A DNA stretch of 64,000 nt. Source: Plumapathes pennacea. Lineage: Eukaryota > Cnidaria > Anthozoa > Antipatharia > Myriopathidae. Location: NCBI GenBank assembly GCA_964036295.1, contig OZ038463.1, positions 12,329,274 through 12,393,273 of the forward strand, written 5' to 3'. This document shows, in pieces, positions 1 to 64,000 of the stretch. How positions within the stretch are numbered: position 1 is the stretch's first letter; the number at the start of each line of letters is the position of its first letter. The translations under genes were made by a program, and so were the position numbers. Below the pieces are notes generated by a model. That model did no database searches and had not been told where the DNA came from. It saw only the letters and a program-made list of their open reading frames with translations.

Positions 1-16
1 TGGCTCGCTTAACGAA

Positions 17-47
17 CCAATCACGAAGCAGCGCGCCACATAAATTA
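17..47 (+). promoter_or_regulatory. Putative H3 promoter elements
   Basis: A CCAAT box lies at 17-21 and a weak TATA-like ATAAATTA at 40-47, about 50 bases before the H3 start codon. This spacing suits a short-leader histone gene. The assignment rests on motif and position only, and more promoter may lie outside the window. Confidence 0.45.
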
Positions 48-80
48 TGTTGTTGAGTTCATTTGGCATTCGACTGTTAG

Positions 81-506
<426 letters not shown>

Positions 507-527
507 GATCCTCACCTCAAAACCAAC

Positions 528-543
528 GGCTCCTTTAGGAGCC
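528..543 (+). terminator. Histone 3' stem-loop (H3)
   Basis: GGCTCCTTTAGGAGCC forms a six-base-pair stem with a TTTA loop and is followed by ACCAAA, the standard metazoan histone mRNA 3' processing signal bound by SLBP. Confidence 0.97.
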
Positions 544-1494
544 ACCAAATCAATAAAAGCCCTGACTATTAAATATACGCTTCAACAAAATACGTCAGAT
601 ACAAAGCTTATATTATAAAGTTGATCATGTCGAAATCTGTGAACGAGTACTAGTATGTATAAGGAAGCAAAACTGGTTTAGGCAAAATATCAACACATCG
701 ACTACCATGGCAGTTAAATTTGGCATCACTTTGAAGTAGTCCACCATTCTAGTGGAGGTTTATAAAACTGGAAAGTCTTGAGTACAAATACAACTAGAAG
801 ACAGGGTCCTATACACAGTGAAATGCTATAACAGCACACAGAAAACAAGATAAGTCAAGTGTTTCTATTATTATTTTACATTTTTAACTGAAACCCCATA
901 TTGGGGAGCCCGTGATTACACAAATAAATCCACAATTTTTATTCTGACACTCTTACAAAGCAAGGTTCACTGCCGGTCGCGCGCGCGTGTGAGACCCGGG
1001 TGTGAGAGCAAGCTGTTGGCTGTCCTTCTTGGTCGTGAACTATGTTGTTCTCATTCCGCAAATCATTGAATAAGAATATATTTTGAGACAAACTAAAAGT
1101 ACAGAATAACTTCCGAAACTTTTTTGGTTGAAGTTAACGTGCAACAGTTGGAAACTGCCAAGCAATTTAATTCTAAAGCTGCGCATGTATAAAATTCTTC
1201 CGATCTACTCGTTTGTAACACCACCTTTCATTGCTTTTCTTACCTTTTCCTGGCCATACTAACCGTTCTGCCGATCACCTGATATCTATTGTCAAATAAC
1301 CGTTCGAGAAAAGAGCAATTCAACATGCAAAAGTTCGATAATTTGCTTGAATGCGAAGACAAACTAACACAGAGCGCCCATGACACGCGCTCACGTGTTT
1401 CCTCGGTGGTCCGCTTCTTCCAAATAAATAAGTTTCGAACACCGACCGATGCATTCACAGTTCAGATTTGATTTGGCTGTTTGTGTTACTGAAA
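544..1494. other. H3-H1 intergenic region
   Basis: No coding or RNA gene is visible. A TATA-like AAATAAATA at 1422-1430 lies about 65 bases before the H1 start and is the best H1 promoter candidate. A GTGTTT motif at about 1395, the reverse of part of the H1-box AAACACA, may also contribute. Confidence 0.4.
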
Positions 1495-2079
1495 ATGAGC
1501 GCTTCACAAGCAAAGAAAACGACGAAGCCAGCCAAGCCGGCTGAGCACCCTCCGTACAACGAAATGATCAAGGCTGCCATTGGAGCTCTGAAGGAGCGAA
1601 CTGGATCTTCCCGCCAAGCAATCGCCAAGTACATCAAGGCCAACTACAAGGGAATCAGCGACGAGAGTCTCAAGACACACTTGAAACTCGCTCTCAAACG
1701 TGGTGTTGCAGCAGGCAAACTCTTGCAACCAAAAGGCACTGGAGGTTCGGGCTCATTTAAGCTGGCGCCATCAGCGAAAGTGGAAAATAAGCCAAAGAAA
1801 AAGGCAGTTCCAAAGAAGAAGCCAGCCGCCAAACCAAAGGCTGCACCGAAGAAGAAGCCTGCGGCCAAGAAAGCTAAGAAACCAGCTGCCAAGAAGCCTG
1901 CCAAATCCCCCAAGAAAGCGACAAAGAAACCAGCCGTCAAGAAACAGGCTGCTAAAAAACCAGCAGCCAAGAAACCAGCAGCAAAGAAACCTGTAGCGAA
2001 GAAGCCCGCGGCGAAGAAGCCTGCGGCGAAGAAGCCTGCGGCGAAGAAGACTGGAGCGAAAAAGCCCGCCAAGAAGTAA
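1495..2079 (+). CDS. H1: Linker histone H1
   Basis: Linker histone binding nucleosome entry/exit DNA. I chose the ATG at 1495 (MSASQAKK) because it gives the usual short basic N-tail. The 194-residue protein has the winged-helix globular domain at about residues 21-97, from [12 protein letters not shown] to the GSFKLA end. A long Lys/Ala/Pro tail follows, with near-tandem five-residue AAKKP units in its last third, encoded by 15-base near-repeats that probably expand and contract. It is intronless, lies between H3 and H4 on the same strand, and has its own stem-loop 29 bases after the stop. Family assignment is secure; the H1 subtype is not determined. Confidence 0.97.
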
Positions 2080-2107
2080 AATCTTCAAGTTCAACAAACA
2101 AACAAAC

Positions 2108-2123
2108 GGCTCTTTTAGGAGCC
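2108..2123 (+). terminator. Histone 3' stem-loop (H1), with G-U closing pair
   Basis: GGCTCTTTTAGGAGCC followed by ACCA. The stem matches the other copies except that the loop-closing pair is a T-G wobble. Confidence 0.93.
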
Positions 2124-2643
2124 ACCAAGTGTTCAAAAGCAATGATCATATTAAAACACTATTACACTTCATCATTATAAGAGCGGTAATTATATAAAAT
2201 CTGTCTGATCTTAAAAAAAGCCTGCTCCGCCGCAACGATGTGTTGGAGGTGACTTCATAGCAGGAAGTTGCGCTTTATTTATGGTTGAACATGAATCTAA
2301 AAATTTGAAAACAGATAATTTTATTCCAACATTCTTACGGGAGCTAATTCGTGGGATGAAAAAAGTATATATAATTATTTTGAATCAAGATTCGGACTGT
2401 ATCTCTTAACAAAAGTGAATTATAATACTGTATTTATGCTGGTTTCATTGTGAACATAACGCGAACATCCTATCCAGACAATATTGAACGGGACCCACTG
2501 ATCTGAAAAAACCTTGGGCCTACGAGATTACGCTATCTTTTCTACAAATATGAAAAATTTTAGTTTTCATTTGAAAGTTTTAGTGGTGGTGCAGTGGCAC
2601 TCAAAGGGGCTGACTTCGATACTAATAATAGCGCGCTGTATGC
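2124..2643. other. H1-H4 spacer
   Basis: AT-rich sequence with no ORF, RNA or clear repeat that I can support. Confidence 0.4.
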
Positions 2644-2734
2644 ACCAATCAGAAATTTATCTGGTAATAGCTTGGTGAATGAACCAATCAAAAAATTGAT
2701 ATATCTCCTCTGAGGTCCTCTTTGATGTTATATC
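2644..2734 (+). promoter_or_regulatory. Putative H4 promoter
   Basis: Two CCAAT boxes (2644-2648 and 2683-2687) precede a GGTCC motif at 2714-2718, an element known from H4 promoters, and a TATA-like TTATATC near 2728-2734. The H4 ATG is at 2792. Order and spacing are typical of histone promoters; function is inferred. Confidence 0.5.
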
Positions 2735-2776
2735 ACAGGGACAATTTGACCGCCAAATCATTACCTTCGTTCATAA

Positions 2777-3103
<327 letters not shown>

Positions 3104-3129
3104 AGCTTTTGTCATCACACAAACACAAC

Positions 3130-3145
3130 GGCTTCTTTAGGAGCC
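3130..3145 (+). terminator. Histone 3' stem-loop (H4), with internal wobble
   Basis: GGCTTCTTTAGGAGCC followed by ACCA. One T-G wobble lies in the fifth stem pair compared with the GGCTCC copies of H3, H2B and H2A. Confidence 0.93.
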
Positions 3146-3403
3146 ACCAATTTTGTTGAAAGTTACGCCAATATGCACATCAACTGCTCTGCTCCGCTCT
3201 GACTCGCTGAGTAAAATCGCGCGTTTATAATAAATTTTGCGAATCTGATAAAATGAGCGATTAAAGTAAGACACTTTTTCACACTCCAAGGGTCTTGCAC
3301 AAACTGATTGAAAAACGCATGTCTAACAATCAGATATATATGTCTTCATCGCTCCGAGTGATATGCGCACAGAACTAACCAGGATAATAGATGCATGTGA
3401 CTA

Positions 3404-3576
3404 CAGTGAAACCTCCATACAACGAACCTCATGTTATAACAAAAACTTCGAAATAAACGAACGATATTCTTCAGCCCGTTACATCCTAGTTGCGGTGTAA
3501 AATGTATGGGTGAAGCCACCGTTACAACAAACACATTTTTCTAGTCCTGCGCTTCCGTTATATCGCGGTTTCACTG
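3404..3576. mobile_element. Short Tc1/mariner-like MITE
   Basis: A 173-bp element flanked by TA on both sides (3402-3403 and 3577-3578). Its ends are inverted: CAGTGAAACC on the left and GGTTTCACTG on the right. It has no coding capacity. TA duplication and CAGTG termini are typical of nonautonomous Tc1/mariner elements. It lies in the spacer after H4. Confidence 0.65.
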
Positions 3577-4018
3577 TAAGTGCAATACGCATGCTAATAA
3601 TGAATCGAATATATTGTGTAATGCGAGTCGTACTCGTAGGGGAAAACTGTGTAAAAATTGCGCCGAATCATCTTTCAGTCTTGACGCTTGGCCTATTGTA
3701 AACTGCAGCCAATCATTTGATGGGTATTTCGATCCGCATATTAATTAATTCGCAGGGAAAACTATTATCCCCGAACGAAGTGAGGGAAATATTTACGACG
3801 CTAATGCAGCATAGTCGGCTCATTTGAAGACTCCAAGCGCGTCGCCATCTCGAAATCTAATGTTCGTGTGTTTGTTTGTGCGATGCGACCTTTTTAGGCC
3901 AGGTGCCTAAGGCAATGTCCAAATAAGACAATGACGTAATCATTATCGACTAGCCACCGCCATGTTTTTAAGAAAGATTTAAACGAAGCAACAATTGTAC
4001 GTAACTGCGTTCACGAAA

Positions 4019-4483
4019 ATGAATTTGAAAGCTAGAAAACTTGAAACAGAACGGTCTCGCGAAGCTCGTCTTCAAAAGAGAAGCGAACAGCCACTTCAAG
4101 AGCAAAAGCGGACCGAAGAGAAGACTCCGCAAAGACAACAGCGCATGAATGCCGACCAAAAGCGACATGAACAGAAGCGGGCAACACAGACAACTGCGCA
4201 AAAAGAGCAGCGCTTGAAAGCGAATCGGGACCTTCAGGAGAAAAAGCGGGCCGAAGAGAAGACTCCGCAAAGACAACAGCGCATGAATGCCGACCAAAAG
4301 CGACATGAACAGAAGCGGGTAACACAGACAACTCCGCAAAGGGAACAGCGCTTGAAATCAAATCGGGAGCTTCAGACGCCGTTTTGTGTTAAACTCAGAT
4401 ACTTATTTAGAAAGGACAAGCAACAAAGGTTAGTCAGTGGAAACCGAACAATCACCGTGACAAATATATTGTATCCCGTATAG
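4019..4483 (+). CDS. STPR-type 23-residue repeat protein (small, possibly a transposon remnant)
   Basis: A 154-codon ORF starting at the ATG of MNLKARKLE. Residues about 13-119 consist of about 4.7 copies of a basic, Gln-rich 23-residue unit of the type TPQRQQRMNADQKRHEQKR, the period of the STPR domain described in the silkworm protein FMBP-1 and seen in many animal mobile-element proteins. STPR repeats are charged alpha-helical DNA-binding units. Two repeat pairs are nearly identical at DNA level (about 4104-4180 against 4242-4318), so one 138-base duplication is recent. After ELQ at about 4375 the sequence changes to a non-repeat C-terminus, which suggests truncation or fusion. No catalytic domain is present. 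It interrupts the histone cluster between H4 and H2B. It may be a fragment of a larger Helitron-like or domesticated gene, or a real small protein; expression is unknown. Confidence 0.5.
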   Translation: MNLKARKLETERSREARLQKRSEQPLQEQKRTEEKTPQRQQRMNADQKRHEQKRATQTTAQKEQRLKANRDLQEKKRAEEKTPQRQQRMNADQKRHEQKRVTQTTPQREQRLKSNRELQTPFCVKLRYLFRKDKQQRLVSGNRTITVTNILYPV

Positions 4484-5306
4484 CTTGTAACTTGATCACT
4501 TCAAGAATGTATTAAAATCTGTATGCTGATCATTTTCCCTCGAAGTATTGTTTTACTACGCTTCTGTCGCCAGTTTCGGCTACCGTATTCGCTCAGAGCA
4601 ATCGGAACTTGGAGTCTTGAATGATTTAGTCAGATGTCTTATTTTTCTGTAATCTGACACGCGGTGATTGCAGCGAGAATCGTTCACAAGCCCTTAGAAG
4701 TATTACTGGGTCTGAAGCCCGTGTATAATTTGAAGTAAACTGTTCAAGTTTTGCTTTGATTCTGGGAGAAATCTTGCTGTTTTGAGTGGGTTCACATACA
4801 AAACAATTCGAGCCTATTAAATATGCATGTCTGAATCTGGTGCATGCAGTCCAGAGTAAAAACAAATCGCACAGGAAGCCTATTTAATTGTACTGCCTAT
4901 GAATTCAAAATTGGAAAATCAGTGTTCCTTTTTTCCCGTACTACGACGGCCGACCAACTTCAAACTTTGAGTATTAAATTTTGAGAACGTGCTTGGCAGA
5001 CTGCATGAATTAATTTGACGTGCCGACCGTGGGAAATACGTACTTCGTCACGCAATCAATTCTTTTTTCAACGCAAAAGTATAACACACACCATTCTTTT
5101 TCTCCTTCCTTTGCGTGTAGCACTTGACTTCGAAGAAAAGATCGAGTCAACATTTCAATAAAACAAAGGCTACTCTTGTTGGGAGTTACCAAAGTAAAAG
5201 TCCCATCAATGGCAGAGTGAGGGGGTATCTGCGATTATCGTATTTCTAGTAAATAGGGTGGACGTCGCGTTGGCTCTATCATTTGCAACGAAACTTGTTT
5301 TCAGTC
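4484..5306. other. Spacer between STPR ORF and H2B
   Basis: No convincing gene. The last 60 bases before the H2B ATG hold only a weak TATA-like AAATAG at about 5251-5256 and a GACGTC at 5261-5266, so the H2B promoter is poorly defined by eye. Confidence 0.35.
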
Positions 5307-5672
5307 ATGCCTCCCAAAGTAGCTTCAAAAGGTGGAAAGAAGGCCGCCAAAAAGGTCGCCAGTGGTGACAAAAAGAAGAGGTCTCGCAAACGAAAGGAAA
5401 GCTATGCCATCTACATCTACAAAGTGATGAAGCAAGTGCACCCTGACACTGGCATCTCCAGCAAGGCCATGAGTATCATGAATTCGTTCGTGAACGACAT
5501 CTTCGAGCGCATCGCCGGTGAAGCTTCCCGCCTTGCTCACTACAACAAGAAGTCGACCATCACGTCCCGCGAGATCCAGACGGCTGTGCGTCTGCTTCTT
5601 CCCGGTGAACTGGCCAAACACGCAGTGAGCGAGGGCACCAAGGCTGTCACAAAGTACACCAGCAGCAAGTAA
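5307..5672 (+). CDS. H2B: Histone H2B
   Basis: Core histone forming the H2A-H2B dimer. I chose the ATG at 5307 ([12 protein letters not shown]), giving 121 residues, the usual animal length; an upstream in-frame extension would need a non-ATG start. A Lys-rich N-tail is followed by the histone fold starting [20 protein letters not shown], and the protein ends [10 protein letters not shown] with the conserved C-terminal lysine that is a ubiquitination site. Intronless, convergent with H2A, and followed by a stem-loop 27 bases after the stop. Confidence 0.99.
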
Positions 5673-5699
5673 AGCGGTTTTCCCGCTCAAAAAAACAAC

Positions 5700-5715
5700 G
5701 GCTCCTTTAGGAGCC
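5700..5715 (+). terminator. Histone 3' stem-loop (H2B)
   Basis: GGCTCCTTTAGGAGCC followed by ACCA; perfect six-pair stem. Confidence 0.97.
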
Positions 5716-6465
5716 ACCATATCTGACAAAAGTAAATGCCATGCACTTCAAAATACCAACGCGCAATTCGCAGTTTATGTATAATTTCTAAAATAAAGAT
5801 GGCCAAGAGAGATCAGTTACCAGGTATATTTTCCACGTTCCTTGAAGGCTTCAAGATTAATTTTATACCCGACCACTAACCAGGAGAACGAACGCTCACC
5901 AAGAAGTGCGGCCTAAAAAACAGCATAATTCAGTACTTGGCTTGCATGGTTAACGACTCACTTAGGCGGTGATTACATGCAACGGAGTCAGTACACGAGA
6001 CCGGTACGGACTCGGACTGGTACGTGTCGATACAAATCCTTGTTTCTGTTTACATGAGACGGGTTCGAAAACTCAAGTCAGACCGGTTTTACGCATTGCG
6101 GGAGCGATTACATGGGAAAAACTGCCGAACTAATCTAAGTTGTACCGATCTGAATTCATACTGGTACAACGCAGTACGATGTCCACTTGAAAATGCCGAC
6201 AAACGCGCGCTTTGGAGTTTTTCCGCCTAAAACTAAGGCTTTTTTGAACTATACGAAAATCATGCTGATAATCAAGATCAATATTACATATCCCGCCGTA
6301 TGACACGAAGAACGTAGTCAAAAACTTTCAGGTCTTTATATTGGGTTTAAACCGCGCGCGCAAAATAGATGGTACACTTTACAGGCTTTACGCGTTCGTG
6401 TAATGTGGTTATTGAGCTGACAGACACAGTAAAGTGTTAATGGTCATTTCTCTTATGAATTTGGT
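5716..6465. other. H2B-H2A convergent spacer
   Basis: About 750 bases between two converging histone 3' ends. No ORF of substance, RNA gene or repeat recognised. Confidence 0.4.
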
Positions 6466-6481
6466 GGCTCCTAAAGGAGCC
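6466..6481 (-). terminator. Histone 3' stem-loop (H2A)
   Basis: On the minus strand this reads GGCTCCTTTAGGAGCC followed by ACCAAA, 30 bases beyond the H2A stop. Confidence 0.97.
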
Positions 6482-6511
6482 GTTTGTTTGATAAAGCAGC
6501 AGCGCGCCACT

Positions 6512-6892
6512 TTAGGCTTTTGCCTTCTTCTCGGTCTTCTTGGGCAGCAACACAGCCTGGATGTTAGGCAGCACACCGCCCTGAGCGATGGTCACGCCAC
6601 CCAACAGCTTGTTGAGCTCTTCGTCGTTTCGCACGGCCAACTGAAGATGACGCGGGATGATTCTGGTCTTCTTGTTGTCACGAGCGGCGTTGCCCGCCAG
6701 CTCCAGAATCTCAGCCGACAGATACTCGAGAACAGCGGCCAAGTAGACTGGAGCTCCAGCGCCAACACGCTGAGCGTAGTTGCCTTTGCGGAGAAGACGA
6801 TGGATACGACCGACAGGGAACTGAAGGCCTGCTCGAGATGAGCGGGATTTGGACTTGGTGCCCTTTGCCTTGCCTTTGCCACGTCCAGACAT
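6512..6892 (-). CDS. H2A: Histone H2A
   Basis: Core histone partner of H2B. The 126-residue protein begins [24 protein letters not shown]. It contains the H2A fold, with [20 protein letters not shown] and the acidic-patch stretch [11 protein letters not shown], and ends KKTEKKAKA. There is no SQ(E/D)-Phi C-terminal motif, so it is not H2A.X, and no H2A.Z-type changes are present. It is the only gene of the cluster on the minus strand. A short leader is likely because CCAAT and TATA-like motifs lie within 140 bases upstream. Confidence 0.99.
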
Positions 6893-6928
6893 GTTTCCTA
6901 ATTTCTCTTCGATTCAGGAGAAGAAAAT

Positions 6929-7031
6929 GATAAATAGTAGAACCTTGCACTGGTATTTGAAGCGCAGCTTCGCTATGCAGCGGATCGAAATGCACCAATC
7001 GGAACTCAGGTGCTGACCATGAGTAGCCAAT
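6929..7031 (-). promoter_or_regulatory. Putative H2A promoter
   Basis: Reading on the minus strand, inverted CCAAT boxes occur at 7027-7031 and 6995-6999, then TATTTATC at 6929-6938, about 40 bases before the ATG. Spacing fits a compact histone promoter. A second TATA-like stretch near 7055-7065 is less well placed. Confidence 0.5.
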
Positions 7032-9494
7032 CATTGAAAGCGCATTGCAAATTAATTTATAAATAGGTTGAGTGTCAAAGTTCACCATTTTGCAGGCTTT
7101 CTGACAAAAGAAATTAATAATAATAAAACTGGTAAACAAAGCATAATGTGAAATCAGAACGAACGCTGCCGTGGGACAGATTAGTGACGGGGAGGTGCGA
7201 CGGTCTTGCTTGGATTTAAAATTTGCGATTTTTGGTTCTTTTTTGAGTTAAAAATTTTCTTGTGGTCCTGGCAGACTTTTTTCAGGGTTGATAAAAAGCG
7301 TGTTCATGAAGTTATGTCAAACAATTGTTACAATTTCCTCAGTTTTCAGGTTTTAACTATACTACCATGCAAATGACAAGGATTTTTCCCTGTTATAACG
7401 GTTAGAAATATCATGTTCCTCAGTTTCAAAAGGATTCAAACTATTTACACATGCCCTGGGTCCTTTTTCTTTTCTTTTTTTTTTGGGGGGGGGGGGGGGG
7501 GGTGTTGTTCCTTTTCTGGGTAACAAACATCTGGCCTCCGTGTTGCACCTCCCCGTTACTAATACCTAGAGACCAGGATAACGCATGGTAGGGTTATGCT
7601 GACACAAACCAAAATTAAATCCCACAATGAGCCCAGCACCGAAACACCAGCACCTTCATCGGTAGAATGTGATGTTCTTGACTCCCTAAATTAATTCTAA
7701 GGTACAGAAAAGGGATAGAGTGTTTGTGCTGCAGGTATATGTGAAAGGGGTAACATTTTCGGAAAGGAATATGAAAGGGGCACCATTTTTTTTAACATGT
7801 GAAAGATATGTGAAAGTTTAAGGGTTTGGACCTTGGGGTGGCGCCTCCCCGCCGGGGCCTAAAACTTTACTGAGTCAACCCCCGCCCCCCTCCCCCCTCG
7901 GGGTCGCTCGCATCGGATGACGCATGATTTGTGCGTTGCGCTAAACCCCATTGTTGCCAGAGCTAATGTAAAGAACAAAAATTGATAATGCTTTACAAGA
8001 AACAAAAAAGTAAGAAGAGAAAAAAAATGAAAGAAAGAAAGAAAGAAAGAAAGAAAAGTCTACTGGGGATTAGTACAAGTGATTATTGACAGGACGAGGC
8101 CTACCAAGGCCTTGTTTAATTTGACTCGGGCCTTTTTTGGGTTAGACATTTTCTGGCGGAATTTTTGGGGTAGAACAATTTTGGCAGGGACTTGTTTCAT
8201 GGCTCAAAAAAAAAACGTTATTAAGTTATGTCAAGCGATTGTATCAATTTCATATCAGTACATGCAAATGACATCCTATCTCGCATTCTCTTGATGTTTT
8301 ATTTTTATTTAGTTATTTTTCTTTTCTAGTTTCTACTTTTGGTTTTAAGTTTTGAGCCGTTGGACCTATTTTGGGTCTATAGTTTTAGCCTGAATGGGTC
8401 TTGTTTTTTGCGCCTGCCCTTAACCCAAGAACCTCCATTGGTCGAAAATCCCTGAATTGACTGCTGGTCTTGAAATATCCTTGAAATTGTATGCATGATG
8501 CCTTGAAAAGTTCGTGATATGAGGCGGGGGGAGAGATTGTGGCGGGGAGCGGGGTTTTCTAGCTGCGGGTATCACGTCCGTGCAAAAACTGCAAGGTCGC
8601 TTCCGGTGAATGTAGGGGGGCGGGGGGCGGGAGGGAGCCAAGGGCACGGAACTTCAGACCCATTCCCCCACTAAGAAAGACTGACAATCTTCAAGGATTG
8701 CTGAATTTACTCAAGCCAAACAGATAATTTTCAAAACGAACATTGGTCTTGAAAGGCGGTACGAACTCACACCCACGGCTTCCGGCACACGTGATGCGTG
8801 ATTCAGTGAGTCACGTGAATCTTGGACAGCGGTTCCAGGGTTCACAGCAAAATATTTTGCGTTTCGCCGGCGGGGAAAGACCAATGTAAAGAAGTTCGAT
8901 ACGCCACACTTTACAAACGATCCACTCCACCCAGTGTCGACTCCTCTGTGGGGTGAAATACGACCTTACTGGTTGCGTCACGTCTGCCCGAACCGCTTCC
9001 GGTAGGATCTGGTATAAACTGCACTGCTCTCTTTACAATTTCAAGTATTTAATTCATACTTCATATGACTGGTAGGGCTTCAGCTTTGGAGGACAGAAAG
9101 AACGGTTTAACGATATATTGTTTTTCCATTTTGCTTCGTGCTAGTTAATGTTCAACTTCTTCTCGACAGAGTTTACGCAATACAGATTGTACTCTGTTGG
9201 GTATTAGCAGTTGTGTAATTTTTTTATATCTCCGTATAAAAAAGCTCTTGTCTGAACATTTCGTGTAATACAGCGTAAGCTTTGTAGTGAAAGGTTAGGT
9301 CAGAGAAATGATTACTTCATTGTGTATTTGCAGTTTGCTTTTTAAATATACGCAACAGTCGTTCTGCCACTGATCGAGAGAGATGGCTGTTATGGCTGCA
9401 GTGTATTTTCTTTACCCAAGATAACAGTTCTTTGCCACGTCTTATTCTTCAGATCTCTTTAGATTACTGTAGCCACATGAACAAGCTGTAGGAC
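7032..9494. other. Spacer between histone cluster and SLC38-like gene, with a duplicated repeat
   Basis: No gene seen. Two diverged copies of one sequence lie at about 7193-7385 and 8110-8283, sharing GTTATGTCAA and CATGCAAATGACA blocks about 70 bases apart. A run of T followed by 18 G at 7485-7502 and a GAAA microsatellite at about 8029-8056 are also present. The 9,000-9,494 stretch is probably promoter or 5' UTR of the downstream transporter, but I cannot define it. Confidence 0.4.
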
Positions 9495-12400
9495 ATGTCG
9501 CATAGCATCAATATGTCGGAAAAAGAGGCGCTGCTACAAAGAGGAAGCAAATCAAAGTATGGACCAGTGACCGCACTTGCGAGTACAGACGAATTGAGCG
9601 CGACTGTCAGCACTGGAGTGTTTAAATCAAGGTCTCTGCTCCAAATGCCAGGTGACAACGCGTACACTCATGGTATACCTATTTGGAGAGCGGCGTTCTT
9701 GGTGGTTAATTCAGCCCTTGGGGCTGGTATTTTGAACTTTCCACAAGCATATGCTCAGTGTGGGGACATTGCAACTGCTGTGATTACACAAATGGTAAGT
9801 ACTGATATTACTCATATCAGAGGTTAGGCATCTGAGAGGTTTGCATAGAAGAAATATGTTTTGCCCAAGCTCTTTGCACAGCTAGACCCAGCCAGCTGTA
9901 CAAAGGCTACATATGTGTGCTACATGCTTGCTCACCAACTCTGTACACATGGCTCACAGGTTTGGGCTGGAGGGGTACCTATGACCAACTACAAGGGAAG
10001 GCCCCACCCAAAAGGGTCCTTTTTCAAAAGGGGGCAAATTTTTATTTTTGGTATCTAAAAATAATGTTTTGAATGTTCACTTTTATACAGTATTCAGTAA
10101 ATCTTAATGTGACAGTCATACTGTTATTTGTGTTTAGTATTTTGATACTGAAATCCTCTTTCTCTCTTAGTCTTTGTTAGTTTTTATTACTGGAGCCTTC
10201 TTAATCCTGGCTTACTGTGCGGATAAGCATGGATCCCAAAACTTCCAAGAAGTAATGCGAGATGCTCTGGGACCCACTGCATACATAGTGACAGAGATCA
10301 TAGTGCTGGTGTATATGTTTGGCTCAAGTGTGGCATACATGATTATAATTGGAGACCAATTAGAAAGTGGTTGGTATACTGCAATAACTGCATTTCTTAC
10401 CTACTGACTACAGGTATTACTACTAGCAATCTAAGGTCTACATCAGAGGTCTGACATTTGCAATTGAAGAGTCAGCTTCTCTACCCTGGGTGCCAGAGGT
10501 TCCTTGCTCTCGGCAGCTTTGGCTGCGTGGGTCACGAGAGGCTGGGGGCGAGGCCCTTGCCTCAGATCGCCTGGCCCCCAGCCTCTTGCGGCCCACACAG
10601 TCGAAGCTGCAGAGAATGAGAAACCTCTGGCACCCAGGGTACAGCTTCTCATAAAGAAGGTTGAGAGATGTGAGAGGGTAGCCATGCAACAATATTTTTT
10701 TCTAAATATATAAATTGCACTTCTTATTGAGGCTGTAAACTTTAATCTACAGAACTGTTGATCTCTGTGATGTTGTTGTGTTTTGTAGTGGCCCATAGTG
10801 TGAATCCTGACTGTGTGACTCCTGAATGTATGCACTGGTATCAGAGACGTGATTTCCTGATGTGTGTGGTGTGCATCTTCTTGCTCCTACCAATATGTCT
10901 TCCCAAGTCACTGAAGATCCTAAGTTACACAAGGTGCAGTATTGTCTAGAGTTCTCTAATGCATATAATTATCTTATTAGCATAAACTGTATATTTTTAT
11001 GAGTTGTATAATATTTTGATGAGCTGCAATACAATTGACAAGTACAAATATACAATAACATATTGTAATCACATAAGTGTCTTATAAAAATATTAATAAT
11101 ATATAATAAATTTTATAATTTTTTTTGTAGCAACATGCAATATGGCTGTAAATATTTTGCATCTTACTATGTGATATTGGCACATTACTGAAGGGTATCT
11201 GGAACAGGCCAGATCACACCACTGGGGAAATTGCCCTACTTTTTTAGAAGAAGAATTAGAAGAAGAATTATTTACAGTTAATTATTAGTAAAGGTTGAGA
11301 CACCCAAGGACAGGGGAACATTACTTCTCACTTACAAAGTGGGGAATTGAACAGGGAATTCAAACTCTTGACCATGCACCTGCACACTCTACATCACAAA
11401 ATAAAATATTATTATTACCAGTCTAGTTTTTCTTTGTGTTTTAGTTTCAAGACTTTGTATTCCTTGTTGCAGTGCCTTTGGAAGCATCGGTGCAGCTTAT
11501 GTTGGTATAGTTGCTGCTGTGAAGTATTTTGAGCTTGGACCTCAAGTCAGTCCAGACAAGATAAAGTAAGTACTGACCTTTTTGTTATTGTGTCTATGTA
11601 CATTAGACTTGCCAACTCTTTCACTTTTTGCATGAGTCTCCTGAATCCATACCATTTCAACCCCAATTATATTTGAAAGAGTATGTAAGGGTTTATCTGC
11701 AAACTCACCTCTTCTGCTGCTCCACTACTGTAACTCACCTTAATGGATATAAATCTCCCATGCTTTAAATTTATTGAGTGATGTGATCAAAAGCTAGTAC
11801 TTGCCAGAACTTATACTTTCTTGAACTTCATCGGCATAAAGAAAAATGTATGAGGATCGAATCAAGTAGGGTATGATGTATGAAAAATAGATGCCGTTAA
11901 GAATTCCAAGATGATGTTTCGAGTGTTAGCTCTTCAGTGGAGCAAGTGATGAGGATTGCTATCACTACTTGCTCTAATGAAGGGCTAGTGCTTGAAACAT
12001 CAGCTCAGAATTCTTAAGAGTGTCCAAGTTTCATACATTGACACCTAGTCCATTTTATCAGAGAATTTGATCATTGTCATGAAGGCAGTTAATCATGATT
12101 TTTTTTTTGCTGCTAATGTTGATTTTGTAGCCCTTTGATTTTGGCCATATGCAATTTTTCAAGGGGCAGCATTTGCATTATGCATTTTTGAAATAGTCAG
12201 GACAATCACTGTACCTAAAATCAAGCAGTAGGGTTGGATTATTTAACTCAGTTGTGTCTTTCACTATACTTTCAGCCAGAGTATGAAGTATGTCTTGGCT
12301 GACTCTGCTTTTTGCTGTTTTCTTTTTAAGCCCTGGAAATCTGCCATGGACATACACTCTTGCTGCTGTCCCATACCTTTGCTTTGGTTTTCAGGTTAGC

Positions 12401-14718
12401 AAAGCACTTTTGTATATAAATCAAACAAATATCATAATTGCACAGGTGAGAGATGTATAGAGTGTGAGCACAAGGATATGAGAGAGAGCTCTGGCTCTAG
12501 AAGAGGGTTAATGTTTTTTCCTGCCAGAATCCTTGATGATTTATAGTCAAGCCTGTTGCTGCAAAACAGCTCCCAACTGTTGCTTTAAGTCACGCAACCC
12601 CTCATGTTTATTCAAGCATGCTGTTTCCTATTTGTGGAGCCGCCTCTAGTCTGGAACAGGGTATCTGTTTTCACCATTTTGTCTGAAACGGGGTAGCAAA
12701 ATTGCCTTTCTTTACTCTGGAACAGGGTTGGGTCACAGGGACTCAGCAGCACACCCCCATACTTAATTTAAGGGAGTGCCTCCCCCCTTGGGGGATAGAA
12801 ATAGACACTGCCACAGATCAAAAATTTACACTCCAAAATCCTCTTTATGCTTTTCAAGGTTCCCACAGTTAGGGGATTACTAGATCAGGGAAACATTTTT
12901 TATCAAGTCAGGGAAATTCTGCAGAACTTTGTTAAATCAGTGAGAAGTAGGTCTAGGAGAATTTCCTTTTCTGTTCAACTTAATTCATATCACAGATTTC
13001 TTTATAGAATTTAAAGTCCAATATACAATATGACTATCAGCCCAGCTCCTCTGTCTGGTGTGCTCGTCACCCTTGCGCTCATACTATAACTTCTCCCAAC
13101 CAGTTATGAAGAAAATATAGGAGTGATGCAGTGAGAATCTCTGCAAGCTATTGCATATTAAGTTCTCTTGAAAATGAAAGTTGAAGTCGAACAATCTCTT
13201 GAGTAAACAAGTTTTACCTGTCAATAAACAGCGTGGTTACCCGTTTCCTTTACAGTGCCATGTACCTGCTGTGGCAGTTTATGCAGAGCTGAAAAGAGCC
13301 AGTGTTCCTAGATTTGCTGTGGTAGTCATAGCAGCCATGCTGATCTGTTCCACGGCTTACACCGTCACTGCAGTCTTTGGAGTCCTCATGTTTGGCTCAA
13401 CTGTGGACAGTGACGTTCTTAAAAGTTATGGGGCCAGTGATGTGATGGTCAGTGTTGCGAGAATTGTGCTTGCTGTCATTGTTCTTTCAACATATGCAAT
13501 GGTCCTGTTTTGTGGCAGGTAAGATGTGCACATCTGTATCTAAGTAAACTCATACTTTTGGGCAGATTTGTAGACTGCAGGTTCTTTGTTGTCAGGGGGC
13601 AGACCCTATGGTTGGCTGTACGAGGAGGCTCTGGACCCCTTTTCAAAGCTTGGCTTACAAAAAGGGTATACTGTGGATCGAATAACGAAACTTTTTGCTA
13701 TTTTGAAGGGCCGGTAAGAATGGCTGGCCAAAGGAAAATCGAGTTGGCATTTCATAGGGTTTGAGAACTCATCCTTCCATTGCGTTGCCTATCCAGTTGC
13801 ACACATCTACAATGCATGCTTCTTCACAGCTCACCAAATTTGCAACCATTGTGCACTACTTCACATTCTATGCTACACTTGGGAATTCGAGAAACTATTG
13901 ATCATCTCTTTCTCCACTCAGCCAATATTATTATACTCTGGTGAAAAAACTAAAGTTGAAAAAAGAAGTTGATCTCTCTTGGCATTTTTCTATTTGACAG
14001 GAGCTCAGTGGAAGGTCTCTATCTAACAGCAAGACGGATGCCACCTGGACAAGCAGAGATGTATTCCCGTTTTCGACGGGTTTTTCAGACCATCCTGTGG
14101 TTCTCATTTTCATTAATTGTTGCAATTAAAGTGCCGTCGATATCTTATGCTATAGCAATCATTGGTGGAATAGCAGCCCTGTTTATTTTCTTCTTTCCAG
14201 GTAGGAAGTCAGTTTTCATGAATGCTAAAGATCAAATGTTGTATCTTTTCAAAAAAACTTTAAGAGCAAGACTGAGAGGATTTGGGAGAATTTCAAAATT
14301 GACCTTCAGCCCATAGCCAAAGTAATTAGGGATACCATAATATTTCCTTGAATAAGACCCCTTCTCAATTAAGCAAGCATATAAGCTGCATGGCTAGCTT
14401 TTCAAATTTTGTCAAAAATATTATGAGATGTTCAAGCTTATACACGTATATTATTTGCAGTATGTCGAGGGGAAGCATAAAAATTGTACATTTTTTTCCA
14501 GTTGGGCAGTATATTTCCAAGCTAACAAAAAATGTTTTTTTATTTATTTTGTAGGCCTGTGCTTGGTCCAGGAAATGTTGCGGTTTGATGTTCTTGACCG
14601 GTTGAAAATGTTCATGATTGTACTTGGTGCTTTCTATGTTGTCATAGGAGTGTTCATCTTCACAGATTCAGAAGTGTTAGCTATCATGCAGGACATCTCA
14701 GGAAAAAGTCTATACTGA
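9495..14718 (+). CDS. SLC38-family sodium-coupled neutral amino acid transporter (SLC38A7/A8-like)
   Basis: Multi-membrane amino acid transporter of the SLC38/AAAP family; A7 relatives export glutamine from lysosomes. Eight exons join in phase: 9495-9794, 10171-10366, 10789-10933, 11473-11565, 12331-12394, 13256-13518, 14001-14200 and 14555-14718, giving 474 residues, close to human SLC38A7. Family marks include AFLVVNSALGAGILNFP in the first membrane segment, MIIIGDQLE at the end of exon 2, CFGFQCHVPAVAVYAEL across exons 5-6, FCGRSSVEGLY across exons 6-7, and FFFPGLCLVQ at the last junction. An in-frame ATG at 9513 is an alternative start. Ten or eleven membrane helices are expected. The exon 2 donor (GTGGTT at 10367) is weak but is the only one that keeps phase. 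Introns contain hairpin and other repeats. A7 against A8 cannot be decided by eye. Confidence 0.93.
10481..10641. repeat. Imperfect hairpin repeat in transporter intron 2
   Basis: Inverted arms of about 60 bases: the left starts CTACCCTGGGTGCCAGAGG and the right ends CCTCTGGCACCCAGGGTA, with GC-rich internal complementarity around GGCTGGGGGC and GCCCCCAGCC. No ORF. Looks like a foldback MITE. Confidence 0.6.
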
Positions 14719-16632
14719 TCCACCCATGTGGCCCGAGCCTGGAGGCCAAGGAGTAATAGGAGGGGGAAAGCCTGCACAACCCTTTGACTCCTGGGTGATC
14801 AACTTCAGTTTTCTCCTTTAATCTCTCACCAGAGATATATCATACAGTATGGAGAACTTGCTCATATAAAAGCTGATTTGGCCCATCAATTCTCATTAAA
14901 TCATGTTCAAGTATACATTTTCTTCTTGAGCAGTAAATAGGAGAACTTGCATTCTGAACTCGAGAACTAGTTTTTGTGTGTCAGTGTAGAGTGTATAGCA
15001 TGCAGATATGTTTAAAATTGTAAAGTTGGTGTAAAGCTGATATTTCTTTATGGGAGTCTCTGGCATGAATGCCAATTCCTTGATCAGTGTTGACTTCTTC
15101 TTGAATACTGTTTGTTTTTATTCATGCTTTAACAAATTCAGATTGAAGTTAGCTCTGTAAGCCTTTTACCTCAGACTTTTGCATCAAACAATAGCTTCCC
15201 TTTATGGTACTAGCATATCCACATCAAACAACAACAACAAACCCCTGACCAGAATTGCCAAATCAGTTTTTTCCGAGTGTGTATGTGTGTAAGGGAGTCA
15301 GGGCCTTTTAATCTGCAGTGATACAAACACTTTGATTAGGGTAATATTATTTGAATTACCTGTGGAATGGCCAATTTGACATCTGTCTTTCCAAAAGCAA
15401 GATTAATCTTGTGTAACCTTTAAAACTGATCATCAAAATGAGCTTCAAAAAATGTGTAATGTGTCAATGTATCCAGAGAATGTATGGGGTTGATGGGTAT
15501 TTAAGGTTTGGTTTGCAAAATCATAGCCCAAGTTTATTAGCTGATAGTGCATGATAATAAGTACAACAATCATTATTTACAATTCAATTGGAAGTGAATG
15601 TACATACCTTCTGGCAGAAATACAGAAGTAGTGAATTAACAAAGTTTATTTTAGTTTGCACACACTTACACAGCAAATGTTGGCATGGCTATTTACAACA
15701 AAGATTTCTCCATAGTTCTGATATTCATTGCTGATCAATTCAATAATTGAATCACATGATACCTTTAGAGATGTACGCTTTATCTTCTCATGTGTGAACC
15801 TCAACATATTTTATTACATCTCTATGTGGTCATGTGATATCTATATTTTCTAAAGTGATGTCTGATCCCTTTTAGATCAGAAATGGGTGATACCAGTAGG
15901 GATAATTATGATTTTAAAAATATATTTTTACAATATTTGTATTAAAAGTTCAAACATACAGTGCAATAAATTTCAATGTTACTTTAGGCACGTTGTTTTT
16001 CACTTGTCTGATCGTGAGTTTGTTTGCTACCAGTGACATGAAGGGGTGGCAAGTGGTACCTAGAAAAATGTGGGTCTCAGAAAGTTTAGGTCTGATCTCA
16101 GAATCTCAGCAGCCTTTCCGTCTTGGAGTGGTTAAAGTCTTGTTCTCGGATTTTAAAACAAGGGTCTCCACGAGTCTTGGATTTTACAATATTTGCTACC
16201 TCTTCATAAACCCACCTCCCCAGTCTCAGTAATTTCTAATTTTATACCCTTAGATTGGAAATATTAATTTTTTTTTCTGAATGAAAAATCAGAACAACAA
16301 TACTTAGTATATTTTAAAGCACTGGTTGATGTGATTATGCTGAACACCACAGATATTGTTTACTTCATACTAAACATTCAGCATACTAACATTATTCAAG
16401 CTTATGATTCCTCGTGAGACATGTGTAGTCCATCAGAACAAGAGTACCTGTAAATGGCAATGCTGGTTTTCTAGTCAATGGAGCCACTTTGAAAAATGTG
16501 GTTTAGTCCAGCAAGTTATCTAAAGATGACCAAAGAAAATTGTTCTGAGGCTTGTTAAGGATGACACCTCGTCACTGGAGACAGCAATCAAGAAGGCAGT
16601 GGAAATAGAGCCTACAACCTCCAAAATGTTTG
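14719..16632. other. 3' flank of the transporter and GINS3 downstream region
   Basis: Probably contains the long transporter 3' UTR. An AATAAA occurs near 15964, but the cleavage site cannot be fixed. The side next to 16632 should hold the GINS3 3' UTR. No other gene recognised. Confidence 0.4.
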
Positions 16633-17695
16633 CTACTCCAGTGCTGACCTCTTCCGTTTTTTGTGGTTTACAACAGTTTCTGAGGTTTTCAGCTTTGCTG
16701 TGCTTCCCCCTTCCCATTGGAGGAACTCACTGACTCCTTTCTGTCCAGCATGGAAGACTTGACGCTCAACATGGTCCAGTTTGCCAGTCAAGTGAGATGT
16801 GTCTTCATCTGGAGCATTTTGTGAGGAATCCATGATTCTCCTAAATCGTTTTACAAATGTCTGAAATGAAGCAAGGAACAGTCATAATTTTGTATAAGTG
16901 CATGTATATATGCATGTACACCTGATAAGACAGTCATAATCATTAACAACAGGAGTCTTGATTGATACCAATATCCCCCAAGGTCACAAGATGTTGGGGT
17001 TTGTCTTCACTTTCTCTATCCTCCCTCCTCCACTTTCCACCTCCCATCCACAACAACAACAAAAAACATGAATTCCCCTTAATTTATGGCCAGATGGCTT
17101 ATTGTTATCATGTCTTACAGGTGAAAAACATGTTCTGAGTTCTGGAAATCTCTTCCATCTCCCACCCCTACCTCCCCAAATCTCTGTCAAAACCCATTAC
17201 ATAAACTTTGGGGGAGGGGGTGGGGACAATCTTCTCGACACATAAAGAACCACACAAAAAATAGTGAATACCCCCTCCCCAACAACTCACATCTTGCAAA
17301 CACTTGGCCATCTGTGGATTCTCATCGTTGTCGAAGTGCAGCAACTTGATCCCGAAGTTGTAGAAATATGGCCCAAGCTTGTGCAAATCTACAACATTAG
17401 CGTCTGCTTTTAGAATCTGTCTATATCCTTCCCTGAAAACCTTAGGCATATCTACAGACACTATTTTTCGCTTCCGACTGCAAAGTTCCTTTGCCAACCA
17501 AAATGGCAACTCAAGTTTGGCGCCTGGCTGGACATGATCGCCTTCTGAACTTGTGTCAAGAAAGCCCAGGTTGTGAATCTGAATTTCGATTTTGGAAGGG
17601 ACTCTTTCCTGTGTCGCTAAAATGTCATCTACGTCAAAATAATCGTAGCTGTTTGGACGGGAGCGCAGAGGAGGTGCTCCTGTAACTGAAGCCAT
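16633..17695 (-). CDS. GINS3: DNA replication complex GINS protein PSF3
   Basis: Subunit of the GINS tetramer that joins MCM2-7 and CDC45 as the nuclear replicative CMG helicase. Two exons on the minus strand, 17695-17291 and 16860-16633, encode 210 residues, close to the human 216. The donor GTGAGT and acceptor TTTCAG match in phase 0. Family marks are [12 protein letters not shown] near the N-terminus, [25 protein letters not shown] and, across the splice, [20 protein letters not shown], the best conserved Psf3 stretch. It ends in a basic KKRKRSALE tail as in human. It shares a short intergenic region with DAD1, which is transcribed the other way. Confidence 0.96.
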
Positions 17696-17872
17696 CTTTG
17701 CGCGCCAGAAATTCGGATGGCGAACACGAACCGAACACTTCCGATTGCTTACGAACTTTTAACGAAAATATTCCGATGTTTTGTAACCCAGCATGCTTCA
17801 CGAAATTTCTTCTCTTTCACAAATTTATTGTCTGCTCACGGAAGATCTTTCCTTCTGTGTTTCGCAGTAAAT
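17696..17872. promoter_or_regulatory. Putative bidirectional promoter of GINS3 and DAD1
   Basis: Only 177 bases separate the two start codons, which face apart. No TATA box is evident. Shared promoter activity is inferred from geometry alone. Confidence 0.6.
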
Positions 17873-19551
17873 ATGAGCGCGATTTCGAACGTAAAGAACA
17901 TCTTGGTGAGGTTCTACGATGAGTACACACAGACGACTTCCCAGAGGCTGAAGCTGGTGGACGCTTATCTCGTGTACATCATGTTAACGGGCATCGTGCA
18001 GTTTGGGTACTGTCTACTCGTGGGAACCTTTCCATTCAACTCGTTCCTCTCCGGATTTATCTCTAGCGTAGGCTCATTCGTTCTTGCAGGTAAGAGCTGC
18101 TTGTGAGTTATTGTGTTTTAGGATTTTTGCCGTTGTTTTTGTTTTTCCTTGCTATATTTTCAATGCGAGAGTATCGCTTCATTTTTCGATCCAATGAAAC
18201 GTGTCCACGAGTACACTTTGTCCGATCATCAGATTTGCGTACTTCCAGAAATCTCGACATTCATCGTTTTTGTCTAAAGATTTCAGCGATATACACCGAT
18301 GATCTGAGCAGTTTTATTTATCGCCAATGGCAATGAAGTTTCTACATAGCGATTATACTGAACAGAAGAAATATTGTATGGGCGCGTGACGAACTTATGT
18401 TAAAGAGATGACGTGACACCGTTACTTCACGCTATCGTGAGTGTCTTTTACTGCCATGTTTCTCTGTAATACAAAACAAAAAAAAAGTGAACTCCACTCA
18501 TTAACAACATCAGCATTGCTATTCGAATGAATGCATCAAGAACTTTTATTTGAATGGTCACATTGTAAGTTTTATTTGACAGTTCAGGAGTTGGAAGTCA
18601 ACACCACTAATTGGAATGAACTCGTTTAGAGCTTTCATTTGAGTGGTCACACCTTTGGGTTTCAGTTCAAACCTATGTTAGGAGTTTTGCAGATTCAGTC
18701 CAATTCATGGCATCTCCATTTGGCACTGAAAAATGCTGCACTCAGGGTTAAAGTTCCTGAATCTGGGCTACAGTACCTGCACATGCCAGCCCATACCTAC
18801 AATCAGTGACAAAAGTTCTTGGGACACTTTCAAAAATTGATGTATCTCAGACACAAGTCATTGACTAAGCGTACTGAAAGGCGTGAAACCATTTTTCTCC
18901 CCCCTCCCCTCTGTACAATATTGCGTATGTTTGGGAAAACAAGTTCAGGCCACTTCAACATTGAAAGGGGGGAGGGGGGTTGTTTTTCAACTGAAACAGT
19001 AGAGAAATTACTGAAACTGTGCGAGTGTCCCAAGACTTTTGTCACTGATTGTAGTAAGACTGAAAAATATGTTGGCAGAGAAAGAAACTGTAATGTTTAG
19101 GTGCCGGATGGCCAAGGATTGAGTCAGATTAATACATAACACGTTTAATCACTCCAGATATAACACAACATACATACGACAAAATGGCTGCCTCTTTTCG
19201 ACCATCATACATTGTGGTCGGACACTAACAGAATACTTCCGGTTGGCTGACTTCCAGTTCAGAACACTACAGAAACCACATACTATTACAGATTCTTGCA
19301 GCGAACATTTAGTTTTGTGCATGTTATTTAGTATGCTGTAACTGCAGAATAAAAATTGAAGTGGAAGAATATTTACTTTGCCCTAAACAACAATATATTG
19401 TTATTTTCATGTTTGAACAGTATGCCTACGGATCCAGAGTAATCCAGCCAACTTCTCAGACTTTCGCGGAATATCTCCAGAAAGAGCCTTTGCTGATTTC
19501 ATCTTCGCCAGTGTCATCCTCCATCTCGTTGTCATGAATTTTATTGGCTGA
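17873..19551 (+). CDS. DAD1: Oligosaccharyltransferase subunit DAD1
   Basis: Small membrane subunit of the endoplasmic reticulum oligosaccharyltransferase that N-glycosylates nascent proteins. Two exons, 17873-18089 and 19421-19551, join in phase 1 (donor GGTAAGA, acceptor GAACAG) to give 115 residues, against 113 in human. The protein begins [11 protein letters not shown] and carries the family stretches [33 protein letters not shown] and [14 protein letters not shown], ending [10 protein letters not shown]. Three membrane helices are expected. An in-frame ATG at 17717 would add an unconserved N-terminus overlapping the probable promoter, so I prefer 17873. The intron holds a TA-flanked MITE. 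Confidence 0.98.
18800..19051. mobile_element. Tc1/mariner-like MITE in DAD1 intron
   Basis: A 252-bp element flanked by TA (18798-18799 and 19052-19053), with inverted ends of about 30 bases starting CAATCAGTGACAAAAGT on the left and ending ACTTTTGTCACTGATTG on the right. No coding capacity. Confidence 0.8.
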
Positions 19552-20466
19552 TGGGACAAGAAGACAAGAAACAGTGCATGTATAGGAACTGTGGTGCACA
19601 GGAGATACTTTTTAAAATATGAATTAAAGTTTCTAAAGTAAATATGCCTGGCTGATTGAAGTTATTATCATGTCTGTCACAGTACAAAGCTAATTTTCTA
19701 CTTAATGCAATCGTGCAATTTTCACTATAAATTTTTTTAGATTCAGTTCGAAGACTCCTTTTGCATAGCAGATTTATATAATAGAATGGGAGTCACCAAC
19801 TCTGTTTAGCTGCTATTGTAGCTGGAAAATCATGTACTTTCTGCCTGAATAGAACCACCTTTAACCTAAGTTCTTCATCTGAAGGGTTGCATCCCAGAAA
19901 CATTTCCCATGCCAATCTTCTTAATAATTCTGAACTTCAAAATGCTGCCAAATATAACCTGTACATGATGTGAGCCTGAAACTTTGCATTTCTACATATT
20001 TCATCGTGTCTTTCCATTTGTGGCATTCAAAAAAGCCTGAGGTGATGGTTCTTTAGCCATGTGGTGGATTGCCATGTGGCCTGGGCCCAATCACCCTTAA
20101 AAATACCTTTTCAATTCTTGCCGTCCCCAAGTACATATTTGTTGATTGTTGGTCCTCGTCCTCTGCCCATCCACCCTCACCCCACCCATGTGAACAATTT
20201 TACAGCTTGTTACCTCAATGTGGGAACCCGAGCCCAAGTATAGCTATACGAGGCCGAAACAGCTGTCCGTGGCTGCTATTACTTGGGCTTACAATTTTTT
20301 TTTTAGGTAGATCAAGGGGTAATGCCCGCTACCACCGTGGCCTTTGTGCCCTATTCTGTGGCTTCAGCTTACCAGCACATTGTGCAGTATTCTGATCATG
20401 TGAATAGTTATGTGACGACTCCGTTGAATCCTGGGATGCCTTCTAGTTCCCGGTTCTCTTGACAAG
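19552..20466. other. DAD1-RNMT intergenic region
   Basis: Contains the DAD1 3' UTR (ATTAAA near 19623 is a candidate poly(A) signal) and the RNMT promoter. A hairpin with arms AGCCCAAGTATAGC and GCTATTACTTGGGCT lies at about 20231-20291. No other gene seen. Confidence 0.4.
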
Positions 20467-28008
<7,542 letters not shown>

Positions 28009-29949
28009 GGCGCCCCTGAATAACACTTGTGCAGTTTGGCAGCGGATATTTGTGTCTGCTGCAAGTATCCCACCGACCAGGCGTCCAAAGGACGTGAGAG
28101 CATATCTTCTGACAGCAGCTAGAGCATGCTAAAGTAAAGAGAAGTCTCATTATTTTTAGTCTTCTGTTAGTTTGTGTATCGCTCTATCTGTTACGTATTT
28201 TATTCAATATTATTCGTCTGGCGCCCACTTGTAGACCTGGCATTCACATTTTCGTTCTTAAAACAAAGGCAGTGTTTGAGCTGTGAATTTTACTCTGTCA
28301 CCGCAGTTTCTTTCATCGCCGTTTTTCTGTTTTTAGCCTGCTGTCTGCCTTTTTTCGTACCATTTGATAACTTGCTGAGATGAAAGCTGACTGAGTTATT
28401 GATTCTTCCTACTTGCTCTATGCTTAGTAGTAGGGTCTTACCTCTTAAATTGCAGCCGTTTTCCCAACAGCTGCTGAAAGTAACCGTGTAGTGTTCAGAG
28501 AAGCTGCACCGTATGCTCTGACCATTCAGATTCTCTGTTCTCTCAGCCAATCAGCAGTTAGTTTTCGCCTGCAGTCTTAGTTTGGCCGCTTGTTTGTTTT
28601 GCTTTTGTTTTTGTTTTTTACAAGATTAAGACTGCTCTTGGCGTTTTTAAAAAGTGTAGTTTCCTCTGTTTATCTTGACATCGTAAGGGGCTTTCTCTGT
28701 CGAACATGTAGAACTGGTCGGCCTTGTTTTACTCCTCACATGGGCCAAACTTAATGCAGATGAGCAAATCCGTTATTTGAGCTAAATTGCCGTTAGAAGA
28801 GCAACGTCTGAACCGGGCTTTATATATCTTTCCGCAACCTCTGGCGTATTACCTTTACAAGGATCTTAGTAAATCAAAGCACTTGTGTAAATTCGCAGTT
28901 TTTAGTAAAGTTTCTGAAGTAGGAACAGAGTTTTCAATAATTGTCGACTTTGTATAATCAGTTTTAATAGGGGATATTAAAGTAACGATCTTTTATTAAT
29001 AAAAAAAACCCTGAATTGACTTCCTAGTTTAATAAAGCTACCGGTGTACGAGAAAGTACACATTTACACGGTTGACTGGAAGTGGTGTAACAGTGCACTT
29101 TGTCTCAACCCGTCGACGAGTTACCGAGGGTAACTAACTTAATAATAATAATAATCTTTACTCAGGAGACCAAATCATTTTGAAGTGTTTTACAGGAGGG
29201 TCCTCAAGACTTAACTAAACCAGATCTATGCCCAACTGTTAGCGTGATCGTAAAATTTAGTACTTGCTTCTAAAAGAATATCACGTAATCATCACAATGA
29301 ACCCGCTTTGCTTCTCCGAGGAAGTATGACGCCTGAACTGGGCTGATTTTTTTGGCCCCGATCCATCTTTGTGGCCCCGAAACCCAGCAGTACCAAATGA
29401 CCGCGCCTGTCTTTTATCTGAATTTTATCTAAACAGCATGTTCAGAAAAATATTTTCTATTGATCAAAAATATAGCCGAAAAAAAAGTTTTTTTTCAAGT
29501 GGTATTTATCGTATGTGCCAATGTTTAACAATGCAGCCGATGTGTTCATCTCCACAAAGTCAAATTGAGAATATACAAGATGATTCTAATTCTTGTCTAT
29601 TAGAAAACTATTTACTGCTTTCAGTCAAATGCCAATTGTCCACAGTGTAGCTGAGAATGAGCCTAAAGATGTGTATACTCGTATACTAATTAACGGCATA
29701 CACAGCAGCACTTCCACAGGGTGACTCTTCGTCTGCCGCTAGACTCATTTATTGTGCCCTCCCAGCCGGGCATTGCACTATTATCAACAAGACTGGAATG
29801 CCAGTGAGCTCGTTGGGTGGGGTCGAGACCAGATGAAACTAAAATGGAATGAAGTAGGGACAAGAGCGAAACTCGCAAAAGAGACTTTCAGTTTCTCACC
29901 AGAAAAATATCACACAGTATAGAGAACTTTACTTTTGACACCTTACTCA
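28009..29949. other. RNMT 3' UTR and downstream spacer
   Basis: Candidate poly(A) signals near 28,997 (AATAAA) and 29,032 (AATAAA) would give a 3' UTR of about 1 kb. An AAT microsatellite lies at about 29,140-29,155. No further gene recognised. Confidence 0.4.
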
Positions 29950-31010
29950 AATAAAACCTATCACTATAAATTGTCATTACAACACTCATACACTTGCTTC
30001 TTAAAGGTTGAGCGACTCTGCATTTTGAGCTTAGGGGTGGAAAGGTTAGCCAGCGAGAAAAGAGTAATGCGTGACTTATCTTTTCATGCACAGTCGATTT
30101 TGACAGTTTGACTTTGAACACTTTAATCAGAGGCCACGATAACCTAGCCTTCGCTTCAATACTTATGTTTTTTTTTTTACTGAATGCTTTTCTTCTGTGA
30201 GGCTTTCGAGTATTCGCGCTCCGTCTGTAACAAATATAAATTGAAAGCGAGGAATGTAACACTAGAATTGTTTACAATATTATTGTTCACAGCGTATTCA
30301 GTCATTTGTGACTAACAAACTCAATGTAAGACTATTTCGGTGTATTTTTCATTTCTAGTATACAATACCACTGCGAAACAAAGGCTACTTGATCGAATGG
30401 AAGAAATATTTCAACATGCACTGTACGATAAGCCAAAGCATTTTGACAACTGTCACGCTCGTGCGGAGCATAACACATGTAATATATTTAGAGACGCATT
30501 AGTCGAGTCTTAAGCCCTGAGAATGAATATTTTCGTCTCAAAAACGGATATACTTTCGACGAAAAAACTTTACAAAACAGCTACAGTATGTAGGAGGCAA
30601 CAGTTGTCATTTACAGTGTAAAGCATAAATCATCATTGTTTACGGCTAAAGTTCGTCATGGCTTTGGTGTTCCGTTTTCAGCCTGATATCTTCCCAGAAG
30701 TATTTCGTGTCGCCACAGAAAGTTCGTCGAGACTAAATAATTAGCGGCGACAAAGTTATTTGCAATCATGTAGCGGTAGCCAACATAATCGAATCAATCA
30801 GACATTTTTGTGCGGCTGTGACGGTGAACTTAAGAACGCAAGCCAAATCTTCTTTATCCGTGCATGTTCCGCAAAGCCAAACGGTGTTGAGTTTGGATGG
30901 GATACAGATAACTTTATACACAAGCATTAACGTACAATTATCTACTACATCTCAAGTTGTTCGCGAAGTCACCTTACGTCATCACATATCACGTGGCAAT
31001 GTGAATCAAT
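29950..31010 (+). repeat. Diverged duplicated segment, copy B
   Basis: Matches, in inverted orientation, 51,590-52,505. Shared blocks include AGAAGTATTTCGTGTCGCC, GCGAAACAAAGGCTAC, ACTATTTCGGTGTATTTTTC and CCAAACGGTGTTGAGTTT. This copy carries about 130 extra bases near 30,470-30,600, and the small ORF intact in the other copy has lost its start codon and frame here. Whether the unit is a transposon, a noncoding RNA gene or a gene remnant is unknown. Confidence 0.65.
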
Positions 31011-31013
31011 CAC

Positions 31014-31080
31014 CAAGTTGCAGCAACATGTTGCACGAAGTAGAACCCACCTACTTCGTGCAACATGTTGCTGCAACTTG
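31014..31080. repeat. Perfect 30-bp inverted repeat
   Basis: Arms 31014-31043 and 31051-31080 are exact reverse complements separated by 7 bases. Each arm holds GTTGCAGCAACATGTTGCAC or its complement. It is absent at the corresponding edge of the duplicate copy, so it is probably an inserted foldback element. Confidence 0.9.
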
Positions 31081-32197
31081 CAAAACGGTGGTAATATGCG
31101 CAACATTAAGGTGCAACTTGCAACGCAACACTGTTTCACGACAAGTTGCACTGAAAATGTTGCCCGTATTACTTCACCTTTATCCATACAAGCATCCTTT
31201 ACGGAACTTAGTTGTATTTCTAGATTCAGGACGAGAACCTTGGTAGCTTTGTATAGTTCTAGTTGTAATTTTTTAATTTAAATTTTGAAAAATGGCTCAT
31301 CACTGAATCTGTAGTTTATGACGGACCGAGCTCTTCGTGTCGCACTAGGAAATTTAGTCGATAATAACTCGGCATCGAGAGCAATACGACGGCTTTTTCA
31401 ATGTTTGGTAGCAACCTGCTGACACATTTCTGGTGACAAGCGCTGTTTGCGCTTCAAATGATGCAAATGTTGATATTGATGTCGTTATAGTTACGAGGGC
31501 AACCGGAGCCTAAATTTTGTTTCTTGGTTAGCCACGTCGCAGAGAAGAAGCGCAAATGACTGGTTCATGTAGTAGCGGAAAGGGTGCTGGTTGTCATATT
31601 TTATTGTCTTGTTTGCAAATGCACAGAAGCTCTTATAAATCCAAAACGCCCTGAAAATTCCAATCAAATGGACTCTACGTTAGACCATTGTTCTACTTCC
31701 GATGTTGTTAAACTTGGAAAGACAGAATTTGCATTTAGAGAAGATGATAATAAAGTAGAAAATCTTATTTTGAATGAACAAAGTCTCTGCTGATCGGTTA
31801 TAGCTACATTCAATTGCTAACCTGTGCTCTGTGAAAATTTGTTTGAGTGCCTTTACAGATGTGAACTGAAATTCGAACTTCGAGTGCGATTTTTCATTTT
31901 AGTCTCGTGCATCAGCAACATCATGGTACGTCTCACGCTGCGTGGCGACCGTAATTTTTTCCTGTGTCAAAAAATAACTAAGAACAACTAAATTGTGCCG
32001 TTTCGATTTTTCCTCGCACTTGAACATTTAATATGAAAACACTAATATTACTGATTGCAATCTAGTATGAAAATACTATATTTTACTGATTGCAATCTAG
32101 TCTGAGATCCCTCGCTATAGACAGCTGCTGTCGGCTATGGACTAATTGATTTATGATAAATTAACAAGAAAAAAGGTGGCAAACAAGTTGGGATTAG
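31081..32197. other. Spacer upstream of orphan gene 1
   Basis: Short open stretches exist (31318-31419, and an open frame ending at 31793 that could be a terminal exon after the AG at about 31626), but none has family recognition. I do not call a gene here. Confidence 0.3.
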
Positions 32198-32219
32198 GGA
32201 CAGCCAATCACAATCCAGT
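32198..32219 (+). promoter_or_regulatory. Conserved CCAAT-bearing upstream block of orphan gene 1
   Basis: Identical over 22 bases, starting GGACAGCCAATCACAATCC, to 53,979-54,000 upstream of the paralogous gene. It lies 125-146 bases before each start region. The CCAAT box plus duplicated position suggest promoter function; not tested. Confidence 0.5.
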
Positions 32220-32343
32220 CAAGTAGAGTGCCAGTGGATTATTTTTATTCTGTGAACAAGTAAAAAGAGTTCAGTTTTTGCCTGAGTCCGATTTGTCCTG
32301 GTGTTCAGAGCGAAGCAGACTTGTTCAAAAACAAGCGTCTGAA

Positions 32344-32691
32344 ATGCTACGCAGTTCGGCTGCCAGGAGGCGTCGACGAGTACTGAGCGATCACGACACA
32401 ACGAGGAGTAGAAAAGCAAATCCGATTGATTGTCGCAAAGTCGCTAAAAAGTCTGTGCAGTGGTCGAGCGATGTCAAAGCCAACGAAAACAGAGAACCCA
32501 GGAGCCAGTCCGCCATCTCTTACGATCAGGTGCTGCGTAAACTTTCGCGTGTGACAGACGTGTTAGAGCGAAGTCAAACGCTGGACGAAGACTTCCAAAA
32601 AGATTTGAGTGAAATTCAGCAAAAGTTGAAAGCGGAAAAACTGCAGGAGGCTGAGCAAGATAGCAAAGATATCAGGAGAGACAACGCATGA
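32344..32691 (+). CDS. Orphan basic protein 1 (paralogue of 54118-54450)
   Basis: A 115-residue intronless ORF starting MLRSSAARRRRR. I chose this ATG because the paralogue begins at the same place (MLLSSAAR); the open frame extends upstream only from a non-ATG codon. Residues 1-45 are Arg/Ser-rich and probably disordered. A central block, VKANENREPRSQSAISYDQV followed by a helix-forming stretch LSRVTDVLERSQTLDEDFQK, is shared with the paralogue at about 87 percent identity over 54 residues. No signal peptide, membrane segment or known domain is visible. The C-terminus is acidic and polar. Function unknown. Base composition is more GC-rich than the surroundings, as expected for a real exon. 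Confidence 0.6.
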   Translation: MLRSSAARRRRRVLSDHDTTRSRKANPIDCRKVAKKSVQWSSDVKANENREPRSQSAISYDQVLRKLSRVTDVLERSQTLDEDFQKDLSEIQQKLKAEKLQEAEQDSKDIRRDNA

Positions 32692-33280
32692 AGTGACGCC
32701 ATCATTTTATCAAAAAGACATGATGACTACTAATTTACACTGACTAACAGAGAGTATTAACCATGCATGTGTTGACATGGGAAAACAAAAATGGCGAGAC
32801 TATAGATCGATCACATCAACATAGACGACCACATAAACTAACGTCTAATGGCAGCGGCCTCTGCAGTTCGAGATTTCGACAGAGACAGTTGCCTCTCATT
32901 TGATCGATACGAGTTATTGTCAACTGAATAATGTTTGCACAGAGAGATGATGGAGTGGCCAGCTGGCAGCTTCTCAGGCTCATGCCAGAGCGCGGGCCAG
33001 GAAAAAAGAAAAATCTCCGACGGCAGCCGATGTTTGGGCCGTACCAACAATCAGAGATAAACGCCACATCCTCTTACAAAAATTTGGGGGAGGTAAGGAC
33101 GTTTTGGGCCGTAAAACTAGTTGACAAAAAATGAAAGCAACTGTTACCGGCTAGACATCCGTCCGCACCTGGCCAACTGATGAGAGTCGTGATGAGTGCA
33201 GGTAGCATAAATCAGTCAGAGTGGAACCAACCAACATTTTCAAACTATCCTCTTTGAAGAATTAACCATTTTATTATTAT
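32692..33280. other. Spacer downstream of orphan gene 1
   Basis: The first 25 bases after the stop still resemble the paralogue's 3' flank (GACGCCATCATTTT against GACGCCACTCATTT). Beyond that I see no gene. Confidence 0.35.
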
Positions 33281-33557
33281 ATAGACGAGTGTTTTACTGG
33301 AAAATAGACCGTGCGTAAAATCCATACGAAACTACATCCGGGACCCGAGTGGCGTATTTCCCATATCCTCACTAGCGAGGATATCGTTGGCATCGTTGTT
33401 TGTGCAATTCCTCGTAAAACACTCGTGTCTAATATAATAAAAAGAAAATTACACGGCGGCTTGAAGATATGGATGTTATTTTCTCGTGGTAAAAACAATA
33501 TTTTACCACTCGAAAATAAAAATTCATATCTTCGCGCCGCCGTGTAATATCCTCTAT
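33281..33557. repeat. Double-hairpin repeat, copy 2
   Basis: Same two-module structure as 23,765-24,083, shortened in the second module: the spacer between GGTAAAAACAATATTTTAC and the opposite arm is missing. Confidence 0.75.
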
Positions 33558-33583
33558 ATCTTTTACGGCCGTTGACGTTTACA

Positions 33584-33824
33584 GGGCCCGGTTTTTCAAA
33601 GCACGATTAGGCTAATCCTGGATTAGGTCTAAACTTTCTTTTCTTTTTTTAGCCTGAAAACGTGAAAGTTTCGTCCACAACGACTTTCTTGATAAAGTTT
33701 TAAGCAGGAAAAAGCTTCCTAATCCATCTTCGAACAAAACCCAGCAGTTTATTGGCAGAGAGGTCGAGAGAATGAATTTCGTTAATCTTGGATTAGCTTA
33801 ATCGACCTTCGAAAAACCGGGCCC
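33584..33824. mobile_element. MITE with GGGCCCGGTTTTTC ends
   Basis: About 241 bp. The left end is GGGCCCGGTTTTTCAAAG and the right end is CTTCGAAAAACCGGGCCC; inner TTA-GATTAG arms are also inverted. No coding capacity. Target duplication not clear. Confidence 0.7.
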
Positions 33825-34182
33825 TGGTCTCTAAGCATTCTCCACTGCTTTTGTTTATCGGTCTCGTAGTTAACTCTTTACTGGAATCATCCACGGTTCA
33901 TGGGGAGATTTCTTGGGCTCGATAGTCTTCCGTGGGATGTGTGCCGGTACTAAAATATGGCAATGACCACTTCAAGCTGTTACTATTTGTTGCCCGGCAA
34001 TGCTGGGTGTAGACTGAGCTTTTTGAAAAGAACCGTTAGTAAAAAATAAATATCCAACTGGGTTGGTAAATGAGCACACAGGCGCAAGTCTAATTTAACA
34101 TGTGCATGCGCATGTACAAGTCAGCACATTTCAATCTCGTGCCCAGATCCTTTCTAACTGCCACCGGTGCCGTGCTAGACCC
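33825..34182. other. Spacer
   Basis: No gene or clear repeat seen. Confidence 0.35.
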
Positions 34183-34728
34183 GACAGAGCTGACAAACGC
34201 ATTGCGCATGTTGGTGACGTCATCAGTCCGTCCGCTATTTTAATTCACCAACCTTCGAACCTTTACATTTTTGCATTAAAGCCTGAGAGCTTGGCTCACC
34301 TGGTGAGTTGCTCGGAGAGCAGGAGATCTGTACAGTGGGTGGGTTTTATCAACATTATCTGAAGAGGCTTTGCAGCTACGGCACTAGCGAGTCCCAGGTC
34401 GGTAGAATGGCAAGGACGCTTCAATGCAGTGAAATACGGAATTAAATCTTCCTGGGATTGGCTTCTGGTGTAATGTTTTTTAAGTTCCTCTCTGGGACAA
34501 GAACAAAGAGTATCCCTCCGTCGTAATTCGTCCCAGTGGTGACGGCAAACTACTGGATCATTTTCTCGGAGCCCAGAACCTTTGGCCAGTCCTTCTGACA
34601 AGGAGTAGAACTTTCCTTTTCATTGCTCTGCTTGACCAGTCTTGTCCTTTTATACCATCTACGACTTTCACGGTACGCAGCAGTACCACGGCCGCTATGG
34701 CGATGAAAACACTCCGACAAGGACGAAT

Positions 34729-34797
34729 AGACCGAATCAAGGTTATCGACGCCATATTGCTGGGGGTGCAAAAGGATTGGGGCGAGCGCGCGGCCAA
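34729..34797 (+). repeat. Left 69-bp terminal inverted repeat of inner transposon
   Basis: Starts AGACCGAATCAAGGTTATCG and ends GCGCGCGGCCAA. It matches the complement of 37327-37395 with one mismatch, and the transposase ATG follows three bases later. Confidence 0.95.
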
Positions 34798-34800
34798 TAC

Positions 34801-36194
34801 ATGGCGGATAGATTAATATGCCAAAAACACGCTCGCTGTTGCGTTGGATTTTGCGACAATGATAGGCGTTATCCCGATCTACTAACAGTACGATCTCACG
34901 TGAAAGAACTCAAGTTCCATAAGTGGCCAAAAGAAGCAGACCTGGCCGCATTGTGGCTGAAGCAAGTCTCAAAAGGTCGAAGTGATAACTTTAATCCACA
35001 GCCGGGAGCGCAAGGAACATTTGTCTGCTCGAATCATTTCCCCGAAGGCAAGAGAACACCAAATAACTCTAGAACGGATTGCCCAACATTGTTTTTAACA
35101 TTAAGCGAATTTCTGACGAAACAATCACCAAAAAAACCCAAAATAAGGGAGCGATTGACAAGCGAAGAACCCGAAGTCAGCACGAGTGCGCTACCGATGA
35201 AAGTGACGACGATAATTTCGATTTGCGAGTGGCGATGCGCTTTGAGCAAATAACAAGAGAATCAGATGTAAAGACATTCACTGGCTTACCATCAACAAAA
35301 GTATTCAAGTGCTTATTCGAACATTTGTTTATAAAGGCGCAAAATATGCAGTACTGGCGCGGACCAAAACAAACCGCGAAAGAGGAACCTAAATATGACG
35401 GTATTCCTCCTGCTCTAGATCTACCAAGAAATCGCCCTGGCCCAGGTAGAAAACTCGACCTACAGCAAGAATTCCTGTTAACATTGATGAAACTAAAACT
35501 AGGCCTTATAAATGAAGATCTTGCATTTAGATTTATGGTGTCATCAGGTACTGTCAGCAGTGTGTTTATAACCTGGGTCAAGCTAATGTCAAAAGAGCTC
35601 TCTGTACTTATTATCTGGCCGAGCAAACAGCAAGTAAAAACCACTCTGCCATCATGTTTCAAGAAACTGTATCCAAAGGTCAGATGTATTATAGATTGCT
35701 TTGAGTGCTTCACGGAGACTCCGAGTGGTTTAAACCTTGCTGCTGCTCTGTGGAGTGAATATAAGCATCACTATACATGCAAGGTATTGGTAGCCATAAC
35801 CCCCACAGGTGCTATTTCTTATGTATCCCCAAGCTATGGAGGAAGGGCGTCAGATACCTACATTGTTAGAAGTTGTGGTTTCCTGAACATTATTGAGCCT
35901 TATGATGAAGTAATGGCTGATCGAGGATTCAAAATCAGAGAGGACCTCATGATGTCCATGGCTACATTATGTATTCCTCCAAGTTGCGCCGCCTCAATGC
36001 AGATGTTGCCATCTGATGTCAGAAAAACATCAAATATTGCCAATGTGAGAATTTATGTTGAGCAGGCTATTGGTAGGATCAAACTGTTCCGCATTTTGAA
36101 ACATGAGTTGCCAATCAGTCTACTACCTCTTGTAGATGACATTGTGAAAGTATGCTGTGCTCTTTGCAATCTACTTCCCTCTTTGTGTGAGTAA
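34801..36194 (+). pseudogene. THAP-domain DDE transposase, split by one frame change
   Basis: Would cut and reinsert the element. Frame A starts at ATG 34801 (MADRLICQKHARCC), with a THAP-type C2CH finger: CCVGFC, then FHKWPK and LWLKQVSKG, FVCSNHF, and CPTLFL. It stays open to 35253. Frame B is open from about 35079 to the stop at 36194 and contains the HTH_Tnp_4-like stretch LGLINEDLAFRFMVSSGTVS and a DDE_Tnp_4-like catalytic core: Asp of RCIIDCFECF (codon at 35694), Asp of VMADRGFKI (35919) and Glu of IYVEQAIGRIK (36060). All three catalytic residues are present. The two frames overlap by 175 bases and differ by -1. Frame B has no suitable early ATG, so the full protein needs a shift. A run of seven A at 35130-35136 lies in the overlap. 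It could be a disabled gene, a programmed frameshift or a sequence error. Confidence 0.85.
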
Positions 36195-36809
36195 CAACCT
36201 TACTATATACTAGAAAAGCTTTCATGGACTATGAAATAATTTCAAAACTAGTAAACACTACTAGACACAAAGTACATGTATAACTAGTTATATTAAATAT
36301 TCTTTCACAGTCCAATGATAACTACTCTTGAATATGCACTGATGTTAGCAAATAAGTTCTAGCTTAGCAGACCCAAAAGATGAACAATGAAACAAATTGT
36401 GACAAATAACAATATATTTTATTAATATTTATAAGCATATTTATCACAAATGTCTTCCTCAGTGCCAAAAAATTTAATTGAACACAGTGAAGAGAAAGTG
36501 ATTGTACAAGCCAATTATAACAAAACGTTTTAAAATATTTAATAATTGCAAACTTAAATGGAAAACATGTATATAAAAATAGAAAACATTTGTTTTCTAT
36601 GTGCATGGAGTTCCAAAATTATTATGTTGTGGCTAATATTTATATACATGTTGTAGTCAATATTATTTAATCTGATATTGAAACTTTTGTTTCAGTTAAT
36701 AAAATATGGATATTTACATTATTACCAGAAAAGAGATGCCAACAATATGTACAATAAAGATTATAAAATAAAAATTTATACTTAGTAGTCTATTAATTGT
36801 GCTATTTTA

Positions 36810-37169
36810 TTAGCAACATAGTGCACATACCAAGTCAGCTGAGCTGGTAATGTCCTCATGATTACTGCACCATGCATGGACAGCTTTCTTGCAAATGGTG
36901 CATATATGTTCCTGACCCACAGGGATATCTTGCCTTAAACATACATTGCATAAATCATGTTGGTACTCTTCTTGAAGTTTCTTATTGATTTCCTCTTGCG
37001 AGAATTTCTTTGGTGCTTTTAGTTCATAAGCACCAAAAGCTCTAGCAACGAGCTCGGCTTTCTTGCCGCTTTGTTTCAGTCCCCGAAGTGCTAAGAAGTC
37101 CTTCAGCGAGGTGACGGTCCAGTTTACAAAGTCTTCGTATTCGAGCGTTTCTTCTGCCTGTCTCGGCAT
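36810..37169 (-). CDS. SAP domain plus C4HC3 zinc-finger protein of the inner transposon
   Basis: A 119-residue ORF on the minus strand, inside the element and converging on the transposase. Residues about 16-49 (VNWTVTSLKDFLALRGLKQS, then KKAELVARAF) form a SAP-like DNA-binding helix-extension-helix. Residues 74-118 carry eight spaced metal ligands, C74, C77, C90, C93, H98, C101, C115 and C118, the PHD-like C4HC3 order, including the HAWC motif. An acidic/Gln linker lies between them. Second proteins of related elements are said to join SAP to a YqaJ nuclease; no nuclease is present in this ORF and there is no room for one before the TIR. The role is unknown; it may help bind target or transposon DNA. 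The reading frame is intact with its own ATG. Confidence 0.75.
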   Translation of the reverse strand: MPRQAEETLEYEDFVNWTVTSLKDFLALRGLKQSGKKAELVARAFGAYELKAPKKFSQEEINKKLQEEYQHDLCNVCLRQDIPVGQEHICTICKKAVHAWCSNHEDITSSADLVCALCC

Positions 37170-37326
37170 CGACTACGATATAAATAACCACAAAATGTAG
37201 TAAAGATGATCTTCTTGGTAAGCTGTTTAAATCTCAAGGCTGTACTATGTAAAAAACTGGCAAAATATTCGAAGAGAAGAGAGTAAGTATTACTGTTTAC
37301 AAGCGTTCGCTATTTGTTTGAGTGGG

Positions 37327-37395
37327 TTGGCCGCGCGCTCGCCCCAATCCTTTTGCACCCCCGGCAATATGGCGTCGATAACCTTGATTCGGTCT
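37327..37395 (-). repeat. Right 69-bp terminal inverted repeat of inner transposon
   Basis: Complement of 34729-34797 with one mismatch. The adjoining AT at 37396-37397 is the target duplication. Confidence 0.95.
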
Positions 37396-37669
37396 ATTCA
37401 TTTGCAACTTCCACCACGGGTGCAAAGAGGAAAGTGGTAGGTGCAAAAGCTCAGGAAGAGAAAAACTATTGAATTGCAAACTCTAAAAATTTGTAGCTTA
37501 ACTTTTGCTTCTGCGTCTTAACTTTTTTAAAAAACCCCGCCAGAAGTTGTGTTTCATACATAATTAAAAAATACAAAGGGATTCACTGGAGCGGACACCC
37601 GCGCCAGTTTCCGCGGGAAACAGTTTGGCTGCGCGGCCGCGCATGCACAGTGCGTTTGTCAGCTCTGTC

Positions 37670-38802
37670 GGTAAAGTCATGGTTTTGTCGTCGTCGACTG
37701 CAAAACAACACACTACAGTCTATAACTAGTAGTAATCAGAGATTAGCCAGGTGCGTTCGACTTCTCTTTGCTTGGAGTTGTTTTTGTTCTAAGATGCTTT
37801 TCCCTATAACGATATTGAAAAGTTCGTGGGTTTTGTCTGAAACCGGAAGTGAGCAGCACGAAGACCGTGCGGTCCGGGTTCGAAAAACTTTTTCTTTATT
37901 TATTTTCTTTTCTTTGAATTGCTTTAGTATGAAATATCACAAATTTTATATCAAAACCTTCGCTATACTTCCAGGAGCATTTCCTGAAAGTTACATGTAT
38001 TTCATATTAGAGATTTCGCTAGACTACATCAGCCGTACAGAGTACCGGTAGGAAAAAAAATTTTTCAGTACGGCACCTGGAACCGGTTACAATATATGTG
38101 AAGCAAAATGATCGTTTCTTCTGCTGCAGCGGAACTGAACACGAGATAATCTTTCTCATCGAGTTTTTGACCGTTTCGGCGCATTTCGCCTCTAGAATGA
38201 GTAAAATATCCAGTGTGAGCTTCCTTTGGATAGGAGAGCTTTCAGAAGAAAAGGTCGTACTTCATGTTTTTCTGGTACGCAATACCGGTAGCCTCAATTT
38301 CTTCCGGTACAGTATAATTTTTATCAGTAAAATACCGGCATAATTGCCGGTCTAGCGGAATCTCTGCACATGATTCTGAGATTAGGCCAAAAATGGCTAA
38401 TTTTGACCAGAATTTGGAAGGCTATAGCCTATGCTTTTTGCCGAAAACGGCCGATTTTAAGCAAAAATTTAAAATTCTTCAAACTTTCAAGAAATCTTCC
38501 TGTGACTTTATTGAGACTTTTTGCAACTCATTCAAATTTTTCTTCAGCCTGCGCATAATATTACTCTTTTGGTTGAAAAAGGTAAGGTGTTAGGCAAGGA
38601 TTTGCTCGCGACGGGCTGTATAAAACATCACAAGTTATATATCAAAACCTTAGCTACTAATTCCCAGAAACATTTCTTCAAAGATTCATTTGATTCTGAG
38701 ATTAGGCCAAAAAGTGCTCCATCTTGTAGAGTAAGCAACAGATTATCCACTGAAAGTGAACCTCATATCAGCATAAGGAAAAAGTGGGGAGTTCTCCCTG
38801 GG
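37670..38802. other. Spacer with internal similarity
   Basis: No gene recognised. Diverged repeats of ATCAAAACCTT-type sequence occur near 37,950 and 38,640, and GATTCTGAGATTAGGCCAAAA occurs near 38,371 and 38,692, so a degraded mobile sequence is likely. Confidence 0.35.
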
Positions 38803-39610
38803 GGGGAGGGGGGTGGGTACTCAATAGGAATTTGGGTAGGGTGGTTCCGCCGACTCTATAAAACCCTGACCCTATTCAAGACACAAAAATGGAAATTTTG
38901 CTACCCTGTCTAAGACAAAGTGCTCTAATTTGATACCCTGTTCAAGACTGGACCAAAAATATCACCCTATTCAAGACAACGTAAACAATCTATTAATGTA
39001 ATAATTTTCCTTTATTGAGGCAAAAAAAAAAAAAAAAAGCTGTCTGCAGCATCAAGCACAAAACTCCTTGCAACAAATTCGCGGCCTAGGTAAATGCTAT
39101 CATATAAACAAACCTTTTGCCAGTGGTAAAGGAATACGAGTTCACAAAAATGTTCCTAAACATTTAGAAAAATGTTCAATTGACCACTGACTGAACCAGC
39201 CGTTGGTCCAGAGCATGTAATATGACATGACACAACGGAAGTTGATTGATTTTCCGGTAATTGATCAGGCCGCACTATTGTTTTTTTCACATTCTATCTT
39301 TGGCCAAGTCAACAAAAGTCCGTTCACTGGAAATTGTTTGCGGTTAGTCTTTTTTTAATTATACTCCAGTCAGCTTGCGTTGCACGCGTTACCACTGGAG
39401 CATACGAAGAAATCGCGCGAACAAATGGCGAGTGCAAAAAAATGTGGTTGAGGGGGGAGGGGAAGAGGAGAGGATCTTGAAAAAATAACCCTGTTTAAGA
39501 CACGAAAATGTAAAATTTGATACCCTCTTTAAGACAGAAGACCCTGAAAATGATACCCTATCGGGTGGAACATCCCTATATAGGAAATATATGGGAGTAT
39601 CCCCCCGGGG
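38803..39610. mobile_element. Degraded repeat with inverted CCCTATTCAAGACA-type ends
   Basis: The left part (ACCCTATTCAAGACA near 38,871 with G-rich GGGGGGGAGGGGGG) and the right part (ACCCTGTTTAAGACAC near 39,489 with CCCCCGGGGG) are built from related units, together with variants of CTCAATAGGAATT and CCTATATAGGAAAT. Similar sequence recurs near 43,395-43,490. Boundaries are approximate. Confidence 0.45.
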
Positions 39611-40317
39611 GCGATACCCCCCCTTGCCACCCCTACCCACTGAACGATGGGTGGCTATATGATTTGATTCTTTGTCCAAGGATAAAGCGTTTATGATGTA
39701 AAGAATGTTTAAAAAATCAAAACGAAGCAAAAATATTCGGGTACACTCTCATACGCAAAAAAAGTAGTAACTACCATACAAAAATACTCCAAGATGGGGA
39801 CAACAGCGATTTTCAAAGTTGGAGAAACAAAGCACTGGGACGGGTATGAATCAGTTCTTGTTCAAATCGGGGAAGTGTTTTTCTTTGTACGGGATGCCAT
39901 CGGGAAATTTTTACTACACTGAAAACTGAAATCACATGGCTAATATGCACTAGATAGCCAATATTTTGGGTGAATTTTTTGCAAAGCATTATTGTCATAG
40001 GAAAAACATAGTTCCGCGTTTGGTCAGGAGAATGGGACCGAGTTTATAAGTCCCTGGCTGTTCCTTTATGTGCTTATAACTTTGTTTGACAGATTAATAA
40101 AACTTTAATTATAGTTTAAGATTACAAGTATTGTAGTAAACTATCCTCAAACTCTCAGAGGGGATTATAGACAGTAGCCCTATTTCAGCTTCTGTAAACA
40201 TATCATAAATAACAATCAATCAATCAACCTTTATTTATACACGATAAAAATTTAAAGCTACAGCTCTAAGCTTTTTCTGGATTAAAATGCATTAAAATAA
40301 GTAACGTTAGAATCTCC

Positions 40318-40369
<52 letters not shown>

Positions 40370-40438
40370 GTAATAATAATAATAATGATAATAATGATAT
40401 TGATAATAATAATTTCCTTTAGATACTAATAATCAAAC
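39611..40438. repeat. Spacer with AAT microsatellite
   Basis: An (AAT)n tract with interruptions occupies about 40,318-40,413. The remainder shows no gene. Confidence 0.6.
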
Positions 40439-40696
40439 CTAATTTGCTGATAAAATAGAAAGAACAATAAACAACAGTAATATAACATGTAAATTAAGAG
40501 GGCTTCCGCTGTAATTGTAACTGTCATGATAAAATGAAGCAATTCTTGTACCAACACAATTTATTTGTAGTTGAGAATTTTTTGTCACTTCCTTGAAGAT
40601 CTTGGTGTCAGCATCATTCACTGTAACACCAAAAGATAACTCACAAAACTCTCCTAGAAACACGAGGATGAACATTCCTATCAAACTCTTATGCAT
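40439..40696 (-). CDS. Possible small secreted, GPI-anchored protein
   Basis: An 85-residue ORF with an ATG start. Residues 1-22 (MHKSLIGMFILVFLGEFCEL) look like a signal peptide. Residues about 24-60 are polar, with one Cys after the signal and an N-glycosylation site in NYSGS. The last 20 residues form a hydrophobic segment ending at the stop, preceded by small residues SGS, the layout of a GPI-anchor signal. No homologue recognised. The ORF is short and unspliced, lies in repeat-rich DNA beside a double-hairpin copy, and could be chance. The two well-placed hydrophobic ends are the reason for calling it. Confidence 0.35.
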   Translation of the reverse strand: MHKSLIGMFILVFLGEFCELSFGVTVNDADTKIFKEVTKNSQLQINCVGTRIASFYHDSYNYSGSPLNLHVILLLFIVLSILSAN

Positions 40697-40858
40697 CTAT
40701 CAATTCCAGCTGTTACCATCCCCCCCTCCTCCAGGGATCTGTCAAGCCCTGTGTCCCGGGAGGTGGGGCACTTGGACAGGAACGTGTTGCCCCTTCAGCA
40801 TTAGCTATTATCCAACTCTCTTAGTAACATGTATATATTGTATAGTTACACGCAAAAT

Positions 40859-41198
40859 ATATAGAGGATATTACACGGCAGCGTGAAGATATGAATTTTA
40901 TTTTCGAGTGGTAAAAACAATATTTTACGAATGAGCACTTCGCGAGTGAGTAAAATATTGTTTTAACCACGAGAAAATAAAAGTCATATCTTCAAGCCGA
41001 CATGTAATTTTCTTTTTATTATATTAGACACGAGTGTTTTACAAGAAATTGCACAAACAAACGTGCAAAAGTGGGAAATGATGCCAACGATATCCTCACC
41101 ACTGAGGATATGGAAAATACGCCACTCGAGTCCCAGATGTAGTTTCGTATGGATTTTATGCACAGTCTATTTTCCAGTAAAACACTCGTGTCTATATA
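40859..41198. repeat. Double-hairpin repeat, copy 3 (reversed)
   Basis: The ATAGAGGATATTACACGG module comes first and the GACACGAGTGTTTTAC module second, ending AACACTCGTGTCTATAT. The order is inverted relative to the other copies. Confidence 0.75.
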
Positions 41199-42058
41199 AT
41201 AAACAACTGTATTGCATGTTGCTAACAAAAAAAAAAAAAAAAAAAAAAAAATGGTATTTGCATGTTAAACACTTTGCTTATCATTTGTTTTTTTGGCTTG
41301 CCAAAATAAGCATGACTTGTACAACTAAACAAGCATACTACATGCAAAGTGTCTAATGAGATGGACCAGGTACTGGTATATATATATTTTTCTACAAAGT
41401 ATTTTTTTATTACTATTATTCCAGAAAGCAGTTGTGTAGCATACAGAGGCTGTTCTACACTGTACAAACTGTTATGAGGCATAAGCAATCAAATCAGATT
41501 AGAAATTAATTTGTTACTTGTAACACAAATTTATCATGTGATACAATAACTGTTGTCAGAAACATGAAAATGTATCCAGGAAAGACATCTTCATCTACCA
41601 TTTCATCGAATTTGGCAGCTCAAAATTACATGTACTGGTATTATAAACTGATTTGCATGGAAAATTGCCTGGTCACATCTTTTCAGAGAAGTGATGTATT
41701 ACAGGTCATGTGACAGGCCAACACAATACAACAATAAAATTTATTTATTTACACCATTTAATGGTGTAAAACAGAATCACAGCATTTGTAGAGTACTTTT
41801 AAATACAGTATTTACATTTGTGTGGGAAAAGTTGGTGATCAGCCAGCCTTGCCAAATTTGATCTACAGTATGTATAAAATGCTGCAAGTCTTACTTGCGC
41901 ATTTTCCACTTTTTTTTTTCTTGCTCTTTTCATTTTTGGCACTAAAAAACATCTGAAATGAACAATTTTAGTCTTGAGACCTCCGCCTGTAAAAGGCATG
42001 TTCGTATTCCCAACAATCAAAAATGTATTGTAAGAATATATCAGTGCTTTCATCACTG
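41199..42058. other. Spacer downstream of the zinc-finger gene
   Basis: Contains a 25-base A run at about 41,227-41,251 and probably the zinc-finger 3' UTR. No other gene seen. Confidence 0.35.
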
Positions 42059-43111
42059 CTACATCTCAGCATGATTTTGAACATGCTGTGTCATGTCTTC
42101 CTTTAAAGCAAAATATTCACAACACACATGACACTCGTAAGCAAACTTATAAAACCTGTACGGGTTTTCATCTCTGTGCATAAAAAAGTGCTGTGTAAAT
42201 TTCTCTTTGACAACAAAGGTTTCACAACATACTTCACATGTGTAGCACTTTTCTTCAATGTGCTGAAGTTGATGCTCTGTCAGATGAATCTCCTGAGTGA
42301 AGCCTTTACCACACTTGTCACAAGTGTACAGTTCTTCTCCAGCCAGCATGCATTGTCGCTGTGTCAAATTCTTGTTTGTGAACTGGTTGTCCTGACAATC
42401 TTTATCAGAGTGTACAAATCGGTGACTGGTCAGGTTACTCTTCCATGCAAAAGTTTTGCCACATTTGTCACACTTGTGGGGTTTTGCTCCTGTGTGTACA
42501 AGTTTATGTGTGGTCAGGCTAACCTTCCATGCAAAAGTTTTACCACATTTGTCACACTTGTTGGGTTCTTCTCCTGTGTGTACAAGTTGGTGCCTGGTCA
42601 GGTTACTCTTCTGTGCAAAAGTTTTACCACATTTGTCACACTTGTGGGGTTTTTCTCCTGTGTGTACAAGTTGATGCATGGTCAGGCTGCCCTTCACTGT
42701 AAAGGTTTTATCACATTTGTCACACTTGTAATTTTTTTCTCCTGTGTGTACAAGTTGGTGCATGGTCAGGCTACTCTTCTGTGCAAAAGTTTTACCACAT
42801 TTGTCACACTTGTGGGGTTTTTTTCCTGTGTGTACAAGTTGGTGCTTGTTCAGGTCACCCTTCCTTGCAAATGTTTTACCACATTTGTCACACTTGTGGG
42901 GTTTTTGTTCTGAGTGTAAGAGTTGATGTGTGGTCAGGTGACTCTTCTGTGCAAAAGTTTTGCCACATTTGTCACACTTATGGGGTTTTTCTCCTGTGTG
43001 TACAAGTTGGTGCTTGTTCAGGTCACCCTTCCTTGCAAATGTTTTACCACATTTGTCACACTTGTGGGGCTTTCCTCTGCACAACAGTTGATGAGGTTTG
43101 AAAGAGCTCAT
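42059..43111 (-). CDS. C2H2 zinc-finger protein (11 intact fingers)
   Basis: Likely a sequence-specific DNA-binding nuclear protein. From the ATG at 43111 (MSSFKPHQLL) the ORF encodes 350 residues; the frame is open 69 bases further upstream without an ATG, so an upstream exon may exist. Eight consecutive fingers of the form KPHKCDKCGKTFAxKxxLxx are joined by TGEKP-type linkers. A degenerate finger follows (the CQDNQFTNKN region lacks its ligands), then three diverged fingers ending MTQHVQNHAEM. Helix positions vary between fingers (ARKGDLNKH, AQKSHLTTH, AQKSNLTRH, AWKVSLTTH). Fingers 1 and 3 are identical in the helix, pointing to recent 84-base unit exchange. No KRAB, SCAN or other N-terminal domain is seen in this exon. 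Confidence 0.85.
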   Translation of the reverse strand: MSSFKPHQLLCRGKPHKCDKCGKTFARKGDLNKHQLVHTGEKPHKCDKCGKTFAQKSHLTTHQLLHSEQKPHKCDKCGKTFARKGDLNKHQLVHTGKKPHKCDKCGKTFAQKSSLTMHQLVHTGEKNYKCDKCDKTFTVKGSLTMHQLVHTGEKPHKCDKCGKTFAQKSNLTRHQLVHTGEEPNKCDKCGKTFAWKVSLTTHKLVHTGAKPHKCDKCGKTFAWKSNLTSHRFVHSDKDCQDNQFTNKNLTQRQCMLAGEELYTCDKCGKGFTQEIHLTEHQLQHIEEKCYTCEVCCETFVVKEKFTQHFFMHRDENPYRFYKFAYECHVCCEYFALKEDMTQHVQNHAEM

Positions 43112-43930
43112 AGAAAATGGACGTTTCTTACAACATCTGTCAAAGGAGTACAGGTTCTCTTTTTGTGATGATGTTTTCAAACTTCAACCAGCCAGGTTCA
43201 ACCTGTAAAACAATTCAACCTGTCATTAGCTTCTGTTTAACCTTTTATATAGCCCAGGAAAAAAAATGGAGGGGTGGGGCCTGTGACCAAGGGAAAATGG
43301 TGCCCAGCCATAACAATAGGTAATTTTTGGTCTAGTTTTGAAGAGAGTCACAAATTTGAGCACTTTGCTATACAGTGTAGGAAAATACAAATGTTTGTGT
43401 CTTGAATAGGGTAGGGTTTTATAGAGTCAGTGGAACATCCCTATACTCAAATTCCTATTGGGTACCCCCCTCCACTCAAATACAGATTCCCCAATTTTTT
43501 TAAGGGAAAAAACGTGATTGATTTAGTGAGAATCGGTAGTTTAATCAGCTGTTAACTGAGCAAGGTATTAAAAGCCAATTTCTGGTGAGAAGCTGAAACA
43601 GGAAATTATAGTTGATCACTCTTGGGCCCTCTTGGTAGTGAAAGAGTTGCAAAGATAAAAATCTTAAGTGGTTTACTGTATGCATATGGGGCCATGCACG
43701 AATCTGTATCTTTTTGCCCAAATAGTTTAATCTGCTGGTTCAGAGTCGTCGAGCAGTTTGTGGTGGTGAACCAAAATCTGTAACGAAGCTTTGAACCAGG
43801 AGATCATGAACAAGTGAGTAAGAAGTTCTTTCATGCAGTGGCGTTGTACACTGAAAAATCGCGCGCCAGAAACAACGCGCCGATTATTAAGAGCTTCATC
43901 TCGCACCCACAACAAAAAAGGTTTGAGCAA
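43112..43930. other. Upstream of zinc-finger gene
   Basis: May hold its 5' exon(s). A repeat related to 38,803-39,610 occurs near 43,395-43,490. No gene can be supported. Confidence 0.3.
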
Positions 43931-44580
43931 TTTAACACTGAATCAATCTAAGATCAAATTATAAGTAAATTCAACACTGAATTAATCTAAGATCAAATGA
44001 AAGTAAATTCAACACTGAATCAATCTAAGATCAAATATAAGTAAATTTAACACTGAGGCCCGGTTCAGACGCCGCTCCTGACATGCGCCGAACCTAATGC
44101 TTGAATTAAGTACGGCAGAAGAGCGGCGTCTGAATCAATTAGGTTTGGCATATTTGAATTAGGTACGGCAGCGGTATTAGGTTCGACTGACGCTGTCGCA
44201 TAATCCGACCTGGGAGCGAAGTTGATTCAGACGCCGCTCTTCACATGTGCCGTACCTATGCATGAATAATTTTGAATAATTTTGAATTAAAAACATGTAT
44301 CCTTAAACATAAGCACTATTGTGTATTTGGTGCGGCAGGAAAAGTTCGCCGTTTGAATCAACAGTCGCTCCTATGTCGAACCAGGGTCGAATCTATTACT
44401 ATTAGGTTCGCACATGTCAGGAGCGGCGTCTGAACCGGGCCTGAATCATTCTAAGATCAAATATAAGTAAATCTAACACTGAATCAATCTAAGATCAAAT
44501 ATAAGTAAATTTAACACTGAATCAATCTAAGATCAAATATAAGTAAATTCAACACCGAATTAATCTAAGATCAAGTAACT
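43931..44580. repeat. 38-bp minisatellite split by a MITE
   Basis: About seven near-tandem units of AACACTGAATCAATCTAAGA followed by TCAAATATAAGTAAATT lie on both sides of a 385-bp insertion at 44,057-44,441. Confidence 0.85.
44057..44441. mobile_element. Harbinger-like MITE inside the minisatellite
   Basis: A 385-bp element with ends GGCCCGGTTCAGACGCCGC and its complement, flanked by TGA on both sides (44054-44056 and 44442-44444). The surrounding satellite unit reads ...CACTGAATC..., so the duplicated TGA is explained by insertion. A 3-bp duplication suggests PIF/Harbinger. Confidence 0.82.
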
Positions 44581-44614
44581 CACCCTTAGTTCAGTTCCGA
44601 AAGCAGCTCGCAGC

Positions 44615-45434
44615 GACAGAGCTGACAAACGCATTGCGCATGTTGGTGACGTCATCAGTCCGTCCGCTACCTTCGAAAGTTTACATTTTTGCATTAAAGC
44701 CTGAGAGCTTGGCTCACCTGGTGAGTTGCTCGGAGAGCAGGAGATCTGTACAGTGGATGGGTTTTATCAACATTATCTGAAGAGGCTTTGCAGCTACGGC
44801 ACTAGCGAGTCCCAGGTCGGTAGAATGGCAAGGACGCTTCAGTGCAGTGAAATACGGAATGAAATCTTCCTGGGATTGGCTTCTGGTGTAATGTTTTTTA
44901 AGTTCCTCTCTGGGACAAGAGCAACGAGTATCCCTCCGTCGTAATTCGTCCCAGTGGTGACGGCAAACTACTGGATCATTTTCTCGGAGCCCAGAACCTT
45001 TGGCCAGTCCTTCTGACAAGGAGTAGAACTTTCCTTTTGATTGCTCTGCTTGACCAGTCCTTTCGCCTTGAGTATATTGTCCTTTTATACCATCTACGAC
45101 TTTCACGGTACGCAGCAGTACCACGGCCGCTATGGCGATGAAAACACTCCGACAAGGACGAATTCATTTGCAATTTTCACCACGGGTGCAAGGAGGAAAG
45201 TGGTAGGTGCAAAAACTCAGGAAGAGAAAAACTAGTGAACTGCAAACTCTAAAAATTTGTAGCTTAACTTTTGCTTCTGCGTCTTAACTTTAAAAAAAAA
45301 AAACCGCCAGAAGTTGTGTTTCGTACATAATTAAAAAATACAAAGGGATTCACTGGAGCGGACACCCGCGCCAGTTTCCGCGGGAAACAGTTTGGCTGCG
45401 CAGCCGCGCATGCACAGTGCGTTTGTCAGTTGTC
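44615..45434. mobile_element. Outer nonautonomous DNA transposon, copy 2 (empty site)
   Basis: An 820-bp element starting GACAGAGCTGACAAACGC with a damaged right end (GTTTGTCAGTTGTC at 45,421-45,434). Nearly identical to the outer parts of copy 1 but without the 2,667-bp insertion. It carries TGACGTCA at 44647-44654 and minus-strand TATAAAAGGAC at 45079-45089, and has a 17-base segment near 45,060-45,077 that copy 1 lacks. Confidence 0.88.
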
Positions 45435-46679
45435 GCTAGACCCGGAAACGGAGGACTGATTCTAATAATTGGTAAATAGCAGCCCCATTGGATTGCATTG
45501 CAGTGTATTGTTTTGATAACTTATAAGTAGCCGATCGGGATCATCCGATAAATTGATCCCTTCCGGAGTCGACCATGTGCCATTCACTATCTTTCGTTCC
45601 CCCACCCCCAGCCGCGCAAACCACGAATTGATTATGTTTTTTGCTGATTTCACAGTATACTGTAGCATCAAAATGCAGGGGAAAGACACAGAAGGACTGG
45701 CCGTGTTTGAGACAGTTAAATAGTCACGCTCCCTTTTCTATATCATTTTATCGTCTGTTTTTGTTAACAAAGGGAAGTTCTCCTTGAACGCCGTGGAACT
45801 ACCTCAGTAAAAAAAAAAAAAAAAAAAAAAAACGTTTGGCATTTATGGACTCCAAAGGGAGGGATTGTTTTGACCATCCACCATTGTTAAATTTGAAAAG
45901 ATGCCTTTGCATTTTGAAACACACAGCGGAATGAAATAATTAAAGTAGAAAATTAAAATCAGCCTCTCGTTTGGAATGAATGTCTGATTGCAGCTACAGC
46001 TATTTTAGTTTTACCGGACTAGAACTTCCAGTTTGAGTATTCTGGCTATAAACCAGGGCCAAAATGATGAGGAAAATAAAGCAACAGTTTTGGGGGCTGC
46101 TTCAACCCTCATGAATGAGAGCCACTTCAGCATACTATATGGAAGCCAGAATGATCCCAGCTGGGGAACTAAAACAAAGAGGATGATGGTTTATGTGATA
46201 TAGGGCCCATTTGAGGCTTTAACAAGGCTGGAACAAACATAAAATGGCCTGCATGAAATAATGCACCAATTGGAAAAAGAATCGGCCATCTGAAACTTAA
46301 AAAAAGAACCACAAACTTACAATGCACAAATTTAATAGCAACAACCAACTTATAAAACAGTTTCATGATACTGCCCTATAAATTACACTATTGGTACCTG
46401 CTGTTGGGCTGTCATGTAGTGTTAGCACACCAAAGCAGTAAACAATCATACAACCTTTAAGGGTACAAACGTGCACTGTACTTTCAAATAATCAAGTTCA
46501 AACATTGTTTCTGAAAATAGGAATATGAGTTACTATCTAATCCTGACAGAGTACTACAAGTTGCTAAGTTGTCCTTTCTGGGAGAGTGATACAATACAAA
46601 ACATGTTGCCTTCAAACAAAGTCATTTCATACTGTACAGCTGCTCCAGAGCTCGATGCTTGATAGTATTTGTTATTTAT
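45435..46679. other. Spacer
   Basis: Contains an A run at about 45,809-45,832. No gene recognised. Confidence 0.35.
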
Positions 46680-47471
46680 TCAACTGCACAGTTTCTCTGC
46701 AAGGAAGAAAGGAAAATGTTAGTCTGTTTTGTTGTCCCTAGTTTCTTGAACCAAGTACAAACAAATAACCTGGTGGCTAAACAAAATTTTTGAAAAATGT
46801 ATAACACACTTGATAATATTTCACTCCAGAGTAATTAAGAAATGCATATAAAATGGAAAAAAATCTTGCTTAGCCAAGATTCATCTCTATCCTACAGTGT
46901 ATTGCAAAGTCTTGCTAAGATATTGGCAAGATCTTAGACAAGATTTTCAACCTGGAATACAGTACCAAGACTAAAGAGTCTCAACCCTGCACAGATTCTC
47001 TTCCAAAGCACATAAAAGAAAGGTGATGAATGCATGAACATACAGTACACTGAAATGTTGGAAAGCTTATTATTTTAGCACTTGAACACTTGGTAATGAC
47101 TACATTGCATATGCCAGCCAACACTATATTTCCACTTTATAGCACATACTAACCAAGGTCTAAACCCTTAGATTATCTTGAAAATTATTCCTCAAGTTAA
47201 ACAGTAGGATTATGGTTAGGGTTAGGTTTGGAGTTAGATTTAGGCCTGATTGCCATGTGCTAGAAAGTGGAAATTCGATTTTGTCACATGCACTATGTGG
47301 TGATACACTGTGTACAAGCAAAACTTATATCTGATGTGAAATTCCAAGATGCATTCATCTCAAATACAGTGCATGTGACCAATGTGACAGAAAAATAGCA
47401 TCAAAACTTATACTGCACTCACCGATTGAATCCATCTCTGTCCTTCCATTATGCTTCCAGTCTTCGACCAT
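46680..47471 (-). other. Possible 3' part of an unidentified minus-strand gene
   Basis: An open stretch on the minus strand (about 47,564 to 47,423, reading SFNSKLDIFVEGCVEYLSL and on to RTEMDSI) ends at a consensus donor GTGAGT. An acceptor TTCCTTGCAG at 46,697 leads in phase to EKLCS and a stop at 46,680-46,682, overlapped by AATAAA. Upstream in the same frame a TGA at 47,565-47,567 separates it from a 47-codon open frame starting ATG at 47,708. The gene may be broken, noncoding or use another start. Not recognised. Confidence 0.3.
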
Positions 47472-48139
47472 ACATTCAAAATGTACGGTAAGGGACAGGT
47501 ACTCTACGCAGCCTTCCACAAATATGTCTAACTTTGAGTTGAAGGAAATGACTGTATACACTGATCACTTCGTCCTGCCAGAGGAGTGTTGCCTTTGTAG
47601 ATGTACAAATAATACATTCTGATCACGTTTATCCTTCGAAGTTGGGGCTGCAGAACGCTGACGTTGTATTTGACGGCACACTGACCTGACCGTAACTCCA
47701 ACAGCCATCAAACAACGAGTTCGACGTATATCCACACAGCTGCATCCCTATTCTTCCTCAAAAAATGAACGTTCAACCGTTTCACAACACTGCGCCACGC
47801 CACAGAAAAAACCGTTTGAACTGAATGGCGCCCGAGCTACTACGCATGCCCATTACGCTGAACCGCACACCGACAGTCGTCGCAGACTCGTTCCCAGGGC
47901 CCTCAGCGTGAGGAAACTGGTTAGCACTCGTTCACACGCTTCAAAAGGAGGTTCATTAAATATTCCTGTTGAATCTCATTAGTGTGTCACCAACGTGTCA
48001 CGCAGACTCCAAGTGCTCGGGCACGCTGCAATCGCACAGTAGGCTTGAGATGCTTTGATCCTTGTACTTGACAGACGAGGTAATTCATCGTATATTTTTA
48101 CATTTTTCAGTTGAGAAGAACAACGTTAGAGACGGATTA

Positions 48140-48506
48140 GGGAGTTTAAGAAACCTAGAACGGCTACGGCAACGCGAGGAACCAAAACCTAGTGTCTCTG
48201 TTTTCCCTATGTCTTTGTAACTTTGCCTATTCTTAGGTTGCTCAATTTGTTCCGTTTTGCCGAGGTTCTATTAATTTCATCGTTTCCTACTAAGAAGAAC
48301 GACTGTCGTTATTTTATTTTATCGGAACTGTCGCCCACGTCCTGACAACGACGTAAAAAAAAGCATTTGAAGTCGCACGCGAGAGCACGGCGACCCGAGA
48401 ACATGTCAATTTCAGATATTCACGTGCTTCTTTTGTCTTCTGTGATTAGTTTTATTGTTTCGCCGACGTTGCCGTCGTCCTCTCGCGTCCTGTATCTTAA
48501 AGTCCC
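48140..48506. mobile_element. 367-bp MITE, copy 2 (nested in the Mutator-like element)
   Basis: Starts GGGAGTTTAAGAAACCTAG and ends CTGTATCTTAAAGTCCC. Inverted relative to the copy at 26,842-27,208 and the same length. Confidence 0.68.
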
Positions 48507-48804
48507 CACGATCGTTTCACGACAGACCTCCTTCTGAGTGTTGTGACTAATGCCGAACTCGCCGCTAAGCACTCGTTCACACGCCTCACACGGAGGTCAA
48601 GGGATCAAGCCCATCAAGGGCCAAAGGGAATTTTCTACGTGCAGTTGAAGTTCAAAATAAAACATTTTGGGCATATCGAAGCAACGGAGACTGAGTGCCA
48701 TGAACTGGTTTAAATAAAAAGTACACTTCATTGCAATTAACGACTGATTAAATAACTTAAATGTGGTCTCAGCTTACGCGGGTCTTCGCGCGCTTTCTCA
48801 AAAC

Positions 48805-48924
48805 ATGGCTCAGGCACTACACGTGGATACCGCAGAGGAAGCAAAAGAGAAAATTGAAGCGTTCGAGACAAGAACTTCGAGCAGACTCTGTTACGTCCGT
48901 TCAGATAAAAACTTCGGCAGGATT
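48805..48924 (+). CDS. Exon-like ORF inside the Mutator-like element
   Basis: ATG at 48,805 opens MAQALHVDTAEEAKEKIEAF followed by ETRTSSRLCYVRSDKNFGRI. A potential donor (GTGACT) follows at 48,926, and the frame stops at 48,931-48,933. The acidic helix followed by an Arg/Lys-rich beta-like stretch recalls the N-terminal zinc-finger-like region of FAR1/MULE transposases, but no metal ligands beyond one Cys are present. It could be a transposase first-exon remnant, a captured host exon or chance. A possible downstream exon begins after the AG at about 49,122. Confidence 0.3.
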
Positions 48925-49851
48925 GGTGACTGAGTACACTTCTGACTGAAAACTTAAGTACTGGTATTTTAAACCACGGCAAAAGGAAGATCTAAAGATT
49001 AGAAGCCCAAGATAGTGAAATTTCCGGTATCATGTCACCATCGTATCACATGACCGCTTGGCATTGATCATATGTCATCGGTGTTTTTTCCAGAGCAGCT
49101 TTATGTAAAGTGTGTGTTGTTGTATCCAGTATTGAATGGCTTGAGACCTGAAGAACATCCCTGCAGCCAACACTGAGAACCTCACCTCACTTATACCCTT
49201 CCCTCCACCCCCATCCCTCTTCCTCCCCCTATCTCACATTCATACTCATTTTTTCCATGTATTTTTATTGAAAACAATAAAAATAATTCAGCAATAAAGG
49301 AAATATTGAAAAAATATTCACTTGTCTCTTGGGTTCATATTACATCAGATCTTGCTAAGAAGCCACATAAGGTACAGTGGAGAGATGAGCAGATCCCATT
49401 TTCTGGGGTCCATTCCTAATTCTTGGAGAGAAACTCCACGACAATGTAAAGTAGTGTTTCTATCAAAAAGCGTGGTCGTTCAAACTGAACACGTACAGTG
49501 AACAGGACATTAAATTGTGGCGAACCTCCATTTGAGGCGTGTGAACAAGTGCCCAGCGGCAAGTTCGGCAATATAGTCACAACACTCAAAAGGAGGTCTT
49601 TCATGAAACGAGGTTGTCCGTCGAGGTTCAACTGTCTGTCTGTCCGTCCGCCTTTACACTGTGCTTTTCAATTGAACAATATACGATAAGTCGACTTCTG
49701 CAACTTACGAGGTAGCGTTGAGCTGTCGGAAGACACCGCCATCACGCATCACATCATGGCTGCCGCGTGACCTGAATGCTAATGAGATTCAGCATGAATA
49801 TTTAATGAACCTCCTTTTGAAGCGTGTGAACGAGTGCTAACCGAGGAAACT

Positions 49852-51589
49852 CTCAAACGACAAAAACGAAGCCTCCCTTTTCAGATTTCTCTGGGTCATT
49901 CAAGTTTTGCTTTTTGATGTAGTAGTGGATTGCGGAATTCAAAAAGCTGTTTTCAAAAATTTTGATCTGTAACTCAAAGAGGTGATTCCCAGCCCAAGCG
50001 GTGGGGCCTGGGCGAGTGTTTAATGTTATAAGAGTTAGGAAAGCGGAGCAAACCTTGTTGTTCACCTAGGTGAAATAAAACGCAAGCATAAATATTTTCG
50101 ATTTCGGACACGAGAAGGACGACGTTTTTGCTGAAATAGCCGCCTTTGGAGTATCTGCTTGGCTCCTGAGACAGTGAGGATTTACTATTTGTGGTTTGCT
50201 TTTTTCCCGCCTTTCGATCAAATTCTTCGCCGGGCAAGTAATGAAGTTGCGCCATGATTGTTCCGTATTTTATTGTCGGCCTGGTTTTCCTCTCCTACAC
50301 AAAGCTTTCAGGCGGCTCGCCCAAGCTTTTGGAGAGAAAACTGTGGCTTATTTATTCCGACATGTTTTCCGAGCTTCTCGGCCTATTTTTCCTCTCCTAC
50401 ACAAAGCTTTCAGGCGGCTCGTCGAGGGTGTCTCGAAAACTAAGACCCCTAAATATACGCTAAACAATTCGATTGTTTCTTATTCTAATTGCTTTTAAGA
50501 GAAGCTGGTTGAGGGAGACTTCAAACAAGGCAATAGCCATTTCGCACATCATCCAACGGGGCTTCTTTTGTCAACTATGTCAATTAGTAGAGGGATTGTT
50601 ACGCGTCTGTATAAACCGTCGGCAGGGGTCACAATGTGAAACGCACATAATTACAAGCGTTTGAAATTATTTCTTTCATACTCATAAAGAGGGTAGATAT
50701 CAGCTGCTTCGCATGTTGGTGAACTTTAAAACAAATTCCGAAGACGTGCAACATACAAGCATTCATACTACTAAGCTTGGAACTGCGGCCGTGAAAAATA
50801 TTTAGCGCCGTCCCGCCAAAATCGGACCGACCCGGGAATACATCTGAGTTAGAGTACCGTCAGATCCGTAACATACGCAAAAAGACCAGAAGGTGAGTAA
50901 GGGTGATTCCTTCGTGATGGTGTTTTCTCCAAAAAATTGAAACCACTGCCGAGTGAAGTCAACTTATGTGCCCCGTTCGCAAGGGTTTCGACTAGAGCTA
51001 CCCGCGTACTTCGAGTTCCAGAGAATTATTGAATCGTTCACGCTGAATTTATAGGTAGTAAAAAACAGGCGAAACATATTGGCCTTAGCTTTACTTTTGC
51101 ATGCGCGACAGTCTTATGAATAATAGGTCTTTCTGAAGAGACGGGTTCAAACCCAAAAAGTTGCCCGACGGAAAACGGGCTGCGGGCAGCCTGTAGAGGA
51201 CGACACCTGGAGGATCTTCAATTAAAAATATTTTGCCACCGTTTTCTTGTTCTGATGTGACTCCTGGCGTATTTGTGGGTTATTTTTTTATTATTATAAG
51301 CCGGCCCGAGTTAAAAGCTAAAATATTTGACCTCAAAATTGAAATCCCAATAAATCGTTTTTGTTGACACAATGTCTTGGCTACGAAACCTGAGTGCTCC
51401 AGGGATGTTTGTTTCTGTGGATTTGTTGTGCGTTTAAGTTCCCGTTAGCGCTTTTGCTAGCGGTTGCGGCGAGCTTAAATTTGCAAATTCTTTTTCTTTT
51501 TTCGTTTTTTTCGTTTTTTTTTTTTTTGTTTTTTTTTTTTTCTCTGGGTCGCTAATTAGCACACGGTGAGTGGTTCACATTGTCACATG
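49852..51589. other. Spacer with a tandemly duplicated ORF
   Basis: Apart from the ORF at 50,254-50,463, no gene seen. A T-rich low-complexity tract lies at about 51,488-51,541. Confidence 0.35.
50254..50463 (+). CDS. Small hydrophobic ORF with a 34-codon internal duplication
   Basis: A 69-residue ORF with ATG start. Two copies of a 102-base unit (offset 50,291 to 50,393) encode FLSYTKLSGGS-containing repeats separated by a hydrophobic stretch. Because 102 is a multiple of three the frame is kept, but two other plus frames also stay open over the duplication, so coding is uncertain. No family recognised. Confidence 0.25.
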   Translation: MIVPYFIVGLVFLSYTKLSGGSPKLLERKLWLIYSDMFSELLGLFFLSYTKLSGGSSRVSRKLRPLNIR

Positions 51590-52505
51590 ATATGCGATGA
51601 CGTAAATTGACCTCGCAAACAACTTGAGATGTGGGCTATTGAATTGTTCGTTGCTTGTGTGTAAAAGTTAATTGTATCCCATTCAAACTCAACACCGTTT
51701 GGCTTTGTGGAACATGCACGGATAAACTGAATTTTAGGGAATGATTTTGGCTTGTGTTCCTAAAGTTCACCGCGGAAGCTTTGAGATTCGATTATTTGAT
51801 GGATACCGGATTGGTAATAACTCTGTCGCCGCTAGTTATTTAGTTCCGACGAAACTTTCTGTGGCGACACGAAATACTTCTGGGAAGATACCAGACCGAA
51901 AACAGAAACCAAAGCTATGAGTCACCGTAAAACAATGACGATTTATGCTTTACTCTGTACATGACATCTGTTGCCTCATAAAATGCTTCTGCCTTATCGT
52001 ACATTGCCTGATGAAATGTTTCTTCCATTTGGTCACGTAGCCTTTGTTTCGCAATGGCCATTGTCTATACTAAAAATGAAAAATACACCGAAATAGTCCT
52101 GAGCATTGAGTTTGCAGTCACAAATGGACGGAATGCGCTGTGAACAAAACCGCAATAATATTGCAAACAAGTCTCGTGTTACACTCCTCGGCTTTAATTT
52201 TCTATTTGTTACAATGTACGAATACTCGAACGCCTGCTAGAAGAAACGCATTCAGTTAAAAAAGAAAGAAAAAATGAAACAGACAAGTATTGAAGCGAAG
52301 GCTGGATTAATCGTGGCCTCTGAGTAAAAAATAAGTGTTTGAAGTCAAACTGTCAAAATCAACTGTGTATAAAAAGATATGTCACGTATTAATCAGCTTT
52401 TCTTGCTGGCTAACGCTTTCGCTCCTAAACTCAAAATGCAGTCCCTCAACCTTTAAGAAGCAAATGCATGAGTGTTGTAATAATAATTTATAGTTCAACC
52501 AGGTT
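51590..52505 (-). repeat. Diverged duplicated segment, copy B-prime (inverted)
   Basis: Reverse-complement counterpart of 29,950-31,010, sharing many blocks of 15-30 bases. It lacks the insertion seen near 30,470-30,600 and contains an intact 48-codon ORF. Confidence 0.65.
51915..52061 (-). CDS. 48-residue micro-ORF in duplicated segment
   Basis: ATG at 52,061 encodes MAIAKQRLRDQMEETFHQAM followed by a short, mostly helical, charged sequence ending SLFYGDS. An acceptor-like TTTTTCATTTTTAG ends eight bases before the ATG, so it could be a terminal exon of a spliced transcript. In the copy at 30 kb the start codon and frame are lost. Function unknown. Confidence 0.35.
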   Translation of the reverse strand: MAIAKQRLRDQMEETFHQAMYDKAEAFYEATDVMYRVKHKSSLFYGDS

Positions 52506-53978
52506 TCATTTGAACAAGGAGTCCTGGCTACCAAACCTGAGTGCTCCAGGAGACATGAGTTGAATATTTGCTTGTTTCTGTGGATTTCGACCATTGTAAA
52601 CACGGACTTTGTTTCTACTTTGTTCTAATGTAGTACTGTGTAAATGCTAAATTTGCATGCACGTTTTGCATTGGATATACAGTATGTTTGATTTCGTCTC
52701 AGCATCTGACATTCAACCAGGACAATGACTAACCACAACATTCATTGTGGTTTTTGGTACAAGAGCAACCGCATATTTTCCGTTGTTTTCGTTGTTTGTA
52801 TATTGATGCCCACGCATCACATTAGCAGCATAATAATGTAGTTCACAAAATCTTAGGACTTTCCGCCTTTAATTTTGATAGAACTTTGACTAAACAAACG
52901 CTTCGTCATTCGACTTACTCTTCATTCTGTTTGCAGAATATTGAAATATGTCAACAAGGAAAATAGAAAAAGAAATCGACAATAGAGTGTAACAAGCATG
53001 TAGGCAGCACTTTACTGCAAAGGCAGGTAACAGTTGAAGTACCAAGGCAGGCTACCTTTCATCCAGATTTGAGGCCCTAATTTGAATGACCACGGGTATG
53101 AATAGATACATTAGAAAGAAATTAAAAAAATAGATGGACCGACGAACAGATGCTAGTCAGTCAGATAAATTCACAAATAAACTGCTACACAAGATCAGAC
53201 AGAATATACTATGCTAATCAGCGGCGCCTTGACTCGCAAGGAATAATACTGCAATAAAATATGTTGTTACAGAGTCTATGGGCTCCTTTGATATATTTCA
53301 ATCCAAATCTCCTGAATACTGTATGCCCGGCTACGGCCAAGCGACGGGTAGCTTAAAGGGGCTCGGTCATGAGTTACGCATGCGTCTTTTTTAGTAAAAT
53401 AACACGGCGCGCAAAAGTGAACGCGCTTAAATATCGGACCCTGCTGAGAATTTTGGCACCTTCAATGTTAGATACAGCAGGAGGGCGAAAGAGTGAAGCT
53501 CGTCATGACACCCAATGGGGCCGAAATGGCACTCATACCAAGGCTGTTTTGAACCCTTATCAATGGTACTGATACAGCCCCATGGGCCAAATCAGTCCAA
53601 CATGGGGTCAATTCGTATTTTGATGGGGCTATTTTGGATTTTACAAGGGCCAATTTGGATTTTAGTGGGGCCATTTTGACCACAAATTTCAAATTGGCCC
53701 TTCGTGGCTCAAAATAGCCCCTTCATAAAGTGGGGCTATTTGCATTTTGGGGCTAAAACACCTCTTTCAAATTTACAGTGTGAATGCTGCTTAATTGTCC
53801 GCTTTTGCAATAGATTGTACGCATTAATTAATTGATACAGCATCTCCTTGCTGTATTTCCATAGTTCGTCCATTCGCATACTTTCTCAATCGGTAAAACG
53901 TAAGGTTGATGGGAAATTATGGTCAATCATCATGGGACAAAAAGGCAGGTACAGTGTAGCAAACGAGGTCGAGACAAC
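52506..53978. other. Spacer upstream of orphan gene 2
   Basis: A locally repetitive GGGGCCAATTTGGATTTT / GGGGCTATTTTG-type sequence occurs at about 53,585-53,755. No gene seen. Confidence 0.35.
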
Positions 53979-54000
53979 GGACAGCCAATCACAATCCAGT
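53979..54000 (+). promoter_or_regulatory. Conserved CCAAT-bearing upstream block of orphan gene 2
   Basis: Exact 22-base match to 32,198-32,219, ahead of the paralogous gene. The next 50 bases are only loosely similar, so the block stands out. Confidence 0.5.
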
Positions 54001-54117
54001 CTGTGAAGTGCAAATGAATCATTTTATGCTGCGAAAGAGTCCACTCTCAAGACGGCGTCCGATTTGTGCTGTGGCGGTTCAGAGCTGATCCAGTGACTTG
54101 TTCAAAGACAGTCTAAA

Positions 54118-54450
54118 ATGCTGCTGAGCTCGGCAGCCAGGCACCGTCGACGCCGGGCTCTGAGCGATTCCGACACGAGGGGTAAAAACGCAAACCCGAC
54201 CGATTACCGCAACGTCAACCAGAAGATGGTGCAGTCGAGAAACAGCGTCAAAGCCAACGAAAACAGAAAACCCCGGAGCCAGTCCGCCATCTCTTACGAT
54301 CAGGTGCTGTGTAAACTTTCGCGCGTGACAGACGTGTTGGAGCGAAGTCAATCGCTGGACGAAGACTTCCAAAAAGATTTGGGTGAAATTCAGCGAAAGA
54401 TGAAAGAGGTAAACCTGAAGCCTGAGCAAGATAGCAAAGCCAGTCAGTAG
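54118..54450 (+). CDS. Orphan basic protein 2 (paralogue of 32344-32691)
   Basis: A 110-residue intronless ORF starting MLLSSAARHRRRRALSDSD. The Arg-rich N-terminus and the spacer to residue 44 are clearly diverged from the paralogue. The central VKANENRKPRSQSAISYDQV and LSRVTDVLERSQSLDEDFQK blocks are almost identical. It ends KPEQDSKASQ and lacks the last residues of the other copy because the stop is earlier. Nucleotide differences in the core are not dominated by synonymous changes, so the similarity may reflect recent copying or gene conversion. Both copies retain ATG, frame and a shared CCAAT block. No known domain; function unknown. Confidence 0.6.
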   Translation: MLLSSAARHRRRRALSDSDTRGKNANPTDYRNVNQKMVQSRNSVKANENRKPRSQSAISYDQVLCKLSRVTDVLERSQSLDEDFQKDLGEIQRKMKEVNLKPEQDSKASQ

Positions 54451-55980
54451 TGACACCGCATAAAGAGACGCCACTCATTTCGCCTGAGAAAAACAGGACT
54501 TGGTGAACTTACTGACACAAAGAAAGTATAGTCAGTACACGTTGAATCGAAAATGACTCCGAGTGCTTTTTTGTAAACGTTTTGACGCGGCGACCTCCCT
54601 GCGGATAGAATAGTGTTATGACTCTCCAAATTGAAGAACTCAAGTACGCAGAGACAGCTGATATATCTGAACAATCGACGATTTGATCGATATAGATATC
54701 GCAATGAGATAGAATATGTAGATGTCGGGCGGTCAGTCATGGAAATAGATAAAGTTTTTGCTGCTAGCTTGAGTTTGAGCCGCGTCATCGCAATTCGCAA
54801 AGTTTTGTAAGTCAATCAGTATGCATTGAATTAAAAGAGTAGAGATCCAGTAGACACGACGGAAATTGTACTGCGAGCAACCCGCACGGGGTAAATTCGA
54901 GGGACTAACGCGTTAAAAACAGAATATCATATTTTAGTGAAGGCTACAGGGCTCTGTTTTGTGCAATTTGTACCAAAGGACAATAGAGAAGGCAACACAA
55001 GTTTTTATTTGTAAATGAAGGCTGCAGTGTGTTCCCTGAAAACAAAAGAGTTGCGTTTAGCGTTAATGCAAATTCATTATCACTTTTTGTACTAAGCGCC
55101 CCGTCAGTAAAAGCCATGCATATAATTTGGGGAAAGTGAATTGAAATAATGAAATTAAATTGGGACCTTTATTCCATCCCGGCACTTTTAATTAAAAAAA
55201 TAAACACACAGGGCCAATTTTTAAACAAGGTTTAGACCGCGGTTACAAAGAAAGTCCTGGTCTAAACAAGATTAAAACAATAGCCATGCTTAACGAACAA
55301 CGGAACATCTTTATAAGCCGACTCCGATCCATGTTCTAAAAAATGTAATTTAACGTTTGGCCAACCCTGTTTTACGGCGTCCGTCTAAACTTCAATTTAG
55401 CGATAAGCCAGGTCTAAGTTAGAATTTGTTTAAAAAATCGACCCACAGAGTCCTATTCTTCCCGGTTAGCACTGTAGTGATAAAGGCAGCAAGAAATAAT
55501 TAAACGTAATCCAATATTAGCCTATATCCACGAGTGGCTTGGCATATCCAAAAGTGCTCAATGGTACTTGGAAACGACTTTGCATCTTGAGTTTGTCGAA
55601 TGGCGACACCAGTTTCCTTGAACGTAGAGCGGAATGGACCGGATTATATTATCTGTAATTATATAATTATTCTTTCTTTTTTTCACACTGTATTTATAAG
55701 TATCTGACAGTAGCTATACTCAAGCAGTACGTCACGAAAGAGGCGTTTGAGCATAATTTGACATATTCTTGTAAACACATACTCAGCCGGCACAGTAAAT
55801 GAGTCGGCGAAGGCCGGGGCCGAGCCAAGAAAGGCACAATGACTTGGTCAACCAGCGTGGCTTCGTGTCAAGGCAGCGAGTACACTGCCAGTGCGAGCCA
55901 CTTGCCTGGAGCGAGCATGCAGAGGGAAAAACTGTGATCAAGTTACTCAGTAGAACTTACCATATTTATTAATGATTTAT
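54451..55980. other. Spacer with a MITE copy
   Basis: A second copy of the GGGCCAATTTTTAAACAAGG MITE lies at about 55,211-55,444. The rest shows no gene. Confidence 0.45.
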
Positions 55981-56670
55981 TATATAGACACGAGTGTTTT
56001 ACTGGAAAATATACCGTGCGTAAAATCCTTACGAAACTACATCCGGGACCCGAGTGGCGTATTTTCCATATCCTCACTAGTGAGGATATCGTTGGCATCA
56101 TTTCCCGCTTTTACACGGTTGTTTGTGCAATTTCTTGTAAAACACTTGTTTCTCATATAATAAAAAGAAAATTACACGGCGGCTTGAAGATATGGATTTT
56201 ATTTTCTCGAGGTAAAAACAATATTTTACTCACTCGCGAAGCGCTCGCTCGTAAAATATTGTTTTTACCACAACACACTAGTTTCTCGCTCTCTGATTGG
56301 TCGATTTACCGTGGTAAATAAGAGTCCAGACAACGATGCTGACGCCAGCTGACGCCAGCATGTCACGTTTTGCAGCGAAATACAACGAAAGTTTCCTGTA
56401 TATTTCTAAATGTTGTGGTAAAAAACAAATTTCCACTGGTTTGCCGTGGTGTGGACTCTTATTTACCACGATTTACGTCATCACATGGTCAAAATTTGTT
56501 GCGGACTCACTCGGCGAAGCGCCTCGTGAGTCCACAACATTTTGGCCATGTGATGACGTAAATCGTGGTAAATAAGAGTCCACACCACGGCAAACCAGTG
56601 GAAATTTATTAATTTTACAACTCAAAAATAAAATTCATATCTTCGCACCGCCGTGTAATATCCTCTATAT
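55981..56670. repeat. Double-hairpin repeat, copy 4, with nested foldback insertion
   Basis: Begins ATAGACACGAGTGTTTTAC and ends with GCCGTGTAATATCCTCTAT. The second hairpin is interrupted after TTGTTTTTACCAC by about 350 bases containing another large palindrome. Confidence 0.75.
56427..56607. repeat. Long near-perfect palindrome
   Basis: About 85-base arms: the left begins AAATTTCCACTGGTTTGCCG and the right ends CGGCAAACCAGTGGAAATTT, meeting at about GGCGAAGCGCC near 56,512. Inner blocks TTTACCACGATTTACGTCAT and its complement pair. A foldback element; hairpin extrusion and assembly collapse are both possible. Confidence 0.85.
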
Positions 56671-59600
56671 GTGTAATACCTTGATCAGATTCGATTCAAT
56701 TTCAGAAGTATCAAAGCTTCAGTATTGGTATAAATATTTATGTTGTCATTTCAGGATGAGTGGGCGCGACATGTTTTAAAAATTAACAATGCTCCACTCG
56801 GCTTGCTTCTAGAAAATTACAAATTTATTCTAAAAACTGATCAATTTGTGTTACAAAGAAGACAAGATTCACTATAATGACGTGTTATTTTTTTGTTGAT
56901 AGTAGTCCACCCATTCCGCCCCCAGTCTCAAAATCGTATTCTGGAGTGAAATGAACGCGATAAGGCCTCAACAAAGCCTTTACATAATCTGGCAGACGAC
57001 TTCGACTGGGACTCTGAAGAAGGCTTTAAAATACACATGGTCACTTAAAATCTAAAAGCTCTGAACTGAGCTAGATAAAATGGTACGGGGAGTTTGTGAG
57101 CCTTTCGGGCACAAGCAGTACGACTAATTTATTCTATAAATCATATCTGTGGCCCGGACGCAATTACAACTTTTCAAGTGCGAACGACACTTTGTTGCCA
57201 ACAATATGTCACTCGGTAACTCGTTTTGGGTATAACTTGTATAGCAGGTAGGTTGCCGAAGCCGTCGTTTGACCGAACCCCATGTCATCTCTTCGACTGT
57301 ACAGGTAAACAAACAGGTGCCTCATGCTGGCGTGCAGCACGAAAGTGACAGCATTACGTCATGCAAAATACATATCATCACAATAATAAACAATGATAAA
57401 GGGAGTGCGTCAGATATCACTCTGTGAGCGCAGTTTCGTGATCATACCCAACAAAACAGTATCGAACGTGATGCCGAGGGAATTGTAAAAAATATCCGAC
57501 AGTGAGCACTGGAGCGGCTGTTGTCGGCGCCAGTTGAGTAGTGACACTGAAGCCTCACTGGTACAACCTTCGTTATCGAGGTCGTTTAACTTTTCAACAA
57601 AACGGTGAGTAGAATTAATTCATTCATTTTTCCTTCTAACGCATTGTTAACTTCAAGCGGAACGCTTTTTTTGATATTGTATTTGTTTAGGTAGGATAAG
57701 GTAGGATATATCCTGCCTTTTATTAATGTTTGGTAGTAGTTTATTGCGAGATTCCAGTCGTTGATAGTTCTCGGCAAGGTTTTCGTGGTCACTTAAGAGA
57801 CAAGCTCATAAACGATTTGATCAACACGCAAGAGGACGTGATGTGTTATTGTAGTCAGAGCAAACACTCGAAGACCACTCAAAGAGGATTAGATCCTTCT
57901 TCGTGATAAGGCTTACACACTCGTTTCCCATCACTGAACCATGAATTCCGCGCAACAATTAAACCCAGTGTGAAAGAAAGTGCTCACTAAGAACCTTCAT
58001 TTAGCGGTTACAAGTGTAATGTTTTAAAAATGTTTGCCGATGGATTTCAATAAATGGTTTAGCCCGAGGGTACTGCCGCAGCTACATTGAGATCAAGGTT
58101 TGTATTCTCCCAACCAGTAATAAACAGGCATTGTATCAGTTGGGCGAGGAGAATTAGTCTGACAATCGGCTTAGCTATTTAAAAAACAAAGCTATCAGCT
58201 CACTTGCCTGTGTTTAAAAACTTAATTTTTGGTGCAATTTTGGACTGTTTATAATTGTTTTGATTTTTTAAGTGCTGATTGAGGACATCTTTTGATCCAC
58301 TAGCTTAAGATACTGTCGAGCACAGTTCAGCGTACTTGCGCCAGCTCCAATAAAATATAAAAAACGAAACAATACAAAACTAAACTAAAAACAACTAAAA
58401 AAAAAAAATTGGACTTAGCTCGAATTGGTTCGAGTTGACTTGAAGTGACCAAACGGTGAAAAACTTGGCTCGAGTTGGCTGAAAATTTGAGCTGGATCAA
58501 ATTTGAGCCAACTCATGCTAACTCGGTAACGATGGCCAACTGGAGCTCTGGCAGTATCGTTTGGCCAGGGCTTAATAAACGAAGCGAAACCAAACCAAAC
58601 CAAACCAAAACGAAGTGAAAAAAGTGAAAAAACAAAATTTTAGGTTTTCGATTTAGGTTCACATATTTGTTTCAGTGTCACAAAAGATTGTCCCATTCTA
58701 TTTTAACCCAACCATGTGATTTATACCAAATTTATCATCACGCCAGTTTTCCACACTAGTTTTTTCTCTTTAGCTTGCCTTATTTATTTGTTAGACAAGT
58801 TGGCCATCGGCGCACTATCCGTCATTTAGTTAGTCAGCACTTTTCTTTTGTCAGTGGATTGTTGTGAATTTCACGTTTGATGGAAAAACATTTAATTCAC
58901 ACGAAAAATAAATAATAAAAAAACACCTCTGAAGCAGTGTCATGTAATAACAGTTTAATATTATTTTAAAGACAGATTCAATAAATCCGCAGTCGTTTTG
59001 CCAAATCATTCGTGCATTTTCTCGATAGTTGACAACATATTAATATTCTTCTCACGTCCTTATGATATTATTGTGTTTCCGTGGTTACCTTGTCCACCTG
59101 TTCCAAGCGCAGCTTGGATGAATAAATTATTGAGCCGCTCACTTCAGACTAAAGATATCAGTTTACAGTGCCCTCATTTCGAAGAGGTAACGGTTCAGGT
59201 GGAGTGTTGCTACGGCGAAATTGTCATCATAAATCGACACGAGGCATTGCCGTGCCCATGTGCTGATGCTGCTGCTTTCTAATCACTACCCGTGACCTTT
59301 GCGTGCAAAGGAGTTCACCTTCCAAACTATATTTCACATTTGCCCAACAGAACCTTGGCGGACGCAACAAATAAAGTAAAAAAAAAAAAAAAAAAACGGC
59401 AAAAAATTAGAAAAAGGCTTATAAAAATAAAAATAAAAACAAAAACAAAACAAAAAGTCGCACACAGGAGAAATATCAGCGAACCCCGTGTTTACACGAG
59501 AGACATTTACCGCAGTAAAAGAATTACCGCGGTAAATTTGCATTCACCATGCCCTACAAGATGGTAAATTGGAATTTTACTACGGTAATTTTTAAATAGC

Positions 59601-60627
59601 GAGGTTCGACTATATTTTAAAATTTTACAAAAAAACGTCTAGCCGCAAATTTTGATGGGTTCCAGTGTAACAATCAGGAGTTTACAATGGCTCAGACAGA
59701 CTGGGATTCCATAAAGAAATCCAAAGCAACACCTTTTCCGTTTAAATTACCCGAGAACTCTTAAGTGAGTGAAGTCACAGAGGCCCCCACTATTCACAAT
59801 TCCGCTCCGGATATGAGTGACTGCATGGTGAACAGCCCGCCATATTTTCAGCGGCACGCTTCCGCCATTACTACCTCATAAAAATATTTTTGCAAATTAC
59901 TTTTATTCAATCAAAAATGGATTTCAGCAATCAGTTATATTTAGCTTGGGAAGCACGTTTTCGGGCAGACCACCTTCATATAATCTGAACTTAACAATAG
60001 AAAGCAATTAAGTGCAGAAGACGGCTCACTTTGCAGTCACTTTGGGCGCCACAAGTTCACCGAGCAAGCAAAAAACACTTTCGTGTCGTGAAAAAGAAAT
60101 TAATTGAAACAGTAATTATTTATAATCTCTCTGATTGTCTCTGTCTGTTCCTTCTACTTTTCTGACGTGCTATAGCCAAAACAGGAAGCTAGATAGTTTT
60201 CGTGTTGAGTTGTCAGTCAGATCCACAGTTGTTCTCCCTTATGAACACTATTTTATGAGTTAATGTGTTCACAGTTGATCAACTTAATTTTAAATGTCAT
60301 AATGCGTTGTCTAGTCCTTCGCTTGCTGATTATTCACCTGCACAAAGTGTCAAAGTGTGCCACTCACTTTAATTGTGTTGTTCCCACTGCAGCCTATAAT
60401 TACAGAAAAAAAAATGAAATGCTGTTTTGAGCGGAGTTGAGTAACGCACCTACTGGGTTATAATTCACGGTGTGAGTGGGTAAAGCAGTGTAGCCGTTTT
60501 TACAAGCACATCAAACTTCCCATCGACTGGTATGTAGCAATCTTAAAAAAGTAGTGAGGAAGTTGTGGCGTATAAGCGACGGCTTCCACAAAAAGCACTT
60601 AGCTTAACTTTTTTTTGTTCTTTGCAG
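56671..60627. other. Large gene-poor region; possible 5' UTR intron of the downstream 7TM gene
   Basis: A consensus donor (ACG|GTGAGT) at 57,604/57,605 and an acceptor (TTGTTCTTTGCAG) ending at 60,627 could define a 3,023-base intron joining a noncoding exon ending at 57,604 to the exon starting at 60,628 that holds the 7TM ORF. No ORF between them is convincing. The short frame at 59,118-59,282 is unsupported. An A run occurs at about 59,378-59,396. Confidence 0.35.
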
Positions 60628-60766
60628 CGTTATATCTAAAGTGCAAGACCTGAGCATCACTGAGTTCTTCGCGTTTAATTGGGAAGATTGAGTAGCGTCT
60701 TTCAACTGGTTGGGTCATTCCGCGAGTGTGAATCGAATAAGACAGAGTGGATAATTATTCCAAATT

Positions 60767-61945
60767 ATGGGGAGCGTAAACTTCGTTTTCTTTACTGCTC
60801 TTCTTGTTTTGTTCGTACTGCAGACATCGCGCGGCTGGCCACTAAAGTATCCAGTACACACAAAGCGTTTTGGTTCCGTGCTCCACGGTGTGCACAATAT
60901 GAAACAACACAAACGGGACGTCGCTCATCAAAGAGCGGAATCGGCCCACACAATGCAGCGAACAAAGCGCGCCGAGCTAGAATACAACACGTCCCTTCAC
61001 GAACCCAGTCAGATGAAGACAAATCCAGAGTTTCGGCCAGAGTGGAAAGTTGCAATCCATGTGTGGAAATGGGCCTGGTACCTACATATCCACCTTTTCG
61101 CTGTACTATACTGGTTGGTCGCTCTAGTCTGTTTAGCGTTCATAGTCGGCGACACGCGGCCTTCTGCTGGCGCCAGAAAAGCTAATGCAGCTTTGAAGTT
61201 GAGCCTGCATCTCTCTCTTCTTCTGTTCAGCGTCTCCAGGGCTCTTGCTCTCTCCATCGACCCGTACGAATCGCGAGGCATTTTGGGATCTATTGCCTCG
61301 TATATTTTGTGGTCAGCCGGCTTTCCCATTATTATCACCAGCTTCGGTTTGCTCCTTCTCGTGCTCTTCGACACAACCAAACTCAGCTTAGCGCCGCCCA
61401 GGTTTCAGAATTTCAGTCTCGCGATTGGAATCATGGGAATAAATTTTGTGGTCGTCATGGTAACAGACGTGACTGTCCTGATGTCCGCGGGCGCCCGCGC
61501 AATGATGATCATCTGTCATGTTTACTTAATGATAGCGGGCCTGACCTATACAGCCGGTTTTATGTGGGTTGGACACAAAATTTCCTCCACCGTAGCCATT
61601 ATTGCGACCGACAACAAAATGAGGCGCCTGTGCTGTCTAATTAACGTTTCAGCGATAATCAGTCTCTTGCTGTTTGCCGTCGAGATCTACGCGGCCGTGG
61701 CGGTGTTTGGAATTTATTCGGAGGCGCCGAGCATACTCGATCCGTGGCCGTGGTACGCCGTGCAAACATGTCTCAGATCATTGGAGATTGGCATGTGTAT
61801 CGTGATTTTCACGTTGTTCTACAGCAGCGCCAAGCATCATCACAACTTCCCCAGGAGGTCCTTACGCATTGCGCATGCTCAAGTGTCTCCAACATTGAAC
61901 GAAGTCACGGTGAAACAAACTGAAGCCATAGAAACAAAATTTTAA
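60767..61945 (+). CDS. PRRT3/PRRT4-like seven-transmembrane protein
   Basis: A 392-residue single-exon ORF. Residues 1-23 are a signal peptide (MGSVNFVFFTALLVLFVLQT). An extracellular segment of about 80 residues carries three Lys-Arg pairs (33-34, 49-50, 67-68), the last in a furin-type RTKR. Seven hydrophobic segments follow at about 106-127, 143-164, 174-201, 216-237, 245-268, 288-312 and 332-353, then a cytoplasmic tail with Ser/Thr. The stretches PEWKVAIHVWKWAWYLHIHL, SRALALSIDPYESRGILGSI and the closing YAVQTCLRSLEIGM resemble the C-terminal membrane domain of PRRT3 and PRRT4, in particular the DPYxSRG motif. The long proline-rich N-terminal region of those vertebrate proteins is absent. 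GPCR class motifs (DRY, NPxxY) are not seen. Function unknown. An N-glycosylation site occurs at NTS (74). Confidence 0.72.
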   Translation: MGSVNFVFFTALLVLFVLQTSRGWPLKYPVHTKRFGSVLHGVHNMKQHKRDVAHQRAESAHTMQRTKRAELEYNTSLHEPSQMKTNPEFRPEWKVAIHVWKWAWYLHIHLFAVLYWLVALVCLAFIVGDTRPSAGARKANAALKLSLHLSLLLFSVSRALALSIDPYESRGILGSIASYILWSAGFPIIITSFGLLLLVLFDTTKLSLAPPRFQNFSLAIGIMGINFVVVMVTDVTVLMSAGARAMMIICHVYLMIAGLTYTAGFMWVGHKISSTVAIIATDNKMRRLCCLINVSAIISLLLFAVEIYAAVAVFGIYSEAPSILDPWPWYAVQTCLRSLEIGMCIVIFTLFYSSAKHHHNFPRRSLRIAHAQVSPTLNEVTVKQTEAIETKF

Positions 61946-62117
61946 GAAGAGAGTGACCCCGAGATGGCTAAACTTAAAGCTGGGCTACCTGAAGCTGAAG
62001 GGCAGATGATCGTCTTCACCAGAGGCCCTAACGTTCAAAACGGGATTAGCAAGAACAATTACCGCGTGCAGCACTTGACGTGACGCTTACGTTGGTACAA
62101 TATATGACTCTATATCA

Positions 62118-62302
62118 CAGTGGAACGCCTTTAGTAAGGCCGCTAGCGGGACAGAATAATTGAGGCATATTAACAAGGTATGCGTATTAAAGGTTTTCAT
62201 ATGGGAAAATGACAGGACGTTTGTTCCGAGGGACAAAAAAAGTGGCTGTAAAGTAACGAGGTGTCCGTAATAACGGGGCGGCCGTAAGGCGGGGTTCCAT
62301 TG
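62118..62302. mobile_element. Short Tc1/mariner-like MITE
   Basis: Begins CAGTGGAACGCC and ends GGGGTTCCATTG followed by TA; the left flank is CA where TA is expected. Internal CCGTAATAACGGGGCGGCC is typical of such repeats. Lies in the probable 3' UTR of the 7TM gene. Confidence 0.55.
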
Positions 62303-62731
62303 TATACGTAACTAGTTACAGGGGGAGAATCGGTTTTATTGGAACGCACGCGAGAGTTTTATGTCTTGCGTTGGTTTATACCATGACCGACTAGCTAACC
62401 GTTTTATATGTACTGTCGCAGAATAAGCAAACCGGTTCTTATGCAAGGACTGTTAACGTTTAGATCTTAACTATATATTAAACAAATATTTAGACGCTGC
62501 ATATCTTCACTGTTCTAGTTGATTTCGGTAATAAGGGGCTCCGATTTGCTGATCACGTGTGATTTTCATATTAGGCCGTGATTGCAATTCATTATTTGTA
62601 ATATTGGGCTACAAAGTGTATGATTGCAAATTGTCCAGTAATGGAGAACTGTCTGCAAAAATACCAATTTTTAAATGAATGAGAATGTTCTATTTCCTAA
62701 GCTTTTTGTATGTCGCACTTTCCGTGTTTTA

Positions 62732-63139
62732 GGCCCTGTTTACATGGAAGGAGGGTAACCCTCCCAGGAGGGACACCCTCCAAGAAGGGTCACCCTTCTC
62801 TATTGAAATTTCTTGTTCCGTTTACATGATCGATAGGGTCACCCTAGGAGGAGGGTTACCCTATCTTGTTGCTAGGGTTACCCTCCCAGTAGGGACAACT
62901 TTTGGCCATGTAAACACTCGAGGGAGGGTTACCCTCCCAGGGGGGCTAAGTTTAGCGGTGCCAGGTTACTATCTCAAATTTCGCGACCGAGCGATTCCTT
63001 TCAGACTCTTGGCAAGATAACCCTAGGGATAACGCTTGGCATGTAAAGGGGGGTTATCTTCTGACCCTTCTTGGAGGGTGTCCCTCCTTGGAGGGTGTCC
63101 CTCCTTGGAGGGTTACCCTCCCTCCATGTAAACAGGGCC
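62732..63139. mobile_element. Harbinger-like MITE with internal AGGGTNACCCT units
   Basis: A 408-bp element with ends GGCCCTGTTTACATGGA and TCCATGTAAACAGGGCC, flanked by TTA on both sides (62729-62731 and 63140-63142). The interior is a series of GGAGGGTTACCCTCC-type short palindromes. A 3-bp TTA duplication suggests PIF/Harbinger. Confidence 0.85.
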
Positions 63140-64000
63140 TTAAACCGTTTTCTGTTGCAGTCGGGTGTCAGCGACGTTCGCAAGGTCCGTTCTTTACTCT
63201 TTCTTGTTATTTTTCGACTGCTCGTATCTTACGTCAAAAATTCCATAAAGATAAACGATATAAAAAAATCAGAAAGTGCAACATGCAAAAAATATGGTAA
63301 ATTGATCGATCATACTTTGAACATTGATTTAAAATAGTTTATTCTTTGTATACAGTACTCCTATAAGGTATCAGCTTACAAGATATTTAACTTACGAGGT
63401 GTCAATTACAAAACTACACACAAGGCGCGGGTCAAACGCCGAACTTTACATGAGTCGAACTTAACATGTGCAAACGAGCAAAACTCATTGTTTGAGAATC
63501 TGCATTAAGTTGGACTCTGTGAAGCTCGACGTTTGATCTGGGTCTGAGCGTTGAGAGTTTTAAGACAGGCTGGAAAAATTGGCCTAAATTGCAGGCTTCA
63601 AATTCACGTATCCATTTATATTCTGGAAACTGCATTTTTTTGACGGGTCGCAATAAAAAGTTCGTAAAGGAACGAGTACATGCATTGATACCGGATCTAC
63701 CTTGGACTTTATTTTTTATTTCTAAAGCCCTGCACGATTTGGATTGAGAGTTCCTAGCGAATCTAAAGTCGCACTGAGGCCCCGTTTTTTTGATTCCAGA
63801 GATTTCTCCGTCCACGTTTGTGCTCGTCCACAACGCAAAACATTAAATATCTATACCTTGGGAACGTGAAGTGGAAAGTGACTTGAAAAGTTTCGTTTTC
63901 GCCCGTCCGCACTACAAAATTGCCTTTCTCTGAAAAGAGAAAGGCGTTTTCGTGATCAAAAATGCCAGTATAGTGACAGGTTACCTGTACACAACCAGGC
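63140..64000. other. Terminal spacer with repeat fragments
   Basis: A foldback with GGGTCAAACGCCGAACTT and AGCTCGACGTTTGATCTGGG ends lies at about 63,428-63,545. A GGCCCCGTTTTTTTGATTCC repeat end at 63,779 runs toward the window edge and may be cut there. No gene seen. Confidence 0.4.

What the first reader, a model, noticed from the sequence alone, without database searches (positions are those of the whole stretch)
34183..37669. Nested transposons with the exact pre-insertion site preserved 10 kb away
Seen directly: the 820-bp element at 44,615-45,434 reads GGACGAATTCATTTGC at its middle. At 34,721 the same element reads GGACGAAT, then 2,667 bp with 69-bp inverted ends, then ATTCATTTGC. The AT is single in the empty copy and doubled around the insertion. 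This fixes the inner element's ends, its orientation and its 2-bp AT duplication with no guesswork, which is rare within one window. Both elements look young because their arms are nearly identical.
Basis: seen in the sequence. Interest (0 to 1): 0.75.

Follow-up and report, generated by a model that had tools for sequence, protein, structure and literature searches.

The report
Zinc-finger gene bracketed by twin transposons
In an unnamed animal-like genome, a young transposon sits inside one of two transposon copies that together appear to have carried a zinc-finger gene segment from one chromosome to another, like a bacterial composite transposon.

Summary
A 2,667-bp element (34,729-37,395; 69-bp inverted ends, one mismatch) sits in copy W1 (34,183-37,669) of an ~820-bp element, flanked by doubled AT; copy W2 (44,615-45,434) keeps the empty site GAATTC. 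The inner element is an internally deleted ISL2EU transposon, 0.26-0.41% from three same-structure copies; its transposase is broken, and no YqaJ part of ORF2 was found in the seven copies seen.

The outer family makes 9-bp duplications (15 of 33 loci exact). W1's and W2's own flanks agree at only 5/9 each, but the 9 bp left of W1 equal the 9 bp right of W2 (GCTAGACCC). Of the 6,945 bp between them, 4,917 align collinearly with a zinc-finger cluster on another chromosome, ending 5 bp and 1 bp from the elements; they hold an open C2H2 frame. W1-gene-W2 is best read as one composite unit inserted together (macrotransposition); ectopic recombination through a pre-existing element is the main rival. 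The ISL2EU insertion probably came later.

The parts
34174..34182 (.). Left 9-bp target-site duplication of the composite unit, GCTAGACCC
   Evidence: Identical to 45,435-45,443; the family's duplication length is 9 bp
34183..37669 (+). W1: outer element interrupted by the ISL2EU insertion; both 19-bp terminal inverted repeats perfect
34727..34728 (.). AT target duplication, left copy (target A|AT|T)
   Evidence: empty site in W2 at 45,160-45,165
34729..37395 (+). Inner ISL2EU element, 2,667 bp
34729..34797 (+). Left 69-bp terminal inverted repeat of the inner element
   Evidence: one mismatch to the right end
34729..35253 (+). 5' piece of the broken transposase (THAP domain); 1-bp insertion at about 34,823 and 22-bp deletion at about 35,173, both only in this copy, put THAP and DDE in different frames
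35073..36194 (+). 3' piece of the broken transposase (HTH_Tnp_4 + DDE_Tnp_4)
   Evidence: (DDE_Tnp_4 144.7 bits)
36810..37169 (-). ORF2 remnant: SAP domain and Cys/His-rich tail; no YqaJ match
   Evidence: compared with relatives
37327..37395 (-). Right 69-bp terminal inverted repeat of the inner element
37396..37397 (.). AT target duplication, right copy
37670..44614 (.). Captured segment (6,945 bp); 4,917 bp align collinearly with G000:C1:32,483,562-32,488,574, about 2.0 kb in gaps do not
42059..43183 (-). C2H2 zinc-finger frame, 374 aa from stop to stop, in the captured segment; start codon and other exons not determined
   Evidence: zf-C2H2, 7 stretches; same C-terminal end as the C1 paralog
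44615..45434 (+). W2: outer element without the inner insertion; left terminal repeat perfect, right one degenerate
45160..45165 (.). Empty ISL2EU target GAATTC in W2
45435..45443 (.). Right 9-bp target-site duplication of the composite unit, GCTAGACCC

Best explanation
Two events. (1) Two copies of a nonautonomous, 9-bp-TSD inverted-repeat element lay in direct orientation on either side of a zinc-finger gene segment in a C1-type cluster. A transposase acting in trans joined the left end of the first copy and the right end of the second and moved everything between as one unit (macrotransposition) to a site on C2, duplicating GCTAGACCC. Without the inner insertion the unit is about 8.6 kb. 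(2) An ISL2EU transposon inserted by cut-and-paste into the left copy at A|AT|T, doubling AT. It is a nonautonomous, internally deleted member whose transposase frame is now broken. SHOWN: both elements and their ends; the AT duplication and empty site; the 9/9 duplication on the outside only; homology of the interior to C1 ending 5 bp and 1 bp from the elements; absence of the terminal repeat (up to 4 mismatches) and of any W2 match from the four C1 stretches fetched. INFERRED: the direction C1 to C2; that a transposase rather than homologous recombination did it; that the ISL2EU insertion came second; the identity of the outer family's transposase.
For: Outer 9-bp match 9/9, about 4e-6 for a pre-specified pair of random 9-mers (my arithmetic). 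The family's own-flank pairs are exact in 15 of 33 loci (34 read, L055 had no right end; 20 of the 33 were picked because both ends matched perfectly, and L066, L067, L078 are one segmental duplication) and in 24 of 41 listed pairs within 20 kb. W1's and W2's own flanks agree at 5/9 each, W2-left with W1-right at 3/9. Control: 2,100 comparisons between flanks of different loci reach at most 7/9; in the larger list of 6,656 distant left-right comparisons the other 9/9 matches (eight) lie at C3:7.24-7.60 Mb, a segmental duplication by alignment, and C6:19.10/19.13 Mb, probably one too. The interior has a collinear paralog on C1, alignable from the sixth base after W1 to one base before W2. The C1 stretches carry no match to the 340 bp left of the unit or the 380 bp right of it. 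W1 and W2 are in the same orientation, so the outermost ends form a normal left...right pair. Inner element.
Against: No excision site, donor locus with both elements, or empty C2 site was seen; one search scored only 40 of 5,994 candidates, so a donor could have been missed. The best C1 paralog differs by about 3.5-9% in substitutions, lacks the elements and lacks about 2.0 kb of the interior, so it is not the immediate donor. Own-flank agreement of 5/9 for both W1 and W2 is above the random mean (about 6% of unrelated pairs reach it), so decayed own duplications are not wholly excluded. W2's right terminal repeat is degenerate (CAGTTGTC for CAGCTCTGTC), which must be assumed to postdate the move. 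No autonomous partner was found: none of 11 MULE-domain places lies within 20 kb of a listed terminal-repeat place (lists capped at 100). Recombination through an element already at the C2 site gives the same final structure.
Confidence: 0.65

Rival explanations
1. Ectopic recombination or gap repair: a single element already sat at the C2 site between two GCTAGACCC copies. A break in it was repaired from a zinc-finger locus flanked by two elements (or a recombination-derived circle integrated into it), adding the segment and a second element copy.
For: Predicts the same outer duplication and direct orientation. Gap filling is the favoured source of single-copy Pack-TIRs in animals (PMC8277862, sections read). 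A second locus pair (C2:30.42 Mb and C3:23.19 Mb) shares an element plus at least 2.5 kb of one flank and diverges within 1 bp of the element's other edge, as either model allows.
Against: Needs an element already at the target as well as two around the donor. Ordinary gap filling leaves parts of one element round the filler with breakpoints inside it; here both copies are complete and the interior homology stops at their edges. No element-flanked donor copy was among the matches scored (40 of 5,994 candidates), though repair would have left one in place.
Confidence: 0.25
2. W1 and W2 are independent insertions that happen to bracket a segment duplicated to C2 by some other route.
For: The family is numerous (474 terminal-repeat matches at up to 2 mismatches), zinc-finger paralogs are many, and W1's and W2's own flanks each agree at 5/9, which could be decayed duplications.
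Against: Requires decay of both elements' own duplications, a chance 9/9 match of the outer flanks, and coincidence of the homology ends with both inner element edges.
Confidence: 0.05
3. On the order of events only (not exclusive with the others): the ISL2EU insertion happened in W1 before the composite unit moved, so that an 11.25-kb unit jumped.
For: The structure alone does not order the two events.
Against: The inner copy differs by only 0.26-0.41% from sister copies, whereas interior and C1 paralog differ by about 3.5-9% and W1 and W2 by 3.0%, so the later-insertion order is simpler; but those larger figures are only upper bounds on the age of the move.
Confidence: 0.15

Closest known systems
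ISL2EU group of the PHIS (Harbinger-like) superfamily (PMC4482050, parts 1-2 of 4 read)
   Same: AT duplication within A|AT|T; THAP + HTH + DDE_Tnp_4 transposase; second ORF with SAP and PHD-like parts; 69-bp ends within the reported 6-259 bp
   Different: The seven copies found are 2.5-2.8 kb (autonomous average about 4.8 kb in the paper) and show no YqaJ region; ends begin AG, not the usual GG; one copy (C2:13,298,695-13,301,191) is a palindrome with two right ends
Ac/Ds macrotransposons and composite insertions of maize (PMC9910405, passages seen)
   Same: Two nearby elements' outer ends act as one large transposon with a single outer duplication; host DNA travels inside; they can reinsert
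   Different: Maize elements with 8-bp duplications (hAT is recalled), followed experimentally; here an unassigned 9-bp family, seen only as a structure in one assembly
Pack-TIRs of animals (PMC8277862, abstract, passages and sections 7, 8, 14 read)
   Same: Host DNA between inverted-repeat transposon sequence, with a parental copy elsewhere that lacks the element
   Different: Pack-TIR filler lies between two parts of one element and was searched only up to 5 kb; here two complete elements flank 6.9 kb. That survey reports no Pack-MULE in its animal reference genomes
KolobokP composite-like transposons (PMC9587614, passages seen)
   Same: Internal region between two long direct repeats that each have their own short inverted ends, in animals
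   Different: KolobokP carries its own transposase and nuclease inside and is a lineage; here the cargo is a host zinc-finger segment in a single composite
Bacterial composite transposons (background in PMC6431247 and PMC9587614, passages seen)
   Same: Two element copies bracket unrelated cargo that moves as a unit
   Different: The flanking elements here encode nothing recognised

Membership tests
ISL2EU | 2-bp AT duplication in target A|AT|T | tested here: met
   Left flank AAT in 7 of 7 copies, right flank ATT in 6 of 7 (L038 right end altered); GAATTC empty site in W2
ISL2EU | Transposase with THAP, HTH and DDE domains | tested here: met
   PF05485, PF13613, PF13359 above cut-off in the open 467-aa frame of L039; same domains in two frames in the window copy
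ISL2EU | Second ORF with YqaJ exonuclease domain (most autonomous members) | tested here: inconclusive
   No YqaJ match in the ORF2 pieces scanned (window, L039, L041); none of the 64 YqaJ places lies in one of the seven copies. ORF2 remnants match the SAP and PHD-side parts flanking YqaJ places at C12:6,861,027-6,862,900 and C11:7,887,006-7,888,826: read as a deleted YqaJ ORF, so filed as an internally deleted member
ISL2EU | Ends usually beginning GG | tested here: not met
   Ends begin AG; stated only as 'usually', so not treated as defining
ISL2EU | Placement in the ISL2EU clade of DDE domains | not tested
   No tree was built
Macrotransposon / composite transposon | Two element copies in direct orientation bracketing unrelated DNA | tested here: met
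Macrotransposon / composite transposon | One target duplication of the family's length at the outermost ends, none at the inner ends | tested here: met
   GCTAGACCC outside 9/9; own pairs 5/9 and 5/9, inner pair 3/9
Macrotransposon / composite transposon | Cargo homologous to a different place, ending at the inner element edges | tested here: met
   Ends 5 bp and 1 bp from the edges; 4,917 of 6,945 bp aligned
Macrotransposon / composite transposon | Moves as a unit by transposase | not testable with these tools
   Needs empty or excised sites or an assay
Pack-TIR (gap-filled) | Filler between two parts of a single element, breakpoints inside it | tested here: not met
   Both W1 and W2 are complete, with both ends
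Mutator-like (MULE) superfamily, for the outer element | 9-bp target duplication | tested here: met
   15 of 33 loci exact; that 9 bp suits Mutator-like families is supported by Tm1 (PMC3169594 passages), that it also suits Merlin is recalled
Mutator-like (MULE) superfamily, for the outer element | MULE transposase between matching ends | tested here: inconclusive
   11 PF10551 places in the genome, none within 20 kb of the listed terminal-repeat places; those lists are capped at 100

The most novel reading that the evidence does not exclude
Pairs of protein-less inverted-repeat elements act as composite transposons in this animal-like genome and have more than once carried multi-kilobase host DNA between chromosomes, including a zinc-finger gene segment out of its cluster. 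The C2/C3 pair (C2:30.42 Mb, C3:23.19 Mb) sharing an element and at least 2.5 kb of flank with long open frames would be a second case.
Probability: 0.3. Interest if true: 0.7.

Novelty: new variant of a known kind. Interest (0 to 1): 0.5.

Why it matters
Gene capture by inverted-repeat transposons in animals is mostly explained by gap repair inside single elements (PMC8277862). A case with two complete nonautonomous elements, one shared duplication at the outer ends and an open zinc-finger frame moved between chromosomes would show that short protein-less elements can relocate gene-sized segments in animals, and gives exact junctions to test. Separately, the inner ISL2EU family has inserted at several sites in forms where no YqaJ region is found (four same-structure copies), so YqaJ need not be supplied in cis.

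Tried and rejected
Two independent outer insertions: disfavoured because the outer flanks match 9/9 while own flanks agree at 5/9 each. Autonomous partner of the outer family: the 6.8-kb pair L078 has no ORF over 215 aa and is an insertion-bearing copy in a segmental duplication; L080 is the outer element with about 6 kb inserted, one ORF over 110 aa (114 aa); L079 is not a single element; MULE-domain places did not coincide with listed terminal repeats. A YqaJ tail guessed by eye in L039 ORF2 was not confirmed by Pfam. W2's left flank resembles the right flank of a C8 element at 8/9; about 0.7 such matches are expected by chance in 6,656 comparisons (my arithmetic), so it was dropped. Comparing arm ancestry to separate macrotransposition from recombination was not decisive: the left arm of W1 is closest to W2 (1.5%), the right arms are each closest to other copies. 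Paper searches (listings, most of them capped; one search found no papers) showed no report of this case; 'not seen in print' rests on that alone.
Full report
WHAT WAS CHECKED. The window lies at G000:C2:12,329,274-12,393,273 in an unnamed 290-Mb, 24-contig assembly.

INNER ELEMENT. It has 69-bp inverted ends with one mismatch. Pfam finds THAP in one frame and HTH_Tnp_4 plus DDE_Tnp_4 in another, and SAP in a minus-strand frame. Seven copies were found in the assembly by the DNA search (7 candidates, 7 scored). All seven have AAT on the left and six ATT on the right; the seventh (L038) has an altered right end. This is the A|AT|T target reported for ISL2EU (PMC4482050, parts 1-2 of 4 read). 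Four copies (W, L036-L038) share one internal structure, two (L039, L040) another, and L041 is a palindrome of two identical 1,071-bp arms with right ends on both sides. The transposase frame is open (467 aa or longer, stop to stop) in L036, L039 and L040. It is broken in W (1-bp insertion near 34,823 and 22-bp deletion near 35,173), L037 (4-bp deletion) and L038 (one stop); L041 has none. The window copy is therefore young but not autonomous.

ORF2. In L039 and L041 it holds SAP and a PHD-type finger (above cut-off in L041 only), with no YqaJ match. The nearest relatives in the same genome, at C12:6,859,292-6,862,900 and C11:7,887,006-7,889,734, have transposase, PHD-side, YqaJ and SAP parts in that order on convergent strands. 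So the family's ORF2 is read as a YqaJ-type ORF that has lost its core in the copies found. Copies without it lie at several AT-duplicated sites, so YqaJ is not needed in cis; whether an unseen full copy supplied it in trans is open.

OUTER ELEMENT. Many places share GACAGAGCTGACAAACGCA ends (474 at up to 2 mismatches against 3 for the reversed control). Of 34 loci read, 33 had both ends and 15 of those show an exact 9-bp duplication; 20 of the 33 were picked because both ends matched perfectly, and three of the 15 (L066, L067, L078) are one segmental duplication. Of 41 left-right pairs within 20 kb among the listed places 24 are exact, five of them in the C3 and C6 duplicates (100 left-end rows, 66 of 100 right-end rows used). 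No autonomous copy or transposase was identified; the superfamily stays open, with 9 bp suggesting a Mutator-like or Merlin-like family (the latter recalled).

THE COMPOSITE. W1 has GCTAGACCC on its left and GGTAAAGTC on its right; W2 has GCTCGCAGC on its left and GCTAGACCC on its right. The own pairs agree at 5/9 each, the inner pair at 3/9, the outer pair at 9/9. As controls, 2,100 comparisons between flanks of different loci reach at most 7/9, with 6% at 5/9 or more; and in 6,656 distant left-right comparisons the other 9/9 matches (eight) lie at C3:7.24-7.60 Mb and C6:19.10/19.13 Mb, the first a segmental duplication by alignment, the second probably so. The sequence between W1 and W2 has a collinear paralog at C1:32,483,562-32,488,574, next to others with an 84-bp finger period. 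Of its 6,945 bp, 4,917 align; about 2.0 kb in four gaps do not. Homology starts at the sixth base after W1 and stops one base before W2. The four C1 stretches fetched contain no such terminal repeat at up to 4 mismatches and no match to W2, so the nearest paralog also shows the two inner insertion sites without elements. Searches with 1.18 kb left and 1.17 kb right of the unit found dispersed repeats further out (one search scored 40 of 3,128 candidates). Against the C1 stretches the flanks give only short or repeat-type matches away from the unit's edges (L056, L057). The cargo holds a 374-aa stop-to-stop C2H2 frame ending like its C1 paralog; its start and other exons were not determined.

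AGE. Interior against C1: 21 mismatches in a 585-column block, 62 in 1,209, and 164 in 1,880 over the finger part, about 3.5-9% over the blocks. W1-W2: 24 of 802, 17th closest of 120 family pairs. Inner element against L036, L037, L038: 11/2,666, 7/2,662, 11/2,665. The order composite first, ISL2EU second is the simplest but is inferred.

MECHANISM. Macrotransposition explains in one step the orientation, the single outer duplication, the missing inner duplications and the edges of homology. It is known for maize Ac (PMC9910405, passages). Gap filling as described for animal Pack-TIRs gives filler inside one element (PMC8277862, sections read), which is not what is seen; recombination through a pre-existing element with a two-element donor remains possible.

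VERDICT. The larger structure, a zinc-finger segment bracketed by two complete nonautonomous elements with one shared 9-bp duplication, is the part worth a second look.

Noticed in passing
L041 (G000:C2:13,298,695-13,301,191): An ISL2EU derivative with two right ends and 1,071-bp arms identical at 100%, flanked by AAT...ATT: a palindromic, apparently mobile form.
   Followed up: partly
L065/L081 (C2:30.42 Mb) and L069/L082 (C3:23.19 Mb): Same outer-family element plus at least 2.5 kb of left flank (95.9% identical) on two chromosomes, diverging within 1 bp of the element's right edge; possible second composite or recombination event.
   Followed up: partly
G000:C4:22.7-25.9 Mb; C4:47,035 and C13, C14, C15, C17: Right ends of the outer family recur with an identical 9-bp flank (CGCTGACCG; GTTGATAGC), as if part of longer repeats.
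   Followed up: no
window 33,263-33,843 and 46,028-46,600: Dispersed repeats with many copies lie on both sides of the composite unit.
   Followed up: no
G000 genome-wide: 64 YqaJ-domain matches and 93 matches to the ISL2EU-type transposase (91 of 166 candidates scored): many related elements in this genome.
   Followed up: no
G000:C1:31.2-31.75 and 32.37-32.53 Mb: Large tandem groups matching the zinc-finger part of the captured segment; smaller ones on C4, C6, C7 and elsewhere on C1.
   Followed up: partly
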